Shown here in pieces: positions 1-64,000 of a stretch of 64,000 nt of DNA (position 1 is the first letter of the stretch; each line of letters opens with the position of its first letter). Under the pieces are notes generated by a model. It searched no databases and had not been told where the DNA came from. It worked only from the letters and a program-made list of their open reading frames with translations. Source of the DNA: Thalassospira lucentensis MCCC 1A00383 = DSM 14000 (GTDB lineage Bacteria; Pseudomonadota; Alphaproteobacteria; Rhodospirillales; Thalassospiraceae); contig NZ_ATWN01000005.1 in NCBI RefSeq assembly GCF_000421265.1, forward strand, positions 1-64,000, written 5' to 3'. The translations under genes were made by a program, and so were the position numbers.

Positions 1-158
1 ATCGCATCAGGGGACTTGCTGAACTTCTTCTTCCACACATACAGGGAATGTGTGCTGACACCGAGACGAGCAGAAACTTCCGCTACTGAGTAGCCTCGTT
101 CTGTAATCTGACGAACGGCATTAATCTTGAACTCATCGGTAAAATGACTCTTGGGCAT
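1..158 (-). CDS. IS3-family transposase OrfA, N-terminal part
   Basis: Partial gene running off the left edge; 52 codons are visible from the ATG at 158. The translation begins MPKSHFTDEFKINAVRQI and continues through a helix-turn-helix of the type GYSVAEVSARLGVS followed by LYVWKKKF, the classic OrfA DNA-binding region that recognises the IS terminal repeats. A good ribosome-binding site (AAGGAG) lies 6 bases upstream of the ATG. In the family, OrfA is joined to the DDE-bearing OrfB by programmed frameshifting; OrfB would lie beyond the edge. Whether the element is intact is unknown. Confidence 0.85.
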   Translation of the reverse strand, partial: MPKSHFTDEFKINAVRQITERGYSVAEVSARLGVSTHSLYVWKKKFSKSPDA

Positions 159-218
159 CGTAAACTCCTTGCCTCACTTTATAAGTGATGAGGTGTCTAC
201 AATTTCAGGGGCTATTCA
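1..218 (-). mobile_element. End of an IS3-family insertion sequence (cut by window edge)
   Basis: The stretch carries the start of an IS3-type orfA reading leftward, and about 60 bases upstream of it a sequence that reads, on the minus strand from 218, TGAATAGCCCCTGAAATTGT. This has the TG...CA-type terminus expected of IS3-family inverted repeats. I place the element end at about 218 on that basis. The other end and orfB lie outside the window, so the inverted repeat and the target duplication cannot be confirmed. The element abuts the recombinase module that follows. Confidence 0.7.
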
Positions 219-403
219 TCACGACGAGCCGAGCCTGTAGCACAAACGGTAATCTTTTCTTTTTTCAGCGTACCATCGGATCAGTCTAGCCCCATTTGCT
301 TCGATTCCGAGAAACCAGCGAGTGAAATCGAGTTCGAGTTGCTGAACAAACTAACATTTATTGAGTGTTTACGCTGATTTTTACAAAACAGATTGAATTT
401 CTG

Positions 404-468
404 TAATGCTTCGATATCGCTACATTAAGTGGTAAATCGTAGGATAATGCATCGTTATCGATGCATTA
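404..468. repeat. Two tandem 10-4-10 inverted repeats beside the recombinase module
   Basis: Two 24-bp inverted repeats share one geometry. The first (404-427) is TAATGCTTCG, 4 bases, CGCTACATTA (imperfect). The second (445-468) is TAATGCATCG, TTAT, CGATGCATTA (perfect). They start 41 bp apart, close to four helical turns. They lie 34 bp beyond the stop of the last gene of the leftward recombinase operon. No T-run follows on either strand, so they are poor terminators. The layout of paired inverted arms around a short spacer resembles core sites of tyrosine recombinases; that role is inference. The remainder of 219-501 shows no gene. Confidence 0.5.
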
Positions 469-501
469 CGAAGAGAGACAAATTTAGTTGTTAGTTCTCA
501 A

Positions 502-996
502 TCACCGTGATTTGTCGTTATTGGACGATATGGAAATTACAGAGGAGGGGATCGCACCAATATCAGATAATTTCTGCTGAATAGCCTGGTGTTTCTCGTA
601 AAACTTTAGCCAAGCCTTCATTCCACCCACTTCTCCGACGGCATGGATCATAGCCCTATGAGATGACAGCAAAATGTCCACGGTTTGTTCTAGCTCCTGA
701 ATTCTTTTTTCTTTTTGCTCAAGTTTGGCAAGCATTTTTGGCTTAGACTGCTTATCGGCTTGTTCCTGGATTTTACGCAAATGAGACTGTCGTTTAATCC
801 ATTCGGCCAGTTGTGCGCTTCTCCATTCATCTCGTGTAATTGAGGTAGCTGCAGAGAAGCCACTTACTGACCGCGAGACAGAACGCGCAGTTATCGTTTC
901 ATTTGTCTGAAACATCCTATCGAGGACACGAAGAAACTCGCGGTCCCTCTGCGCTGCGGTGCGCGTCCTTCGTTCGGGAAATTTTACGTTTCTCAT
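502..996 (-). CDS. Small accessory protein of the recombinase module (TnpC-like)
   Basis: A 164-residue basic protein, last gene of the leftward recombinase operon, starting 2 bases after the stop of the preceding gene, so probably translationally coupled. The N-terminus is Arg-rich; a segment around residues 35-60 (TARSVSRSVSG...SITRDEWRSAQ) looks like a small DNA-binding unit, followed by a charged heptad-like coiled coil at about 85-115 (LAKLEQKEKRIQELEQTVDIL). This build recalls the short third protein (TnpC) of Tn554-type transposons, which accompanies two tyrosine recombinases and affects transposition efficiency and orientation. The assignment rests on size, position and general pattern, not on a search. 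Confidence 0.6.
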   Translation of the reverse strand: MRNVKFPERRTRTAAQRDREFLRVLDRMFQTNETITARSVSRSVSGFSAATSITRDEWRSAQLAEWIKRQSHLRKIQEQADKQSKPKMLAKLEQKEKRIQELEQTVDILLSSHRAMIHAVGEVGGMKAWLKFYEKHQAIQQKLSDIGAIPSSVISISSNNDKSR

Positions 997-998
997 TA

Positions 999-3113
999 TT
1001 AGACTTGGCTTCTACTTTTAATAGGCTCCGACAAGTCATCGCCTTCTTCGAACACTTTTTCACCATCCCTAGTCGCAAGGATTTTATCAATACCATCAAT
1101 CATTTGTTTGGCATGTTTCAATTGATTTTGGGCACCAATACCTTCTGGCCTTTGAGATATCTCATCAATTGCAGTTTGCATGTTTTGCTTGGTCCGTTCC
1201 AAGTTCTCTCGGTGTTTAGTGTTATCTGTCGCCACCAAATGGCTGCAGCCATTGAAGCATTGTAGGTGTTTAGGGCAGGGGTCTACGGTGAAACTGTTAA
1301 CGCAATAACCATAAGGCGTTGCATGAAAGCCGTCCGCTTCAGCACTAAGAAAATCAAAAGCGGCTACGTCTCCGAGCTCTTTTTGGATTTTTCTGAATGT
1401 CCCCACAATTGGTCCCGAGACCTTTCCCGACTGAATCATAGCCAATACCGTTTTGGATCTTTCCGGAAGCTCTTGTGCTTCTGGTGGGAGATCAATCGCA
1501 GAAAGCTCTTCAGCTAACGTTCGATGGTCATATTCGTAGCTTTGGGCAACACTTTTGCGATTGAATCGCTTTGTAATGATTGCGTCGGAAATTCCAAGCC
1601 GGAAGAGTTCAGTGTTTTGGAGGTGGCGAAGCGAATGACTTTTCAAGCCAAGCTGACGATCTTCTTCAGTTTCACCATAACGGGCAAAGATGCCTTTTTT
1701 GCCCGGTGCCAGATGAATACTGAGGTCTTCCGACGTAACTCTGCCGACCGAAAAATAGAGGTTCAAATCGCAAATACCGTCATTTCGAGCTTCTGCCAGT
1801 GCTCGCTTTGGGTTCAGAAACAGAAACTCGTGCGCCTGAATTGAACGCCCATCAGCCAACCTGATAGGATCCGTATCCGATACCTTGGTTGGCGTAGTCT
1901 TCCTTACTAGGGCCTCGATCTCCTTGACCTCTGCCAAATCGCCAGGCCGTAACTTCGGCCATCCTTCTTTTGCTTTCCTAATCCAGTAAAGATAGACAGC
2001 GTTTATAAATGCGTCTCCCGAATAAACTTGATTGCAGGCGATTTCTCTCAAGACACTCGAATTGAAGTTCTCTCTGTATTCCTGAACTAGATGTTCTGGA
2101 ATAGCCGATACGCGAATTTGCGGATTACCTGTCAACCTCGTGTAGAGCTGGTAAGCTGGCAATACCGAGTTAGTATCTAAATCGGGAAATACTCTGCCTG
2201 TTGATACCTGGAGCTTTAATCGTTCCCGAAGAGGTTTTGTGACACGCACAACTTCATCGAGCGTCTCTTCCAATATCTTCTCAAACATTGTTGGGATATG
2301 TTGAACCGCCTCATGCAACAGCACGCTGTGCTGTTCTCTACCAGTTTACTTTTCGGCAAAATGTCTCAACATCAATGTTCGTGAAATGCCCCCACATTCC
2401 CCGGCTGACCGGCTGTCGAAATCGACGTGGTCTATGGTTCTCTTCCAGTCTGCAGGAATAGAGGACACTTCCCCAATACGCAAACCGCACAACAAAAGAA
2501 CCTTTAATTGAGAAAATCTAATAAAATCGGAGAAAGTTTTTGGTTTCTCCGTAAAGACAATTCTCACTAACTCCCATAATGCACGGCTTTCCGGCAACTT
2601 GCGGCCGTTTCTTCTTTCTGACAGTGTCTTTCGAACTTCCGGTCTAGGCTGGTTCGCTCTCAGCTCTTTTCGACTGCTAAAGAGATGATAGAAGGGACCA
2701 CGATCACAAAGCTGTTGCGCATCAAATATCAATCTGATGTTGCTGATGATTAGTTCTCTCAGTTTTCCAGATTTTTGAACTCGGTCAGCTGTATCGCAGG
2801 CAGTCGTGTTTCTCTGAACGCATAACTGCTGTATCGCTGCAGCTTTGATCAGGTCTTGCCAACTTTGGCTCAAAGGGACCTTTCCAGATACATATCCTTC
2901 AGTCTGATTAAATACCTTAACCGTATTATCGTCGTACCCTAGATCTCGCAACCAATGCACAGGAGGCGGAGTAGCACCTGCAATTGCAGTAAGGTTCCAT
3001 GCCTCATGTTTGGGTACCATCCCAGTTTCGCCGCCAGCCAACCCCCACTTGATACCTTTTTGCTCTGCATGATGTTTCCCAAGTGCGACAAATGTTGAGA
3101 AAAATTTATTCAT
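999..3113 (-). pseudogene. Large tyrosine recombinase interrupted by one in-frame stop
   Basis: Two reading frames, 3113-2346 (255 aa) and 2324-999 (441 aa, GTG start), lie in the same frame, separated by TAA at 2346-2348 and seven sense codons. Together they give about 704 residues. The first part holds the recombinase box I arginine (LLLCGLRIGEV, about residue 215). The second holds SHSLRHLQ (His-x-x-Arg) and SYEYDH with the likely nucleophile tyrosine, then a Cys-rich tail (PCPKHLQCFNGC). Neither half has the full catalytic set. The stop follows LRHFAEK and could arise from CAA by one C-to-T change. The start overlaps the upstream gene by 8 bases. Loss of function is likely unless the stop is read through or is a sequencing error. 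Confidence 0.75.
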
Positions 3114-4656
3114 GTTCAGAACCTACTTCTTCGCTGGGAATGTCGACAATTATTTGCTTTATCGCTTCCAATGTTGTTTTGAGCTGAACAAAAGCAGGTG
3201 ACTGATTGTCACCTTGAGATGCGTCAAAAAAGAATCTGACCACTTGCCGAAGATTATCAAATACTGTCGAATGCACAGAGCGCTCGCTAACTGGTAGAAA
3301 CTTGGGGCAAGTGTAACAAGAGAGAGCAGGGTGCTTTGCACACATTGACTGGCCTATGCCGCAAGCACCAATGCCAGAAATAGGAATCCCGTGGGGAACT
3401 CCTCCCACTTGTTGATCAGCAGGCATCCTGAGCAGCTTCTGCTTATCGATGGTCTTGGTTTTAGCAACTTCAGAAATCGCACTGTAAATGGGAGATACAG
3501 CAAGAGCTTGGTTAAGTTTCTCAGCTTGAGTTGGCGAGGCTTCAAAATAACAGAGTGAAGTCTTGGTATGAGAGTGGCCAAGAAACTCGGCCACCTCTTC
3601 CGCATTAGCTCCGCTGTCTACCAATCGTTGCGCTGCTGTGTGCCTGAGAGGTATTGCGGTACGCCTAACACCAGTGATCGCCTCTGTTGTGTCCCCAATT
3701 AGTGTAGTAATCTTCGAGCGTTCCACTGGAAAAAACTTAGTATCTTTGGCTCTTTCCGAATGTTTCCAGACTTTAGAATGCTGCCGCCGAGTTAGGTACT
3801 CTACCAAAATAGGCGACCATTCCCTTTTCACTCTTCTCTTAAATCCAAATCTAGCTTCGGGAGTGCGTTTCTTCGCTCGATGGGCTTGAAAATGAGCCGT
3901 TTTTATTCCGTCGACACCCTCAAAAATTGTAAATTCAGCTAAGTTTAGCCGGCAAATCTGTACTGGTCGAAGACCATGTTGATAGCTGATACACAGCAAA
4001 CTCGCTTTTAGTAGTTCTGCATCATCTAGATTATTACTTTTGCGAGCCATTTCATCGAGATAACAAACAATCGCGGTCTCTTCGGTCAGAGTTAAAATTA
4101 CTTCTCCGCTTTGAACACCGCGGGAACCTTTCGCGTAACGAACAGGGAGAAAGCGAATAAAATCCTGTTTATCTGTGCAAAAATGACCGATAGATAGCTC
4201 GCAGAAGAAGTTCAAGAGTAGCTTTATGGTATGTACATTAATTTCTGCAGGACTATCACACCACGAACCATCCCAATGGAGTTTCCATTCCTCAATCGGC
4301 ATATCTATTGCCTTGAGAAACCAAGTCTCAGATTGACTCTGTTTGATTGTTAAGAGCGCTCCAAAACATCTTGCTGCATATCCTGTGGCATTGCGACCAA
4401 GTAACCAGAACATGAAATGTTTCAACAAGTACCGTACGTCCAAATCTTCGAATTTGGAGAAATTTATGTTCACTCTGGTGGTATCAAAATTTAGCTGCCA
4501 GACGTCACTTTGATATGGGCTTTCGATTGTTCGCCAGTCTTCGTCGTATTCGTCGACATAGCGAATATGCGACGGAAGTTTGGGGAGTTTTCGAATGTGT
4601 TCGCGAACCGAAGTATCCCAATCAAATCCAAAGCTCATTTGGCTAGTCATGAACAT
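3106..4656 (-). CDS. Tyrosine recombinase with C-terminal cysteine cluster
   Basis: 516 residues, second gene of the leftward module, 11 bases after the first. Box I arginine lies in YQHGLRPVQICRL; box II reads IPLRHTAAQRL, with the usual first His replaced by Ile; then FLGHSHTKTSLCYFEAS gives the third-box His and the nucleophile Tyr. After the catalytic domain, about residues 425-450, comes ACGIGQSMC...SCYTCPKF, a probable metal-binding cluster absent from ordinary phage integrases. The protein probably acts with its two neighbours to cut and rejoin DNA at a specific site, as TnpA and TnpB do in Tn554. Partners and target are unknown. Confidence 0.8.
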   Translation of the reverse strand: MFMTSQMSFGFDWDTSVREHIRKLPKLPSHIRYVDEYDEDWRTIESPYQSDVWQLNFDTTRVNINFSKFEDLDVRYLLKHFMFWLLGRNATGYAARCFGALLTIKQSQSETWFLKAIDMPIEEWKLHWDGSWCDSPAEINVHTIKLLLNFFCELSIGHFCTDKQDFIRFLPVRYAKGSRGVQSGEVILTLTEETAIVCYLDEMARKSNNLDDAELLKASLLCISYQHGLRPVQICRLNLAEFTIFEGVDGIKTAHFQAHRAKKRTPEARFGFKRRVKREWSPILVEYLTRRQHSKVWKHSERAKDTKFFPVERSKITTLIGDTTEAITGVRRTAIPLRHTAAQRLVDSGANAEEVAEFLGHSHTKTSLCYFEASPTQAEKLNQALAVSPIYSAISEVAKTKTIDKQKLLRMPADQQVGGVPHGIPISGIGACGIGQSMCAKHPALSCYTCPKFLPVSERSVHSTVFDNLRQVVRFFFDASQGDNQSPAFVQLKTTLEAIKQIIVDIPSEEVGSEHE

Positions 4657-4667
4657 GCTTCCGATAA

Positions 4668-5903
4668 TCAGTACGATGTGACCGAAGATAACTGACGGAG
4701 CATTGTCACGCGCTCGTCAAACTGTGAGTTCCAAACCGAATTCAACCGATCTTCAAAAAACGCTCTCGCGTAATGGCGAGGCATGTCTGAATTTTTTGAC
4801 CACCCAAAAAATACTCTTAGGTTTTGCAGGGCAACTTCCATCTCCAACCCATAATCGACAAACTGGCGAAGTCGAAAAACCGCGCACGTATGTCGGCAAT
4901 CGTGCGGCGTCACTTTTTCTACGCCTTGGCGGGAATACAAATCGCGTTTAGCCGTTTTCGCCAAAGCAGACGAAAACCGGTCAAAAATCACATTTATACT
5001 TGGAACTGATAGAGGTTGCTTCCGGTTCGATGCGAACATGAAGCTATGGGGTTGGCGCCCTCTATAATTGTCCAAGTAGAATTGGATGAGCTGGGAGAGC
5101 GAACGAGATAGCGGTATTTGGCGATGTGAGAGGTCAGTTTTAATTCCGGGGGTTAAGAATCTTGGATCCTCAATCTCGTATTCATTTTCAGTAACATTAA
5201 TCCAGTATCTGTGACTGGCAATTGTCTGGTCCCATTCCTGCTTAATCGCATCAACAGGGAGCACGAGTGCTTCTGAGCGACGAATACCCTGATGTAGATA
5301 CAAAAGGAACAGAGAATAATTGCGCCAACGATGAGATTCAGATCGAAATGGATTTCGCTTAGATAGCGGGTCCGCAATTTCATACAGATCCTCGATGACA
5401 CTAGCGGGTAGGGCGCGCACAGGTCGCCTGCGAGGGCGTCGTTTTACATTCAGGCTCGCATAAAGGCGTTCAATTCGTTTAATTTTCCGATTGAGGTAGT
5501 TAAAGGAAATGTCAGAGTTCTGATTTTGAACTTGATTTCGAATTAAAATCTCGCGGACAAATTCGAAAGCTGTTTTCCAGTTCCGATTATAGTTGGATTT
5601 GTTTCCACGACCGGCTTCATTACGAAGCGATATGAAATATGCTTCGAGACAGCTCTCAATTTCCGAGTACTTGCTTTCGAAAAGCAAGCTATCTAGGCAG
5701 TCTTCATCCATTAAATCCGCGACAAAGCGATAAAGTCGATCGATCGCTGAAAGCTTGCCTGAGAGGGTGCTTTTCCGCAGTGCGTTTCCATGCAATGCCT
5801 CCCACACGGTTGGCCAGTAACGCGGGAGACCGCGCGTATCCGTGACGACGATAGAATTGAAATCGGCAGGTAAGTTTGGAGAACGAATGTGTTGAACTGT
5901 CAT
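4668..5903 (-). CDS. Tyrosine recombinase, first gene of the recombinase module
   Basis: A site-specific recombinase of about 411 residues from the ATG at 5903. A longer ATG form from 5954 would add a hydrophobic stretch that does not suit this family, though no clear ribosome-binding site decides it. Catalytic pattern: Arg in LHQGIRRSEALVL, HDCRHTCAVF for His-x-x-Arg, Trp in FFGWSKNSDM where many relatives have His, and Tyr in RHYARAFFED. The N-terminal half is an all-helical core-binding type region. It heads a packed operon of three recombinases and one small protein. Codon and base use is AT-richer than the following sugar cluster, consistent with horizontal acquisition. Confidence 0.82.
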   Translation of the reverse strand: MTVQHIRSPNLPADFNSIVVTDTRGLPRYWPTVWEALHGNALRKSTLSGKLSAIDRLYRFVADLMDEDCLDSLLFESKYSEIESCLEAYFISLRNEAGRGNKSNYNRNWKTAFEFVREILIRNQVQNQNSDISFNYLNRKIKRIERLYASLNVKRRPRRRPVRALPASVIEDLYEIADPLSKRNPFRSESHRWRNYSLFLLYLHQGIRRSEALVLPVDAIKQEWDQTIASHRYWINVTENEYEIEDPRFLTPGIKTDLSHRQIPLSRSLSQLIQFYLDNYRGRQPHSFMFASNRKQPLSVPSINVIFDRFSSALAKTAKRDLYSRQGVEKVTPHDCRHTCAVFRLRQFVDYGLEMEVALQNLRVFFGWSKNSDMPRHYARAFFEDRLNSVWNSQFDERVTMLRQLSSVTSY

Positions 5904-5998
5904 AACGATTTGTAAATACGACAGAAAGTTTATCGCAACCAATAAAAACGCCATTTAGACGCGCTCAACGCAACACACCTGAAATTAGACTGACGTTC

Positions 5999-6014
5999 CA
6001 TAATATATATTATG
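5999..6014. promoter_or_regulatory. 16-bp perfect palindrome upstream of the recombinase operon
   Basis: CATAATATATATTATG is its own reverse complement. It lies in the gap between the recombinase operon (reading left) and the end of the sugar permease gene, 45 to 95 bases upstream of the two possible starts of the first recombinase. It could be an operator or part of the operon's promoter, or mark the right boundary of the element. AT-only palindromes of this size can also occur by chance, so the call is tentative. Confidence 0.35.
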
Positions 6015-6103
6015 ACAAATAATAATCAGCTGTAGCTTCAGCGCGCCCCAAACCCTACACTAAATGTCATATATCAACTCACACCACCTATCGATTGATA
6101 CTA

Positions 6104-7129
6104 TTATGTTTTCTCCTGCCTGAAGCGATCAAACGCAACAGCAATGACAATAAATGCCCCAACGAATGTTCCTTGCCAGAATGTACTGATGCCTAACAGA
6201 ATGAGGCTGTTTCGGATCACTTCAATTAATAGTGCGCCGATCACAGCACCGAATGCTGTGCCGCCGCCGCCAGCCAAATTAGCCCCACCAATCACAGCCG
6301 CAGCAATCACGGTCAACTCCATAGCTTGCCCCAGATTGGTCGTGACACCACCAAGCCAGCCCACTTCAAGAACACCTGCAATACCGGCCATCAGGCCAGA
6401 AAACATATAGACGCTGACTTTTATCCGCGCGACTGGGATACCGGTCAGAACAGCCGCATTCTCATTGCCCCCAATTGCGAACAAATGCTGCCCCCAGCGC
6501 AGCTGACGGAACGCGAAAGCCGTTATAACCGCTAGGATGATCAAAATGATCAGCGGATGTGGCAAACCAAATGTCGCGCCGCCGCCAAGCCACAGCAAAA
6601 AGTCATGGTCAGGACCAAATTCATAAATCATCTTGTTGTCCGACAACACCATGGCCAGACTACGCGCGATAGACAGCATACCGAGCGTGACGACAAACGG
6701 TGGCATCTTGGCATATGCGATCAGAACGCCATTTATTGCGCCAACAAGCATTGAAACCGAAAGTGCTGCGAGACACCCTACCCAGAACGGCATTCCTGCA
6801 GACATTATGACGCTTACAGTCATCGCAGAAATCACCAAGGTCGAGCCAACCGATAAATCAATGCCGCCCGAGGCAATGACCGCTGTCATGCCGAGCGCAA
6901 TAATCCCGACAAACGCAAAGTTGCGTGTGACATTGAAAAGATTACGTTCCGTGGCAAAGCTGTCTGTGAGAATAGTTAATGCAAGACAGGCAAACACGGC
7001 AGCCATAAACACCCAGAAAATCTGCTGGCTTGTAATGCGCGCGATCAATCCGTGATGCTGTGAACGGTTAATGGCATCAGCAAGAGTAGGATCTGACATG
7101 CTCATTGTTCCTTTTTCATTTCCACTCAT
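6104..7129 (-). CDS. Sugar ABC transporter permease (RbsC/FrcC type)
   Basis: 341 residues with about eight to ten hydrophobic segments and the hallmark GMTAVIASGGIDLSVGS of the ribose/fructose-type permease family, plus AAVIGGANLAGGGGTAFGAVIGALL near the C-terminus. It would form the inner-membrane channel of a carbohydrate importer. It is the last gene of the leftward sugar cluster and overlaps the single-domain ATPase gene by 4 bases (ATGA), which suggests the two pair. I keep the coupled ATG at 7129; ATGs at 7105 and 7099 follow an AAGGA and are credible alternatives. The substrate is not readable from sequence. Confidence 0.9.
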   Translation of the reverse strand: MSGNEKGTMSMSDPTLADAINRSQHHGLIARITSQQIFWVFMAAVFACLALTILTDSFATERNLFNVTRNFAFVGIIALGMTAVIASGGIDLSVGSTLVISAMTVSVIMSAGMPFWVGCLAALSVSMLVGAINGVLIAYAKMPPFVVTLGMLSIARSLAMVLSDNKMIYEFGPDHDFLLWLGGGATFGLPHPLIILIILAVITAFAFRQLRWGQHLFAIGGNENAAVLTGIPVARIKVSVYMFSGLMAGIAGVLEVGWLGGVTTNLGQAMELTVIAAAVIGGANLAGGGGTAFGAVIGALLIEVIRNSLILLGISTFWQGTFVGAFIVIAVAFDRFRQEKT

Positions 7130-7866
7130 GCTGTTTCAATTGCCCCGGTAATCAGGCCTGTGATTTCTTCTGGCGACGAGTCTGACGCTTTTTTGTCGGC
7201 CACAAGTTCCCCACGCCGCAACACAACAACTTTATGAGCAACTTCAAATACATCGGGCATGCGATGGCTTATTAAAACCACTGCGATCCCATGATCACTC
7301 AATTGCCGGATCAGATTAAGAACCTCTGCGACCTGACGAACGGAAATCGCCGCTGTCGGCTCGTCCATCAGAACGATCTTTGCGTCACTCAAGAGTGTTC
7401 TGGCAATTGCAACCGCCTGACGCTGCCCACCAGACATTCTGTGCACCAAATCACGTGGTCGGGTTTCTGATTTCAAACGCGCAAACAACTCAGCAGACCG
7501 TTTACGCATGAATGCATAGTCGACGATTTTTATCGGCCCGATTTTACGGGTCGGTTCGCGCCCCAAAAATACGTTCGAAGCGGCCGTCATATTGTTACAG
7601 ATTGCAAGATCCTGATAGACGACCTCGACACCAGCTTTTTGAGCATCCAATGGCTTGTGAAATACCGTTCTTTGATCAGAGATAAAAATATCACCAGAAC
7701 TTGGTGCGAAATTGCCCGCAATGACTTTGACTAATGTGGATTTCCCAGCACCATTATCGCCCATAAGACCGACAACTTCCCCGGGCTCAATCGCCAAAGA
7801 AACGTCTCTAAGTGCCTGAATAGCCCCATAGCTTTTGGATATGTTTTTTAATTCCAGAACGTTCAT
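7126..7866 (-). CDS. Sugar ABC transporter ATP-binding protein, single domain (FrcA type)
   Basis: 246 residues, one nucleotide-binding domain: Walker A GDNGAGKST (about residue 35), signature MSGGQRQAVAIAR, Walker B KIVLMDEPTAA, then the switch His in VVLISHRMP. Ribose-type ATPases usually carry two domains in one chain; a single-domain form is typical of FrcA of the fructose system, so this one probably works as a dimer with the permease gene it overlaps by 4 bases. The start at 7866 follows a strong purine run (GAGAAGGGGGG). Upstream in-frame codons add an unlikely MHCLINRCGGREGG extension. Confidence 0.9.
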   Translation of the reverse strand: MNVLELKNISKSYGAIQALRDVSLAIEPGEVVGLMGDNGAGKSTLVKVIAGNFAPSSGDIFISDQRTVFHKPLDAQKAGVEVVYQDLAICNNMTAASNVFLGREPTRKIGPIKIVDYAFMRKRSAELFARLKSETRPRDLVHRMSGGQRQAVAIARTLLSDAKIVLMDEPTAAISVRQVAEVLNLIRQLSDHGIAVVLISHRMPDVFEVAHKVVVLRRGELVADKKASDSSPEEITGLITGAIETA

Positions 7867-7931
7867 TAACCCCCCTTCTCTGCCGCCGCACCGATTTATC
7901 AGGCAATGCACAGAGTACTTCTTATTGTGAT

Positions 7932-8915
7932 TTATGATTTTTGCAGCAAACCCAAAGCGCGTTCAGTATTCTTCCTGTTGCGATAGGCCGCAAATTGCTG
8001 ATCTGCCAAAACGCCAAGCAGGATAACAGCGCCCATCACTGCGAAGTTCAGTGAAGACGGAATTCCCAACAGGTTGACAAGATTTTGCAGCTCCTGCAGC
8101 AGCACGGCGCCAAGAACAATGCCAATCACAGATCCTTCGCCGCCACGAAGCGAACATCCGCCCAATACAGCCGCGGCAATCGCGTACAATTCATAAAAGT
8201 TGCCATGAGATGACGGCTGAACAGACTTGGTGAACATTGCGAAATAGATCGCCGCGATAGACGCCAACACCGCACATATTACGTAAGCCGCGATGGTCAC
8301 AAACCGGGTATTGATCCCTGAGAAACGTGCCGCTTCTTCATTCTTGCCGACTGCGCAAAGATGCCTGCCAAAGACGGTATGGTGCAAAACAACCCACATG
8401 ATTGCAGCAACGATCAGCATTGCAACAAACGAATGCGGCACACCAAAGCTGCGCCCGATTGTTAGCCATTCCAGTTGCGGGTAGTTCGACCCGAATGGGA
8501 AACCAGCAGTAGATTCCGCCGTATATCCCCGTGCTATCCCGCGATAAATCAGCAACCCGCATAGCGTCACGACAAATGGCTGCAGTTTAAACCGGGTTAT
8601 TAAAACGCCGTGTGCTAAACCAATTGCCACCCCCAAGACAATCATCAGTGCGACGGCCAAGGGCCATGGAACGCCAAATTTACCGACCATATCGACAAAC
8701 AAGACGCCAAGCAGGGCAATGACCGATCCAACCGAAAGATCAATGCCGCCCGTCATGATAACAAAACCCTGCCCAATGGCGAACAACCCAAACAACCCAA
8801 TCAGGTTTGCAGTGTTGCCAAGGTTAATTGGCGAGAGAAAAAGTGGGTTTCGCATGTAAACGATGATACCCACAACGATAATCAGAACCGCCAAACCGAT
8901 GTCTTTTTTTTGCAT
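7932..8915 (-). CDS. Sugar ABC transporter permease (RbsC type)
   Basis: 327 residues, multi-pass inner-membrane protein of the same family as the permease at the end of the cluster: IGQGFVIMTGGIDLSVGSVIALLG marks the conserved region after the second or third helix, and AAAVLGGCSLRGGEGSVIG the C-terminal conserved loop. It starts 3 bases after the two-domain ATPase stops, so these two most likely form one transporter with the binding protein upstream, while the next two genes form a second. Ribosome-binding site GAGG lies 8 bases before the ATG. Confidence 0.9.
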   Translation of the reverse strand: MQKKDIGLAVLIIVVGIIVYMRNPLFLSPINLGNTANLIGLFGLFAIGQGFVIMTGGIDLSVGSVIALLGVLFVDMVGKFGVPWPLAVALMIVLGVAIGLAHGVLITRFKLQPFVVTLCGLLIYRGIARGYTAESTAGFPFGSNYPQLEWLTIGRSFGVPHSFVAMLIVAAIMWVVLHHTVFGRHLCAVGKNEEAARFSGINTRFVTIAAYVICAVLASIAAIYFAMFTKSVQPSSHGNFYELYAIAAAVLGGCSLRGGEGSVIGIVLGAVLLQELQNLVNLLGIPSSLNFAVMGAVILLGVLADQQFAAYRNRKNTERALGLLQKS

Positions 8916-8918
8916 TTT

Positions 8919-10436
8919 TCAGGCCTCTTCCAGCACCCTGCCGACGGCAAGATTAAGGACGTTACTTTCGGAAAATTTCAGGCGTGGCAATTCCCCAGTG
9001 ATCACTCCGTCTTTCATTACGACAATCCTGTCAGACACACCGATCACCTCTTCCATATCACTAGATATCATCATCACTCCTACTCCACGATCAGCCAGAG
9101 ATCGCATCAAACTGTAAATCTCGGCTTTCGCACCCACATCGATCCCGCGGGTCGGTTCATCAAAAATGATGACCTTCGGATCCATAGAAAGCCACTTTGC
9201 CAGAACGACTTTTTGTTGATTTCCGCCTGACATTTCATTGGCAGCGCGGCAAACATCATGTGTCTTGATCGCCAAAGAACTCCGCTGAACCTCGGCGACC
9301 TCTATCTGACGTTTTTGCGAAACCAGCCCGTGCGACGTGAAGGCAGGAAGATTGGCCATTGTAATATTCTCGACCGTTGGAAAATCCAGAATCAGGCCGG
9401 CACGTTTACGATCTTCCGGAACAAGATAAAGCCCGGCGGTAATCGCATCGGCCGGCGATTTCGTGTTTAGGTGCTCACCATCTATCAACACCTCGCCGCC
9501 AAGCTTTTGACCAACACCAAAGATGGCCTCGGCCAGCTCCGTGCGTCCGGCGCCAATCAGTCCGGCGACACCAAGGATTTCTCCTGCCATCAGGTCGAAG
9601 CTTGCAGGACGATCAGGTTTGCTTTTGATGCAAAAGTTTCTGACGGATAAAATTGGTTTGGACGACATTTGTGTGGGCGGTGTGTAAAGCGCCTTAAGAT
9701 CACGTCCAATCATCATGTGGATCATGGCGTCATGGGTAACGTCTTCACGCTCTAGCGTTCCGACATTATGGCCATCGCGCAAAACAACTGCACGGTCGAC
9801 ACATTCCTCAACCTCACTCAGCCGATGGGAAATATAGACAACTGCAATCCCTTCCGCCTTTAGATCCGCGATCACCTTTAACAGCATGTTGGTTTCAGAC
9901 AGGGTAAGACTTGACGTCGGTTCGTCCATAATGACCAACCGCGCATTCATCGATAAAGCTTTGGCAATCTCAAGCAACTGGCATTCCGCCAGCGACAACG
10001 TCGAAACCGGTGTGTCTGAATGAAACTGTGCGCCCACACGATCAAGGAGCGGTTGCGCCAATTCATTCATGCGTTTTCTATCAGTAAGACGCAGTGGCCC
10101 ACGAACCTTTTCACGCCCCAAAAAGATGTTTGCCGCAACATCCATGTTATCGAAAACATTCAGTTCCTGATGAACGAAAGCGATACCTGCTTGCTGTGAT
10201 TGTTGAACATCGAACCTGCAATGCTCTTGACCATCTAGTATGATCCGTCCCGAAGTTGGCGCAATCAAACCGCCTAGAATTTTCATGAGGGTTGATTTGC
10301 CCGCCCCGTTTTCCCCAAGCAGGCCAACCACTTCACCAGCTTTGATCTGCAAAGACACGTCGTTCAATGCGACGACGCCTGGGTACACCTTAGTGACACC
10401 CTCCAGTCTCAGATCAAGCCTCTGCACTGCACTCAT
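8919..10436 (-). CDS. Sugar ABC transporter ATPase, two domains (RbsA type)
   Basis: 504 residues from the ATG at 10436, the normal length for RbsA/MglA-type proteins; upstream in-frame codons would add 26 non-conserved residues, and GGGGAG precedes this ATG by 9 bases. The N-domain has Walker A GENGAGKST, LSLAECQLLEIAKAL and Walker B VIMDEPTSSL. The C-domain has the usual degenerate Walker A (VAGLIGAGRTE), the signature MSGGNQQKVVLAKWL and IIFDEPTRGIDVGAK. Such chains energise import of monosaccharides or their relatives together with one homodimeric permease, here the next gene downstream. Confidence 0.92.
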   Translation of the reverse strand: MSAVQRLDLRLEGVTKVYPGVVALNDVSLQIKAGEVVGLLGENGAGKSTLMKILGGLIAPTSGRIILDGQEHCRFDVQQSQQAGIAFVHQELNVFDNMDVAANIFLGREKVRGPLRLTDRKRMNELAQPLLDRVGAQFHSDTPVSTLSLAECQLLEIAKALSMNARLVIMDEPTSSLTLSETNMLLKVIADLKAEGIAVVYISHRLSEVEECVDRAVVLRDGHNVGTLEREDVTHDAMIHMMIGRDLKALYTPPTQMSSKPILSVRNFCIKSKPDRPASFDLMAGEILGVAGLIGAGRTELAEAIFGVGQKLGGEVLIDGEHLNTKSPADAITAGLYLVPEDRKRAGLILDFPTVENITMANLPAFTSHGLVSQKRQIEVAEVQRSSLAIKTHDVCRAANEMSGGNQQKVVLAKWLSMDPKVIIFDEPTRGIDVGAKAEIYSLMRSLADRGVGVMMISSDMEEVIGVSDRIVVMKDGVITGELPRLKFSESNVLNLAVGRVLEEA

Positions 10437-10476
10437 TACATTCGGCTCCCCAATGTCTTCGATATCAACAGAAGGT

Positions 10477-10522
10477 GCGAGTGGGCATGGCGGCAGTCTC
10501 ATATCCGCACACACCCACTCGC
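10477..10522 (-). terminator. Stem-loop between binding-protein and ATPase genes
   Basis: GCGAGTGGG (10477-10485) pairs perfectly with CCCACTCGC (10514-10522); inside, GCGG and CCGC can pair again. It lies between the stop of the solute-binding protein gene (10540) and the start of the ATPase gene (10436). No T-run follows, so it is less a full terminator than an mRNA-protecting or attenuating structure, of the kind often found after binding-protein genes and thought to keep the binding protein more abundant than its membrane partners. Confidence 0.55.
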
Positions 10523-10539
10523 TAGGCAGGGGGAAGAAA

Positions 10540-11487
10540 TTACCCGCCTATTCTTTCCTTAACGATTGCTTCGAATGCATCGACATTGGATTTATCGATC
10601 ACTTTGGTGGGCACAATAATAAGACCATCATCTGGAACCTGTGACGTATCACCTTCCAGATAATCAGCCATCAGGTGCATGCCCTGATACCCCCACTGAT
10701 AGGGATCCTGAACAACCGTGCCTGCAAAGCTGCCCTCACGCACAGCCCCAAGGGTTACAGGATCTTCGTCAAACGCAATAACTGTGACCTGCCCCAATTT
10801 TCCGGCAGCCTGCAATGCTTCATAAATTTTAGGCGGGTTGTAGGAATAGAACCCGACCATGCAGTTGATGTCCGGGCTGGCCGCAAGTACATCATCGACG
10901 TTTGAACGCGCGCGGGCAAAGTCAACATCATCGCCGCGAACGTCAACAAGCTCAATACCTGCCCCCTCAACAGCCTGACGGAATCCTGCAATACGTTCGA
11001 TGGCGTTATCCGCACCAAGGAATCCGACGAATCCCATACATTTCCCGCCGTCTGGCATAGATTGCACCGCGATTTCACCAGCTTGAACACCAGCAGCGAC
11101 ATTTGATGAACCCAAATAGGAAATACGATCACTTTGCGGTGCATCACTATCTGTGGTGAACAGCGGAACCTGGGCCGCAATGCGGTTAAACGCATCGATC
11201 GAGTTCTTTGGGTCTGCCGATGAAATCATGATCGCATCGGTCCCGCCTGCCACCAAATCATCCATCAATGCGTTTTGAAGCGCAGCGGTCCCCTGTGCAG
11301 GATAGCGAAACTGCAACTCATACTCTGGCAGTTCAGCCTGTGCAGCTTCAACACCCGCTTCGGCAAGTTTCCAAAAGTCAGATGCAGCATTAACCACAAA
11401 AGCCAGTTGTTGTTTTTCTTGTGCGAATGCTCCACCTGCCAAAACCATCGACAAACTGAACGCCGCAACTGTTGATGCAATTTTCAT
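10540..11487 (-). CDS. Periplasmic sugar-binding protein (RbsB-like), first of two
   Basis: 315 residues with a clear Sec signal peptide (about 1-22, ending GGAFAQ), then a type I periplasmic-binding-protein fold of the LacI/RbsB kind: QLAFVVNAASDFWKLAEAGVEAA at the mature N-terminus, GTDAIMISSADP and a hinge-proximal FDEDPVTLGAV. It would capture a carbohydrate and deliver it to the ABC system encoded just downstream. GGGAGGA precedes the ATG. It has its own predicted promoter carrying the motif shared with the epimerase promoter, so it may be induced by the same signal. The ligand is unknown. Confidence 0.9.
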   Translation of the reverse strand: MKIASTVAAFSLSMVLAGGAFAQEKQQLAFVVNAASDFWKLAEAGVEAAQAELPEYELQFRYPAQGTAALQNALMDDLVAGGTDAIMISSADPKNSIDAFNRIAAQVPLFTTDSDAPQSDRISYLGSSNVAAGVQAGEIAVQSMPDGGKCMGFVGFLGADNAIERIAGFRQAVEGAGIELVDVRGDDVDFARARSNVDDVLAASPDINCMVGFYSYNPPKIYEALQAAGKLGQVTVIAFDEDPVTLGAVREGSFAGTVVQDPYQWGYQGMHLMADYLEGDTSQVPDDGLIIVPTKVIDKSNVDAFEAIVKERIGG

Positions 11488-11549
11488 TGTTAGTCCTCCC
11501 GATAAATTGCCAGCACATCTGTGTTTATAAATTATCTTCGTGCTGATTA

Positions 11550-11594
11550 ATTAATAATATAATTAATAATATTGGATCAAGCTCTTTTCGTCAA
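11550..11594 (-). promoter_or_regulatory. Promoter of binding protein/ABC genes with overlapping shared motif
   Basis: Reading left: -35 TTGACG (11594-11589), 17-base spacer, -10 TATTAT (11571-11566). The -10 box lies inside ATTAATAATATT (11562-11573), and ATTAATAATAT occurs again at 11550-11560, near the expected transcription start. The same 12-mer covers the -10 of the epimerase promoter at 14744. Two copies over the -10/+1 region suggest a repressor site; the LacI-family protein encoded at 15022-16074 is the obvious candidate. Binding is inferred. Confidence 0.6.
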
Positions 11595-11618
11595 AAAACC
11601 GTAAGTTGATATCTCAAC

Positions 11619-12644
11619 TCAGACATTGACCCATTTTTGTTTGGTTTCGCTTGCGAAAATCGCGTCAAGGACGCGCATGGAGGCAATGGAATCCTCAATC
11701 CCGTATGACAATGGTGTTTGCGTCAGAATTGCTTGGGCAAATTGTTCAGCCTGCTCGGTGTATTGATCACATGGTGGTATGACCTCACACCCTGCCATGC
11801 TGCCGTCGAAACTGTCACCGTGATCAACGATTACGACTGTTTCCTCGCCTGCTGGCGCATTATAGGGAATCATGACCTCAGCACGGGCCTTTGTTCCGAA
11901 CACATTTAACGTCTGGTACGGACATAATTGCGTCGACACAACGAAGGACAATTGCCGACCTCCCCCAAAGTCCGCAACGACACTCGCAGTGCGATCGGTC
12001 TTAAACTGCGGGTCGCGCTCGATCAGCGCGGTTACCCGCAAGGGTTCCGTTTCGAACAGGAAACGGCCAGCGGTAATTGGGTAACAGCCAATATCCATCA
12101 TCGCACCACCCCCGTTTTCCGGGCGATTACGAATGTTATTCTTATCATCATTAAAGTAACTGAAGACCGCCTGAATGGCGCGCACCTGCCCCAACTCACC
12201 GCTTCGGACCATTTCACGAAGACGAAGCCATTGCGGATGGTAGCGAACCATAAAGGCCTCGGTGACCATTACATCTTTTGGGCAACTGCGAAGCCGTTCG
12301 GCATCTTGGGCGTTTAGTCCGATAGGTTTTTCACAGAGCACATGCTTGCCGGCTTTCGCTGCGGCTATTGTCCAGTCTACATGCATATCGTTTGGTAGCG
12401 GGTTATAGATCGCGTCAATTTCCGGGTCCGCAATCAACGCCTCATACGAGGCATATGTTTTTTGAATCCCAAGATCCCTAGCCGCCTGCGCTGCACGCTC
12501 AGCGTTCCGCGATGCAATCCCCAAAACATTCGAAGAAGCCGAATTCTGGATTGCGGGTATCACTTTCTCCAGCCCAATATTGGCTGTCGAAAGAATGCCC
12601 CAGTTGATTTTTCTTGTTGCCACGCCTGCTGCCTGCCTTGCCAT
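11619..12644 (-). CDS. Gfo/Idh/MocA-family NAD(P)-dependent oxidoreductase
   Basis: About 341 residues from the ATG at 12644, chosen because the N-terminal Rossmann motif (INWGILSTANIGLEKVIPAI) then begins within 15 residues. The EKPIGLNAQDAERL motif is the family's catalytic Lys region, and GGGAMMDIGCYPI is the conserved substrate-domain segment with Asp-x-x-x-Tyr-Pro. Members oxidise or reduce hydroxyl groups on sugars, inositols or sugar acids with NAD(P). Its place between two sugar-binding protein genes makes it a likely first catabolic step for the imported compound, with the SDR epimerase at the cluster head. Substrate not assignable. Confidence 0.88.
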   Translation of the reverse strand: MARQAAGVATRKINWGILSTANIGLEKVIPAIQNSASSNVLGIASRNAERAAQAARDLGIQKTYASYEALIADPEIDAIYNPLPNDMHVDWTIAAAKAGKHVLCEKPIGLNAQDAERLRSCPKDVMVTEAFMVRYHPQWLRLREMVRSGELGQVRAIQAVFSYFNDDKNNIRNRPENGGGAMMDIGCYPITAGRFLFETEPLRVTALIERDPQFKTDRTASVVADFGGGRQLSFVVSTQLCPYQTLNVFGTKARAEVMIPYNAPAGEETVVIVDHGDSFDGSMAGCEVIPPCDQYTEQAEQFAQAILTQTPLSYGIEDSIASMRVLDAIFASETKQKWVNV

Positions 12645-12651
12645 AAGTTGA

Positions 12652-12689
12652 TAAAAATTGGGCCGGATCTGAAAAACAGACCCGGCCCA
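12652..12689 (-). terminator. Intrinsic terminator-like hairpin after second binding-protein gene
   Basis: On the minus strand, TGGGCCGGGTCTG, a five-base T loop, then CAGATCCGGCCCA pair at 12 of 13 positions, followed at once by ATTTTTATC. This is a strong GC-rich stem with a short U-tract, sitting 18 bases past the binding-protein stop (12708). It should end or strongly reduce transcription from the epimerase/binding-protein promoter before the oxidoreductase gene, and would raise the binding protein relative to downstream products. Confidence 0.75.
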
Positions 12690-12707
12690 GCTCATGATTT
12701 CTCGATG

Positions 12708-13703
12708 TTAGTTGTCCGCGCAGAAACCCGGATCAGACTGATTGCAAACATCAAGCCCGGTGAACAGTGGATCATCGACTGATTTTCCGTTGATCAACTC
12801 GATCATGACGTCTGGCGCGCGGTAGCCCATTTCAAACGGACGCTGTCCGACCTGAGCATGGCTACGCCCATCACGGAAAGCCTGCGTCTGCGGAGGAAGC
12901 GTATCGCCCGCAATCAAAATCATGTCTTTGGATTTCAGGCGATCCATCACCTGGTCGGTTACTTGCGCATAGGCTTGTGGTGCAAACTGGGCCCAGCCGC
13001 CAATCAGAATAAAGGCGTCTAAATCTGGATTTGCGGTAAAGGTATCTGCCATCTGCTGATTGGCCAGATCGACCTGGTCATTTGTAAACACAGGGCAACC
13101 CTCGATTTCCGTCCAGCCATTGGTGCTTTCAAGGCGCTCAATGCCTTTGGTGCCGGCAATCGTGTCCCGGAAGCCGGCGGCACGCGCATTAATATTGTCT
13201 GCGGCAACATTCCCCAGTTGAAGACACACAGACCCACCAGACGGTTTTAATGTCATGGCTTCTTCGGCCATTTTGACACCCATTAGGTAGTTGTCCGTCC
13301 CCAGATAGGTCGCACGCAAATCGCGATCTTTTTCAAGGAAATCAGCATCGATCGTCATCACCGGCACATCCGGATTGATCTGACGGATGCGGTTTGCCAT
13401 TGCCGGCGCATTTGAAGGTGAGATTGCAATCGCGGCAACACCACGGGTCAGCAGATCGTCGACGATCTGAACTTCACCTGCCTCGTCAGCACTTGATGCA
13501 GGCCCGGTGTACAGGCACTCATATTCCGAGTCTTTGTTCTCGGACATCCACTTCTGACACCCCAGATTAATCTGCTCGAAAAAAGGGTTATCCAAGCCTT
13601 TAACTACAATGGCCAATGTCTTTTTATCATTGGCATTTGCGGTTCCAACACCTGCCGCGACAATCAGCGCAGATGTGAGAATTAGTAACATCTTATTTTT
13701 CAC
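12708..13703 (-). CDS. Periplasmic sugar-binding protein, second of two
   Basis: 331 residues with a Sec signal peptide (about 1-24, ending GTANAN) and a type I periplasmic-binding fold: KTLAIVVKGLDNPFFEQINLG at the mature start, GVAAIAISPSNAP, and AFILIGGWAQFAP. Four Cys (around residues 49, 166, 203 and the last 10 residues) may form disulfides in the periplasm. Only distantly similar to the other binding protein in this cluster, so probably a second ligand or a second transporter; the FrcA/FrcC-like pair at the cluster end lacks its own adjacent binding protein and is the natural partner. It follows the epimerase gene by 36 bases. Confidence 0.88.
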   Translation of the reverse strand: MKNKMLLILTSALIVAAGVGTANANDKKTLAIVVKGLDNPFFEQINLGCQKWMSENKDSEYECLYTGPASSADEAGEVQIVDDLLTRGVAAIAISPSNAPAMANRIRQINPDVPVMTIDADFLEKDRDLRATYLGTDNYLMGVKMAEEAMTLKPSGGSVCLQLGNVAADNINARAAGFRDTIAGTKGIERLESTNGWTEIEGCPVFTNDQVDLANQQMADTFTANPDLDAFILIGGWAQFAPQAYAQVTDQVMDRLKSKDMILIAGDTLPPQTQAFRDGRSHAQVGQRPFEMGYRAPDVMIELINGKSVDDPLFTGLDVCNQSDPGFCADN

Positions 13704-13739
13704 GTTTCGCTCTCCCTAGTTGGTCTGGCCCGGAGTTGA

Positions 13740-14720
13740 TTACCCCGGATACCAGATTGTCCGAGGATCGTTCGGCTTCCTTTCATAAGACCAGGCGCGC
13801 TCGATCATCCCCTCGAAATCTACTTGCGGCCGCCAACCAAGCGCCTGACGCGCCTTTGTGTTGTCCAGCCAGTTGCTATGAAACGACGTCGGAATTTCAA
13901 CAATCTCCATCCCCCGCGTCCGCAAGAGATACCCCGCCACCGATGCGTAATCGACCGGATCGTCCATCGCGATATTAAAAAGCTCCTGCTTTGCACGCGG
14001 GTTATCCAATGCTGCCAGCAAGGCGGCGACCAGATCATCAACATGGACAAAGTTGCGTTTAAGCGACGCCCCGGTGCTGTCGCGCATTAACGGAACAAAT
14101 CCCCCGAGGCCAAGGCGCGCTGCCTTGTCGGCACTCATCAAATCACTCCAGATTGGCCCGCCAAATTGGTCTGGGCCGAATGAGAGCGCGTGCTTGAAAT
14201 CATCTTTTTCCATGATCCAGGGCGCACGTAAAACAGTGCCGTTCAGACCATACTGGATCTGATATTGCTCGATCATGACTTCCTCAAGCACCTTGGTCAG
14301 TGCATAGCACCCTCTGTATGCTTTCCGCGGCGAGTTTTCAGTAATAGGTGCTGGATAGTCCTTGAAAATATGCCCGACACTGCAATCCCCTCCGATCAGG
14401 ATGAACTGCCTTAGTGTCGGTGACTGGCGGGCTTCCTCAAGCAACAGAAACATTCCCTTGATCGCCACATCAATCACCAGATCGGGGCTTTCTTTCACTG
14501 CAGCCATGTGAAGCACGTGGGTCACACCGTCCATTGCCGATGCAACAGCTTGCGGATCTGCAAGCGATCCGGTCACGACCTCCACCCGTTCACCCGCCTC
14601 AATTCGACGGTTGTGACACAGTGCCACGACCTCCGCGGATGAAAATTGTGGTTTTTCAAGGAATGATGGCAAGAACGTTTTGCCAACCTTTCCGGTTGTG
14701 CCCGTAATCAGAATTTTCAT
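13740..14720 (-). CDS. NAD-dependent epimerase/dehydratase (extended SDR)
   Basis: 326 residues. N-terminal Rossmann motif ILITGTTGKVGKTFL (Gly-x-x-Gly-x-x-Gly type), VLHMAAVKES, and the catalytic Tyr-x-x-x-Lys in CYALTK at about residue 160. Extended SDRs of this type act on nucleotide sugars, sugar acids or related compounds. It is the promoter-proximal gene of the leftward sugar cluster, divergent from the LacI-type regulator, which argues for a catabolic step on the imported substrate rather than cell-envelope work. AGGGAGAAAAATTA precedes the ATG. Confidence 0.85.
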   Translation of the reverse strand: MKILITGTTGKVGKTFLPSFLEKPQFSSAEVVALCHNRRIEAGERVEVVTGSLADPQAVASAMDGVTHVLHMAAVKESPDLVIDVAIKGMFLLLEEARQSPTLRQFILIGGDCSVGHIFKDYPAPITENSPRKAYRGCYALTKVLEEVMIEQYQIQYGLNGTVLRAPWIMEKDDFKHALSFGPDQFGGPIWSDLMSADKAARLGLGGFVPLMRDSTGASLKRNFVHVDDLVAALLAALDNPRAKQELFNIAMDDPVDYASVAGYLLRTRGMEIVEIPTSFHSNWLDNTKARQALGWRPQVDFEGMIERAWSYERKPNDPRTIWYPG

Positions 14721-14739
14721 TAATTTTTCTCCCTATTGA

Positions 14740-14771
14740 ATTAATAATATTTATTAATAATAATGAGTCAA
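14740..14771 (-). promoter_or_regulatory. Promoter and candidate operator of the epimerase gene
   Basis: Reading left: -35 TTGACT (14771-14766), 16-base spacer, -10 TATTAT (14749-14744). A palindrome with 8-base arms, ATTAATAA / TTATTAAT, spans 14740-14758 and covers the -10. Its left part, ATTAATAATATT, is the same 12-mer that covers the -10 of the binding-protein promoter at 11566. A related palindrome, TAATAATTATTA, lies at 14819-14830 between the divergent genes. The arrangement fits repression by the adjacent LacI-family protein; there is no direct evidence for binding. Confidence 0.6.
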
Positions 14772-14850
14772 GTAACCTTGCGATAAATGACCCGAATAAA
14801 TTCATGATTCGGACCAATTAATAATTATTACCTTTCTCCCGCCTGGCGGG

Positions 14851-14879
14851 TTGTCTTGATACGACCGAAAAGGTATTAC
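14851..14879 (+). promoter_or_regulatory. Likely promoter of the LacI-family regulator gene
   Basis: -35 TTGTCT (14851-14856), 17-base spacer, -10 TATTAC (14874-14879), preceded by the short GC palindrome CCCGCCTGGCGGG at 14838-14850, which could be a second operator. The 14721-15021 gap otherwise holds the epimerase promoter and AT-rich palindromes and no further gene. The promoter is a visual call against consensus. Confidence 0.4.
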
Positions 14880-15021
14880 CATTGGCGCTTTGGTGACCTA
14901 CCCCGCGCCAAATCGATTAAATTGTCAAATGAACGGCAGAATTTGTCCGTCCGTTTCGGGACGCCTGATGCAACCGCTCAAGAATAGTGCTTGGCCAAAA
15001 GACCAGAGGCAGAACAAGTCA

Positions 15022-16074
15022 ATGTCGGAAAAGAAACTCTACGGTGGCAAAAACCGTCCTACGATGATGGATGTGGCGACAATGGCCGGCGTGTCACAGG
15101 CGACGGTATCGCTTGTGCTAAACGGTAGCCCGGCCAAATTAACTGAAGCCACCCGACAGCGCGTGATCGATTCTGCCAACGACGTTGGTTACCAGCTTGT
15201 TCGTCGAGAAAGCCAAATGGCGCCAAGCAGCAAAGTCCGCTCTACGATTATCTTCATTGTAGATGAAATTAGCACAGACCCCTGGATGGCCCTCGCCTTT
15301 GAAGGCGCACACAATAAGGCACTGGAATACGGGATTAATGTCTGTCTGGCCGTTAGCCATGGCAATGCCAACATCGAAGCCAGTATCGTTAATCAGATGG
15401 CAGATTCAAATGTCATTGGTTTTCTCTACGGTACGATACTGACCCGACTGGTAGAGTTGCCGGCAGCACTGTCAAAAAAGCCAACCGTTCTCGTTAATTG
15501 CTATGATAGCACACGCACACTACCGTCGGTTTTACCAGGCGACCTTGTCGGTGGACGTGCCGCGACAGAACGACTGATCAGTGCAGGATGCAAACGCGTT
15601 GCTATCATTAACGGCCAAAAAGGTGTCGACGCATCGCGAGACCGGCTTAAAGGATACAAACAGGCACTTGCGAGCAACGATATGCCATTCCACCCGGAAC
15701 TCGTTCGTCCGGGCAATTGGGAGCCTTCAACAGGCTATTCAATGACACACGAACTTATGGCATTGGATAATCCGCCGGATGCGATTTTCTGCGCCAATGA
15801 TTTGATGGCACTTGGGTGTTTTGATGCCTTGCGCGAACTGGGCCTTAGCGTTCCGGAAGATGTCGCTGTGATCGGCTTCGATGACCGGGAAATTGCGCAG
15901 CACACCCACCCGTCTCTTACCACGCTGATTTTACCACACTACGAAATGGGCGAAATTGGTGCGGAACTCCTGATTGATAGCGTTGGCGGCTTACTCGCAA
16001 ACCCCAACCAAATCAAAGTCGAGTGCCTATTGGTAGAGCGCGATTCTGTCGTAAAGTCCTCAGAAACCGCATAA
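15022..16074 (+). CDS. LacI-family transcriptional regulator
   Basis: 350 residues from the ATG at 15022, which puts the DNA-binding helix-turn-helix (MMDVATMAGVSQATVSLVLNG) at residues 15-35, the normal place for the family; earlier in-frame codons would add 44 unrelated residues. A hinge follows, then a sugar-binding-like core with TEATRQRVIDSANDVGYQ, IFCANDLMALGCFDAL and VAVIGFDDREIA. Divergent from the epimerase gene, it most likely represses the two leftward promoters of the sugar cluster until an imported ligand or its metabolite binds. The effector is unknown. Confidence 0.9.
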   Translation: MSEKKLYGGKNRPTMMDVATMAGVSQATVSLVLNGSPAKLTEATRQRVIDSANDVGYQLVRRESQMAPSSKVRSTIIFIVDEISTDPWMALAFEGAHNKALEYGINVCLAVSHGNANIEASIVNQMADSNVIGFLYGTILTRLVELPAALSKKPTVLVNCYDSTRTLPSVLPGDLVGGRAATERLISAGCKRVAIINGQKGVDASRDRLKGYKQALASNDMPFHPELVRPGNWEPSTGYSMTHELMALDNPPDAIFCANDLMALGCFDALRELGLSVPEDVAVIGFDDREIAQHTHPSLTTLILPHYEMGEIGAELLIDSVGGLLANPNQIKVECLLVERDSVVKSSETA

Positions 16075-16323
16075 AGCAGGTAAAGTCAGATTCGGAACTC
16101 CACAAATTAGGTGTCTGTAATCTGATATGCCTCAAACATACTACGGGTATCTGGCCGAAAAGACAAAGCGACACGAGCTGTGTTTGATCGCAAGATTCCG
16201 ATCCATACGCTAATGAGCGGTTTTGAAATTGGCGACTGTCAATCCTGAATTTGCGGAACTGTATTGTACCGCGGTCGCCACGCGCGCCATTCTATAATTC
16301 TCTGCGACCATTCGGTCAGCTTT

Positions 16324-17742
16324 TTAGGCAGATGTATCGCTTGCTGCGTCCGCCCGCTCGAACTGAACAGTAAAGACACATCCGTTGTGATCATCAGGTT
16401 TCGTCAGCTTCACAGTCGTATGGTGACGCAGCGCGATTTCACGGACGATCGATAATCCAAGCCCACACCCGTCCTCTCCGTTCTCGGCTATACGATAAAA
16501 CCGTTTGAAAACATCCTTATGGTATTTCGATGGAATTCCCGGACCGTTGTCTTCGACCGTCAAGATTACACTGTTGCGCACCACGTCATCTTCCAGTCGG
16601 ACTGTGACTGCACTTCCTTCCGGGCAATATGTCAGCGCATTGTGCACAAGGTTCTTTAAAAGCTCCTCAATCAAAGTGGCATTGCCCATGATCATCGTGG
16701 GTTCTGTGATGCCTTCATATCCAAGATCAATGCCGCTCTCGATGGCCGTCATGACTTTTGATGCTGTCACTGTTCTGGTGATGTCACACAGATCAATTTT
16801 CTCAAACGGTCGACCGGCAAGACCTTCCGGTGCGGCACGGGCCGATGCAAGCAACTGATTGGCCAAATGCGACGTTTGCTGAGTGGACGTTGCAATCGTT
16901 TCCATGATCTGGTGCAGTTTTTCTGGATCATCTTCACGAAGGCCCAACTCAGACTGCGTGCGCAATGCGGCAAGTGGCGTGCGCAACTGATGTGCGGCAT
17001 CCGCTGTAAAGCGCTGCATGGTTGCCAAACTGTTTCCAAGGCGTTGAAAAAGATGATTAATCGCGCCGACGAGATGCCGCACTTCATTGGGAACATCATG
17101 CTCAATCGGCCTCAAATCGGTTGGCGATCGACGGTTAAGTGCCTCTTCAAGGCGTGTGAGCGGTTTGAGCCCCTGCCCGATACCAAACCAGACAATAACA
17201 GCCGCAATCACAATCAGTGCAATCTGACGCGCAGCCGCACTGGCAAGGATGTCTTCGCTCAGACTTGTTCTGGTGCCCATGGTTTCAGCAACAAGTACCT
17301 GAAAACGTGTTGCCTTTCGAACGCTGGCGACATAGCGCGACAACGCGCCAATGCGAACATTTTCGCCGTTATACACCGCATCATAAAACACCGGATTTTC
17401 GCGCAGTGGCAATAACGCGTCTGGTACCGGCGGCAAATCTTCGTACCCGGTGATAAATTCACCCTGTATGGTGCCAACTTGATAAAAAACGCGGTCTTCG
17501 GCCGAACTTGTCAGCATCTCAAGTGCGACATACGGTACATCAACTTCTATCTTGCCCCCGATCAGGACAACACGGTCGGCAATTGCCAATGCAGAACTTA
17601 AAAGTGCACGGTCAAATGCTTGATTTGTCGAGTGAACAGCGTTGCTTCGCACTTCAAGAAGCATTAAAGAACTGATCACCAAAAGCGGGATCAGAAGCCA
17701 GATAATCAGCCGTCGCCTGAGTGATCCGTTACGCCATTTCAT
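16324..17742 (-). CDS. tctE: Sensor histidine kinase, TctE type
   Basis: 472 residues: N-terminal membrane helix (about 10-28), a periplasmic sensor region of TctE type (DRVFYQVGTIQGEFITGYEDLP), second helix (about 165-185), HAMP, then the H-box FTADAAHQLRTPLAALRT with the phosphorylated His, N-box LVHNALTYCPEGS, and G-boxes DNGPGIPSKYH and GCGLGLSIVREI. It overlaps the response regulator gene by 4 bases. In TctDE systems this kinase controls tricarboxylate uptake genes; tctCBA lies 5 kb away, which supports the link but does not prove it. Confidence 0.87.
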   Translation of the reverse strand: MKWRNGSLRRRLIIWLLIPLLVISSLMLLEVRSNAVHSTNQAFDRALLSSALAIADRVVLIGGKIEVDVPYVALEMLTSSAEDRVFYQVGTIQGEFITGYEDLPPVPDALLPLRENPVFYDAVYNGENVRIGALSRYVASVRKATRFQVLVAETMGTRTSLSEDILASAAARQIALIVIAAVIVWFGIGQGLKPLTRLEEALNRRSPTDLRPIEHDVPNEVRHLVGAINHLFQRLGNSLATMQRFTADAAHQLRTPLAALRTQSELGLREDDPEKLHQIMETIATSTQQTSHLANQLLASARAAPEGLAGRPFEKIDLCDITRTVTASKVMTAIESGIDLGYEGITEPTMIMGNATLIEELLKNLVHNALTYCPEGSAVTVRLEDDVVRNSVILTVEDNGPGIPSKYHKDVFKRFYRIAENGEDGCGLGLSIVREIALRHHTTVKLTKPDDHNGCVFTVQFERADAASDTSA

Positions 17743-18404
17743 GTCTTTTTCAACAAATAACCAAGTCCGCGTACCGTTTGAATTTTGACCTCAGCCGCTT
17801 CAACGCGTTTGCGTAAACGACTGATATAAAGCTCTACCGCGTTCGCACTGATATCGTCCTCAAACCCGGCCAACTGATCGGCAATCTGTTCCTTGCTCAG
17901 AACATGCCCCAGCCGCAACAGCAGAATTTCAAGGATATTAAGCTCGCGGCGTGGAATTTCAATGTCATCGCCGTTGATCATGACACGCCGTGCCACCGTA
18001 TCAAATACCAACTGACCACATCTGATCTGGGTGTTGTGCGTGCCGGCATTCCGCCGCATCAGTGCCCGTACGCGGGCCTCAAGCTCGACCAGTTCAAACG
18101 GCTTTGCAAGATAATCATCCGCGCCAAGATCGAGCCCCTTGACCCGATCTTCGATATCTCCACGCGCGGTCAGGATCAAAACCGCACTTTCGGCACCGCG
18201 ATGACGCAATCGGCGCAGAATTTCAAGCCCGTCAAGCTTTGGCAAATTAAGATCAAGCACGACCAACCCGTATTCCTGAGTGCGCAGGATATCATCGGCT
18301 TCTTCACCATCTGCGATCACATCAACAGCATAGCCAGATTGCCGAAGCGATCTGGCTATGCCGTCCGCCAGTGCGGCATGATCTTCGACGACGAGGACTC
18401 TCAT
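17739..18404 (-). CDS. tctD: OmpR-family response regulator, TctD type
   Basis: 221 residues from the ATG at 18404; the usual start MRVLVVEDHAALADGIA fits the family and discards a 53-residue leader. Receiver domain with phosphorylatable Asp in LVVLDLNLPKLDGLEIL, Lys in DDYLAKPFELVELEARV, and a C-terminal winged helix (RRELNILEILLLRLGHVLSKEQI ending in TVRGLGYLLKKT). Cotranscribed with and overlapping the kinase gene. Expected to activate carboxylate transport genes, possibly the divergent binding-protein gene at 18526 and tctC at 22871. Confidence 0.88.
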   Translation of the reverse strand: MRVLVVEDHAALADGIARSLRQSGYAVDVIADGEEADDILRTQEYGLVVLDLNLPKLDGLEILRRLRHRGAESAVLILTARGDIEDRVKGLDLGADDYLAKPFELVELEARVRALMRRNAGTHNTQIRCGQLVFDTVARRVMINGDDIEIPRRELNILEILLLRLGHVLSKEQIADQLAGFEDDISANAVELYISRLRKRVEAAEVKIQTVRGLGYLLKKT

Positions 18405-18525
18405 TGTTTGTCGTACTCTTCCCTGATAAACCGATAATCGGGTTCCGCAGATTTGGTGCATTATACCAAGTCGGTAGTTCTGGCCGATGAAATCGATAAT
18501 CGACGCCCGATTAGGATAGTACACT

Positions 18526-19650
18526 ATGACCTTGGGACGTTCCTGTATTCGTTTATGTGTCATTGCCGTCGCGATGCAAGCATCTTCTGCGTTTGCCGAG
18601 GTGTTTCAGTTCCCTGCCCTGCACGCAAACCAGCCCGCCGACCCAGAACAAGCCCTTCTGACCAATTATAATCAGGTGGCCGTTGTATACGGCTCTGCCG
18701 ACATTGGCGCTTTTAGCCCCGCCATCGAAGCATTTCAGCAGAACAACCCGCAGGTTGGCATTGAATATCATCAGCTTCAGACACTTGAAATGTATGACAT
18801 GACGATCAAGGAACGCATCAGTGGTGCCGCCAATGCCGATCTGATCATTAGTTCCTCCATGGATTTGCAGATGAAGCTGGCAAATGACGGGTACGCAATC
18901 GCCCACCAAAGTGCGCAAACGGATGCCCTGCCCAATTGGGCGCGTTGGCGCAACGAAGCATTCGCCGTGACGCAGGAACCCGCCGTAATTGCCTATAATC
19001 GGGAATTTTTCCGCGAAAATGAACTGGAACCACCACGCACACGCGAAGCATTCCTTGAACTGCTGCGTGCCAATGATGATTTACTCAGCGAAAAAGTAAC
19101 AACCTACGATATCGAGCGCAGCGGCGTTGGCTTTCTCTTTCTTGCCCGTGATGAACGATTTTTCCCCGGTATATGGGACTTCATCCGGCAACTGGGTCAA
19201 TCCAAGGTAAAGCTGTATTCAAACACCTCACCCATGCTGGAAAAAATCGCCGACGGTCAGGTTGTCCTTGGCTATAACCTTCTAGGATCCTATGCGGAAA
19301 CCTTTAGCCACAGAACACCCAACCTTGGCGTCATCCTTCCCGATGATTTCATTGTCGTTTATTCGCGTATTGCCATCATCCCGCGCGGGGCGCGCAACCC
19401 GAACCTTGGCGCACGTTTCCTTGATTACATGCTCTCAATCGAAGGACAAACCGTTCTGCAGGACGCAGGTAATTTTAACCCGGTGCGCGCCGATGTTCCG
19501 CAAAGTCCATTTTCCTCATTGATCTTTGACCGCTACGGAGAACGTGTACGCTCCTTTCCGGTTGGTCCCGGCTTGCTGGTCTATCTTGATCAGGCAAAAC
19601 GTCAGCGGTTTATTCGTCGATGGCAGGATGCACTTTTAAACCGGCGTTAA
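18526..19650 (+). CDS. Periplasmic solute-binding protein divergent from TctDE
   Basis: 374 residues with a signal peptide (about 1-25, ASSAFAE). The fold is that of iron/carboxylate-type extracellular solute-binding proteins (family 1 or 13): QVAVVYGSADIGAFSPAIEAF, ANADLIISSSMDLQMKLAN, GVGFLFLARDERFFPGIWDF and LDYMLSIEGQTVLQDAGNF. No permease or ATPase gene is adjacent. Position head-to-head with the two-component genes suggests it presents ligand to the TctE sensor, as reported for some binding proteins near such kinases, rather than serving transport. That role is inference; the family call is secure. Confidence 0.82.
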   Translation: MTLGRSCIRLCVIAVAMQASSAFAEVFQFPALHANQPADPEQALLTNYNQVAVVYGSADIGAFSPAIEAFQQNNPQVGIEYHQLQTLEMYDMTIKERISGAANADLIISSSMDLQMKLANDGYAIAHQSAQTDALPNWARWRNEAFAVTQEPAVIAYNREFFRENELEPPRTREAFLELLRANDDLLSEKVTTYDIERSGVGFLFLARDERFFPGIWDFIRQLGQSKVKLYSNTSPMLEKIADGQVVLGYNLLGSYAETFSHRTPNLGVILPDDFIVVYSRIAIIPRGARNPNLGARFLDYMLSIEGQTVLQDAGNFNPVRADVPQSPFSSLIFDRYGERVRSFPVGPGLLVYLDQAKRQRFIRRWQDALLNRR

Positions 19651-19679
19651 AACACATCCCCCCATACGTTTGAAAACGA

Positions 19680-20528
19680 TTAACCTTCCTGCTTTTCCAT
19701 CGGTACGGGACGCTGTTCGTGCCCGGTATAATTCCAGATCATACGACGCGGGATTGGGCCTTTGTTGCGGCCACCTTGCTGGGTTTGCTCCCATGCATGG
19801 GCAAGAATGCCCACCGACCGTGACAGGCAAAACAATCCGCGTGCCAGGGGCGCATCAAATCCCAACTCGGCATAAATAACCGCCGTCGCACCATCTATGT
19901 TCATCGGGATTTTTTTGCCTTTACGCACCTCAAGCTTCTTTTCGATTTCACGGGCAATCATGCCAAAATGCCCCTCAACAATACCGTCTTTGGCCGCATC
20001 CTCCACCAGCCCCAACAAACGCGGCGCACGCGGGTCGGTCGGATGGAAACGATGCCCAAATCCGGGGATATGTTTACCATGTTCGGAAATCTGGTGATCA
20101 AGCCCGTCCGAAACCGCCTGCGCGACGGATACGCCATCATCAATACGTCGTGCAATATCGCGATATAAGGCAACCGCTTGCTCGCCCGCACCACCATGAA
20201 CGTCGCCCAGCACATTTACGGCACTTGCCATTGCATTGTTAAGTCCAACGCCACAGGTTGCCGCCATGCGGGCAATAGCAATGCTTGGAGCTTGTGGGCC
20301 GTGATCAACAGCAGCCACCAATGCTGCCTCAAGCAGTTTTGCCTGCTTGGGATTGGGCAAATCACCCCGGGTCATCAACCAGATCATTGCCGGAAAGCTG
20401 ACATTTCCGATCAAATCTTCGATGGCATACCCTGAATAGCGAATTTCGCCGGGCTTCATATCGATGATCGAGCTTTGCCACCAGTCCGATACTTCGTGTT
20501 CAACATCACCTGCTGTTTTCTCGCTCAT
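19680..20528 (-). CDS. Citryl-CoA-lyase-like protein of the citrate synthase superfamily
   Basis: 282 residues, much shorter than citrate synthase (about 430). The catalytic triad of the superfamily appears conserved: His in GDVHGGAGEQA, His in GFGHRFHPTDPRAP, Asp in NIDGATAVIYAE. Proteins of this size and pattern are usually called citryl-CoA lyases, which cleave a citryl- or alkylcitryl-type CoA ester to acetyl-CoA and an oxoacid. The gene overlaps the class III CoA-transferase gene upstream by 4 bases, so activation of a hydroxy-tricarboxylate to its CoA ester followed by cleavage is a plausible pair of steps. The exact substrate is unknown. Confidence 0.75.
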   Translation of the reverse strand: MSEKTAGDVEHEVSDWWQSSIIDMKPGEIRYSGYAIEDLIGNVSFPAMIWLMTRGDLPNPKQAKLLEAALVAAVDHGPQAPSIAIARMAATCGVGLNNAMASAVNVLGDVHGGAGEQAVALYRDIARRIDDGVSVAQAVSDGLDHQISEHGKHIPGFGHRFHPTDPRAPRLLGLVEDAAKDGIVEGHFGMIAREIEKKLEVRKGKKIPMNIDGATAVIYAELGFDAPLARGLFCLSRSVGILAHAWEQTQQGGRNKGPIPRRMIWNYTGHEQRPVPMEKQEG

Positions 20529-21742
20529 AATACGCCCTCCGCTATCAGCGTTTTGATTTCGTCAACCGACAATCCAAGCCCGGCCAAAATGGTTTCATTG
20601 TCCTGTCCCAAAACGGGCGGCGGCGCATCGACACTTGGGGCTTCGCCATTAAGCTTCATGCCCGTACGCAGGACGCGAATGTCACGTTCAACACCCGGCA
20701 CGCTCGCGAAATCGGCGATCATTCCGCGGTCGGCGATTTGTGGTAATGAAAGTGCCTGTGGCACGGTTAGAACCGCCCCGGCTGGCACCCCAACCGCATT
20801 AAATGCCAGCACCCAGTCATCGGTACGACCTGTTTGAAGTACCCTCTCAAACAACCCGGCCAATTCTTTGCGATTTGAAAGACGATCAGAGCGGGTCAGA
20901 AAGCGTGGGTCGGCTTTAAGCGCGTCTAGTTCAAGCACATCACACACGGCTTCAAACTGTTCCTGCTTATTCGCCGCAATGTTGATTTGACCATCTGCAG
21001 TACGAAACGCTCCGGACGGTGATGACGTAAAGTTATCATTGCCGTTTGCGGTCGGTTGCTGCCCGGCAATAAGGAAGTTCGAAACCACCCAACCCATGGT
21101 CGCAACGACCGATTCCAGCATCGAAATATCGATAAAGCTACCCTTGCCCTCATTATTGCCAAGCGCCCTGCCCGCAAGTGCTGAACTGATCGCACAAGCT
21201 GCCGTGAGACCACCAATGGTATCGGCAACCGGATACCCGACCCGATAGGTTTCCTTATCTTCTTCACCCGTTATGGTCATGATACCAGAAAGGCCCTGCA
21301 CGATTTGATCGTAAGCTGGCAGCTTTTTCATCGGACCACTTTGCCCGAACCCGGATATCGCACAATAGATCAAAGCGGGGTTCACCTTGGACAACACGTC
21401 ATAATCAAGCTCAAGCCGATCCATCACGCCGGGTCGAAAATTCTCAACTAAAACGTCGGCCTGCTTGACCAGTTTTTTAAGGATATCCTTGCCGCGTGGG
21501 TCTTTCAGATTAAGTGTGATCGATTTCTTCCCGGCATTCTGGGCGAGGAACGAAACCCCCATCAGTTTTTCATTCAAACCGGCATCCGCACCCAGTTGCC
21601 GGGCCAAATCACCGCGCCCAGGAGCTTCGACCTTAATCACTGTTGCGCCAAGATGTGCCAGTTGATGACAACAAAACGGTCCGGCAAGCACATTGGTCAG
21701 GTCCAAAACCGTGACACCATGAAGCGGTTTGGTATTTTGCAT
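20525..21742 (-). CDS. Class III (CaiB/BaiF-type) CoA-transferase
   Basis: 405 residues from the ATG at 21742 (TTG four codons earlier is less likely). Family signatures: GVTVLDLTNVLAGPF, ATVIKVEAPGRGDLAR, VLVENFRPGVMDRLELDYD with the region before the catalytic Asp, and PVADTIGGLTAACAI. These enzymes move CoA between carboxylic acids through an enzyme-bound aspartyl anhydride. Paired with a lyase and close to a tripartite tricarboxylate transporter, it probably activates an imported carboxylate. It is divergent from the IclR-type regulator gene. Confidence 0.88.
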   Translation of the reverse strand: MQNTKPLHGVTVLDLTNVLAGPFCCHQLAHLGATVIKVEAPGRGDLARQLGADAGLNEKLMGVSFLAQNAGKKSITLNLKDPRGKDILKKLVKQADVLVENFRPGVMDRLELDYDVLSKVNPALIYCAISGFGQSGPMKKLPAYDQIVQGLSGIMTITGEEDKETYRVGYPVADTIGGLTAACAISSALAGRALGNNEGKGSFIDISMLESVVATMGWVVSNFLIAGQQPTANGNDNFTSSPSGAFRTADGQINIAANKQEQFEAVCDVLELDALKADPRFLTRSDRLSNRKELAGLFERVLQTGRTDDWVLAFNAVGVPAGAVLTVPQALSLPQIADRGMIADFASVPGVERDIRVLRTGMKLNGEAPSVDAPPPVLGQDNETILAGLGLSVDEIKTLIAEGVL

Positions 21743-21861
21743 GCTGTTTCCCAATATTCTGTCTAGTAGAATTATGTTCTATTATATAGAATTTACTGTC
21801 CTCGCAAAACGGTTCAATCAGTCAGCGATCAGGCTGCCGCCTCTTGGAATTTGGAAAGACC

Positions 21862-22542
21862 ATGTCAGAACAGAATGTTAGCGCCGTTGAACGCGCACTT
21901 ATGATCCTTGATGTTTTTACCGATCAGGATGCGGATCTGTCGCTTAAGGACCTCGCTGAACGCACCGGAATGTACAAAAGCACTATCTCAAGACTGGCCG
22001 GAACATTAGAGTCGAATGGTTTTCTAATGATTTCGGGGCGTGGGCGATATCGATTGGGCCCGGCCTTATGGCGATTGGGGTCCATTTATCGGCGATCATT
22101 TAGGATGGATGACGTTGTCCGCCCACATCTAAGCGCACTTGTTGATCAAAGCGGTGAAACAGCCTCTTTCTATGTCCCGGAAGGGTCAAACCGCCTGTGC
22201 CTGTTTCGCGAAAATTCACCCCGCAGCCTGCGCCATCATCTTGAAGAAGGTGCCATCCTGCCCTGTGAACGTGGGGCTGCCGGACATGTTGTTCGTGCGT
22301 GGGGCAACGGCGTTGATGATCGGGCGCTAGAAGTCCTTGAACACGGTTTTGCGCAAAGCCAGGGTGAACGCGACCCAGATATTTCGGCCATCGCTGTTCC
22401 GGTTCTTGACCGACACAAACAAATGTTGGGTGTTTTGTCATTGTCGGGTCCGGGCAGCCGGTTTACAGCAGAAAAACGTCAGAGCGTATTGTCTTTATTG
22501 AAATCCCATGCCCTTGAATGTGGCCGCTCTCTTTCGGCGTAA
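21862..22542 (+). CDS. IclR-family transcriptional regulator
   Basis: 226 residues from the ATG at 21862, with GGAAAG just upstream. N-terminal winged helix: VSAVERALMILDVFTDQDADLS, LAERTGMYKSTISRLAGTLE. C-terminal effector domain: DVVRPHLSALVDQSGETASFYV, CERGAAGHVVRAWG, ISAIAVPVLDRHKQMLGVLSLSGP. Family members sense small aromatic or aliphatic acids and commonly control neighbouring catabolic genes. Divergent from the CoA-transferase/lyase pair and upstream of tctC, it could govern both. Confidence 0.9.
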   Translation: MSEQNVSAVERALMILDVFTDQDADLSLKDLAERTGMYKSTISRLAGTLESNGFLMISGRGRYRLGPALWRLGSIYRRSFRMDDVVRPHLSALVDQSGETASFYVPEGSNRLCLFRENSPRSLRHHLEEGAILPCERGAAGHVVRAWGNGVDDRALEVLEHGFAQSQGERDPDISAIAVPVLDRHKQMLGVLSLSGPGSRFTAEKRQSVLSLLKSHALECGRSLSA

Positions 22543-22870
22543 GGCCCACTTTCCCGCCATATTCGGCACCGTCTATGCCACAGCTTCATAAAACATATGC
22601 CTTTTTTTCACCTGATTGTTGGCAATGACAGGTTGGTGACAGGTTTGACTGTTAACGTCCTGCCACTGCCGATCAGGGGGTAAAACCGCCCAAGGATCAA
22701 AAACAAGAATATCGGCAAGGGAGGACTTACTTTCAATTCGACAGTCAGGTTGCGTTTGCACACCTGAAAGGTCGTGATCGTTCTCCGTTGCTGAAGTTCT
22801 GTCCTTAATGATCGGCGCGCCACCGTTTTGGTGGCTTGGGAAAATGCTTTAGTGTCTGGAGGAGACCCTG
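22543..22870 (+). other. Upstream region of tctC; no gene seen
   Basis: 328 bases between the IclR-family gene and tctC. I see no credible coding frame. A short inverted repeat, TCAGGT...ACCTGA with an 11-base loop, lies around 22745-22767, and a strong ribosome-binding site (TGGAGGAGA) precedes tctC. The region must hold the transporter promoter and may hold sites for TctD or the IclR-type protein, but no convincing -35/-10 pair stood out. Confidence 0.4.
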
Positions 22871-23869
22871 ATGAACAAGCTGACGATGTTCTCGCGTCGC
22901 GGATTTATGGTTGCAGCAACTGCTGTGGCTGTTTCGACGGCTGCTTTTGCTGTTACGACTGCCAAAGCTGCAGAAATGGATGAAGTTCACTTCATCATTC
23001 CGGGCGGCGCAGGCGGCGGCTGGGACGGCACCGCACGTGGTACAGGCGAAGCCCTGACAAAATCCGGTCTGGTTGGCACCGCATCTTATGAAAACATGTC
23101 TGGCGGCGGCGGCGGTAAAGCCATTGCTTACATGATCGAAGCTGCTGACCGCCTTGATAACACCTTGATGGTCAACTCCACTCCGATCATCGTGCGTTCG
23201 CTGACCGGGGTCTTCCCACAATCGTTCCGCGACCTGACCCCGATTGCTGCTGTTGTTGCTGAATATGCGGCCTTTGCCGTACCGGCAGACAGCAAGTTCG
23301 AATCTTTCACCGACGTTGTTGCATCTGTCAAATCTGACCCGTCATCGGTCAAATTTGGTGGTGGCTCGGTCCGTGGTGGCATGGATCACATTGTTGCAGC
23401 CTACGCTGTGCAGCAGGGCGGCGGTGATGCCAAACAGGTAAAATACATTCCGTATGATGCGGGTGGCAAAGCAATTGCTGGTCTTCTGTCGGGCGAAACC
23501 GACGTTCTGTCGACCGGTCTTGGTGAACTTCTTGAACTCGCCAAAGCAGGCCAGATTCGTATTCTTGCGGTAACTTCGAACGAACGTATCGAAGCAGCTC
23601 CGGAAGTTCCGGCTCTCGGCGAACTCGGCATTGATGCAGAATTCGTAAACTGGCGCGGTTACTTCGGCTCACCTTCCCTGTCGGCTGACAAAGCAGATGC
23701 GTATGCAGCACTTCTCAAAGACGTGCAGGCAACCCCGGAATGGGACACCGTGCGCAAACGTAACGGCTGGGAAAAAATCTATAAAGGTCGTGCAGAGTTT
23801 TCCACCTTTATGGAAAACCAGGAAAAGGTCGTTGGCGACCTGATGCGCGATCTTGGCTTCCTGAAATAA
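22871..23869 (+). CDS. tctC: Tripartite tricarboxylate transporter binding protein TctC
   Basis: 332 residues. The N-terminus FSRRGFMVAATAVAV followed by TTAKAAE looks like a twin-arginine signal, which a fair number of TctC proteins carry. The mature start EVHFIIPGGAGGGWDGTARGTGEAL is the family's carboxylate-binding loop, with SVKFGGGSVRGGMDHI and VKYIPYDAGGKAIAGLLSGETDVL further on. It captures a tricarboxylate or similar acid in the periplasm for TctA/TctB, encoded immediately downstream. The ligand is probably a citrate-like acid, given the lyase/CoA-transferase genes close by, but this is inference. Confidence 0.92.
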   Translation: MNKLTMFSRRGFMVAATAVAVSTAAFAVTTAKAAEMDEVHFIIPGGAGGGWDGTARGTGEALTKSGLVGTASYENMSGGGGGKAIAYMIEAADRLDNTLMVNSTPIIVRSLTGVFPQSFRDLTPIAAVVAEYAAFAVPADSKFESFTDVVASVKSDPSSVKFGGGSVRGGMDHIVAAYAVQQGGGDAKQVKYIPYDAGGKAIAGLLSGETDVLSTGLGELLELAKAGQIRILAVTSNERIEAAPEVPALGELGIDAEFVNWRGYFGSPSLSADKADAYAALLKDVQATPEWDTVRKRNGWEKIYKGRAEFSTFMENQEKVVGDLMRDLGFLK

Positions 23870-23913
23870 GCCATTAGAAAACCGACAAAAAGACTTCCGA
23901 AGGAAACCACGCC

Positions 23914-24387
23914 ATGTCCATCAATCGTGACAAATTCGGCGCACTGCTTTTTCTATGCCTTGCGCTGATCTACGGGTTTTATGTCGATGATATCCCGTTG
24001 CTGTTTGGCGACGAAGATGCGCCGTTTAATGCTCAGACCCTTCCTAATGCGCTTGCGTGGATATTAGGTGTGGTTTCCTTCATCCAACTGGTCATACCGG
24101 CCAATCAAGAGGCCGGTAACCTTTCTGCCGCCTTCCGCGGTTTGAAATGGGGCCGTGTTGTTCAGCTTGCTGTGCTGATGGTCTTTTATGGCTTTACCAT
24201 TCGCTATCTCGGCTTCCTGATCTCGACCACGATCTTTTTGGTCGGGGGCTTTGCCGTTCTTGGTGAACGCCGGATCAAGGTTTTGCTGGGTGCATCCATC
24301 CCTGTTGTTTTCATTTTCTGGTACCTGCTGACCCAACTGATGGGCATCTATCTGGCACCGGGTGACATCTTCGAAATGCTGGGTTAG
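23914..24387 (+). CDS. tctB: Tripartite tricarboxylate transporter small membrane subunit TctB
   Basis: 157 residues with four hydrophobic helices (about 8-25, 42-60, 75-95, 105-150), the standard TctB build: short, poorly conserved, needed with TctA for the membrane complex. It lies 44 bases after tctC and 10 bases before tctA, with a GAAGGAAA ribosome-binding site. The sequence alone would be hard to name; order and topology make the call. Confidence 0.88.
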   Translation: MSINRDKFGALLFLCLALIYGFYVDDIPLLFGDEDAPFNAQTLPNALAWILGVVSFIQLVIPANQEAGNLSAAFRGLKWGRVVQLAVLMVFYGFTIRYLGFLISTTIFLVGGFAVLGERRIKVLLGASIPVVFIFWYLLTQLMGIYLAPGDIFEMLG

Positions 24388-24397
24388 GGCGAAAGAA

Positions 24398-25933
24398 ATG
24401 CTTGAAGGAATTTTCTCCGGTCTTTCGACCGCAGTCATGCCGATCAACCTTCTGATGGTTGCTGTCGGCTGTTTCGCCGGGACCTTTATCGGCATGTTGC
24501 CGGGGCTCGGTCCGATCACCGCAATTGCGCTGATGATCCCGATCACCTACGGCTTTGATCCCTCAACCGGCCTGATCCTGATGGCCGGTGTCTATTACGG
24601 TGCCATCTTTGGCGGTTCTACATCGTCAATCCTGATTAATGCGCCGGGCGTAGCAGGCACCGTTGCGACGGCCTTTGACGGTTACCCGATGGCCCAAAAA
24701 GGTCAGGCTGGCAAGGCACTGGCAATTGCCGCCTACTCGTCATTTTCCGGTGGCACGATTGCCGCGATCTTTTTGTTGGTTGCAGCCCCTGTCCTTGCTT
24801 CTGTTTCGCTATCGTTCCAGTCGGGTGATTATTTCGCCCTGATGGTATTGGGCCTGACGGCAGTATCGGCCTTTGCCGGTAAAGGTCAGGTTCTCAAGGC
24901 GATTACCATGACGCTGTTTGGCATCATGCTGTCGACCATCGGCACTGATCCTGCCGCTGGTGTTGCGCGCTTTACCTTTGGCAACATGGACCTTATTGAC
25001 GGCATCAGCTTCCTGTTGCTTGCCATGTCGACCTTTGCACTCTCCGAAGCCCTTCTGTCGATCCTACGTCCGACCAAGGATACACGCACCGACGAAGAAC
25101 GGGCGTTGAAAAACCTTGGCTCGATGAAGCTGTCCAAAGAAGAAGTCAAAACCATGATCCCGGTAATCGGTCGATCCTCGGTGCTTGGCTTCTTTACCGG
25201 CGTTCTGCCAGGTGCCGGTGCGACCATTGCATCCTTCCTTGCCTATGGTATGGAGCGCAACATTGCATCTGCCAAGGAAAAGCTTCAGTTCGGCAAGGGG
25301 TCCATTCGTGGCCTTGCCGCCCCTGAAACCGCCAACAATGCCGCTTGTTCTGGCTCTTTCGTCCCACTTTTGACCCTTGGTATTCCGGGGTCTGGTACGA
25401 CGGCCGTCATGATGGGCGCTCTGATTTCTTATGGTGTCCAACCAGGCCCGCGTCTGTTTGTTGAGCAGCCGGAAGTTTTCTGGTCGGTTATTATTTCGAT
25501 GTATATCGGCAACATTGTTCTTCTGGTGTTGAACCTGCCGCTGATCCCTTATATCTCGCGCCTTTTGGCTCTGCCGCAGCAATTGTTGGTCCCGTTCGTG
25601 CTGTTCTTCTCGCTGATCGGTGTTTATCTGGTGACCTTTAACGCCTTTGATATTCACATGATGGTCATTGCCGCAGCAATCGCCATTGGGCTGCGCCTTT
25701 TGAATTATCCGATGGCGCCGATGCTGCTGGGCTTCATTCTGGGCAGCATGATGGAAGAAAACCTGCGCCGTGCATTGATGATCAGTGATGGCTCGCTGGC
25801 CTTCCTTTGGGAACGTCCGATCACGCTTGTGATCCTCCTGCTCAGTGCCCTGTTCCTGTCAGCACCTTTGGTCGGCAACCTGCGCCAATGGGTAAAAAAC
25901 CGCAAAGCGGTGCCAAACGACGGTGAATTCTAA
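24398..25933 (+). CDS. tctA: Tripartite tricarboxylate transporter large membrane subunit TctA
   Basis: 511 residues from the ATG at 24398, the usual TctA length; in-frame codons before it fall inside tctB. About eleven or twelve membrane helices with the two conserved motifs GMLPGLGPITAIALMIP and GVLPGAGATIASFLAYG, plus YYGAIFGGSTSSILIN near residue 70. It is the channel subunit of a secondary, ion-gradient-driven importer that takes substrate from TctC. The chemoreceptor gene follows after 36 bases in the same direction. Confidence 0.93.
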   Translation: MLEGIFSGLSTAVMPINLLMVAVGCFAGTFIGMLPGLGPITAIALMIPITYGFDPSTGLILMAGVYYGAIFGGSTSSILINAPGVAGTVATAFDGYPMAQKGQAGKALAIAAYSSFSGGTIAAIFLLVAAPVLASVSLSFQSGDYFALMVLGLTAVSAFAGKGQVLKAITMTLFGIMLSTIGTDPAAGVARFTFGNMDLIDGISFLLLAMSTFALSEALLSILRPTKDTRTDEERALKNLGSMKLSKEEVKTMIPVIGRSSVLGFFTGVLPGAGATIASFLAYGMERNIASAKEKLQFGKGSIRGLAAPETANNAACSGSFVPLLTLGIPGSGTTAVMMGALISYGVQPGPRLFVEQPEVFWSVIISMYIGNIVLLVLNLPLIPYISRLLALPQQLLVPFVLFFSLIGVYLVTFNAFDIHMMVIAAAIAIGLRLLNYPMAPMLLGFILGSMMEENLRRALMISDGSLAFLWERPITLVILLLSALFLSAPLVGNLRQWVKNRKAVPNDGEF

Positions 25934-25969
25934 GACCTGAAAAGCTTCCGACGCGAAGGAATTGGATGA

Positions 25970-27652
25970 ATGCGCTTTCTTGATAATTTGGCGATTGGGC
26001 CAAAAACACTTTTGGTCCCGGTCTTTCTGATGGTTGTGATCGTTGCGATGGGGATTGCAACGGTCGCCACACTTGAAAGCGAGAAAAACACTCTCACCAG
26101 CCTTCGCGTCGAAGCCTATGAGCGGCGGTCTGACGCACTCACACTCAGCAACGCACTGAACGAGGTGCATGGATCGCTGTTTCGTATCCTAACATGGGAT
26201 TCCAACGGCATTAATGCTGCAACTGTTCCTGAGTTGCGCGAACAGGTCAGCCATATTTCAGAAGACCTTGCCCCGCTCGCACAACGGCTTGCGGTTGTTG
26301 GTGGCGACGAGTTCACCAGCAACTATGAGAAATACATCGAACAGGTTGACCAGTTCCTGGTTGAAAGCGAAATGAACATCTACGGCGCACTCGAAGTCAT
26401 TGCGCAGGCCGATGAAACATTCCGCGCCCTTCAGGTTCCGCTTACTCAAATTCTGGTGCAGACCCACGAACTGGCCCAAACATCCTTTGCCAATGCATCG
26501 TCACAGGCAGAAGCCTTGCAACGGGTATTCGTGATTGTTGCCATCCTTGTTGTGTTTATTGCCGGGGTGGTTTCTGTGTTCGTCTCCCGGCGCATTTCAC
26601 GCCCCATGACCGATCTTTCACATCTGATCGAACAAATCGCCAATGGCGATCTGGACATTGATGTTCGTGGCGTTCAACGCCGTGATGAAATCGGCACGGT
26701 TGCGCGGTCTGTAACTGTTTTGCGCGATCAATCCAAAGAAGCCGAAAGCCTGCGCAAAGAACGCGAACGCGTCCGAACGATCGAAGGCGAACGCCAGCAG
26801 GATCTGATCCGCGCTACCGATCATTTCCAGCGCACCGTTCAAGATGCCCTTTCCGGGTTTGACCGTGAATTTGGCTCACTGAACGGATCGGCAAGTGAAA
26901 TGGAGCAGATCGCAACGTCGGCAAGCGCACGTTCTGCTGATGCCAATCAGCATTCCGAACAAGTTCTCCATCATATCGAAGCCGTATCGCAAACCACGGC
27001 AAGCCTGTCCGAAGCCATTGCCGAGATCGGCCATCAGGCACAGAATTCGGCCGAAGTCGCTGGCAAGGCCCGCTCGGAAAGTGAACAGTCCCGCGCCCTG
27101 TTTGAACAGCTGACCAACGCGACACAACGCATTGGCGATATTGTCGGTCTGATCGAAGACATCGCAAGCCAGACCAACCTACTGGCCCTGAATGCCACCA
27201 TCGAAGCGGCACGTGCTGGGGACGCTGGCAAGGGCTTCGCCGTCGTTGCCGGTGAGGTTAAAAACCTTGCATCGCAAACAGCACGCGCGACCGAAGATAT
27301 TTCCAATCAGGTCGATGAGATCCGTGGCCTGACAGACAATGTCGTCGGCGCACTGCAAAGTGTTGCAAATGTGATTGGTGAGGTTGATCAATCGGCCGCG
27401 GCGATTGCCGCAGCTGTGGAAGAACAACAGGCATCGACGGCTGGTATTTCCGATAGCATTCATGATGCCAATGGCGGGATGCGCACTGTGGCTGAGGCCG
27501 TTGGTGCTCTTGATACCGAAACCGCCCGCGTTCACAACGGTTCGGAAAATGTCACGCGCGCAACCAACACACTTAATACCGAAGCATCGCGACTGCGCGA
27601 TGCGATTGATGGGTTCCTCGAACAGATCAACAAGAACAAGGCCAGCGCATAA
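25970..27652 (+). CDS. Methyl-accepting chemotaxis protein
   Basis: 560 residues: TM1 at about 12-33, a periplasmic helical-bundle sensor domain of about 150 residues, TM2 at about 183-207, HAMP ([24 protein letters not shown]), then the signalling domain with the highly conserved hairpin tip [37 protein letters not shown]. It would direct the flagellar motor through CheA/CheW, encoded elsewhere. Its place 36 bases after tctA and overlapping the next gene suggests it senses the carboxylate taken up by TctABC, a link drawn from position only. Confidence 0.92.
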
Positions 27653-28785
27653 TGAGCAGATCACCCGAAGATCCAGCCACGTCCAGTTGGATCAACCGTA
27701 TTTCGGGTGTAATGACACCGCGCTTTTTCAAAAGACTCTCTATTGCCCTTGGTATTGGCCTTGTTGGTGGATTGATCGCACATAGCCTAAACATGCCGCT
27801 CGCGTGGATGATGGGACCGATGCTTGCAACTTTTGTGGCAAGCTTGATGCGCGTTCAGATGGGCATTCCGATGGAGTTTCGTTCGGTCATTCTGGGGGTG
27901 ATCGGCATTTTTCTTGGCGCGTCCTTTACCCCTGAAACCCTTGATCAGGCGGCCCGCTGGCCAATCAGCATGATTGCGGTGCTGATTTACGTGCCCGTCG
28001 TGACGGTTCTTGTGACGTGGTTCTATACCAAAATCGCCCGACTTGCCCCCGCAACAGCCCTGTTCTCAGCAACACCGGGAGGTCTGACGCCTATGGTCGT
28101 CCTTGGCGCTGCTGCGGGCGGAAATGAACAGGAAATCGCATTAACGCAAGGCTTGCGCGTTCTGTTGTTGGTCATGTCTGCCCCCTTGATCGTTTTAATG
28201 ATTACGGGTGTCGTTGCCAGCGGTCATGGCGATGGTGATGCGGTCTATATGACACTGTCAGAAGGTCTTTTGACAGGTGGTGCGGCCCTTCTCACTGTAT
28301 TGCTGTTTCGCAAGATTCGCGTCCCAGCTGCCTATATGACAGGTGCAATGCTTGCCAGCATGGTTCTGCACGTCACCGGGGTCGTTGAAGGTAATTTGCC
28401 TGATTGGCTTTTGGCCGGAAGCCTTTTGATCCTTGGTTCCGCCATCGGCAGCCGTTTTGCAGGCGTCAAATTATCATTTTTGGCGCGATTGGCCGGTTAT
28501 TCGATCTTTGCCACGCTGGTAATTTTGGCCTTTACCGGCGGCGTTGCCTGGATGGTGTCGCAGTGGCTTGATCTTGATTTCATTGCTGTGTTGCTGGCGT
28601 TTGCGCCGGGGGGCGTTGCTGAGATGTCGCTGATCGCACTGGCACTGAATGTCGAGCCAAGCTTCGTTGCCTTCCACCACATCGTGCGTATATTTGAAAT
28701 CGTCTTACTTGCGCCGATCATGGCAAAGTGGTTCCAGCGCCATATGCAGCGCAAGAACGCGCAGAATAACACCCCTGCCCGGTAA
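27652..28785 (+). CDS. AbrB-family membrane protein (putative transporter)
   Basis: 377 residues, about ten membrane helices in two related halves, each beginning with a GALL/GxxxA-rich segment: LAWMMGPMLATFVASLM and, in the second half, AAYMTGAMLASMVLHVTG. This is the AbrB duplication family, often mislabelled ammonia monooxygenase or regulator; function is poorly known but transport is likely. The start shares bases with the stop of the chemoreceptor gene (TAATG), so the two are translationally coupled, an unusual pairing that ties it to the tctCBA operon. Confidence 0.8.
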   Translation: MSRSPEDPATSSWINRISGVMTPRFFKRLSIALGIGLVGGLIAHSLNMPLAWMMGPMLATFVASLMRVQMGIPMEFRSVILGVIGIFLGASFTPETLDQAARWPISMIAVLIYVPVVTVLVTWFYTKIARLAPATALFSATPGGLTPMVVLGAAAGGNEQEIALTQGLRVLLLVMSAPLIVLMITGVVASGHGDGDAVYMTLSEGLLTGGAALLTVLLFRKIRVPAAYMTGAMLASMVLHVTGVVEGNLPDWLLAGSLLILGSAIGSRFAGVKLSFLARLAGYSIFATLVILAFTGGVAWMVSQWLDLDFIAVLLAFAPGGVAEMSLIALALNVEPSFVAFHHIVRIFEIVLLAPIMAKWFQRHMQRKNAQNNTPAR

Positions 28786-28866
28786 GCGTTCTGCACCGAA
28801 GGAATTTTTCCGCCTTTAAGTACTAAGATTTCCGGGAATCAAAAAAGACGGGATGACGCCTAACCG

Positions 28867-29343
28867 TCAGTTTTTATCGACAATTACATCATGATCAAGC
28901 AGTGGCGCGACATCGATGTCGCTTGCATCCATCATGCCGGACACACGTTGCAAGGCAGCGATCAGGAACGTCTGTTCCCATTCTTCAAGATCATTGAAGT
29001 TATCTGAAAATCTGTCATGCAGTGCCATGGGAGCCCGATCAAGGATGGAACGTCCTTGATCCGTTAAGCGGACAAACACTTTGCGCTTATCCGTGTCACC
29101 ACGCGCACGCAAGACAAGCTCCATCGCCTGAAGCTTATCAACCAATGAGGTTGTTGATGCCTGCGCCAGATTCACCTTTGCGGCAATCTGGCCAACCGTC
29201 ATCTCGCCGTATTCTTCCAGTGATTGCAAAACCAGAAGCTGCGATGTCTTCAACCCGGTGATTTTACCAAGTTTTTTAGCGTGAATATCGCTCGCGCGTA
29301 GAATGCGGCGAATGGAGATCAACGCTTCATGCAATTTGTCCAT
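28867..29343 (-). CDS. ectR: MarR-family regulator, EctR-like
   Basis: 158 residues with a MarR winged helix: GLKTSQLLVLQSLEEYGEMT, QIAAKVNLAQASTTSLVDKL and the wing ARGDTDKRKVFVRLT. It is divergent from the ectoine genes. In methylotrophs and other bacteria a MarR-type protein, EctR, sits exactly here and represses ectABC; the sequence pattern and place fit. It probably binds the intergenic region near the ect promoter. Family call sure, the EctR name by position. Confidence 0.82.
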   Translation of the reverse strand: MDKLHEALISIRRILRASDIHAKKLGKITGLKTSQLLVLQSLEEYGEMTVGQIAAKVNLAQASTTSLVDKLQAMELVLRARGDTDKRKVFVRLTDQGRSILDRAPMALHDRFSDNFNDLEEWEQTFLIAALQRVSGMMDASDIDVAPLLDHDVIVDKN

Positions 29344-29666
29344 TTGAATTTCCGGGCGTCAATTGTTGTCCTGCTACAAAAGATGTTTTAGCCCCAGAAC
29401 CGCGAAACCGCAACGGTTTAAGACGATCTTCCATCGATATACGATATTTTATTTCATCGATTTTCGGTATTTCATGACGAAAATATGTCCGCGACATCGA
29501 ACCATCAATATCGAAGACCGATTAATTTATGTTTTCTTTTATATCAATATCTTACTTGGTTTCACGTTATTTTCATCGAGAAAGGGTTGATCAATTTGTA
29601 TCGCTATTCTATACATCTCTCGCGACATGAATGATCGCATATCGAAATAACAGAGCAGGCAGACCG
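29344..29666. promoter_or_regulatory. ectA: Divergent ectR/ectA control region
   Basis: 323 bases without a gene. Reading right, a promoter for the ectoine operon stands out: -35 TTGATC (29587-29592), 17-base spacer, -10 TATACA (29610-29615), giving a start near 29622. TTTCATCGA occurs twice in direct orientation, at 29452-29460 and 29571-29579, the second ending 8 bases before the -35, a possible EctR or osmotic-control site. The region is strongly AT-rich. A transcript starting near 29622 leaves no room for a leader before the ATG at 29631, which favours the ectA start at 29667. Confidence 0.55.
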
Positions 29667-30215
29667 ATGAAAATTGCCAACAATCAAGGCAACACCGGCC
29701 GCAAAGCCAACCTGATTATCCGAAAACCGAAGGCCACCGACGGCGCAACGGTCAATGCGTTGATCGCCGATTGTAAGCCTTTGGATGAAAATTCGATGTA
29801 TTGCAACTTGCTGCAGTGCTCGCACTTTGGCGACACATGCGCGATTGCGGAACTCGATGGCGAAGCTGTGGGCTTTGTTTCCGGTTACATCGTCCCAAGT
29901 ACGCCTGAACAGCTCTTTATCTGGCAGGTTGCCGTTTCCCCGAAGGCCCGTGGCCTTCGTCTGGCGAAACGTTTGATCCTTGATATTCTGGATCGCCCGG
30001 CATGCTACAATGTGTCGCAACTGAACACGACGATCACGTCAACCAATGCACCGTCTCAGGGTGTGTTCCGTTCAGTCGCACGCGAGCTCGGCGCCGACGT
30101 CAAACGCAAAGTTCAGTTTGAACGCGAAACGCATTTTGACGGCGCGGCTGCCAGTGAAATCCTGTGGCAGATTGGCCCGTTTGAACGTGAAGACGTCGAA
30201 CGCGTCGCGGCCTGA
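29667..30215 (+). CDS. ectA: L-2,4-diaminobutyric acid acetyltransferase EctA
   Basis: 182 residues from the ATG at 29667. GNAT-fold enzyme that acetylates diaminobutyrate to N-gamma-acetyl-diaminobutyrate in ectoine synthesis. The segment RKPKATDGATVNALIADCKPLDENSMYCNLL is characteristic, as is WQVAVSPKARGLRLAKRLI, the acetyl-CoA-binding motif, and the conserved TTITSTNAPSQ. I prefer this start to the ATG at 29631 because the predicted transcript begins about 9 bases before the latter. First gene of the ectoine operon. Confidence 0.93.
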   Translation: MKIANNQGNTGRKANLIIRKPKATDGATVNALIADCKPLDENSMYCNLLQCSHFGDTCAIAELDGEAVGFVSGYIVPSTPEQLFIWQVAVSPKARGLRLAKRLILDILDRPACYNVSQLNTTITSTNAPSQGVFRSVARELGADVKRKVQFERETHFDGAAASEILWQIGPFEREDVERVAA

Positions 30216-30343
30216 TCCTCAACAACCATTTTCACCGCTTTCATGCCTCAAAACGGCAAAGACCGTTATTGGGAACATCCGGTTCGCCGGGGCGTTTGAC
30301 ATGACAAGTGGACTTGACTTTTCCCAATCTGAAAGAGGGAACC

Positions 30344-31627
30344 ATGACTGTATTTGATCGCCTTGAATCGGAAGTTCAGAGCTATGCACGCTCCTTCCCC
30401 GTTACGTTTGAAAAAGCCGAAGGCGCCTGGCTCACCGATGAGAACGGCAACCGTTATCTTGATTTCCTTGCCGGTGCCGGCAGCCTGAACTATGGCCATA
30501 ACCATCCTGTTCTGCAGGAAAAGCTGATTGATTACATCAAATCAAACGGCATTACCCATGGTCTGGACATGCACACCAAGGCCAAGGAAGCTTTCCTGAC
30601 CGCGCTTGAAGACAAAATCCTCAAGCCGCGCGACATGGAATACAAGGTTCAGTTTACCGGTCCAACGGGCACCAATGCTGTTGAAGCCGCATTGAAACTT
30701 GCTCGCCGCGTCAAAGGCCGCGAAACGGTGATCTCATTCACCAACGGCTTCCATGGCTGCACCTTGGGCGCGCTTGCCATCACCGGTAACGAGCATCATC
30801 GCGGGGCTGCTGGTGTATCGCTTGATAACGCCGTTGCCGTTCCGTTTGACGGCTACATGGGCGACAGTGTTGATACCGTCGACTATCTTGATCGTGTTCT
30901 GTCCGACAACTCAAGCGGCGTGTCACTTCCTGCTGCTGTGATTGTCGAGGCAGTGCAGGGTGAAGGCGGCTTGAACGCGGCTGACTTTGGTTGGTTGAAA
31001 AAGCTCGAACAGACCTGTCGTAAGCACGACATTCTGCTGATCGTTGATGACATTCAGGCAGGCTGCGGCCGTACTGGCACGTTCTTTAGCTTTGAACCCG
31101 CTGGTATCAAGCCTGACATGATTACGCTTTCAAAGTCGCTGTCAGCTTATGGCCTGCCGTTTGCGGTTGTTCTGATGAAGCCGGAATTTGACGTCTGGCA
31201 TCCGGGCGAGCACAACGGCACCTTCCGTGGAAACAACCATGCGTTTGTCACCGCTACAGCAGCCCTTGATCACTTCTGGTCAGATGATAAGTTTGCATCC
31301 GAAGTGTCTGACAAGGCTGAATTCCTTGGCAAGCGCCTCGAAGAAATTGCCGAACGCTATGGCGACGGAAAAATCTATCGCAAAGGGCGCGGCCTGATGC
31401 AGGGTATTTGCTTTGAAAGTGGTGAACTCGCATCGAAGGTTACCAAAGAATGCTTCAAGCATAACCTGATCATTGAAACCAGTGGCCCGGAAGATGAAGT
31501 TGTCAAATGCCTTGTGCCTTTGATCATCTCCAAGCAGGATTTGGGTCACGGCCTTGACATCCTTGAGCTGGCAACCGCCAAAGCCATGGGCAAGGACGTT
31601 GTTGCGGCCAAAGCCGCTGCTGAATAA
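30344..31627 (+). CDS. ectB: Diaminobutyrate-2-oxoglutarate transaminase EctB
   Basis: 427 residues from the ATG at 30344, with AGAGGGA just before it. Class III pyridoxal-phosphate aminotransferase: [30 protein letters not shown], the Asp in [15 protein letters not shown] and the cofactor Lys in [11 protein letters not shown]. It makes L-2,4-diaminobutyrate from aspartate semialdehyde and glutamate, the first committed step to ectoine. It lies 128 bases after ectA, a wider gap than usual for this operon. Confidence 0.95.
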
Positions 31628-31634
31628 TAAGGTT

Positions 31635-31658
31635 GGGCGATGCCATTGGGTGTCGCCC
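31635..31658 (+). other. Stem-loop in the ectB-ectC gap
   Basis: GGGCGATGCC, a four-base loop, and GGTGTCGCCC form a ten-pair stem with two G-U pairs, 8 bases after the ectB stop. The run after it, TTCCCTACC, is not a proper U-tract, so partial termination or message stabilisation is more likely than a full stop. Confidence 0.45.
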
Positions 31659-31709
31659 TTCCCTACCACCTAGACAGCCCCACACCTTAAATAATTCAAA
31701 GAGTTAAAA

Positions 31710-32111
31710 ATGATTGTTCGCACCCTGAAAGAATGTGAAGCATCCGGTCGCCGTGTGGTTTCTGACAACTGGGAAAGCACGCGTATGTCGCTTGCTGAAG
31801 ATGGTATGGGCTTCTCTTTCCATATCACCACCATCTATGCCGGTACCGAAACCGAAATTTGCTATGCCAATCATTTCGAGACCGTCTATTGCATCTCAGG
31901 CAACGGCGAAGTCGAAACCATTGCTGATGGTAAAAAATACAAAATTGAGCCAGGAACGGTTTACATCCTTGATAAGCACGACCGCCATTATCTGCGCGGC
32001 GGCACAGAGGATATGGTTGTCGCATGCGCGTTCAACCCGCCGCTCAATGGCCGCGAAGTCCATGACGAGAACGGGGTTTACCCGCTCGATGGCGACGCAC
32101 TTGCCAGCTAA
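31710..32111 (+). CDS. ectC: L-ectoine synthase EctC
   Basis: 133 residues, a cupin that cyclises N-gamma-acetyl-diaminobutyrate to ectoine. It begins [16 protein letters not shown], with the cupin core [35 protein letters not shown] (shown here in parts: [18 protein letters not shown]) and [14 protein letters not shown] carrying the metal-site His. Typical length for the family. No ectD hydroxylase gene follows, so 5-hydroxyectoine is not made from this locus. Confidence 0.95.
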
Positions 32112-32121
32112 GTTTTGGTTT

Positions 32122-32144
32122 GGGGCGGGGGATAAAACCGCCCC
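32122..32144 (+). other. Stem-loop in the ectC-aspartokinase gap
   Basis: GGGGCGG and CCGCCCC pair perfectly around a nine-base loop, 11 bases after the ectC stop. Only A-rich sequence follows, so it is not a canonical terminator on this strand. It may protect the ectABC part of the message and lower aspartokinase expression. Confidence 0.5.
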
Positions 32145-32194
32145 AGACTTTAAGAAATAATAGTTTTCAAGGATACGCCCCCAAAGGAGGCAAC

Positions 32195-33700
32195 ATGCTT
32201 TCAGCCCAGAAAAAAACGGACGCTGGGCATAGCGTTCACAAGATCGGTGGTACGTCGATGACCCAGGTTGAAGCGGTCATGGACAACATTCTGGTCGGCA
32301 ATCGCAGCGAAGAAGAACTGTATAATCGGGTCTTTGTCGTTTCAGCTTATGGCGGGTTCACCGACCTTCTGCTGGAAAACAAGAAAACCGGTGAAGCAGG
32401 CGTCTATCAGCTTTATGCCGGATCGGAAACCGATTGGGCCTGGGGCGATGCTCTGACCAAAGTTTCCGAGAAAATGTGCGCCATCAACGAAGAAATCTTT
32501 GGTGATGCACCCGAACTGAAACTGGCCAATGCCTTTGTTCAGGAACGCGTTGAAGGTACACGCAGCTGCTTGATGGACCTCCATCGCCTGTGCAGCTTTG
32601 GGCATTTCAAACTTGAAAAGCACCTGTTGACCGTTCGTGAGATGCTGTCTGCCATTGGTGAGTCCCATAGCGCGCACAACACCATGTTGCTGCTGCGCGC
32701 CAAGGGCGTGAATGCTGTGTTCGCCGACCTTTCGGGGTGGCGTGAGCCAGAAGCATCAACCCTTGATGGTCGCATTTCAAAAGTCTTCGACGACATTGAC
32801 CTTGGCAGTCAGCTTGCAATTGCAACCGGCTATGCCCAGTGCAGCGAAGGCCTGATGAGCATCTATGGCCGCGGCTATAGTGAAGTCACCTTCTCGCGCA
32901 TTGCATGCCTGACACAGGCGCGCGAAGCGATCATTCACAAGGAATTCCACCTGTCGAGTGCAGATCCGCGCATCGTCGGCGAAGATGCCGTGCGCCCGAT
33001 TGGCCGCACGAGCTATGACGTGGCTGATCAGCTGTCAAACATGGGGATGGAAGCCATCCACCCGCGTGCAGCCAAGGGCTTGCGTCAGAACGACATTCCG
33101 CTGCGTATCGCCAATACCTTTGAACCGGAACATCCCGGTACGGTCATTGACGATCATTGGGATCCGGAAAACAGCCGGGTTGAGATTGTCACTGGCGTTC
33201 CGACCGCGTTCGAGATTGAGGTCTTCAATCAGGATATGGTGGGTATTCCGGGCAGCGAGGAATCAATCCTTAGCGTGCTTAAACGTTATAAGGTTCCGAC
33301 CGTTACCAAGAACCTGAACGCCAATACAATTACGCATTATGTATCAGCACCGCTGAAACAGATTCGTCGTTGTGTTGACGAGATCGAGGAAAAGCACCCT
33401 GAAGCAACCGTTCAGACCCGTAAGGTCGCGATTGTTTCGGTGATTGGCGCCAATATTGATCAGCCTGGCCTGTTTGCACGTGCTGTGACAGTCCTTGATG
33501 AGGCAGGCGTCGAACTGGTTGCCTCGCACTTCCCGAGCCGTCGCGTCGATCTGCAGTTTGTTGTGGCAGAAGGCGATTTCAACAAGGCAATCGTTGCCCT
33601 GCATCGCGGTCTTGTTGAAGGTAAAAAAGAAGAAGGCGCATCAGACAAAAAGACCAAGAATGATAGCGCTAACAAACAGGACAAGCTTAAGGCTGCATAA
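32195..33700 (+). CDS. ask: Aspartate kinase of the ectoine pathway (Ask_Ect)
   Basis: 501 residues from the ATG at 32195, preceded by a near-perfect AAAGGAGG. N-terminal kinase motif HKIGGTSMTQVEAVMD, GRGYSEVTFSRIA and FHLSSADPRIVG, then two ACT-type regulatory domains (TGVPTAFEIEVFNQDMVGIPG; KVAIVSVIGANIDQPGLFA) and a Lys-rich tail of about 25 residues. Ectoine operons often carry a dedicated aspartokinase that escapes lysine/threonine feedback and supplies aspartyl phosphate; sequence and position fit that subfamily. Last gene before a terminator. Confidence 0.92.
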   Translation: MLSAQKKTDAGHSVHKIGGTSMTQVEAVMDNILVGNRSEEELYNRVFVVSAYGGFTDLLLENKKTGEAGVYQLYAGSETDWAWGDALTKVSEKMCAINEEIFGDAPELKLANAFVQERVEGTRSCLMDLHRLCSFGHFKLEKHLLTVREMLSAIGESHSAHNTMLLLRAKGVNAVFADLSGWREPEASTLDGRISKVFDDIDLGSQLAIATGYAQCSEGLMSIYGRGYSEVTFSRIACLTQAREAIIHKEFHLSSADPRIVGEDAVRPIGRTSYDVADQLSNMGMEAIHPRAAKGLRQNDIPLRIANTFEPEHPGTVIDDHWDPENSRVEIVTGVPTAFEIEVFNQDMVGIPGSEESILSVLKRYKVPTVTKNLNANTITHYVSAPLKQIRRCVDEIEEKHPEATVQTRKVAIVSVIGANIDQPGLFARAVTVLDEAGVELVASHFPSRRVDLQFVVAEGDFNKAIVALHRGLVEGKKEEGASDKKTKNDSANKQDKLKAA

Positions 33701-33728
33701 GCCTTAAGGCATCCTAACATCACATCAG

Positions 33729-33766
33729 AACCCGCAGTGCTTGCAAAAGCCTGCGGGTTTTGTTTT
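33729..33766 (+). terminator. Intrinsic terminator of the ectoine operon
   Basis: ACCCGCAG (33730-33737) pairs with CTGCGGGT (33751-33758), with an inner GCTT/AAGC pairing, and runs into TTTTGTTTT. It lies 29 bases after the aspartokinase stop and before mazG. Confidence 0.85.
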
Positions 33767-33862
33767 GCGCCAACCCCATACTTGTCATTGTCAGAGATGG
33801 TGCGTCGCGATAGGACTTATCCCTCTATTCTAGTCTAACGCCCGTTTCTCAGGAAAGCCCGG

Positions 33863-34687
33863 ATGAGCACCCATAACAGCAAAGCGATTAACGACCTTCT
33901 TGATATTATGGCCAAGCTGCGCGACCCGCATGGCGGGTGCCCTTGGGATCTGGAACAGGATTTTTCGACCATCGCTCCCTACACCATCGAAGAAGCCTAT
34001 GAAGTTGCCGACGCCATTGCCGATGGTGACATGAACGAACTTCGCGATGAGTTGGGGGATTTGCTGCTGCAGGTGGTTTTCCATGCGCAAATGGCACAGG
34101 AAGAAGGCCATTTCACCTTCGAAGATGTCGCCAACAGCATCAATACGAAAATGATCAGCCGCCATCCCCATGTGTTTGGCGATGGGGACGCCACCACAAC
34201 CGATGGCGTCAACCAGACATGGGAAAAAATCAAGGCCGCCGAACGGGCGCAAAAGGCCGAAACCAAGGGGCACGACCGTCACAGCGCGCTTGACGGTGTT
34301 GCCAGCGCCCTCCCCGCACTCATGCGGGCTGAAAAGCTGACCAAACGTGCTGCACGTGTTGGCTTTGACTGGCCAAGTGCGGATGAAGTGTTTGACAAGC
34401 TTCATGAAGAAATTGACGAGCTTAAAGCCGAAATGACCGAAAACCCCGATCAGGACCGTATCGAGGATGAACTGGGCGACATGTTATTTGTCATGGCAAA
34501 CCTTGGTCGTAAGCTTGGCGTTGATCCCGAAGTCGCCCTGCGGCACGCGAACCATAAATTCACCCGTCGCTTCCACTTCATCGAAGACGAACTGGCAAAA
34601 GAGAACCGCACCGCGTCACAATCGGACTTGCAAGAAATGGACGCGCTTTGGAACAAGGCTAAGAAGGTTGAACGGGGTCAGGCATAA
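33863..34687 (+). CDS. mazG: Nucleoside triphosphate pyrophosphohydrolase MazG
   Basis: 274 residues with tandem MazG domains: the first begins LDIMAKLRDPHGGCPWDLEQDF with EEAYEVADAI and ELRDELGDLLLQVVFHAQMA (the Glu-Glu-x-x-Glu...Glu-x-x-Asp metal site); the second has KLHEEIDELKAEM and IEDELGDMLFVMANLGRKL. It hydrolyses NTPs, including aberrant ones, to NMP and pyrophosphate, and in E. coli also affects ppGpp levels. Single gene, convergent with the AraC-type regulator. Confidence 0.95.
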   Translation: MSTHNSKAINDLLDIMAKLRDPHGGCPWDLEQDFSTIAPYTIEEAYEVADAIADGDMNELRDELGDLLLQVVFHAQMAQEEGHFTFEDVANSINTKMISRHPHVFGDGDATTTDGVNQTWEKIKAAERAQKAETKGHDRHSALDGVASALPALMRAEKLTKRAARVGFDWPSADEVFDKLHEEIDELKAEMTENPDQDRIEDELGDMLFVMANLGRKLGVDPEVALRHANHKFTRRFHFIEDELAKENRTASQSDLQEMDALWNKAKKVERGQA

Positions 34688-34728
34688 GTGCACCGGCACG
34701 GCGCCTGACCCTTCATATAGTATGTGCG

Positions 34729-35598
34729 TCAACCTTCAAGCGGCATATAAATTTCGGTCAAAAGCTCGGTTGGTGCCGTTTCACGCGGGTTATTCAAATA
34801 TTCCTCGAACACTGGGCCTTCGCGTACTTCTTCATCAGACTGGGGCAACCATTTGCCAAATAACCATAAATAAGCTGATTTCATATCAGCATATGGCCCC
34901 TTATACCGCAGGCATGCGTATCTTCCGGCCCCCACCACTGTGCGTTTAATCGGTGCCTCAACCGTAATTGATTCCGTCTGATCAAGTAGCGCACCCGCCT
35001 TTGAGAACAGATCGTTTTCGGCAAAGGCATCAGGGTCGGTGTGATACACGCCAATAAGTCTGACATTTGGTTCAATCAGGTCACGCACCGCAAGCCACCC
35101 AAACAGGCGATCAAATGCCTCCCCAATTTGCATGAATGATCCGTGGTGATCGATGGTCAAAAGCGACATTTCAGGCACATCGCGTATTTCGACAGTCCAT
35201 GGACCACAGACGGTTTCACCCTGTTCTTCAAGGGCATAATGGAATTGGCGATGGCTGCCCTCTTTGCGGTAGCGCGCCGGTGGCATCCCATAGCTGTCAG
35301 AGAATATTCGGGTAAAAGATTGCAGATTGGGGTAGCCACATCGTTTGGCGATCTCATCAATCTGAATTGCACTGTTTGCCAGCATCCCGGCCGCGCTATG
35401 AAGGCGAACGCGCTTTACCGTCGCGGCGACGGTTTCACCAAACACACCGTGATAAATGCGATGCCAATGCGTTGGCGACATACAGGCAATTTCGGCCAGT
35501 CGATTTAAATCAAGTTCGTCAGAAATATGGTCATGGATGTGGGCCTGCACGCGGGCAAGGCGGTCTTGGTAGGAGCGTTGGGCATGTAATTTGTTCAT
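34729..35598 (-). CDS. AraC-family regulator with C-terminal GyrI-like domain
   Basis: 289 residues from the ATG at 35598 (AGAGA upstream; a GTG nine codons earlier is possible). N-terminal AraC double helix-turn-helix: LDLNRLAEIACMSPTHWHRIY and IDEIAKRCGYPNLQSFTRIF, ending in the usual PARYR. Residues about 135-289 are a GyrI/Rob-type effector domain (VEIRDVPEMSLLTIDHHGSF, GAGRYACLRYKGPYADM, TEIYMPL). Such proteins bind lipophilic or cationic small molecules and often control efflux or stress genes. No target gene is evident nearby. Confidence 0.88.
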   Translation of the reverse strand: MNKLHAQRSYQDRLARVQAHIHDHISDELDLNRLAEIACMSPTHWHRIYHGVFGETVAATVKRVRLHSAAGMLANSAIQIDEIAKRCGYPNLQSFTRIFSDSYGMPPARYRKEGSHRQFHYALEEQGETVCGPWTVEIRDVPEMSLLTIDHHGSFMQIGEAFDRLFGWLAVRDLIEPNVRLIGVYHTDPDAFAENDLFSKAGALLDQTESITVEAPIKRTVVGAGRYACLRYKGPYADMKSAYLWLFGKWLPQSDEEVREGPVFEEYLNNPRETAPTELLTEIYMPLEG

Positions 35599-35695
35599 CG
35601 TTCTCTCATGCAATTTGTTGTGCACTTTGAAAACGCTAACACACGTCGATTTGACAAATCTTGCGATCTTGCGTCAAGCCGTGGCTCGGATCGAC

Positions 35696-36517
35696 TTACG
35701 AAAACAGCGGCAGAAGAATTTCATTCATCTCGGACCAAAGGTCTTCGGAACTGGCACACAAAAGACCGGGGGCCTCTGTATTGGCGTTATATTCATTACT
35801 ACGGTCTGCGGTAATATAGCGGGCATACCCACCAGCTTCGCGCACCAAAAGCGTGCCCGGCGCGTGGTCCCAAGGCTTTAGAGTCCGATAGGCGCAAAAA
35901 TCGAAATCACCACGTGCCAATTCTTCATACTCAGCCCCGCAGCATGAATAATGCGCAACAGTGTCAAAGAAATCCATATGGCCGTAATGTCTTACAAGAC
36001 GGTCACGCGCATAGGAAATCAGAAACCCTTTGGAATCGCTGGCTTTTGTGATGTGGGATCGCACCGAAACAGGGCTACCCTGATAGCACGTCCCAGCACC
36101 CTTTTCGGCCACGGTTGCAGTTCCCTCAATCGGGTCAACAATCCATGCCGCAACTGTTTCACCCGCAACATACAAACCAACCATGCAGCGAAACGGTTGA
36201 CGATTGTGGGCAAAGTTTTTGGTGCCATCGACCGGATCAATGATCCAGACGGGATCAGATGCGGCAAATGCACGGTCCTGTAATTTCGGATCGGCATGTG
36301 CGGCCTCTTCACCCAAGGCGATACTGCCCGGTAACAGGTCGGTTAACCGGGCAGTTAAAACGCGTTCGGCTTCTGTATCGGCGATGGTCACCAGATCAAG
36401 CGCGTGGGTTTTGGCCTCGATATCTTCATCGGCCAGTTGCCCAAAGCGCGGGGCAATTTCAGCAGCCGATACTTCCCGGATGATACCGGTAACTTTTTCA
36501 ATATCGACTTTCACCAC
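35696..36517 (-). CDS. Inositol-monophosphatase-family phosphatase
   Basis: 273 residues, GTG start at 36517 with AGGAG upstream. Family metal-site motifs: GEEAA (Glu), WIIDPVDGTKNFAHN (Asp-Pro-x-Asp-Gly-Thr), and LKPWDHAPGTLLVREAGG. Candidates include inositol-1-phosphatase, the alternative histidinol phosphatase HisN, or a 3',5'-bisphosphate nucleotidase; sequence alone does not choose. It lies 34 bases before hflX, in the same direction as hfq/hflX, outside the tight overlap of those two. Confidence 0.85.
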   Translation of the reverse strand: MVKVDIEKVTGIIREVSAAEIAPRFGQLADEDIEAKTHALDLVTIADTEAERVLTARLTDLLPGSIALGEEAAHADPKLQDRAFAASDPVWIIDPVDGTKNFAHNRQPFRCMVGLYVAGETVAAWIVDPIEGTATVAEKGAGTCYQGSPVSVRSHITKASDSKGFLISYARDRLVRHYGHMDFFDTVAHYSCCGAEYEELARGDFDFCAYRTLKPWDHAPGTLLVREAGGYARYITADRSNEYNANTEAPGLLCASSEDLWSEMNEILLPLFS

Positions 36518-36550
36518 AACGCAACTTCTCCTTCTGGCGTTTAACGACGA

Positions 36551-37930
36551 TCAGACAACGTGTATTTCAAAACCAGATTTAGCACACCAGTCTTCAAAAC
36601 GCCCCACCCGCGTAGAATCTATCCGCACCTGAATGGCAATGCCGTCATCGCCTTCTGTGCGATGAAGAACTTCACCATGCTCATAAAGACGTGCAAGCGA
36701 TTTGCCATCCGAATACGGCACGCACAGTTCAAACACCGGCATATGTTCCGTAAGCCGGTCTTCAACCAAGCCCAGAAGCGCATCGCAATTCGTGCCCTTG
36801 ATGGCCGAAATGGCAATCGTGTTGTCGTGGCGCGCCGCAGACTCGTTCACCGCCTGCAGGTCATCACCTTTAAGCTGGTCAATTTTGTTAAGCGCTTCAA
36901 CAAGTTCTTCGCCGTCAATTGCCTTTTGCAGCCCAAGTTCCTTAAGAACTTCAAGCACATCAAGCCTTTGCTCTTCTGTTTCTGCCGAAGCCACATCACG
37001 GACATGGACAATCAAATCCGCTTCAAGCACTTCTTCAAGTGTTGCACGGAATGCTGCCACCAGATCGTGCGGCAAATCGGAAACAAATCCGACAGTGTCA
37101 GACAGAATGACCTTACGTCCACTTGGCAGGATCAGACCGCGCATGGTCGGATCAAGAGTGGCAAACAGCATGTCCTCGGCAAACACCTCGGACGTGGTCA
37201 GCTGATTAAACAGCGTCGATTTTCCGGAGTTGGTATAACCCACCAAAGCCACAATCGGATATGGTACACGGCGACGTGCTTCGCGGTGAAGCTCACGTGT
37301 TCGTTTAACTTCCTCAAGCTCACGCCGAAGTTTGGCAAGCTTGTCACCGATCAAACGACGGTCAATCTCGATCTGACGTTCACCTGGGCCGGCAAGGAAG
37401 CCGCGACCACCTCGTTGCCGCTCAAGGTGGGTCCAGGTCCGAACCAGTCGTGACCGCTGATAGCTCAGCAAAGCCAGTTGCACCTGCAAGCGTCCCTCAC
37501 GGGTCCGCGCACGGTCAGCAAAAATCTCAAGGATCAGACCGGTACGGTCAATAACCTTGCACTTCCACTCTTTCTCCAGATTACGCTGCTGGATCGGGGT
37601 AAGTTGGCCATTGATCATAACGATGTCGGCTTCTTCTGCCTTGATCTGCAGACCGAGCCGTTCGGTAACGCCCTTCCCGAACAAAGTAGAAGGGCGCACT
37701 TTTGCAATGGGCACAATATCTGCGCCCACCACTTCAAAATCCAACGCGCCAGTCAAACTGATTGACTCGGCCAGACGCGACGACGCGTCGCGCCAGGACG
37801 CTTTCTGGTCCGCACGTTTTAGTTCCGGGTGGAAAACGAGGACTCGGGGGGCTTCCGGCTCAGTGCCTCCCCCCGACGTCAGAGATTCTTCAGCTATTTT
37901 CTTCTTCCGTTGCTGGCTGGCTCGGATCAA
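36551..37930 (-). CDS. hflX: Ribosome-associated GTPase HflX
   Basis: 459 residues. HflX N-domain ([35 protein letters not shown]), the Gly-rich linker with [21 protein letters not shown], then a G domain with G1 [14 protein letters not shown]3 [10 protein letters not shown] and G4 NKID. It splits stalled 70S ribosomes under stress in other bacteria. The only workable start is TTG at 37930, inside the 3' end of hfq, giving a 41-base overlap; no later ATG precedes the conserved domain. A conserved hfq-hflX pair. Confidence 0.92.
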
Positions 37931-38147
37931 ACAGTTTGATCGGTGTCGTCGGCATTACCGTCGAGATCGCGTGTTTGTACACGAGCTGGGTGTGAGCATC
38001 GCGCCGCAGCAAAACAGAGAAATTGTCAAACCAGGTGATAATCCCCTGCAATTTGACTCCGTTGACCAGAAACACGGTAACCGGCGTTTTGTTTTTACGG
38101 CAATAATTCAGGAAAACGTCCTGAACATTTTGTGATTTTTCCGCCAT
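37890..38147 (-). CDS. hfq: RNA chaperone Hfq
   Basis: 85 residues: Sm1 motif [27 protein letters not shown] and the Sm2 YKHAIST, which line the proximal RNA-binding face, with a short acidic tail of about 15 residues usual in alphaproteobacteria. It pairs small RNAs with messages and affects mRNA decay. The 3' end overlaps the hflX start. Confidence 0.97.
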
Positions 38148-38266
38148 TGGTTAGACCTAGCCTTCTTTTATGAGCGTTTTTTTAGTTTCGGGCGGCCAAG
38201 CAAAATGCGGAACTATCGACGTCAAGTTCGTCAAGGTTCCAGCCCCATCTTAATGACCAACCTGAA

Positions 38267-38953
38267 CTATAAGACTTTCGTAAAGGTTTTTACAACCCTT
38301 ACAAGCGCTTCGCAATCAGCGAAATGCCAATCAGGTTCGAGATTCGCGGAATTCTGCGCATCACTGTGTCCGGTAATTTCATCCCCGATCAGGATTGCAG
38401 TTGCCCCGACGTTGCGCGCGCATTGAATATCGACAACACTATCGCCTACAAACCAGAGATTCTCATATTGCGGCGCCGAAGAGTCGCCCATTGCCATATG
38501 CACCGGATCGGCAGCAGGTTTATCATTAGCCGCATCTGTCGCCCCGACAATTTGACCAAAAAACGCGGTCCAGCCAAGATGTTCAACCTCTTTGCGCAAG
38601 AAATCGCCGTTCTTGTTGCTGACGACACCGATGTAGGTCCCGTTTTCACGCAGCGCACACAAAAGATCATAGGCACCGGTCAAAGGTGTCAGCGTTTCAA
38701 GGTGAATGCTGCGAAAATGCGCGTAGAAACTATCCTTGGCCGCTTCCCAGCGATCTTCGCCAAACAAAACAGGGAAACTGTCACGAAGTGATCGGGCAAC
38801 CCGTTGCTTGGTTTCATCAAGCGACCATTTGGGTTTGTCGAACTCTTCAAATGTCATGTTCAGGGCTGCCTGAATGGTGCCCCAACTATCAACAAGGGTG
38901 TTGTCCCAGTCAAACAGGACGGCATTTGGTCGATGGGGCAATTGGTCAGACAT
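38267..38953 (-). CDS. HAD-superfamily phosphatase
   Basis: 228 residues. Motif I FDWDNTLVDSWGT with the nucleophile Asp, a helical cap (residues 20-90), motif II/III GVVSNKNGDFLRKEVEHL, motif IV WFVGDSVVDIQCARNVGA. This resembles phosphoglycolate phosphatase-type HADs; the substrate is not certain. It lies between trkA and hfq, as in several relatives of this organism, without overlap. Confidence 0.85.
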   Translation of the reverse strand: MSDQLPHRPNAVLFDWDNTLVDSWGTIQAALNMTFEEFDKPKWSLDETKQRVARSLRDSFPVLFGEDRWEAAKDSFYAHFRSIHLETLTPLTGAYDLLCALRENGTYIGVVSNKNGDFLRKEVEHLGWTAFFGQIVGATDAANDKPAADPVHMAMGDSSAPQYENLWFVGDSVVDIQCARNVGATAILIGDEITGHSDAQNSANLEPDWHFADCEALVRVVKTFTKVL

Positions 38954-39016
38954 AACGAAATCCGGTGGCTTGGGTGGATATGATTTGTATGAGGATTATA
39001 GAAATCCCGACGCAGA

Positions 39017-40396
39017 TCAGAAGTATTCGAGACGCACAGCAAACATTTTCTCGACCTTTTTGATCTGCTCAGACCCGGCAAAGACAACAATGCGATCATT
39101 TGCTTCGATCACGGTATTGGCACGCGGCATGACAACTTCGCCATTTCGCAAGATTGCGCCAAACACCACACTGGCTGGCATGGCAATATCCTTAATCGCC
39201 TTACCGACAATCGGTGCTGTTTCAAGTGCCTCAGCCTCAAGCACCTCACCAAAGCCTTCTGACAGGCTATGAACCGCACGGATACGCCCACGGCGGACAT
39301 GATGCAGAATCGTCGACACCGTCGTCATGCGCGGGCTGATGACAACATCAACACCCAGTTCAGACACCAGCGAGTTATAGGTGCTTTTATTAATCAGCGT
39401 AAGGGCACGCGGGCAGCCATACCGCTTTGCGAGCAAAGATGCCAGAATGTTGGTTTCGTCATCGTTGGTAAGCGCAACCACGGCCTCGGCATTGCCGACA
39501 TTTGCTTCTTCAAGCAATTCTGGATCAAGCACGTCACCGTGCAAAACCACGCTTTTCTTTGGCAACTTCTGTGCAACATAACGCGCGCGCTCGGCATCAG
39601 CCTCGACAAGGCGTGTGGTCACGCCTGGGAAGTTCTTGTTGATTTCTTCGGCCAGGAACAGCGCGATGTTCCCCCCACCAAAGATTACAATACGGCGTGC
39701 TTCGGGGTCTTCGTGCCCGAAAGCGGACATTGCCCGATCCACCTGATCGCTTGACACCGCAAGATACACAAGATCTCCGGCCAGCATCTGATCATCGCCC
39801 TTGGGATAGACCGGCTTGTCATTGCGGATCATGCCAAGGATCGAAATATTCAAATCCGGGAACAACTGATGAAGCTGACGCAGTGGCGTATTGATCACCG
39901 GGCAATCTTCGCTACACCGCAGGCCAAGGATTTTGACCTTGTCATCGGCAAACGGGATCATATCGAACGCACCGGGCGCCTGTAAACGGCGTGCAACAGC
40001 ACGGGCCACTTCCATCTCCGGGGAAATCACCACATCAATTGGCAACTTTTCACGGCCAAACAAACTGGCCCATTCCGGCTGCAAATAGGTCTGGCTTCGA
40101 ATACGGGCGATCTTGGTCGGTACGTTGAACAATGAATGCGCGACCTGACAGGCTGTCATGTTGACTTCGTCAGCAAAGGTCACCGCAATCAGCATGTCGG
40201 CTTCTTCTGCGCCTGCCTGCTGGAGAATATCGGGGTGAGAGCCAAACCCGATAATGCCTTTGACCTCTAGCGTGTCCGAAATTTTCCGCACCAGCTCTTC
40301 GGACTGGTCGATCACGGTTACATCATTGTTTTCTGCAGACAGATATTTGGCAATGTGGAAACCCACCTGCCCGGCCCCGCAAATGATGACCTTCAT
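39017..40396 (-). CDS. trkA: Trk system potassium uptake protein TrkA
   Basis: 459 residues, a cytoplasmic NAD-binding regulator of the Trk K+ channel. Two RCK units: VIICGAGQVGFHIAKYLS at residue 2 and RRIVIFGGGNIALFLAEEI at about 230, each a Gly-x-Gly-x-x-Gly Rossmann motif, and each followed by a TrkA-C domain (EVARAVARRLQAPGAFDM; TIVGKAIKDIAMP-like region near 385). The channel subunit TrkH is not in the window. Lies between ntrX and the HAD gene, the usual alphaproteobacterial order. Confidence 0.95.
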   Translation of the reverse strand: MKVIICGAGQVGFHIAKYLSAENNDVTVIDQSEELVRKISDTLEVKGIIGFGSHPDILQQAGAEEADMLIAVTFADEVNMTACQVAHSLFNVPTKIARIRSQTYLQPEWASLFGREKLPIDVVISPEMEVARAVARRLQAPGAFDMIPFADDKVKILGLRCSEDCPVINTPLRQLHQLFPDLNISILGMIRNDKPVYPKGDDQMLAGDLVYLAVSSDQVDRAMSAFGHEDPEARRIVIFGGGNIALFLAEEINKNFPGVTTRLVEADAERARYVAQKLPKKSVVLHGDVLDPELLEEANVGNAEAVVALTNDDETNILASLLAKRYGCPRALTLINKSTYNSLVSELGVDVVISPRMTTVSTILHHVRRGRIRAVHSLSEGFGEVLEAEALETAPIVGKAIKDIAMPASVVFGAILRNGEVVMPRANTVIEANDRIVVFAGSEQIKKVEKMFAVRLEYF

Positions 40397-40480
40397 CGTG
40401 TATTCTCCCGTTCACAGCAGCCTGCGATGTCGCGACTGGTAATCAGAGTGGTCTGAAGACTGGTATCAGCAGACTGAAAA

Positions 40481-41854
40481 TCAGCCGCCAACACCCAGAC
40501 TTTTAAGCTTGCGATGCAGCGCGGAACGCTCCATCCCGACAAAGGCCGCTGTTTTGGAAATGTTGCCCGCAAACCGGTCGATCTGTGTCTGCAGATATTC
40601 TTTTTCAAACATCTCGCGTGCTTCGCGCAGCGGCAATGCCATGATTTCACTGGTTTTGTCAAAGCTTAGCGATGTTGGCATGTCCGAAAACAGCTCAGAC
40701 GGCAGCATCTTGCCCGTGATGATATCGGTTGTATTGTCGTCCGGTGCCATGATCATCAAACGTTCAATGACGTTACGAAGCTGGCGAACATTCCCCGGCC
40801 AGTCATAGGCGTGAAGGGTGGCCATGGCTTCTGGCGACAGTTTACGTTGCGGAAGGCCAGTGGCCTCTGCATAGCGCACCAGAAACCGTTCGGCGAGTTC
40901 GGGGATATCGTCGCGACGTTGCTGAAGTGATGGCACCTCAAGTGGAACCACGTTCAAGCGATAATAAAGATCCTGACGGAATGTTTGCTCGGCAATCCGG
41001 GCTTCAAGATCACGCGCGGTTGTCGCAATCACACGAACATCGACACTTACCGGAAGTGCACCACCGACGCGTTCAAACGTTTGATCCTGCAAAACACGGA
41101 CAATTTTTCCTTGCGTTTCCAAGGGCATATCGGCCACTTCATCAAGCAAGAGTGTCCCGCCATGCGCCAGTTCAAGAACCCCGGTGCGCGCGTCACGATC
41201 TGATGATGCCTCGGCACCAAACAGGGATTCTTCCATCGTTTCAGGCGAGATATTTGCGCAGTTCAATACAACAAACGGGGCTTCTGACCGTGCAGATTTC
41301 TTATGGATAAGCCGCGCAATGACTTCCTTGCCCGACCCTGCTGGTCCGCTGATCAGGACACGACTGCCCGTTCTGGCAACACGTTCGGCCGCCTGACGCA
41401 AATTATTAACCGCAGAAGACTTGCCAATCAGTTCGTTATCACCGCCGGCCTTAAGAGTGAGTTCACGATTTTCACGACGCAGGCGCGCATCATCAATGGC
41501 GCGTTCGACAACCAGCAACAGACGATCCGTATTAAACGGCTTCTCAATGAAGTCATATGCTCCGCTACGCGATGCTTCGAGTGCGGTTTCAATGTTGCCG
41601 TGGCCTGAAATCATCACAACAGGCACTTCGCTGTGTTCACGTTTGATCAGCTTAAGCGTCTCAATACCATCGTGGTCGCTTTGATCCATCCAGATATCGA
41701 GCACAACCAGACTGGGGCGGCGCGCAGAAACCTGCGACAGCGCTTCCTGACTCGAACCCGCTTGTCGTGTGGTATAGCCCTCGTCTTCCAAAATACCGGA
41801 AATAAGTGCCCGGATATCTTGTTCATCATCGACAATCAGAATGTCGTGCGCCAT
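40481..41854 (-). CDS. ntrX: Nitrogen/redox response regulator NtrX
   Basis: 457 residues. Receiver domain (HDILIVDDEQDIRALISGIL, phosphorylatable Asp in LVVLDIWMDQSDHDGIE), AAA+ domain with Walker A ISGPAGSGKEVIAR and HGGTLLLDEVADMPLETQ, and a Fis-type C-terminus (ISKTAAFVGMERSALHRKLKSLG). The GAFTGA loop needed to contact sigma-54 is missing: ASSDRDARTG stands in its place, as is usual for alphaproteobacterial NtrX. It therefore probably does not act as a classical sigma-54 activator. Partner of NtrY. Confidence 0.95.
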   Translation of the reverse strand: MAHDILIVDDEQDIRALISGILEDEGYTTRQAGSSQEALSQVSARRPSLVVLDIWMDQSDHDGIETLKLIKREHSEVPVVMISGHGNIETALEASRSGAYDFIEKPFNTDRLLLVVERAIDDARLRRENRELTLKAGGDNELIGKSSAVNNLRQAAERVARTGSRVLISGPAGSGKEVIARLIHKKSARSEAPFVVLNCANISPETMEESLFGAEASSDRDARTGVLELAHGGTLLLDEVADMPLETQGKIVRVLQDQTFERVGGALPVSVDVRVIATTARDLEARIAEQTFRQDLYYRLNVVPLEVPSLQQRRDDIPELAERFLVRYAEATGLPQRKLSPEAMATLHAYDWPGNVRQLRNVIERLMIMAPDDNTTDIITGKMLPSELFSDMPTSLSFDKTSEIMALPLREAREMFEKEYLQTQIDRFAGNISKTAAFVGMERSALHRKLKSLGVGG

Positions 41855-41912
41855 ATCGTGACCAAATCAATTTTCTGTTTTCATTGTAAGGCAGGCAATT
41901 GGATCAACTGCC

Positions 41913-44177
41913 TTAGGAGTGTGCGTCGTCCGCTGGATCGTCCGTTGCAAGATCAACAACCAGCGGGAAGGAAAGCGTAACCGTTGCCCCCGCTTCAACA
42001 CCGTCAGACAGTATCAGTTCTCCACCATGATCTTCCATGATTTTCTTGACGATCGCCAATCCAAGTCCTGTTCCCTTGGCACGGGTCGTTACATACGGTT
42101 CGGTTAGACGTTCACGATGTTCAACCGGAAGCCCACGGCCATTATCGGAAACCGCAACAAACACACGTTTTGTTTCATCTGATTGCGTGATTGATACTTC
42201 GATCCGCCCCGGTGGCAGATCACCGGCATCGCCATCGCGACCATCAATTGCCTCAGCCGCGTTCTTCAGCGTATTTGTCAGGCATTGGTTCACCTGTCGT
42301 GAATCACATGAGATTTTCAGATCGCTAAACGCATTCGAATCAAAGTCATACGTAATCTTTGTATGCGCCTGTTTTTGAAGGAAAATAGCACTCTTAACAA
42401 GATCGGTTATTTTCTCTGAACGCATTTTGGGCGTTGGCATCCGAGCGAAACTGGAAAACTCGTCAACCATACGACCGATATCAGACACCTGACGAATGAT
42501 CGTGTCGGTACAGGTTTGGAACACTTCCTTGTCGTCGCCGATCTGCTTGAGGTAACGCCGCTTAAGCCTTTCAGCCGAAAGCTGGATCGGGGTAAGCGGG
42601 TTTTTGATCTCATGGGCGATACGGCGTGCAACATCGGCCCAGGCAGCCATCCGCTGGGCAGTTTGCAACTCAGTGACATCATCGAATGTGACGACGTAAC
42701 CGAAAACAGCACCATCGTCCGCCCATTCTGCGGTAACACGTGCCAGAAGAGTCAAATTGACGCCATTTCGGCGAATTTCGATCTGGCGCGGCTTGCTGCG
42801 ATCCCCATCACGGGTCAGATCGCCAAACAACGGCTCAAACTCGGGGATAACAGTGCTTAGCTTCTGACCGAGATAATCTTCGAGGTCCACGCCCAGCAAA
42901 TCGGATGCACTGCGGTTCGGCAGCTCGATATTGCTTTCAGGGTCTAGGCCAATCACACCCGCAGTCACCCCGCCAAGGATCGCTTCGGTAAAGCGTCGTC
43001 GTTCATCATTTAGCCGGTTTGCAGCGACCAACTCATTGCGTTGCGTATCAAGCTGTGCGGTCATTCGGTTAAAGGCACGCGACAACGCTTCCAGTTCGTC
43101 ACCCTGCCCGTCCAGCGGTACACGGTACGTCAGATCACCATCGCGCACGCGCTCAGCAGCAATGATCAACTGGGACACCGGCTGCACCAATCGCGTCGCA
43201 ACCATAAGACCAAGGGTCACTGCAGCCAGCAACAACACAACCGAAATCAACACAAAGATCATCACAAAGGTGATGACAATCCCTGATCGTTCACCTTCGA
43301 GACTTTCATAGGCATCAACAGCGCGACGTGCCTTGTCAATGCGGTCCAGAACGTTGGGATCAACAAACCGGCCGACCAGCAAATATGCATCAACGAAACT
43401 TGGGATTTTTGCCAACGCCCGGATCCGGTTATCAGACGACCCGATCATCAGGACTACATCCTTGATCCGTGCGTCGTCAAAAACTTCCGGCGGGATATTC
43501 TTTAGTTCAAAATCATTCGAAAAACTGTAATCCGACTGGGCAATAATCTGCCCGGAACCATCAATCATCAAGACTTCCGGCAACCCACGCGCCAGCGCCT
43601 GATCTGTTAGAATGTCGGAAATTCGATCCGCATTGGTCGAGAAATTCACGCCAAACCGTTGAAGATCGTTGGTCGTCGCCAGGACGTCTGCACGGATCAA
43701 TTCCTGATGCTCTTTAAGGTACGCATCAGCAATCACCATGCTTTCTTCGACCGCCGTTCTGATCCGATCACTGAACCAGCCCTGAATCCCGAAATGCAGG
43801 AACAGGGCTGAAAAGACAGCCACCACAATCGCCGGCGTCACCGCCACCAACGAAAACATCAAAACCATACGGGTGTGAAGCTTTGCGCCCGCGACACCAC
43901 GCCGACGTTCGACCCAAATCTGCACCAGTTTCCGGGCCACCAGTGTTGCTAGCAGCAACACCAACACCAAATCGGCATTCAACAGCAACAGGATCAGGCG
44001 CGGGTCCGGCTGGAATGGCGCCGTCCCCGTCATCGCAAGGTAGGTTGCCGTTACCGATATGAGTGCCGCTGCGACCAAGCCAAACGCAAACCTGCGCGAT
44101 TGGCCCAACCGCCCCAGAAACCGTACAAAGCCCGACCGTAAAAACCGGTTGGAGATTGAACGGTCGGTATTATTCAT
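41913..44177 (-). CDS. ntrY: Membrane sensor histidine kinase NtrY
   Basis: 754 residues. Several N-terminal membrane helices (about 27-50, 60-82, 100-125), a periplasmic region, a further helix at about 300-330, HAMP ([21 protein letters not shown]), a PAS domain ([26 protein letters not shown]), then the kinase core: H-box [49 protein letters not shown] and [13 protein letters not shown]. With NtrX it senses redox or nitrogen status in relatives. The start overlaps the ntrC stop by 4 bases. Confidence 0.95.
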
Positions 44178-45622
44178 TTCGTGCCTCTGACGACTTCTAG
44201 CCCAAGATCACGAATTTTCTTACGCAGGGTATTTCGGTTCAACCCAAGCACTTCTGCCGCCTTGACCTGATTTCCCCGGGTCGCTTCAAGAGTGATATTC
44301 AAAAGCGGACGTTCCATTTCGCGCAAGATGCGATCGTACAACCCGGCAGACGGCAAGTCTTCATCATGGGCGTCAAAGTACTCACGCACATGACGTTCGA
44401 TCGATTCCGACAGCGACTGTGGTTCGGTACTTGGTGCTGCATCATTGAGGCTGTTCTCGGAAAACTCGGTCTCGATCACATCAACGCCGATCACGTCGTG
44501 CGAATAAAGAGCGGTAAGACGGCGAACCATATTTTCAAGTTCGCGAATGTTACCCGGCCAGCGATGCGCCTTAAGCCGTGCCATCGCGTCTGATGACAGG
44601 GTTTTACGCGGTAGTCCCTCTTCGCTGGCTTGCATCAGGAAATGATTAACCAGTTCCGGGATGTCTTCCAGACGTTCGCGCAACGACGGCAAACGGATAG
44701 GTACAACGTTCAGGCGATAGAACAAATCTTCGCGGAAGGTCCCTTCGCGGATCAATTTGCGCAAATCACGGTGGGTTGCCGCAACAATGCGCACATTAAC
44801 CCGGATCGGTGTGCGACCACCCACACGGGTATATTCACCTTCCTGCAAAACGCGCAAAAGTCGGGTCTGGGCTTCAAGCGGCATGTCACCGATTTCATCA
44901 AGGAACAGTGTTCCACCCTCGGCCTGTTCAAACCGACCAACCTTGCGTTCGTTGGCACCGGTAAAGGCGCCCTTTTCGTGCCCAAACAACTCGCTTTCGA
45001 TCAATTCGCGCGGAATTGCCGCCATGTTAATCGCAACAAACGGTCCATGACGGCGTCCGCCGTATTCATGCAGGGCACGTGCAACAAGTTCTTTACCCGT
45101 CCCGCTTTCGCCAGTCACCATCACAGTTAGGTCGGTATTCATCAAGCGCGCCAGCGCACGATAAATTTCCTGCATTGCAGCCGAACGGCCGATCAACGGC
45201 AGTCGGTCATCGCCTTCTTCATCTGTGGCGGCACGTTTTTCGTCTTGCTGCGGCGTTTCGAGTGCCCGATCAACAATACTTATCAACTCATTGAGATCAA
45301 ATGGTTTTGGAAGGTATTCAAACGCACCACGCTGGGCGGCTTTAACCGCAGTCATAAGCGTGTTTTGTGCGCTCATAACAATCACGCGCAGATCCGGGCG
45401 CAGCTTGCGAATACGCGGAACCATATCCAGCCCGTTTTCGTCAGGCATCATCACATCCGTGATCACCAGATCGCCATCCCCGTCGGCAATCCAGTCCCAA
45501 AGTGTGCGGCCATGTCCTGTACTGCGGACTTCGTGCCCCTGACGGGACAACGCCTGTGTCAGTACGGTACGGATCGCACGATCATCATCGGCTACAAGAA
45601 TTCTTGCCGGGCGCGTGGTCAT
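44174..45622 (-). CDS. ntrC: Nitrogen regulator NtrC
   Basis: 482 residues. Receiver ([20 protein letters not shown], Asp in [16 protein letters not shown]), AAA+ sigma-54 activator domain with Walker [16 protein letters not shown], intact [15 protein letters not shown], and [14 protein letters not shown], and Fis-like helix-turn-helix [20 protein letters not shown]. It activates nitrogen-scavenging genes with sigma-54 when NtrB phosphorylates it. Overlaps ntrB and ntrY by 4 bases each. Confidence 0.96.
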
Positions 45623-46764
45623 ACGGTTTCACCCCTGTTCTTCATTGTTTCCCCCTCGTCGACATCTTCGGCCAGCGCGCGGTTATATATCGGCAGCATG
45701 ATCTGGAATTCAGCGCCGCCCCCCGGCACATCCTTGACCTCAATCACGCCACCATGGTCATTAATAATTTTCGCCACCAGTGCAAGGCCAAGTCCCGTAC
45801 CAGTTGGTTTTGTTGTCACAAATGGGTCAAACAGGCTTTCGCGCATATCTGGCGAAATACCTGGACCATTGTCGCGGACCGACACGACAAGCGGCAAATG
45901 CACCCGCGCATCCGCACCCGCAACCGCAAGACGGACACCGTGTTGATAGCGCGTAGAAATGATGATCGTACCATCGTCGGCATCGACCGCCTCACCAGCA
46001 TTTTTCAAAAGATTGAGAAACACCTGAATAAGCTGATCGCGGTTGCCGAACACCGGCGGCAAGGATGGATCATATACCTCTTCGAAGACCAGATGTTTGC
46101 CAAAACCATTTTCAGCCAGGCGACGCACGTGCTCAAGAACCGTATGAATATTCACAGCCCCACGTTCGAGCGGCTTGTCAGAGAAAATCTCCATCCGATC
46201 GACAAGATCGACGATCCGGTCGGCTTCATCGCAAATCAGACGTGTCAAAACCCGGTCATCCTCATTGCTTGTCTGTTCAAGCAGTTGTGCTGCACCACGA
46301 ATACCCGAAAGCGGGTTTTTGATTTCATGGGCAAGGATGGCGGCCATGGCACTGACAGAGCGGGCAGAATTTCGGCTCAGCAGCTGATTGTCAATTTTTT
46401 GCGCGATAGAGCGTGGTTCAAATGTCAGAACAGCACAGTCACTTTCATCTGGCATCGAACCGACGGTGAGATTGACTGTGTGTTTACCGATTTTCGGACT
46501 TTCGATCATCAGGTTGTGGTCTGCAACCAAAGTTGCGCCATCAATTGCCTGCCTGATCAAAGAAAAAACCGGGCTATCACCGGGGATATAGTCCGTCAGA
46601 TTGGTGCGGCACAGCACACTTGCACTGGTGTTAAACAGTTGTTCCGTCGCCTGGTTGACAAAGCGGATATTGCCATCCCGATTGGCAACGACGACGGCAC
46701 TCGCAATGGCGTTCAGTACGCCAGTCGGGTCAACCCCGTTGCCTTTTCCAAATCCCAGTCTCAT
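45619..46764 (-). CDS. ntrB: Nitrogen sensor kinase NtrB
   Basis: 381 residues, soluble: PAS domain at the N-terminus ([29 protein letters not shown]), H-box [24 protein letters not shown]-box [20 protein letters not shown]-boxes [13 protein letters not shown] and [18 protein letters not shown]. It phosphorylates or dephosphorylates NtrC in response to PII and nitrogen supply. Follows dusB by 49 bases, the standard nifR3-ntrB order in this class. Confidence 0.95.
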
Positions 46765-46813
46765 TCAATTCTTCCCCAACGATTTTCATCGTCATTTTAT
46801 TGTTATAATACGA

Positions 46814-47824
46814 TCAGGCTGCTTGCCGATCGAGTTTGATTTCGTTTTCCGCCAGCGGCTCGTAAAAAGCGCGAATTTGATCTTTCACCTTATCTGGATC
46901 ATCCAAGATATTGACAACGCGCCGAAATTCCGTCGCGTTGCGCAGGCTATTGCAATACCAAGCCAGATGTTTGCGCGCGATACGGACACCCTGACGACCA
47001 TGATGGGCAATCATCGCGTCATAGTGACGCAGGATGGTTTCAAGCTGGACTGCCAGTGATGGTGCCGCCAGTTTCTCGCCGGTTTTCAAATAATGTGAAA
47101 CTTGTTCAAGGAACCAAGGCCGCCCCTGCGCACCGCGCCCAATCATGACACCATCCGCACCGGAACGTTTCAAAAGTTCAGCAGCGTCTTCTTCGCTGTT
47201 AACGTCCCCATTGCCGATCACGGGAATGGAAACCGCATCCTTGACCAGCGAGATAGCATCCCAATCCGCGTCACCTTTGTAAAACTGGCACCGAGTACGA
47301 CCATGAATGGTTAGCATCGCAATGCCGAGGTCTTCGGCAATTTTGGCAAGAGCCGGTGCATTCCGGCAATCATCGTCCCAGCCCAACCGCATTTTAAGCG
47401 TCACTGGAACAGACACCGCATCCACGGTGGCCTTGATGATATCAGCTGCAAGGCATTCATCGCGCATCAAGGCCGAACCCGCGTATCCCTTGGTCACTTT
47501 CTTTGCCGGGCAGCCCATGTTGATATCAATGATCATTGCACCGCGTGCCTCATTCATCTTGGCGGCTTGCGCCATTTCTTCGGGCTCTGTCCCGGCCAGT
47601 TGAACGGAAAGCGGGCTTTCGGCTGCACAATCTCCATGCATCTTGCGCACTTCCTTATCGTGGCGCTGAATGCGAATCATGGCGTCTGACGCAATCATTT
47701 CAGACACAACAAGGTGACCGCCAAATTGGCGGACCTGCTGTCGAAATGGAAGGTCAGTCACACCTGACATGGGTGCCAGAATGACATTCTCTGGCACGTG
47801 TACAGAACCAATCTGCAATGACAT
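46814..47824 (-). CDS. dusB: tRNA-dihydrouridine synthase (DusB/NifR3)
   Basis: 336 residues, an FMN-dependent TIM barrel. Motifs LAPMSGVTDLPFRQ at the flavin site, DINMGCPAKKVTKGYAGSALM with the catalytic Cys, RTRCQFYKGDADW, and IPVIGNGDVNSEEDAAELL. It reduces specific uridines in the tRNA D-loop. Heads the nitrogen-control operon, as nifR3 does in Rhodobacter and rhizobia. Confidence 0.95.
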   Translation of the reverse strand: MSLQIGSVHVPENVILAPMSGVTDLPFRQQVRQFGGHLVVSEMIASDAMIRIQRHDKEVRKMHGDCAAESPLSVQLAGTEPEEMAQAAKMNEARGAMIIDINMGCPAKKVTKGYAGSALMRDECLAADIIKATVDAVSVPVTLKMRLGWDDDCRNAPALAKIAEDLGIAMLTIHGRTRCQFYKGDADWDAISLVKDAVSIPVIGNGDVNSEEDAAELLKRSGADGVMIGRGAQGRPWFLEQVSHYLKTGEKLAAPSLAVQLETILRHYDAMIAHHGRQGVRIARKHLAWYCNSLRNATEFRRVVNILDDPDKVKDQIRAFYEPLAENEIKLDRQAA

Positions 47825-48004
47825 GAAGGAATTCCGATTGCCTAAAACTTGGGCAGATTAATAAAACTGGCCCCCGGTTGCAACAACTCTAAGCGTATCA
47901 TCTGAAATAACGTTGTGCGAAAGCACGTAAACGATCAGGAATATACTGAAAACAGGGGATGTTTTAGGGAGTGTCGACTTAAGGCGAAGACATATCGCAC
48001 CGCA

Positions 48005-48033
48005 CACTGATCAGCAATTACGCACTGATCAGC
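48005..48033. repeat. Direct repeat of CACTGATCAGC at the CcsA-like gene end
   Basis: CACTGATCAGC occurs at 48005-48015 and again at 48023-48033, 18 bases apart; the inner CTGATCAG is palindromic. The second copy spans the stop codon of the CcsA-like gene. It may be a small tandem duplication. The rest of 47825-48028 upstream of dusB shows no gene. Confidence 0.5.
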
Positions 48034-48838
48034 CGACGATATAACCAGTAACAAACCGAACGCCCGGAAATGCCAGCGTCAGCAGCAACCATGCCCCAAG
48101 AACAAAGCGCACAGCCATTCGACCGCGCAAGGTAGACTTTTCATGAATAAAGATAAGCGTGCATATCGTGGCAAAACCCAGAAGGGTCAAAAGCATTTTA
48201 TGGTCAATCGACCAAATGGGGCTGCCTTCGACATAACGAAGCGCAAAGCCCGATACAATGCCAATCACCAACACCCATGCCGACCATTTCAAAAAGCCAA
48301 CCAACATGTATTCACTATCGCGAAGCGGTGGCAAGCGACGGCTCCATCGTGTCGGCTTTCGATGTTTGAGAGCATGTTCCTGCACAACATAGGCCATTGC
48401 CGCAATCGCTGCCAAGGTCACAAGGGCATAGGTCACAAGCGAACTACCGATATGCGCCCACAGCCAGCCAGAATATAAAGCCGGACCGTGAACGGTTGCC
48501 GGCTCATGTCGATACAACAACACACTGAAAACAGCCGCCAACACCGCAAACAGCAACAAATACCCGCCGATATAGCCCGCCAGTCGCCAAACCTGTTGCG
48601 GCCCCTTGCAAATCACCAATCCGCCGAATATCACAATAACTGTAAGCTCGGACCAGTGCAGGGCTGCGGCAAATCCGCGTGACTGCACTTCTTCACCGGT
48701 CACGCCAAGCAAAACCATTGTCCCGATCGCGGCCAGAAAAATCGATCCATACAGCCATATGTCGCGACGCGGCTCCTGACGCAAAATCTGCGCGGTCAGC
48801 GGTAACAACGCCAAGATATGAATGTATGCAGCCAGCAT
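48029..48838 (-). CDS. Cytochrome c biogenesis CcsA/YpjD-like membrane protein
   Basis: 269 residues from the ATG at 48838; upstream in-frame codons would add a 44-residue leader ([16 protein letters not shown]...) not expected here. About eight membrane helices with two conserved His regions (WAHIGSSLVTYALVTLAAIAAMAYVVQEHAL and WSIDHKMLLTLLGFATICT, shown here in parts). The CcsA family contains haem-handling proteins; this short branch (YpjD/HemX) has no proven reaction. Divergent from ispDF. Confidence 0.8.
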   Translation of the reverse strand: MLAAYIHILALLPLTAQILRQEPRRDIWLYGSIFLAAIGTMVLLGVTGEEVQSRGFAAALHWSELTVIVIFGGLVICKGPQQVWRLAGYIGGYLLLFAVLAAVFSVLLYRHEPATVHGPALYSGWLWAHIGSSLVTYALVTLAAIAAMAYVVQEHALKHRKPTRWSRRLPPLRDSEYMLVGFLKWSAWVLVIGIVSGFALRYVEGSPIWSIDHKMLLTLLGFATICTLIFIHEKSTLRGRMAVRFVLGAWLLLTLAFPGVRFVTGYIVG

Positions 48839-48961
48839 AGGAAGGTCCGTTGATCCGTTTGTCTTGATCGAAAGATCTCGATAGGCAAAATGCCGACTTG
48901 GCAAATTCTCCGCATAAAGATAGCCTGCGGCGCAATTCAGACAAGCGACGGCATAATATTT

Positions 48962-50170
48962 ATGACCCAAAAAATCGGGGTTGTCATCGTTGCTGCGGGC
49001 AGCGGTAGCAGATTTGGTGACCCATTACCAAAACAATATCACCAACTTGGCGGCAAAAGCCTGCTGGCTCATTGCGTTGATTGCTTTGTCGGTCATACAT
49101 CCGCAGACCTTATTCAAATCGTCTATAATCCAATCCATCAGGATTGGTACGAGGATGCGATGTCCGAAGTTGCCTGCAAGGCCGATATCCCAATGCCGGT
49201 TAACGGTGGCCAAACCCGCCAGCAATCCGTTTTAAATGGTTTGCGGGCACTGGCGGGAAAATCGCCTGATGTTGTTTTGATCCATGATGCCGCCCGGCCG
49301 GGAATTTCCGATGCGGTTATTTCGCGCGTTCTTCATGCCCTTGAAACCCATGCCGGGGCCATACCCACCCTGCCCGTCGCGGACACGATCAAGCAAACAG
49401 ATGAAAACAATATCATTTTGCGCACCATTTCGCGCGATAGCCTTCATCGCGCCCAAACCCCGCAAGGGTTTATCTTCAAGACCATTTTGGATGCCCATTC
49501 GCAGTTCGAGGGTCAAGAACAGACCGACGACGCGTCCCTTCTAGAACAACTTGGTCTGGACGTAGTCTGCGTCGAAGGTGCAGCAGAGAATGACAAGATC
49601 ACCCAGCGCGATGATTTTGGCCGGGCACAAAACTGGATCAGCCCCACTAAGATGAACAAAATGAAAGATACGGCAATGCCACAGGAAGAATACCGTGCGG
49701 GAACCGGCTTTGACGTACATCGGTTTGCACCGGGCGACCATTGTATCCTGTGTGGCATTAAAGTGCCGCATACGGCCCGCCTTGAGGGGCATTCCGATGC
49801 CGATGTCGGACTGCATACCTTAACCGATGCAATCCTTGGTGCGATTGGAGCAGGTGATATTGGCCAGCATTTCCCTCCCAGCGATATGAAATGGAAAGGT
49901 GCGGCATCTGATATCTTTCTTAAGCATGCCGCAGACCTTGTCCGTCAACGCGGCGGCAGGATTGTGAATGTCGATCTGACGTTGATTTGCGAACGGCCTA
50001 AAATCGGACCACATACAAGCGCGATGCGCCAGAAAGTCGCAGAAATACTTGCGATTGATATCGACCGGGTCAATGTCAAAGCCACCACCACCGAAAAACT
50101 TGGCTTTACCGGTCGCGAAGAAGGCATCGCAGCACAGGCTGCAGCCAGTATCGCACTCCCGATCACATAA
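48962..50170 (+). CDS. ispDF: Bifunctional isoprenoid enzyme IspDF
   Basis: 402 residues from the ATG at 48962. Residues about 1-225 are IspD (2-C-methylerythritol 4-phosphate cytidylyltransferase): [47 protein letters not shown]. Residues about 240-402 are IspF (2,4-cyclodiphosphate synthase): [18 protein letters not shown] with the metal Asp and His, [18 protein letters not shown], and [17 protein letters not shown]. The fusion is common in alphaproteobacteria and carries two steps of the MEP route, IspE acting between them. Confidence 0.96.
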
Positions 50171-50211
50171 TCATCCGGATCCGCACCCAGCACCTTTCGC
50201 TGAAAAACGAA

Positions 50212-50247
50212 GGGCCAGGATTTATATCCTGCCCCTTTGTCTATTTT
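50212..50247. terminator. Bidirectional terminator between ispDF and yciB
   Basis: GGGCCAGGAT (50212-50221) pairs with ATCCTGCCCC (50226-50235) with one mismatch and a four-base loop, followed by TTTGTCTATTTTT. On the other strand an AAAAA before the stem becomes a U-tract, so the hairpin can end transcription from both convergent genes. Confidence 0.75.
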
Positions 50248-50260
50248 TATGCCCGGTCGA

Positions 50261-50824
50261 TCAGGAAGCCGCTGGGCCGCCCTCTTCTTCTGGTAACTGA
50301 TACTTCATCAGCACCGGCACTTGCGCCATGCCAAACACCATGGTGAGCGGCATGATGCCCCAAACCTTGAACGCAACCCATGTGTCGGTTGAAAAGTTGC
50401 GCCAGACCACTTCGTTGATCACCGCAAGAACAACGAAAAAGATCGCCCAGCGCCACGTCAGAATACGCCAACCTTCATCGGTTGCCTTGAACGCACTTTC
50501 CAAAACCAGCTTGAGAAAAAGCTTTCCGGCCATCAGGCCGCCAAACAGGATTGCCGCAAACAACAGGTTCACAATCGTCGGTTTGATTTTGATAAACAGA
50601 TCGTCATCAAGATAAAGGGTCAATCCACCAAACACGATAACGAAAGCACCACCAATAAGCGGCATAATCGGGATGGTGCGCGCGATGATGTAAGATACGC
50701 TCAGGGCGACAACCGTAGCGGCAACGAACACAGCCGTTGCCGTCATCAGATTGGTTGTCGCATTGGCGGCAAAGAATAAAATCAAAGGCCCCATTTCAAG
50801 GGACATTTTGGTAAGCTGGTTCAT
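50261..50824 (-). CDS. yciB: Inner-membrane septation protein A (YciB/IspZ)
   Basis: 187 residues with about five membrane helices, opening LEMGPLILFFAANATTNLMTATAVF and carrying RILTWRWAIFFVVLAVINEVVWR, both typical of the YciB/IspA septation family (shown in parts). In Shigella and E. coli it is linked to cell division and envelope integrity; the mechanism is unknown. Convergent with ispDF. Confidence 0.92.
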   Translation of the reverse strand: MNQLTKMSLEMGPLILFFAANATTNLMTATAVFVAATVVALSVSYIIARTIPIMPLIGGAFVIVFGGLTLYLDDDLFIKIKPTIVNLLFAAILFGGLMAGKLFLKLVLESAFKATDEGWRILTWRWAIFFVVLAVINEVVWRNFSTDTWVAFKVWGIMPLTMVFGMAQVPVLMKYQLPEEEGGPAAS

Positions 50825-50887
50825 TAAAACACGTCACCTAATGGATTAAATTTGCGCCATCCTAGGGGGCAAATCGCTGCGATGCAA

Positions 50888-51244
50888 TCACATCAACCGT
50901 GATCTTGATCCCATCTGCTTTTGCAACCAGTTGACATAGTCGTGGTTCCCCCGGCCAAGCGGTATTTCAAGAATACAAGGCACCTCATACGGGTGATTGT
51001 CTTCGATCCATTTTGCCAGAGCAGATGCGGTTGATTTTGCAGTCTTAAGGATCACAATAAGTTCGCTTTCCTCTTCGACATCCCCATCCCATTCGTAAAT
51101 AGCCGTCATTTGGGGCAACACGTTTGCGCATGCGGCCAATTTTTCACCAATGGCACCGCCCGCAATCACACGCGCCATGTCCATATTCGGAACGGTGACA
51201 TACAAAAATGACATTTCGCTTGGCTGAAAGTGATCTGCTGTCAT
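50888..51244 (-). CDS. cutA: Divalent cation tolerance protein CutA
   Basis: 118 residues from the ATG at 51244; a longer form adds 14 residues unlike the family. MSFLYVTVPNMDMARVIAGG, AACANVLPQMTAIYEW and HPYEVPCILEIPLGRGNHDYVNWL are CutA hallmarks. The family forms a PII-like trimer that binds copper and other metals; its cellular job is unsettled. Confidence 0.93.
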   Translation of the reverse strand: MTADHFQPSEMSFLYVTVPNMDMARVIAGGAIGEKLAACANVLPQMTAIYEWDGDVEEESELIVILKTAKSTASALAKWIEDNHPYEVPCILEIPLGRGNHDYVNWLQKQMGSRSRLM

Positions 51245-51333
51245 TGCGATTGCTCCAAAGTTGATTATCCGCCACACTGATGGCATCCAATGTTGAATAT
51301 ATCACTGATACCATAACGGTGCAGGGAGTACCG

Positions 51334-51579
51334 ATGACGGGTAAAAAACATTCGAAACCAACCGATGTTCAGCTTGAATGGCTACGTCGGGGCCTGAGCC
51401 AGCCGGGCGGAAAACTGCCACTGTTTGACAAAAATGGCAAACAGATCAGCGACAAGACAGTCCAAAGCTGCATTGATCATGGCTGGGCGGCACCTTGGTT
51501 CGACAACCCGATCAAGCCCGATTGGCTGATCTGCAAACTGACCGACGAAGGTCGCCGTGTTTCTACGACTAATGCATAG
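51334..51579 (+). CDS. Small conserved-looking hypothetical protein
   Basis: 81 residues from the ATG at 51334, with AGGGAG 6 bases before; an ATG 18 codons earlier lacks such a site. No family recognised. It is hydrophilic, without signal or membrane segment, and ends in a pattern (DWLICKLTDEGRRV) resembling the last helix and wing of small winged-helix domains; earlier VQLEWLRRGLSQPGGKLPLF could be the first helix. Divergent from cutA. Confidence 0.6.
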   Translation: MTGKKHSKPTDVQLEWLRRGLSQPGGKLPLFDKNGKQISDKTVQSCIDHGWAAPWFDNPIKPDWLICKLTDEGRRVSTTNA

Positions 51580-51591
51580 GCGTGGCCCTTT

Positions 51592-51617
51592 GGCATAGGG
51601 CATAGGGCATAGGGCAT
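51592..51617. repeat. Short 7-bp tandem repeat (GGCATAG)
   Basis: GGCATAG is repeated head to tail 3.7 times. It lies shortly after the small hypothetical gene, in a 196-base gap that shows no other gene. Likely a slippage-prone microsatellite; no function evident. Confidence 0.8.
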
Positions 51618-51775
51618 TTTAGAATGCGCAGGACGGTCTGCTTGCTGGCAAGTCGTTGCGCAAAACCTGTGATCTGACGATCCTGCTCACGTGCGACGAA
51701 GCATATAAACTGATCCGTATGACAGGTCACCGGGTATCAAGGACATCTCCTTGTCACCAACGAAGGTGAAGTGTC

Positions 51776-52366
51776 ATGCGATCCATCCTCACAATAGTAT
51801 CTGTCTGTGTTGCACTAACGCTCGGACGAATACCTGCCAATGCGCAATCATCCCCAGAAGACCCATGGGAAATATTGGCCGAACCGGGCGTTCATGCCTT
51901 GATGCGCCATGCAATTGCGCCGGGAACCGGTGATCCCGCCCAATTTAAATTGGGCGATTGCAGCACCCAGCGTAATCTTGATGACACCGGAAAAAGTCAG
52001 GCACGCACTACAGGGACACTTATCCGCGCGCAGGGCATTGCGATTGATATCGTGCTGAGCAGTCAGTGGTGTCGGTGCCTTGAAACCGCAGCACTGCTTG
52101 ATCTGGGGGCCGTTCAGGAAGAACCAGCACTTAATTCGTTTTTCTCAGACCGTGGCATGCAAAACAGCCAAACCAATCAGACGATTGAACGCCTTGGCAG
52201 TCTTCCGACCGGCATGAAGGCCTTAATGGTTACCCATCAGGTGAATATCACAGCTCTGACCGGGATTTACCCACAGTCTGGCGAAATCATTCTGATCCGT
52301 GTCACGGATAATGGTGACATAACAACTGTCGGCCGCCTGATGCCTGACGCATCACAAGGCACCTGA
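51776..52366 (+). CDS. Exported histidine phosphatase-family protein
   Basis: 196 residues with a signal peptide (about 1-24, ending PANAQ). The core motif ALMRHAIAPG holds the phospho-accepting His of the phosphoglycerate-mutase-like family, Arg in DIVLSSQWCRCLETAALL, and the second His in MVTHQVNITALTG. The same short secreted form occurs in many proteobacteria; the substrate is unknown. AAGGTGAAG precedes the ATG. Next to the tRNA-Pro gene on the other strand. Confidence 0.85.
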   Translation: MRSILTIVSVCVALTLGRIPANAQSSPEDPWEILAEPGVHALMRHAIAPGTGDPAQFKLGDCSTQRNLDDTGKSQARTTGTLIRAQGIAIDIVLSSQWCRCLETAALLDLGAVQEEPALNSFFSDRGMQNSQTNQTIERLGSLPTGMKALMVTHQVNITALTGIYPQSGEIILIRVTDNGDITTVGRLMPDASQGT

Positions 52367-52396
52367 TGTGGGATTTATCTGTAAGGGGAAATAAAT

Positions 52397-52473
52397 TGGT
52401 CGGAGCGAGAGGATTCGAACCTCCGACCCCCTGCACCCCATGCAGGTGCGCTACCAGGCTGCGCCACGCTCCG
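52397..52473 (-). tRNA. tRNA-Pro (anticodon GGG)
   Basis: Cloverleaf read on the minus strand: acceptor CGGAGCG pairing with CGCTCCG, D-arm GCGCAGCCTGGTAGCGC, anticodon stem CCTGC/GCAGG around loop ATGGGGT (anticodon GGG), T-arm GGAGGTTCGAATCCTC, discriminator A and encoded CCA at the 3' end. Length 77. No integrase or att-like duplication is next to it. Confidence 0.97.
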
Positions 52474-52541
52474 ACCGTATGTTTGCGCTCTTTAGCGCGG
52501 CTCGATAAATAGCCGCGCGGCGCCAAAGACGCAAATGGTTT

Positions 52542-53012
52542 TTATGGATTTTTTTTGATGTCTTGCAAGCTGGCATGAAGGATGTCCTGCAGTTCCTGTA
52601 ATTCACCAAGAACGCCCTCAACCGCAGCTTTATTCAAGCCGGTATTGCTTGAAGCACTGGATGCAAAACCAGCAACAGCACCCTGATCAACATCACTGGC
52701 ATTTACCGTGATTTCACCGGGAAGTTTGCCCTTGTTCTGATCAAGCAGCTTCTGGACACCTTTGATGGTGAAACCCTGATCATGCAACAGCGTACGAATA
52801 CTGGCGAGGAACTCGATATCCTCCGGACGATAGTAGCGACGCCCGCCAGCCCGTTTCATTGGCTGGATTTGAGGAAACTTGGATTCCCAAAACCGCAGCA
52901 CATGCTGTTGAAGACCAAGTTCTTTTGCTGCCTCGCTAATTGTGCGAAAGGCAGAATCAGACTTTGCTGTCCGGCGGGATGGTCCCGCCGCAGCCCCCAA
53001 GTTCGTTTTCAT
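52542..53012 (-). CDS. MerR-family transcriptional regulator
   Basis: 156 residues. MerR-type winged helix at about 22-90: [46 protein letters not shown] (shown in parts). No metal-binding Cys in the C-terminal part, which ends in a coiled region ([16 protein letters not shown]). It follows ihfA by 11 bases, a pairing common in alphaproteobacteria; the target is unknown. Confidence 0.88.
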
Positions 53013-53023
53013 GACTTCTTTTC

Positions 53024-53314
53024 TTAAGTGTTAATGCGGGCTTTCAGCACCTGCGACGGTCGGAACACAAGAACCTTCCGCGGCAAGATGGGCACTTCGT
53101 CACCCGTTTTAGGATTCCGTCCGATACGCTGGCCTTTTTGACGTACAGAGAAGCTTCCAAACGAGGAAATCTTTACCACTTCGTCTTTGATCAGCGCGGT
53201 CGAAATTTCATCAAGAACAGTTTCAAGTAGCTGGGCGGACTCGTTCCGCGACAGACCTACTTCCTGGTAAACGGCTTCAGCGAGATCCGCACGGGTAATC
53301 GTTGTTTCCGACAT
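53024..53314 (-). CDS. ihfA: Integration host factor alpha subunit
   Basis: 96 residues, a DNA-bending histone-like protein: [22 protein letters not shown] at the start, [27 protein letters not shown] with the RNP arm that intercalates DNA, and [14 protein letters not shown]. It works with IhfB, not in this window. Together with the sigma-54 genes it is relevant to nitrogen control. AGGAGGC upstream of the ATG. Confidence 0.96.
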
Positions 53315-53473
53315 AACAGGCCGCCTCCTTATTTCGGGACTATATACACAAGGCTATATCTGGTGGCGAAATCAGTCAATATCAACAGGATACACTGCTT
53401 TATGGCGGAATGTTGTGATTTTTAAGAAAATGATGTTCTTTTCTGCCCAACAGCAAAGATAACTGCCGTCATT

Positions 53474-54445
53474 TTACCAGCGAACGAGCGACGCACCCCA
53501 GGTAAAACCACCACCCATCGCCTCAAGAATAACGATATCGCCGCGTTTAATGCGTCCATCATGCACGGCTTCTGCCAATGCCAAAGGAATTGACGCAGCC
53601 GATGTATTGGCGTGACGATCAACAGTCACCACAACCTTGTCTGGCGAAATTCCGAATTTCTTGGCCGTACTGTCAAGGATGCGACGGTTCGCCTGATGGG
53701 GAACCAGCCAGTCAATGTCAGCGGCCTCAAGCCCGGTATCAGCAAGAACTTCACGAATCACACCGGCCAGATTGGTTACGGCATGACGGAAGACTTCTTT
53801 GCCTTCCATCCGCAGATGTCCGACGGTCTGGGTCGCAGATGGGCCACCGTCAACATAAAGAAGTTCATACTTACTGCCGTCTGAATGCAAACGGCTGGCG
53901 TGGATGCCCTGATCTTCGAGCGTTCCGGTACCTTCAAATCCCTGAACGACAACAGCCCCTGCCCCGTCACCAAACAACACACAGGTCCGGCGGTCTTCCC
54001 AGTCAAGGATACGCGAGAATGTTTCAGCACCAATCACAAGGGCTGTTTTGGCCTGACCATTGCGGATATACATATCAGCCGTCGTCAAACTATAGATGAA
54101 GCCAGAACATACCGCCTGAACGTCAAAGGCAAAGCCGGTCACACCAAGACGGTGCTGAACCTTAGTCGCGGTCGCCGGGAATGTATTATCAGGTGTGGCG
54201 GTCGCAACAATAATCAGATCAATATCAGCAGCCGTAACACCGGCATGTTCCATCGCCTTTTTAGCCGCCTCAACCGCCAGGACACTGGTGGTCTGGTCGT
54301 CGGCTGCAATGTGACGTTGACGAATACCTGTGCGCGCAACAATCCATTCATCGGATGTATCGACGCGCTTTGCCAACTCGTCATTGGTTACGACATTTGC
54401 AGGAAGGTAGGAGCCGCAACCAATAATGCGAGAACGAACTGTCAT
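53474..54445 (-). CDS. fabH: 3-oxoacyl-ACP synthase III FabH
   Basis: 323 residues. Catalytic Cys in [13 protein letters not shown], His in [12 protein letters not shown] and Asn in [15 protein letters not shown], plus the signature [13 protein letters not shown]. It starts fatty-acid synthesis by joining acetyl-CoA and malonyl-ACP. Follows plsX by 41 bases, the usual plsX-fabH order. Confidence 0.96.
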
Positions 54446-54486
54446 GATGTGAAGACCGCCAGTTTTCTAATATTTTGTTGAATTTA

Positions 54487-55557
54487 TCAGTCGGCCTGAC
54501 CGGCAGAAACAGCAATTTCTTCTACTGTTTTACCCGACATAGCCTGTTCAAAGGCAGCAAGTTCATTTTTGATGCTGTCATTGAGATTATTCACAATCAG
54601 ATCATGGCAAACGCCAATCGCATTTGAGAACCCAAGAGCATCCGTGCCGCCATGGCTTTTAACAGCGATACCATTAAGGCCAAGCAACATCGCACCGTTG
54701 TAGCGGCGCGGATCCATACGGTCGCGAAAACGCTGAAGCGAACGACGCGCAAGAAGATAGCCAAGTTTGGCAAAAAATGAACTTTTGAAGGTTTCACGCA
54801 GGAAATGCACAAGAAGTCGTGCTGTGCCTTCTGCGGTTTTAAGGGCAACGTTGCCGGTAAAACCATCGGTGACGATCACATCGACTGTACCTTTTGCAAG
54901 ATCATCGCCCTCGACAAAACCAGCAAAGCGGATCGGCAAATCAATTTCGCGCAGGATCACCGCAGCCTTCTTAACCGATTCGTTGCCTTTAAGCTCTTCG
55001 ATGCCAACGTTAAGCAAGCCAACCGACGGTTTTTCAAGGCCAAACAGAATGCGGGTAAATACTTCCCCCATCAGGGCGAACTGCACCAGATTGTTTTCAT
55101 CACATTCAATGTTGGCACCAAGATCAAGCATGACGGTTTCGCCACGCTGGGTTGGCATATATGTCGCAATGGCGGGACGATCGATACCGCGCACGGTTTT
55201 CAAAACGAATTTTGCCATCGCCATCAACGCACCGGTATTCCCGGCCGATATGACACCCTGTGCGCTACCGTCTTTGACCGCATTGATCGCCAGACGCATG
55301 CTGGAGTCACGGCGTTGACGCAGCGCGACAGAAGGCTTGTCGTCCATCGTGACTTCTTGCGAAGCGTGGCGAACCTCGCTCACCGCTTTCAATGCTGGGT
55401 ATTTGGCAAGCAGCGGCGTAAGTCGCGCTTCATCGCCAAACATCAAAAACTTGAGATGGGGGAGCCTCTTAAGTGCGATCTCCGCACCAGCTACGACCAT
55501 CTCTGGCGCGTGGTCTCCTCCCATCGCGTCAAGTGATATGCAAACCTGTTCAGGCAA
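54487..55557 (-). CDS. plsX: Phosphate acyltransferase PlsX
   Basis: 356 residues. ISLDAMGGDHAPEMVVAGAEI at the N-terminus is the family mark and must be included, which leaves TTG at 55557 as start; AGAGAAGACG just before it serves as ribosome-binding site. Further conserved stretches: AVISAGNTGALMAMAKF-like region near 105, GNVALKTAEGTARLL, AMLLGLNGIAVKSHG. It makes acyl-phosphate from acyl-ACP for phospholipid synthesis. Upstream there is no rpmF but a terminator. Confidence 0.95.
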   Translation of the reverse strand: MPEQVCISLDAMGGDHAPEMVVAGAEIALKRLPHLKFLMFGDEARLTPLLAKYPALKAVSEVRHASQEVTMDDKPSVALRQRRDSSMRLAINAVKDGSAQGVISAGNTGALMAMAKFVLKTVRGIDRPAIATYMPTQRGETVMLDLGANIECDENNLVQFALMGEVFTRILFGLEKPSVGLLNVGIEELKGNESVKKAAVILREIDLPIRFAGFVEGDDLAKGTVDVIVTDGFTGNVALKTAEGTARLLVHFLRETFKSSFFAKLGYLLARRSLQRFRDRMDPRRYNGAMLLGLNGIAVKSHGGTDALGFSNAIGVCHDLIVNNLNDSIKNELAAFEQAMSGKTVEEIAVSAGQAD

Positions 55558-55740
55558 CGTCTTCTCTTATGGTTGTTCTAAAACATCTGAACCGGATTTC
55601 CGGCAGGTGGTCCTTTGGACCGTCACCTGTCATCTATTGGCCGGAACGCCCGTAATTACCGGAATTCTCGACCAGATACAAGGTAAAGCACACGAACCGA
55701 ACCAACCTTACCAGTGTAACCGACCCGCACTGTATTCCAT

Positions 55741-55774
55741 AAAAGTGAAATGCCGGTAAAGACCGGCATTTCAC
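55741..55774 (-). terminator. Terminator after the DUF177 gene, upstream of plsX
   Basis: GTGAAATGCCGGT (55745-55757) pairs perfectly over 13 bases with ACCGGCATTTCAC (55762-55774); on the minus strand it is followed by TTTT. It stands 38 bases after the DUF177 stop and separates that gene from plsX, so plsX-fabH must have its own promoter within 55558-55740, where I see no gene. Confidence 0.8.
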
Positions 55775-55811
55775 CTGACACATCGCGTCAAATTTTCAAG
55801 CCGAAACCGGC

Positions 55812-56390
55812 TTACTTCTTCTTTTCAAGCTGCTCTTTGAGACCAGCAAGCTTGGCAAACGGGTTCGGGCGTTCTTCATCAGCTTCTTCTTCGATCAAAG
55901 CAGCCTCAGGAAGTTCTGCGCCATCTTTGCGCGGATACGGGTTCATTGCGACGGCCAAAAATTGCGAAACGACCTCACCCACATCAATTTTGCCATCAAC
56001 AAGCGGTTCTGGCTGATCAAGAAGCGCCATCAGTTCATCTTCCGACAGGTCTTCAAGGTCATCAGGGTTTGACGGCATGTCTTCTTCTGACACGTGCGGT
56101 GAGAACAGTACTTTCACCTCGTCTTCAACCATTTCAGGCACAGGTTCAAGTGTCGTCACACAGCTCTGTACGATCTGCGCATGCATTGGGCCGCGCACCG
56201 TTACTTCGCCATTTGATGCCGCAATGATTGTCAGTTCAGCTGTCAGGCTGTCAATCGAGACCAATTCAAACCGCTTGGCCAAGGCCGCACGTTCCTGTGC
56301 GCTGGCTTCAAGGATGATTTTCTCTTTTTTACTGACCTGTTCTTCGGTGTTGACGATGCGGGAAAATTCCGGGGTATATTTTTTAGACAT
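55812..56390 (-). CDS. yceD: DUF177 protein (YceD family)
   Basis: 192 residues. The N-terminal part is variable; the core QERAALAKRFELVSIDSLTAEL and MHAQIVQSCVTTLEPVPEMVEDEVKVLF with the conserved Cys fit the DUF177/YceD family, linked in bacteria and plants to 23S rRNA accumulation. Acidic C-terminal region (SEDELMALLDQPEPLVDG) and a Lys-rich end. In E. coli it is followed by rpmF; here it is not. It follows the bc1 chaperone gene by 19 bases. Confidence 0.88.
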   Translation of the reverse strand: MSKKYTPEFSRIVNTEEQVSKKEKIILEASAQERAALAKRFELVSIDSLTAELTIIAASNGEVTVRGPMHAQIVQSCVTTLEPVPEMVEDEVKVLFSPHVSEEDMPSNPDDLEDLSEDELMALLDQPEPLVDGKIDVGEVVSQFLAVAMNPYPRKDGAELPEAALIEEEADEERPNPFAKLAGLKEQLEKKK

Positions 56391-56409
56391 GGGTGGACTC
56401 TTTTTTCAA

Positions 56410-56958
56410 TTAGTTTGCGGTTACGGCAGGCACCGGCACAGCCGGGAAACGCACATCGCCGTTTTGTATTTCTGAGACTGGCTGCTTTTCAAGCATGCTC
56501 AGTGCGTCATGCACATAGCCAACCAATGCCATCAGTTGTTCGTCACGGACTTCGGTATCGGCATAAAGATTGCGGCTCAAGGCAGCGGCAAGTTCGGCAG
56601 CACCGCTTTGCACACCTTCTTCATATGCAACGATCCGACCGTGGTAGGATTCCGACATTTTACGGATGCGCTTTAAAATTCCAACGTCGCCAATGCCCAT
56701 TTCACGCATGTTTTGATCAAGATCAGCAAACATCACGTCAAATACCTTCTGCGCCAGATCTTTGTCACCATTTTCGGTTTTCAAGCGGCGAAACAGGATG
56801 AAGGCATGGACCAGAATAAGGTCAAATCTGCCCTCCAGCGTGTCGGCAACGCCCAGCTTTGAATAGAATACAGGCTGGCGCGCCTGGGTGACCATTGCGG
56901 TGTAAAGATCGAACGCAGCCGACTGGTTGCGGTCTTTTTTCTTAAGCCATCCAAACAA
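56410..56958 (-). CDS. Ubiquinol-cytochrome c chaperone (CBP3-like)
   Basis: About 182 residues if started at TTG 56958, which has AAGGAG 8 bases upstream; an upstream form from 57075 would add 39 residues overlapping the divergent lipoprotein promoter. The core VFYSKLGVADTLEGRFDLILVHAFILFRRL and FDVMFADLDQNMREMGIGDVGILKRIRKM (shown in parts) is the UQCC/CBP3 family, which in mitochondria and alphaproteobacteria aids cytochrome b / bc1 assembly. Divergent from the BamE-like gene. Confidence 0.85.
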   Translation of the reverse strand: MFGWLKKKDRNQSAAFDLYTAMVTQARQPVFYSKLGVADTLEGRFDLILVHAFILFRRLKTENGDKDLAQKVFDVMFADLDQNMREMGIGDVGILKRIRKMSESYHGRIVAYEEGVQSGAAELAAALSRNLYADTEVRDEQLMALVGYVHDALSMLEKQPVSEIQNGDVRFPAVPVPAVTAN

Positions 56959-57113
56959 CAGTAACACTCCTTCGTTGACATTCCTGTCGTGGCACGCAGA
57001 ATGCCGTAAATCTTCAGGGGCGCATCTGCCCCAAACATTGCCCGGCAATATCATGCGCATCGCGCAGAAACTCAAGGCAATTCCGGTTTGGTTTCAATAA
57101 GAGGGTCGCTCTG

Positions 57114-57572
57114 GTGAGCTTCATGCACAATAAAACTACACGCATTCCCCTGATGATGCTGGCAGGACTGGCCGTCCTGTATGTATCGGCTTGCAGTCCC
57201 CGGGTCGCGTCGCGCGGTAACGCGCCGGAACCAGAAATGCTTGAACAGATCACAATCGGAGAATCGACCAAGGGCGATGTCACCGATATTTTGGGCTCCC
57301 CATCCACCGTCGCCGCGTTTGACGAAAATGTATGGCTTTATATTTCGCGCAGGACGGAAACCGTCGCTTTTTTTGCCCCCGAAACCGTTGAGCAAAAAGT
57401 TGTCCTGATCAGTTTTGACAAGGCGAACCGTGTCGATATCCTCAGCGAATATGATCTTGAAGATGGTAAACCGGTTATTCCATCAGATCGCGTCACGCCG
57501 ACCGAAGGTCGTGAAATGACCATTCTGCAACAGCTGTTTGGCAACCTTGGTCGATTCAGCGAAGGCAAATAA
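57114..57572 (+). CDS. BamE/OmlA-like outer-membrane lipoprotein
   Basis: 152 residues. Signal with lipobox at about 24-27 (VSAC), then EMLEQITIGESTKGDVTDILGSPSTVAAFDENVWLYISRR (shown in parts), the SmpA/OmlA pattern of BamE, a helper lipoprotein of the Bam complex that inserts outer-membrane proteins. GTG start with GAGGG 8 bases upstream; an ATG three codons later is possible. Confidence 0.88.
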   Translation: MSFMHNKTTRIPLMMLAGLAVLYVSACSPRVASRGNAPEPEMLEQITIGESTKGDVTDILGSPSTVAAFDENVWLYISRRTETVAFFAPETVEQKVVLISFDKANRVDILSEYDLEDGKPVIPSDRVTPTEGREMTILQQLFGNLGRFSEGK

Positions 57573-57600
57573 CACGGCATCCTGATCACACCTTCAGGCT

Positions 57601-58575
57601 TTATCGAAAATGGTCGAACCCGCCCGGTGCGAGTTCGGCCATTTTGCCATCTGGCCCGATCAGTTCGACTTGCCCAACCTTGTCGGTAACCGTGCCGATA
57701 ACCGTCACGTGATCACCCAATGCGGCCACGTCATCTGGCGCGCCCGCGATCAGCAATTCATAGTCGTCGCCGCCAGCCAAAACGTTTTGCCATCGGTGTT
57801 CATCATGCTCAACGGCTTGCAACGCGGCATTTGACAGCGGGATTTTCATTCGATCAATCGTCATGCCAACGCTTGATGCAGCACAAATCTTGCGACAATC
57901 CCCCGCCAACCCATCCGATATATCCATCGCAGCAAACCGTTTTCCCAATGCAACGCAGGATTTCGCGATATCAATGCGTGGACGAGGCAACCAATAGCGG
58001 TCTTTTAAGTGATCGCGCGCCACGTCATCAAGGTCATTACAGTCACCCGCCAGGACGGCCAAACCAATCGCCGCGTCACCCAACGTGCCGGTAACGGCCA
58101 AAAGGTCGCCGGGCCGCGCCTGATCGCGTCGCAGAGCCATGCCCGTCGCGACATATCCGAATGCTGTCAGACTGAAAAATGTTGGACCGGGCGTTCCGAC
58201 CGTATCGCCGCCCATCAACGCAACCGAATAGGCCGCACAATCTTTGCCAAACCCTTTGGCGAAGCGTTCTATCCAGTCTTCGGACACATCCGGGCCATAT
58301 CCTGCCGTCAAAACCACGCCAAGCGGGGTCGCGCCCATTGCAGCCAGATCAGAAAGGTTCACACGCAGAACCTTCTTGGCGATCAACTCAGGGGCATCAA
58401 GATTGCGGAAATGGACGTCGGAAACCAACGCGTCGGTGGTGACGACAACTTCACAGCCGGTTGGCGGTGTAAAGACCGCGGCATCATCTTTAAGCGACAA
58501 TGCCGCAGGGTCACGCAGTGCAATAGGCGCAAAATGGCGCGCGATCAGATCAAATTCCCCTGACCGCGCTGCCAT
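57601..58575 (-). CDS. thiL: Thiamine-monophosphate kinase ThiL
   Basis: 324 residues from the ATG at 58575, 1 base after the nusB stop; in-frame codons further up lie inside nusB. SGEFDLIARHFAPI, KDDAAVFTPP with metal Asp residues, VVVTTDALVSDVHF, ALMGGDTVGTPGPTFF and AMDISDGLAGDCRKI are the family marks. It phosphorylates thiamine phosphate to the diphosphate cofactor. The last gene of the glyA-to-thiL operon. Confidence 0.95.
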   Translation of the reverse strand: MAARSGEFDLIARHFAPIALRDPAALSLKDDAAVFTPPTGCEVVVTTDALVSDVHFRNLDAPELIAKKVLRVNLSDLAAMGATPLGVVLTAGYGPDVSEDWIERFAKGFGKDCAAYSVALMGGDTVGTPGPTFFSLTAFGYVATGMALRRDQARPGDLLAVTGTLGDAAIGLAVLAGDCNDLDDVARDHLKDRYWLPRPRIDIAKSCVALGKRFAAMDISDGLAGDCRKICAASSVGMTIDRMKIPLSNAALQAVEHDEHRWQNVLAGGDDYELLIAGAPDDVAALGDHVTVIGTVTDKVGQVELIGPDGKMAELAPGGFDHFR

Positions 58576-58576
58576 A

Positions 58577-59074
58577 TCAGTTTTTCCCGGCTTCACCGGG
58601 ACGCAGCGTTTTGCCAATGCGATCAAGGACCGCATTGACAAGTTTTGGTTCATTCTCATCAAAGAATGAATGGGCTGCATCGACATATTCGGTGATAACA
58701 ACACGCATCGGAACGTCTTCACGCGCCATAAGTTCATAGGTACCGGCACGCATGATGCTGCGCAGAACCGTCTCTAAACGTTTGGTTGTCCAGCCTTTTT
58801 CAAGCGCGCCATCGATCAACGCATCGATATCAACCATGCGGGCCGCGACCCCTTGAACCAGATCGGCAAAGAAGCCGCGATCCGGATCAATCAAATCATC
58901 ATTGGTGATATCAAGATCACGTCCACCTTCGCCATCAAGACGAAAATCGGAATATTCCCGAACGATGTCACCGGCCGAAAGCTGCGACAATTCGGCCTGG
59001 TAAAGTGCCTGAATGGCGGAAAAACGCGCTGCGCTGCGCCGCTGTGCGGCAGATGCCTTTGGTTTATCAGTCAT
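58577..59074 (-). CDS. nusB: Transcription antitermination factor NusB
   Basis: 165 residues: AARFSAIQALYQAELSQLSAGDIV, the RNA-binding start of the fold; IDALIDGALEKGWTTKRLETVLRSIMRAGTYELMAREDVP (parts) and VITEYVDAAHSFFDENEPKLVNAVLD near the C-terminus. With NusE it binds boxA in antitermination of rRNA transcription. Shares 1 base with the ribH stop and abuts thiL, as in most bacteria. Confidence 0.95.
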   Translation of the reverse strand: MTDKPKASAAQRRSAARFSAIQALYQAELSQLSAGDIVREYSDFRLDGEGGRDLDITNDDLIDPDRGFFADLVQGVAARMVDIDALIDGALEKGWTTKRLETVLRSIMRAGTYELMAREDVPMRVVITEYVDAAHSFFDENEPKLVNAVLDRIGKTLRPGEAGKN

Positions 59075-59538
59075 TACTTGTGATGGATTCCAAAATGGTT
59101 TTGAACTTCGATCATCCGCAGAACAGCTTTGGCAGCCTCGCCACCCTTGTTCTTCTGATCGGCCTTACAGCGTGCAATTGCCTGTGCCTCATCCTCAACG
59201 GTCAGGATACCGTTCCCGATCGCCAGTCGAAGATCGAGGCAAAGCTGCATCAAAGCACGGTTGGCTTCTTCGCAGATGTGATCGTAATGGGTCGTTTCGC
59301 CGCGGATAACACATCCAAGAGCCAAATACCCGTCATAACGCGGACCGGTTGCAAGCTCTTGCATTGATTGTACCGCATAACGGATGGCAATTGGCACTTC
59401 GAACGCGCCTGATACCGAAATACGGTCCCACGTTGCGCCACCAGCTTCCAAAGTAGATGCAGCCCCCTTCACGAGGTCTTCAACGATATGCGTGTAATAC
59501 GGCGCATCCACAATCAAAATGTGGGGGGCGTTTTTCAT
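59074..59538 (-). CDS. ribH: 6,7-dimethyl-8-ribityllumazine synthase RibH
   Basis: 154 residues from the ATG at 59538 with AGGAATAAAACC upstream; the longer form would enter the preceding gene. SVSGAFEVPIAIRYA, GCVIRGETTHYDHIC with catalytic His, and GILTVEDEAQAIARC are typical. It condenses the pyrimidine and the butanone phosphate to lumazine, the penultimate step to riboflavin, between RibB and RibE products. 4 bases after the ribB-type gene. Confidence 0.94.
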   Translation of the reverse strand: MKNAPHILIVDAPYYTHIVEDLVKGAASTLEAGGATWDRISVSGAFEVPIAIRYAVQSMQELATGPRYDGYLALGCVIRGETTHYDHICEEANRALMQLCLDLRLAIGNGILTVEDEAQAIARCKADQKNKGGEAAKAVLRMIEVQNHFGIHHK

Positions 59539-59542
59539 GGTT

Positions 59543-60697
59543 TTATTCCTCCGAGACGACAAGCGGACGCTGATCAACCAGATTTAGACCGAAGCCGTCA
59601 AGTCCTACAATGTGGCGCTTGGTATTTGAAAGCAGAATCATGTCGCGAATACCCAGATCATGCAAGATTTGTGCGCCAACGCCGTAATCGCGCAAATCTG
59701 TTTCACCTGTCGCCTGCGCCAGTTCCTGACGCAGGGCTTCGCCGTCTCCGCCATTCATCTCAATCAGTTTTGCAACAGAAGAAGACAGGCTGTTGGGCCG
59801 CGGTTCACGGATCAGAACAACGACGCCACGTCCTTCATCGCCTATCTGGCGCATGGCGGCCGCCAAATGACCATGATGGCCCGACTGGGTATCGCCCAAT
59901 ACATCATCAAGAACATTCAGCGCATGCACACGGGTCAGAACCGGCGCGTCGTCACTGATGTCCCCTTTCACAAGGGCAATATGCTCCGCATAGGTAACGT
60001 TATTAACGTAGAGATGAAGATCGAACTCGCCACCATTCGAACTTTTGATTTTCGTCGTTGCTTTGCGCTGCACGACTTTTTCATGCTTGCGGCGATAACG
60101 GATCAAATCGGCAATCTGGGCAATTTTAAGGTCATGTTTCTTGGCAAATTCAACAAGTTCCGGCAGGCGTGCCATTTCACCGGAATCACTCATGATTTCG
60201 CAAATTACGCCTGACGCATTCAATCCGGCAAGACGCGCAATATCTACCGATGCCTCGGTATGGCCAGCCCGCACAAGAACCCCGCCTGCCCGCGCACGCA
60301 GTGGAAACACATGGCCTGGTGTCACGATATCATGCCGTCCCGCGTTCGGATCAATGGCAACCGCCACCGTGCGCGCACGGTCCGGGGCAGAAATTCCGGT
60401 GGTCACACCTGTTTTTGCCTCAATCGACACGGTAAAAGCCGTTTCGTGGCGGGTGCCGTTATGGGCACTCATCATAGTCAGACCCAATTCGTCGCACCGT
60501 TGGTTCTCAAGGGTCAAACAGATCAATCCGCGCCCGTGGGTCGCCATGAAGTTGATGGCATCCGGGGTTGCCATCTGGGCGGGAATGACAAGGTCGCCTT
60601 CGTTTTCGCGGTCTTCATCATCGACCAGAATAAACATCCGACCATTGCGGGCTTCTTCGATGACGTCTTCGATCGGCGAAAGATAATTGTTTGGCAT
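59543..60697 (-). CDS. ribB: RibB with degenerate RibA-like domain (RibBX type)
   Basis: 384 residues. Residues about 1-205 are an intact 3,4-dihydroxy-2-butanone-4-phosphate synthase: MFILVDDEDRENEGDLV, MATHGRGLICLTLE, TPGHVFPLRARAGGVLVRAGHTEASVD (parts). The rest matches GTP cyclohydrolase II in outline (IALVKGDIS, PVLTRVHALNVLDDVLGD), but the three zinc Cys expected just after the VH motif are absent; ALNVLDDVLGDTQSGHHGHL stands there. Such proteins are described in proteobacteria as RibBX. A working ribA must lie elsewhere. Confidence 0.9.
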   Translation of the reverse strand: MPNNYLSPIEDVIEEARNGRMFILVDDEDRENEGDLVIPAQMATPDAINFMATHGRGLICLTLENQRCDELGLTMMSAHNGTRHETAFTVSIEAKTGVTTGISAPDRARTVAVAIDPNAGRHDIVTPGHVFPLRARAGGVLVRAGHTEASVDIARLAGLNASGVICEIMSDSGEMARLPELVEFAKKHDLKIAQIADLIRYRRKHEKVVQRKATTKIKSSNGGEFDLHLYVNNVTYAEHIALVKGDISDDAPVLTRVHALNVLDDVLGDTQSGHHGHLAAAMRQIGDEGRGVVVLIREPRPNSLSSSVAKLIEMNGGDGEALRQELAQATGETDLRDYGVGAQILHDLGIRDMILLSNTKRHIVGLDGFGLNLVDQRPLVVSEE

Positions 60698-60703
60698 CTG
60701 TGA

Positions 60704-61291
60704 TCAATCCTTGCCCAGCATGCGCGCAACGTAGCGTGCAAGCATGTCGATTTCGAAATTGATCCGGTCACCCGGCAGCTTCGAACCCAACGTGGTGTGT
60801 ATCTGTGTGTGAGGTATCAGATTGATACCGAAAGTGTTTCCGTCAACCTCATTGACCGTCAAAGATACACCTTCAAGGGTCACTGACCCCTTTGACGCAA
60901 TATATTTGGCAAAGGTTTCTGGCACTTCAAAGGTCAGGCGCAAAGAATCACCTTCAGGAACACGTTTGGTCAGTGTCGCGACACCGTCCACATGGCCCGA
61001 CACGATATGCCCGCCCAGTTCGTCACCAACACGTGTCGCTTGTTCAAGATTAACTTTCGATCCCGTCGACAGATCACCAAGCGTTGTCCGGTCAAGACTT
61101 TCGGCAGATGCTTCGATCGCAAACCAGTTGTCGCCGGTTTCAATCACGGTCATGCACGCGCCATTGCACGCAATTGATGCTCCCAAAACGATCTTGGACG
61201 TATCAAATGATGTGGTGAATTCAAAACGGGTATCGCCCGTTTTTTCAATTGCGCGAACGTTTGCAATATCGGTGATAATGCCAGTAAACAT
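60704..61291 (-). CDS. ribE: Riboflavin synthase (alpha subunit)
   Basis: 195 residues in two repeated lumazine-binding barrels: MFTGIITDIANVRAIE with SIACNGACMTVIE in the first, and GDELGGHIVSGHVDGVATL with GSVTLEGVSLTVNEVD in the second. It dismutates two lumazines to riboflavin and the pyrimidine. Spaced 4 bases after ribD and 6 before the ribB-type gene. Confidence 0.95.
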   Translation of the reverse strand: MFTGIITDIANVRAIEKTGDTRFEFTTSFDTSKIVLGASIACNGACMTVIETGDNWFAIEASAESLDRTTLGDLSTGSKVNLEQATRVGDELGGHIVSGHVDGVATLTKRVPEGDSLRLTFEVPETFAKYIASKGSVTLEGVSLTVNEVDGNTFGINLIPHTQIHTTLGSKLPGDRINFEIDMLARYVARMLGKD

Positions 61292-61295
61292 GCAC

Positions 61296-62417
61296 TTAAT
61301 CCGTTTTATTGTCGTAGGTTGTCACGATATCTTCACCTATTTCGCGAACCGAAACACGTTCGAACCGTGGCATATCTGAAAGCTGTTTGACACCCAGTGC
61401 CGCGACCATTGCCTTGCCATCATCGCCCATCATCAACGGGGCCGTAAAGTGAACGACCCGATCAACACAATCCGCTTTGATCAGCCCGGCCGCCAGGTTC
61501 CCGCCACTTTCGACCAGAACACGCGTTAGTCCCAGATCAGCCAACTTTCGCATGACGTCATGTAGGTTCAAATGATCGTCAACGCATCCCGCAGCGATCA
61601 CTTTTACCGAAGTTTTTTCAAATTTTTCCGATAGTTCGGCAAAGTGATCGTCTGATACGACAAGCCAGGTAGGAACCTCATTCGCGGTTTGAACAAGTTT
61701 CGCTGATGCTGGCACACCCCCTGTCCGATCAAGAATGACGCGCACAGGCGATTGATGCTCCCGCCCGGCAATACGACATGTCAGGGTCGGGTCATCGGCA
61801 ACAACGGTGCTGGCACCAACAAGGATTGCATCATGATTGGCCCGCAGAAGATGCCCCTGCGCGCGTGCCACTGTCCCTGTGATCCACTGACTTTCACCGT
61901 GTGCGGTCGCCGAACGTGCATCAAGGGTCGATGCCAGTTTCAGCGTCACGAAAGGACGATGACGCTCAACCCGCGACAGAAACCCTTCGTTCAGACGACG
62001 TGCTTCTTCGCCCAGAAGGCCAACATCAACATTTATCCCTGCATCCCGCAGCATTTGGTGGCCGCGTCCCGATACACGGGCATCGGGGTCCTCAAGCGCA
62101 CTGACAACACGGGAAACACCCGCATCAATCAAACCTGATGCGCATGGTGGGGATTTGCCAAAATGACTACAGGGCTCAAGAGTGACATAGGCCGTCGCCC
62201 CCTTTGCAAGGCTGCCTGCGATATCAAGGGCAACACGTTCAGCGTGCGGACGACCACCGGGTCGGGTATGACCACGCCCGACAACCACACCGTCAGGAGA
62301 AACCAGAACGCACCCAACAGCCGGGTTTGGCCAGACATTTCCCAAACCGCGTTTAGACAGGCTTAACGCGACCCGCATGAAATGCCGGTCGTCTTCTGTA
62401 AACGCGGGGGCTGTCAT
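61296..62417 (-). CDS. ribD: Bifunctional riboflavin deaminase/reductase RibD
   Basis: 373 residues. N-domain deaminase with zinc site HAERVALDIAG and LEPCSHFGKSPPCASGLI; GNVWPNPAVGCVLV near the start. C-domain reductase from about 150: VTLKLASTLDARSATAHGESQWI, DAILVGASTVVADDP, LVESGGNLAAGLI. It carries the second and third steps of the pathway. Start overlaps the nrdR stop by one base (TAATG). I saw no FMN riboswitch upstream. Confidence 0.95.
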   Translation of the reverse strand: MTAPAFTEDDRHFMRVALSLSKRGLGNVWPNPAVGCVLVSPDGVVVGRGHTRPGGRPHAERVALDIAGSLAKGATAYVTLEPCSHFGKSPPCASGLIDAGVSRVVSALEDPDARVSGRGHQMLRDAGINVDVGLLGEEARRLNEGFLSRVERHRPFVTLKLASTLDARSATAHGESQWITGTVARAQGHLLRANHDAILVGASTVVADDPTLTCRIAGREHQSPVRVILDRTGGVPASAKLVQTANEVPTWLVVSDDHFAELSEKFEKTSVKVIAAGCVDDHLNLHDVMRKLADLGLTRVLVESGGNLAAGLIKADCVDRVVHFTAPLMMGDDGKAMVAALGVKQLSDMPRFERVSVREIGEDIVTTYDNKTD

Positions 62418-62890
62418 TACTCTGCGTCCGCCTCTTCTTCCCCGTCCTGCATGTTTTCCACGAATTGTTCGAAATCACGGGCTTCGCGGAAGTTTTTATA
62501 CACTGAAGCGTAGCGCACATACGCCACCTGATCGAGTGCGTTTAACGCCTCCATCACCATTTCACCGATGGTATCGGTGGTAATGTCACTTTCACCGCTG
62601 CTTTCGAGGCGTCGTTGAATGCCATTTAAGGCCTTTTCAACACGCTCGTCCTCGATCGGGCGTTTACGACAGGCCAGAAAGATCGACCGCGCCAGTTTAT
62701 CGCGGTCGAACAATTCGCGTTGCCCGTCGGTTTTAACAACCATCAGTTCACGCAGTTGAACACGTTCAAATGTCGTAAAACGTGATCCGCATGCAGGACA
62801 GAACCGGCGACGGCGAATAGCGTGATGCTCTTCGGTCGGACGGGAATCCTTGACCTGTGTGTCAGTATGTCCGCAAAACGGGCAACGCAT
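62417..62890 (-). CDS. nrdR: Transcriptional repressor NrdR
   Basis: 157 residues: zinc ribbon [18 protein letters not shown]...[18 protein letters not shown], then an ATP-cone ([46 protein letters not shown] in parts). It represses ribonucleotide reductase genes when dATP is bound. An acidic tail ([11 protein letters not shown]) ends the chain. 24 bases after glyA, a common neighbour. Confidence 0.96.
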
Positions 62891-62914
62891 TTTCTTTACT
62901 CGCTCTTGACGCGA

Positions 62915-64000
62915 TCAGGAATAGATCGGGAAGCGTTTGCAAAGGTCTTCGACCTTCGCACGCGCAGCGGCTTCAACCTCGGAATTGCCTTCCGGGCTAT
63001 CGACCATTGCGTCAAGAACATCACCGATCAGCTCACCGATCTGTTTGAATTCCTCAACACCAAACCCGCGCGTCGTACCGGCTGGTGTACCCAGACGGAT
63101 CCCCGACGTAATGGTTGGTTTTTCGGTATCAAACGGAATGCCGTTTTTGTTGCACGTGATGCCCGCACGCTCAAGTGCGACTTCTGCTGTGTTGCCCTTC
63201 AGGCCCTTGGGACGAAGATCAACCAGCATCAGATGAGTATCCGTGCCACCGGTCACGATATCAAAACCGCGTTTCACCAGAACTTCTGCCAGTGCTTTGG
63301 CATTGTCGATGATCTGCTGCGTATAATCTTTGAATTCCGGACGCAGTGCTTCGCCAAAGGCAACCGCTTTTGCTGCAATCACGTGCATCAACGGACCACC
63401 CTGCAAGCCAGGGAACACAGCCGAGTTGATCTTTTTGCCGATATCAAGATTGTTCGACAGGATCATGCCGCCACGCGGACCACGAAGGGTTTTATGCGTG
63501 GTGGTGGTTACAACGTCAGCATAAGGAAGCGGGCTCGGATGCGCGCCACCGGCAACCAGACCGGCAAAGTGCGCCATATCAACCATCAAAAGTGCACCGA
63601 CCTTATCGGCGATTTCACGGAACCGTTTGAAATCAATCTGGCGCGGAATGGCAGAACCACCTGCAATGATCAAGGCAGGCTTGTGTTCAACAGCCAGTGC
63701 TTCGACCTGATCGTAATCAAGGGTCAAATCGTCTTCACGTACACCGTACTGGATGGCATTGAACCATTTCCCTGACAGGGCCGGACGTGCGCCATGGGTC
63801 AGATGGCCACCAGCATCAAGCGACATCCCCAGAATGGTATCGCCCGGCTTGCACAGTGCCAGCATAACCGCACCGTTCGCCTGCGCACCGGAATGCGGCT
63901 GAACGTTGACAAATTCACAGCCAAACAGTTCTTTGGCGCGGTCAATCGCAAGCTGCTCGGCAACATCAACAAATTCGCACCCGCCGTAATAACGACGCGA
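62915..64000 (-). CDS. glyA: Serine hydroxymethyltransferase GlyA (5' end beyond the window)
   Basis: The frame is open from 62915 to the window edge, about 361 codons; the N-terminal 60 or so residues are missing. Visible at the edge: [18 protein letters not shown] and [18 protein letters not shown], then [19 protein letters not shown] with the pyridoxal phosphate Lys, and [16 protein letters not shown]. It interconverts serine and glycine and feeds one-carbon units on folate. Heads the glyA-nrdR-rib operon. Confidence 0.96.

Follow-up and report, generated by a model that had tools for sequence, protein, structure and literature searches.

A ginABCD genomic-island operon in Thalassospira lucentensis adjoins a predicted dif site, the probable target of its own recombinases

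The window analysed here, a stretch of 64,000 nucleotides from Thalassospira lucentensis, carries at 502–5903 four leftward genes that are, on sequence grounds, the ginABCD operon of a GInt-type genomic island. The gin end of this island adjoins a 28-bp dif-like sequence (5993–6020); dif is the chromosome dimer-resolution site, at which linked chromosomes are separated when cells divide. Very probably, the Gin proteins inserted the circular island at this predicted dif through a crossover within one arm, on its outer half, which would leave a single complete dif. The evidence comprises the operon, the two island ends, the empty site of a close relative, a lone dif-like site here and in most relatives, and the same arrangement in most of the related GInts examined. 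What is new is the address of the island at dif; the GInts themselves are already known.

Results

The gin operon and its broken ginC

The features discussed below are as follows.

1–218, minus strand: part of an insertion sequence, at the contig end, with a terminal repeat that runs up to 218; an identical end sequence is found at other copies in the genome
502–996, minus strand: ginD (GinD, 164 aa), small DNA-binding-like protein; 2-bp gap to ginC; a GinD-like ORF follows ginC in 56 of 59 eligible loci of the survey
999–3113, minus strand: ginC, broken by a same-frame stop and an in-frame gap of 36 residues; 8-bp overlap with ginB
3106–4656, minus strand: ginB (GinB, 516 aa), tyrosine recombinase; Pfam Phage_integrase 33.4 bits
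4668–5903, minus strand: ginA (GinA, 411 aa), tyrosine recombinase; frame open up to 5954; Pfam Phage_integrase 45.4 bits
5970–5975, minus strand: terminal motif TGTTGC of the gin end; its distance to dif equals that in relatives
5993–6020, plus strand: predicted dif (28-mer), XerC-type arm facing ginA; profile score 29.3; sole such site found in the genome
5995–6000, plus strand: putative 6-nt crossover core within the XerC-type arm, on its outer half, from comparison of occupied and empty sites; exact limits inferred

An earlier, sequence-only reading had described four leftward genes with overlaps or gaps of 11 bp or less, and the ORF calls within the window agree, with 11 bp between ginA and ginB; the third gene, however, is not one open frame. 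An in-frame TAA at 2346–2348 cuts ginC into two same-frame ORFs (2346–3113 and 999–2324), and the alignment shows a 36-column gap, with its junction at about 2800–2804, where 15 aligned homologues carry 32–36 residues. Intact copies are present in relatives; in T. profundimaris strain 35 (L149), each of GinA, GinB, GinC and GinD is a single open frame. Reading the stretch as three recombinases spread over four or five ORFs was rejected, since both middle ORFs belong to a single broken ginC. Because of this break, the gin copy in the window is probably no longer mobile. Neither the break nor the element end and target at 5993–6020 had featured in the sequence-only reading.

Recombinase motifs had been noted in three of the products. 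GinA and GinB both score above the Pfam Phage_integrase cut-off, and their residues R208, H334, R337, W368 and Y378 (GinA; 99% conservation, 70 rows) and R230, R338, H339, H361 and Y370 (GinB; 90–100% conserved, 73 rows) are retained. For GinC, the same Pfam model matches the second half weakly (E 0.076) and the first half not at all, yet R, HxxR and Y are invariant across the aligned homologues. The TRDEWR segment remarked on in the last protein coincides in the alignment with the conserved SITR motif of GinD, whose model consists of short helices followed by a 66-residue helix (pLDDT 82.5). Compared with PDB folds, the models of GinD and GinC gave no match below E 0.001; above that value, the best match of GinC was Cre (E 0.015), and XerH was one of those that followed. 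GinA had no match at E 0.01 among PDB sequences, and one scan in which a single GinC was run against viral contigs gave no relative.

The operon is AT-richer, as noted before, with 44–47% G+C per kilobase vs 47–55% in the rest. The flanking insertion sequence is present only in part: the window begins at a contig end that lies inside it. This element may be IS3-like.

Assignment to the GInts

The ginABCD operon of GInts has been described in Alpha-, Beta- and Gammaproteobacteria and other phyla (PMC5385486), and PMC10121019 uses the name Tn6571 family for these islands. The operon in the window shares with them the four-gene order, the recombinase types and the small GinD, and the islands share cargo between the gin operon and the far end as well as site-specific insertion (PMC5385486). 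Three tyrosine recombinases or relatives and a small GinD were found, in that order. They are homologous to a Pseudomonas/Stutzerimonas-type gin operon: local alignments with a Stutzerimonas stutzeri operon (locus L164) gave 31% identity for GinA (E 9e-68), 32% for GinB (E 1e-55) and 23% for GinD (E 9e-10). L164 itself has no dif-like site. The island is tripartite (gin operon, cargo, short far end), on one contig in T. tepidiphila (G017), and insertion is site-specific, as seen from the empty sites of two relatives, G001 and G013.

The sequence-only reading had rightly seen a mobile-element recombination operon of three recombinases and an accessory protein. It held that no described family matched cleanly, a view to be given up on clear assignment to one; in gene number, order and size the operon agrees with the GInt ginABCD (PMC5385486), and that view falls. 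The difference from described GInts lies in the address: the attachment sites named in the text of PMC5385486 are an ABC-transporter gene, ssb and a ribonucleotide reductase gene, whereas the lineage in the window adjoins dif. GInt flanks carry imperfect direct repeats of 10–17 nt, attL and attR (PMC5385486). GInts also excise as circles, and each of their four genes is essential.

A predicted dif beside ginA

With a profile built from 48 published dif sites, 5993–6020 scores 29.3, vs 5.5 at the next distinct place in the window. The 28-mer is single-copy in the genome (G000) with up to 3 mismatches allowed. Among the 29 Thalassospira genomes, the dif 24-mer is found in 28, exactly once in 25; none turns up in G023 with up to 2 mismatches allowed, and G011, G015 and G026 carry two or three each. 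Searching the G011 contig for repeats yielded nothing further. In the one-contig relative G013, GGGNAGGG polarity is 16:1 to the left and 0:15 to the right of the site, and GC skew turns there from plus to minus; both switches are weak in G125, as are the polarity switch in G130 and the skew switch in G126. The site is predicted to be dif by the hallmarks tested, namely the match to published sites, the single copy, and the skew and GGGNAGGG switches in a relative.

Island ends and empty sites

The close relative G001 has an empty site: in one contiguous locus, its left part matches contig C1 of G000 up to 856180 and its right part matches the window from 5995. The island of the window is split over C1 and C5, with its cargo on the contig other than that of the window; the earlier placement of cargo to the left was right in sense. 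Comparison of the insertion-sequence ends of C1 and C5 revealed no matching target duplication, so the contig link is not proven, and a third contig, C17, with insertion sequence near both ends, counts against a certain join.

In T. tepidiphila, a 15.4-kb GInt lies on one contig (C22:94873–110302) with both ends at its dif, and G013 provides the empty-site counterpart. The far end of this element is homologous to G000 C1 from 856181 onward; its cargo differs, comprising Mza-like defence genes, and its ginA is split over two frames. The same genes elsewhere with different cargo, and empty sites in relatives, were comparisons that the sequence-only reading had proposed as checks, and both were found.

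Occupied dif sites depart from empty ones in outer arm bases alone, which leaves one complete dif. The junction in G000 and G017 lies in the outer arm, not in the central hexamer, and the far ends of both islands have no dif-like site. The two island junctions share only a few bases, and the ends resemble inverted motifs plus a 6-nt core. A search of Pseudomonas flanks yielded no occupied/empty pair. For a further element, in G021, the search did not pin down a far end.

Survey of related gin loci

Among 79 related gin loci, 59 were eligible and 20, with less than 2990 bp upstream of ginC, were left out. A strong dif-like site lies just upstream of ginA in 42 of the 59, scoring above 13.3, the best of 158 letter-shuffled loci and a threshold chosen after the scores had been seen; the best score elsewhere in the surveyed loci was 12.7. 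A further five are weak (8.5–13.2) and 12 have no dif-like site. Six of these 12 (L118, L120, L169; L139, L150, L153) fall among dif rows in the GinC tree, a quick tree with long branches flagged, of 70 rows (the window plus 69 of the 79 loci, those whose frame reaches 600 aa or more). In all 42, the distance from the site to the first GinA-aligned codon is 67–865 bp (median 135), and in 39 a GTTGC/GTAGC motif stands at an offset of 18 nt, inside from the dif-like site (the shuffle control counted GTTGC only, leaving out GTAGC). Gene recovery in the eligible loci was 58 for GinA, 59 for GinB and 56 for GinD, and gin gene order is retained in nearly all.

Seventeen genomes, picked as top scorers, were searched throughout: 14 have exactly one dif site, one has two and two have none, and by coordinates the single sites of the 14 are those beside the GInt. 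On plasmids (8 of 72 records sampled), the best dif-like match is beside ginA in 8/8, above 13.3 in seven and below in one, and the terminal motif is at offset 18 in 8/8; in L206 and L207 a short gene is annotated after ginB.

Discussion

We propose that the Gin proteins insert the circular island at dif, that the crossover would fall within one Xer-binding arm, on its outer half, and that insertion would leave a single complete dif. In such Gin-catalysed recombination, as suggested by sequence comparison, GinA, GinB and GinC would recognise dif, either directly or with Xer bound, and the 6-nt core would be the exchange region. GinD may act like TnpC of Tn554, following the suggestion in PMC5385486, and XerCD presumably still uses the occupied dif. 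That related islands in many other bacteria also adjoin dif-like sites is probably due to their own enzymes, which would target the site and leave dif whole.

Could host enzymes have done this instead? IMEX elements at dif (the gonococcal island, LME-1 and CTX-type phages) likewise target the chromosome dimer-resolution site; they use the host Xer recombinases, and the gonococcal island and LME-1 leave a second, modified dif, according to the text of PMC9765430. The site here is dif-like, the host genome encodes XerC/D-type recombinases, and precedent exists (PMC9765430), so that a dif mimic on the island might have been integrated by XerC/XerD with the gin genes as passengers or helpers. We consider this improbable and reject an IMEX assignment. 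The island encodes its own ginABC; occupied G000 and G017 retain one dif and have none at the far end, and 14 of 17 other genomes have one site; the junction sits in the outer arm, away from the central hexamer, the dif centre where an IMEX crossover would fall; and nearly all loci preserve the gin order, with gin genes shown to be essential in Pseudomonas GInts (PMC5385486).

If anything less probable is that the 28-mer belongs to the island's own end rather than to the host dif. It does stand at the gin end in every counted case, but, its outer bases apart, it occurs without the island in relatives, varies with host lineage, and is usually the only copy in occupied genomes. Several unrelated types of right flank adjoin dif within Thalassospira, as would be expected of a terminus that merely tolerates and accumulates islands, with dif adjacency incidental. 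The fixed spacing, with the motif 18 nt from the 28-mer in 39/42 genome and 8/8 plasmid loci, contradicts incidental adjacency and makes this account very improbable.

Gamma-Mobile-Trio elements are the GmtY, GmtZ and GmtX set. Tn554 (TnpA, TnpB, TnpC) and the strand-biased circularizing integrative elements (SE) resemble the Gin system in their tyrosine recombinases with a small Srap/TnpC protein and in a 6-bp core beside the ends. Tn554 is rejected by gene content, having two recombinases vs three plus a small gene here. SE have the order intA-tfp-intB-srap, and their proteins cluster apart from Gin proteins in the account of PMC10214605; the order in the window (two Pfam-matching recombinases, large GinC, GinD) excludes them. 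The same account lists RitA, RitB and RitC for RIT elements and no fourth protein (PMC10214605), and RIT membership is rejected on the presence of ginD. The IS1202 family (ISAjo2 type) also inserts next to the XerC arm of dif/pdif by a self-encoded enzyme; as PMC10132070 describes it, this is a DDE transposase of a 1.5-kb insertion sequence, not an island, that inserts at a distance of 5 bp from the XerC site and makes duplications of 5 bp.

A dif-targeting GInt lineage was not found in the open-licence PMC texts searched, though an att site resembling dif may already have been published without being named as such. On a broader reading, which we hold tentatively and lean slightly against, the islands may form a large, ancient, self-encoded lineage in Alpha-, Beta- and Gammaproteobacteria and Acidobacteriota for which dif is a dedicated attachment site on chromosomes and plasmids, with Xer-bound arms read rather than a fixed sequence and one working dif always rebuilt. 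If one working dif is indeed always rebuilt, dimer resolution would be spared and XerCD could not resolve the island out.

The dif site is among the few that most circular bacterial chromosomes must keep. Targeting it without damage, if true, would give these islands a safe landing place across distant hosts, and could account for part of the between-strain variation in dif flanks and outermost bases. Such a predictable address would make islands with defence or catabolic cargo findable beside dif, and it opens a direct test of the idea that other recombinases can dock on DNA to which Xer is bound.

The gin operon

The sequence-only reading had described four tightly packed leftward genes at 502-5903, and these are indeed present, overlapping or almost touching. 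Its view that they fit no described element family cleanly is not upheld, since their layout is that of ginABCD, the operon of the genomic islands known as GInts. These were described in 2017 and, in the passages of that paper relevant here, are tripartite, require all three integrases and the small protein for excision and integration in Pseudomonas, and have as named sites an ABC-transporter gene, ssb and a ribonucleotide reductase gene (PMC5385486).

Two features recur below:
999-3113, leftward: ginC, a single gene broken by an in-frame TAA (2346-2348)
5993-6020: predicted dif (chromosome dimer-resolution site), a 28-mer adjoining the gin end

The claim of three tyrosine recombinases holds in part. 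GinA and GinB both match Phage_integrase; GinA retains R, H-x-x-R, W and Y. In GinB, R, R-H, H and Y are retained, without the initial His of HxxR. The third gene, however, is interrupted, not only by the TAA but also by a 36-column gap where 32–36 residues stand in homologues (15 aligned), which is also visible in the DNA comparison with genome G011. Unbroken GinC is known, with 738 residues in G017 (T. tepidiphila) and 740 in the closest homologue, and R, HxxR and Y are kept among its homologues. A model of intact GinC (pLDDT 78) has Cre and XerH among its weak top structure matches, none of which falls below E 0.001. GinD is a small protein in which an ITAR...SSITR segment is conserved, and its predicted model shows a long helix.

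The insertion site is a predicted dif

The closely related genome G001 is similar in DNA to the window, which forms the start of contig C5, from 5995 rightward (98%), and its sequence left of that point matches contig C1 of the T. lucentensis genome up to 856180 (96%). Thus, a locus contiguous in G001 is split in T. lucentensis, which provides the empty site that the earlier reading had proposed to look for. At the split point, G001 reads TTCTATAATATATATTATGACAAAT and the window reads TTCCATAATATATATTATGACAAAT. The 24-mer is present with at most two mismatches in 28 of the 29 genus genomes, in exactly one copy in 25, and the reversed 24-mer gave zero matches in the same genomes; at up to three mismatches, the window's copy is the sole one found in T. 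lucentensis.

Against a profile built from 48 dif sites tabulated in a paper by Carnoy and Roten (PMC2731167), the window 28-mer scores 29.3, compared with 5.5 for the second-best separate location in the 64 kb; the known dif sites, each omitted from the profile in turn, have a median of 32.2 and a minimum of 1.1. In G013, which is a single contig, GC skew changes sign at the site, from positive to negative. The 8-mer GGGNAGGG, the E. coli KOPS motif, is distributed 16:1 left of the G013 site and 0:15 right of it (three 20-kb stretches per side), and 0:13 over the 58 kb of window right of the site. One host XerC/D-type recombinase exceeds its family cut-off, a second lies below (228.5 vs 279 bits) and a third is a weak match.

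By eye, sugar-type ABC transporter genes (6104-10514) adjoin dif in the window. The right flank of dif within the genus is of several unrelated types, and the flanks therefore turn over.

Spread among related gin loci

A GinC profile search of genome contigs gave 79 loci, and the 59 whose sequence extends 2990 bp or more beyond ginC on its upstream side were counted. Relatives of GinA, GinB and GinD hold the expected positions in 58, 59 and 56 of these. The gene order, which the sequence-only reading had suggested surveying, is kept in nearly all of the loci. A 28-mer scoring above 13.3, the top score among 158 shuffled loci, lies in the ginA-side region of 42 of the 59; the top score elsewhere in these loci is 12.7. 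All 42 sites precede the first GinA-aligned codon (by 67–865 bp, median 135), 38 lie 2800–3160 bp from the ginC start, and 31 point one way and 11 the other. For 39 of them, the terminal motif of the gin end, GTTGC/GTAGC, stands 18 nt inside the 28-mer, and for the remaining three 17 or 19 nt; in a letter-shuffle control, which counts GTTGC, it fell at offsets 16–21 in 0.5%. Five more loci have weak sites of 8.5–13.2 (L102, L105, L107, L146 and L152), four at the usual distance, and in 12 of the 59 a dif-like site is absent (L118, L120, L139, L150, L153, L157 and L164-L169; best score 3.6). Hosts include Acidobacteriota, with a strong site at L100 and weak ones at L105 and L146.

Among the 17 top-scoring genomes, matching sites number exactly one in 14, two in one and none in two, and by coordinates the single site in those 14 is the one beside the GInt. 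Of three further GInts, the one in G126 shows a clear GGGNAGGG switch (10:1, 0:12), those in G130 (2:0, 1:3) and G125 (2:0, 3:6) giving weak ones; for skew, the clear case is G130 and the weak ones are G126 and G125. A quick tree built from 70 GinC rows places the dif-less Stutzerimonas-type rows, together with two others, in a group of their own; three of five labels cluster on the tree (as low in 0 of 500 shuffles), and the short and weak labels do not.

Several short contigs (L099, L106, L108, L109, L112, L115, L122, L124 and L160) end 2860–2905 bp upstream of ginC, where dif usually lies; near-identical gin operons occupying several dif sites in one genome would produce this pattern. Separately, G011 has several dif-like sites (L072 on C132, L061 on C99, L091 on C146), one with gin-end sequence resembling the window's; its gin operon (GinB 87% identical) sits at a more diverged dif-like site.

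Eight gin loci taken from 72 plasmid records (L200-L207), including that of Cupriavidus necator pHG1, likewise adjoin dif-like sites. The best match lies 136–329 bp upstream of ginA (annotated start) in all eight, with the terminal motif at offset 18 in each, and exceeds 13.3 in seven (L203 barely, at 13.4; L205 scores 5.5). These sites may serve the plasmids themselves for dimer resolution.

Extent and cargo of the island

In G017, both GInt ends lie on one contig (C22:94873-110302), and G013 has an uninterrupted dif at the corresponding place. The G017 ginA (L092:4193-5432) is split across two frames; this copy may be inactive too, or the contig may carry a sequencing error. The far end of the G017 GInt is homologous to sequence starting at C1:856181 of T. 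lucentensis. This sequence is therefore the far end of the island in the window, which would run from C1:856181 to window 5995. Its length would be at least about 29 kb, provided that it takes in window 1-5995 and everything on C1 as far as the contig end (879648). The same IS type stands at both contig ends, but the bases just beyond the IS termini differ, and contig C17 likewise carries IS sequence near both ends.

The C1 part encodes, among others, a P450, ferredoxin, ferredoxin reductase, a ring-cleavage-type dioxygenase, hydrolases and a branched-chain-type ABC importer, together with, above cut-off, glutathione-dependent formaldehyde dehydrogenase and S-formylglutathione hydrolase; a demethylating catabolic role is possible. 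Among the 29 genus genomes, T. lucentensis alone has the complete P450-ferredoxin DNA, and short matches (three, of 26–103 bp) occur in two others. The G017 cargo (L023:452-9584), with a cytosine methylase, Vsr and relatives of MzaB, C, D and E, is probably an Mza anti-phage defence system. Just inside the island far end, an ORF (L033:1529-2455) resembles, by eye, a transposase/transporter patchwork and contains an IS end.

Junction and crossover

Compared with empty sites, the occupied sites of T. lucentensis and G017 and the G003 remnant differ at 28-mer positions 1–2 (T. lucentensis also at 7). In G021 and the G022 remnant, insertion is at the opposite arm and the difference is at position 28. 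Within-species dif differences are located at positions 1–4 and 27–28 in the Carnoy and Roten data (PMC2731167). At the far ends in T. lucentensis and G017, dif-like sequence is absent (best scores −5.0 and −8.4). The core of exchange would be 6 nt in the outer arm half, GTTCTA (positions 3–8) or GACAAA (positions 22–27). This differs from Xer exchange, which takes place at the central hexamer, and resembles the 6-bp core reported in a survey of strand-biased circularizing integrative elements (PMC10214605).

Beside dif in G022 lies a mini-element of about 360 bp (L062, C5 near 8273-8296) with a ginA-like fragment and, by eye, 19-bp inverted-repeat ends, which resembles a non-autonomous GInt. 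Partial, TTCTATAAT-like outer-arm copies stand immediately left of dif at L055 (G004) and L063 (G008), as if they were footprints of past insertions.

Elements at dif are known, as parts of the literature describe IMEXs using host Xer (PMC9765430, PMC5357621) and IS1202-family insertion sequences near the XerC arm (PMC10132070). Neither the GInt paper (PMC5385486) nor the survey (PMC10214605) uses the word dif in its main text, and no title or abstract among the literature matches listed joins GInts and dif. GInts as such are already known; what we therefore call new, judging from sequence, is a dif-targeting lineage of them, in which the Gin proteins are predicted to act at dif and the occupied dif is predicted to continue to function.
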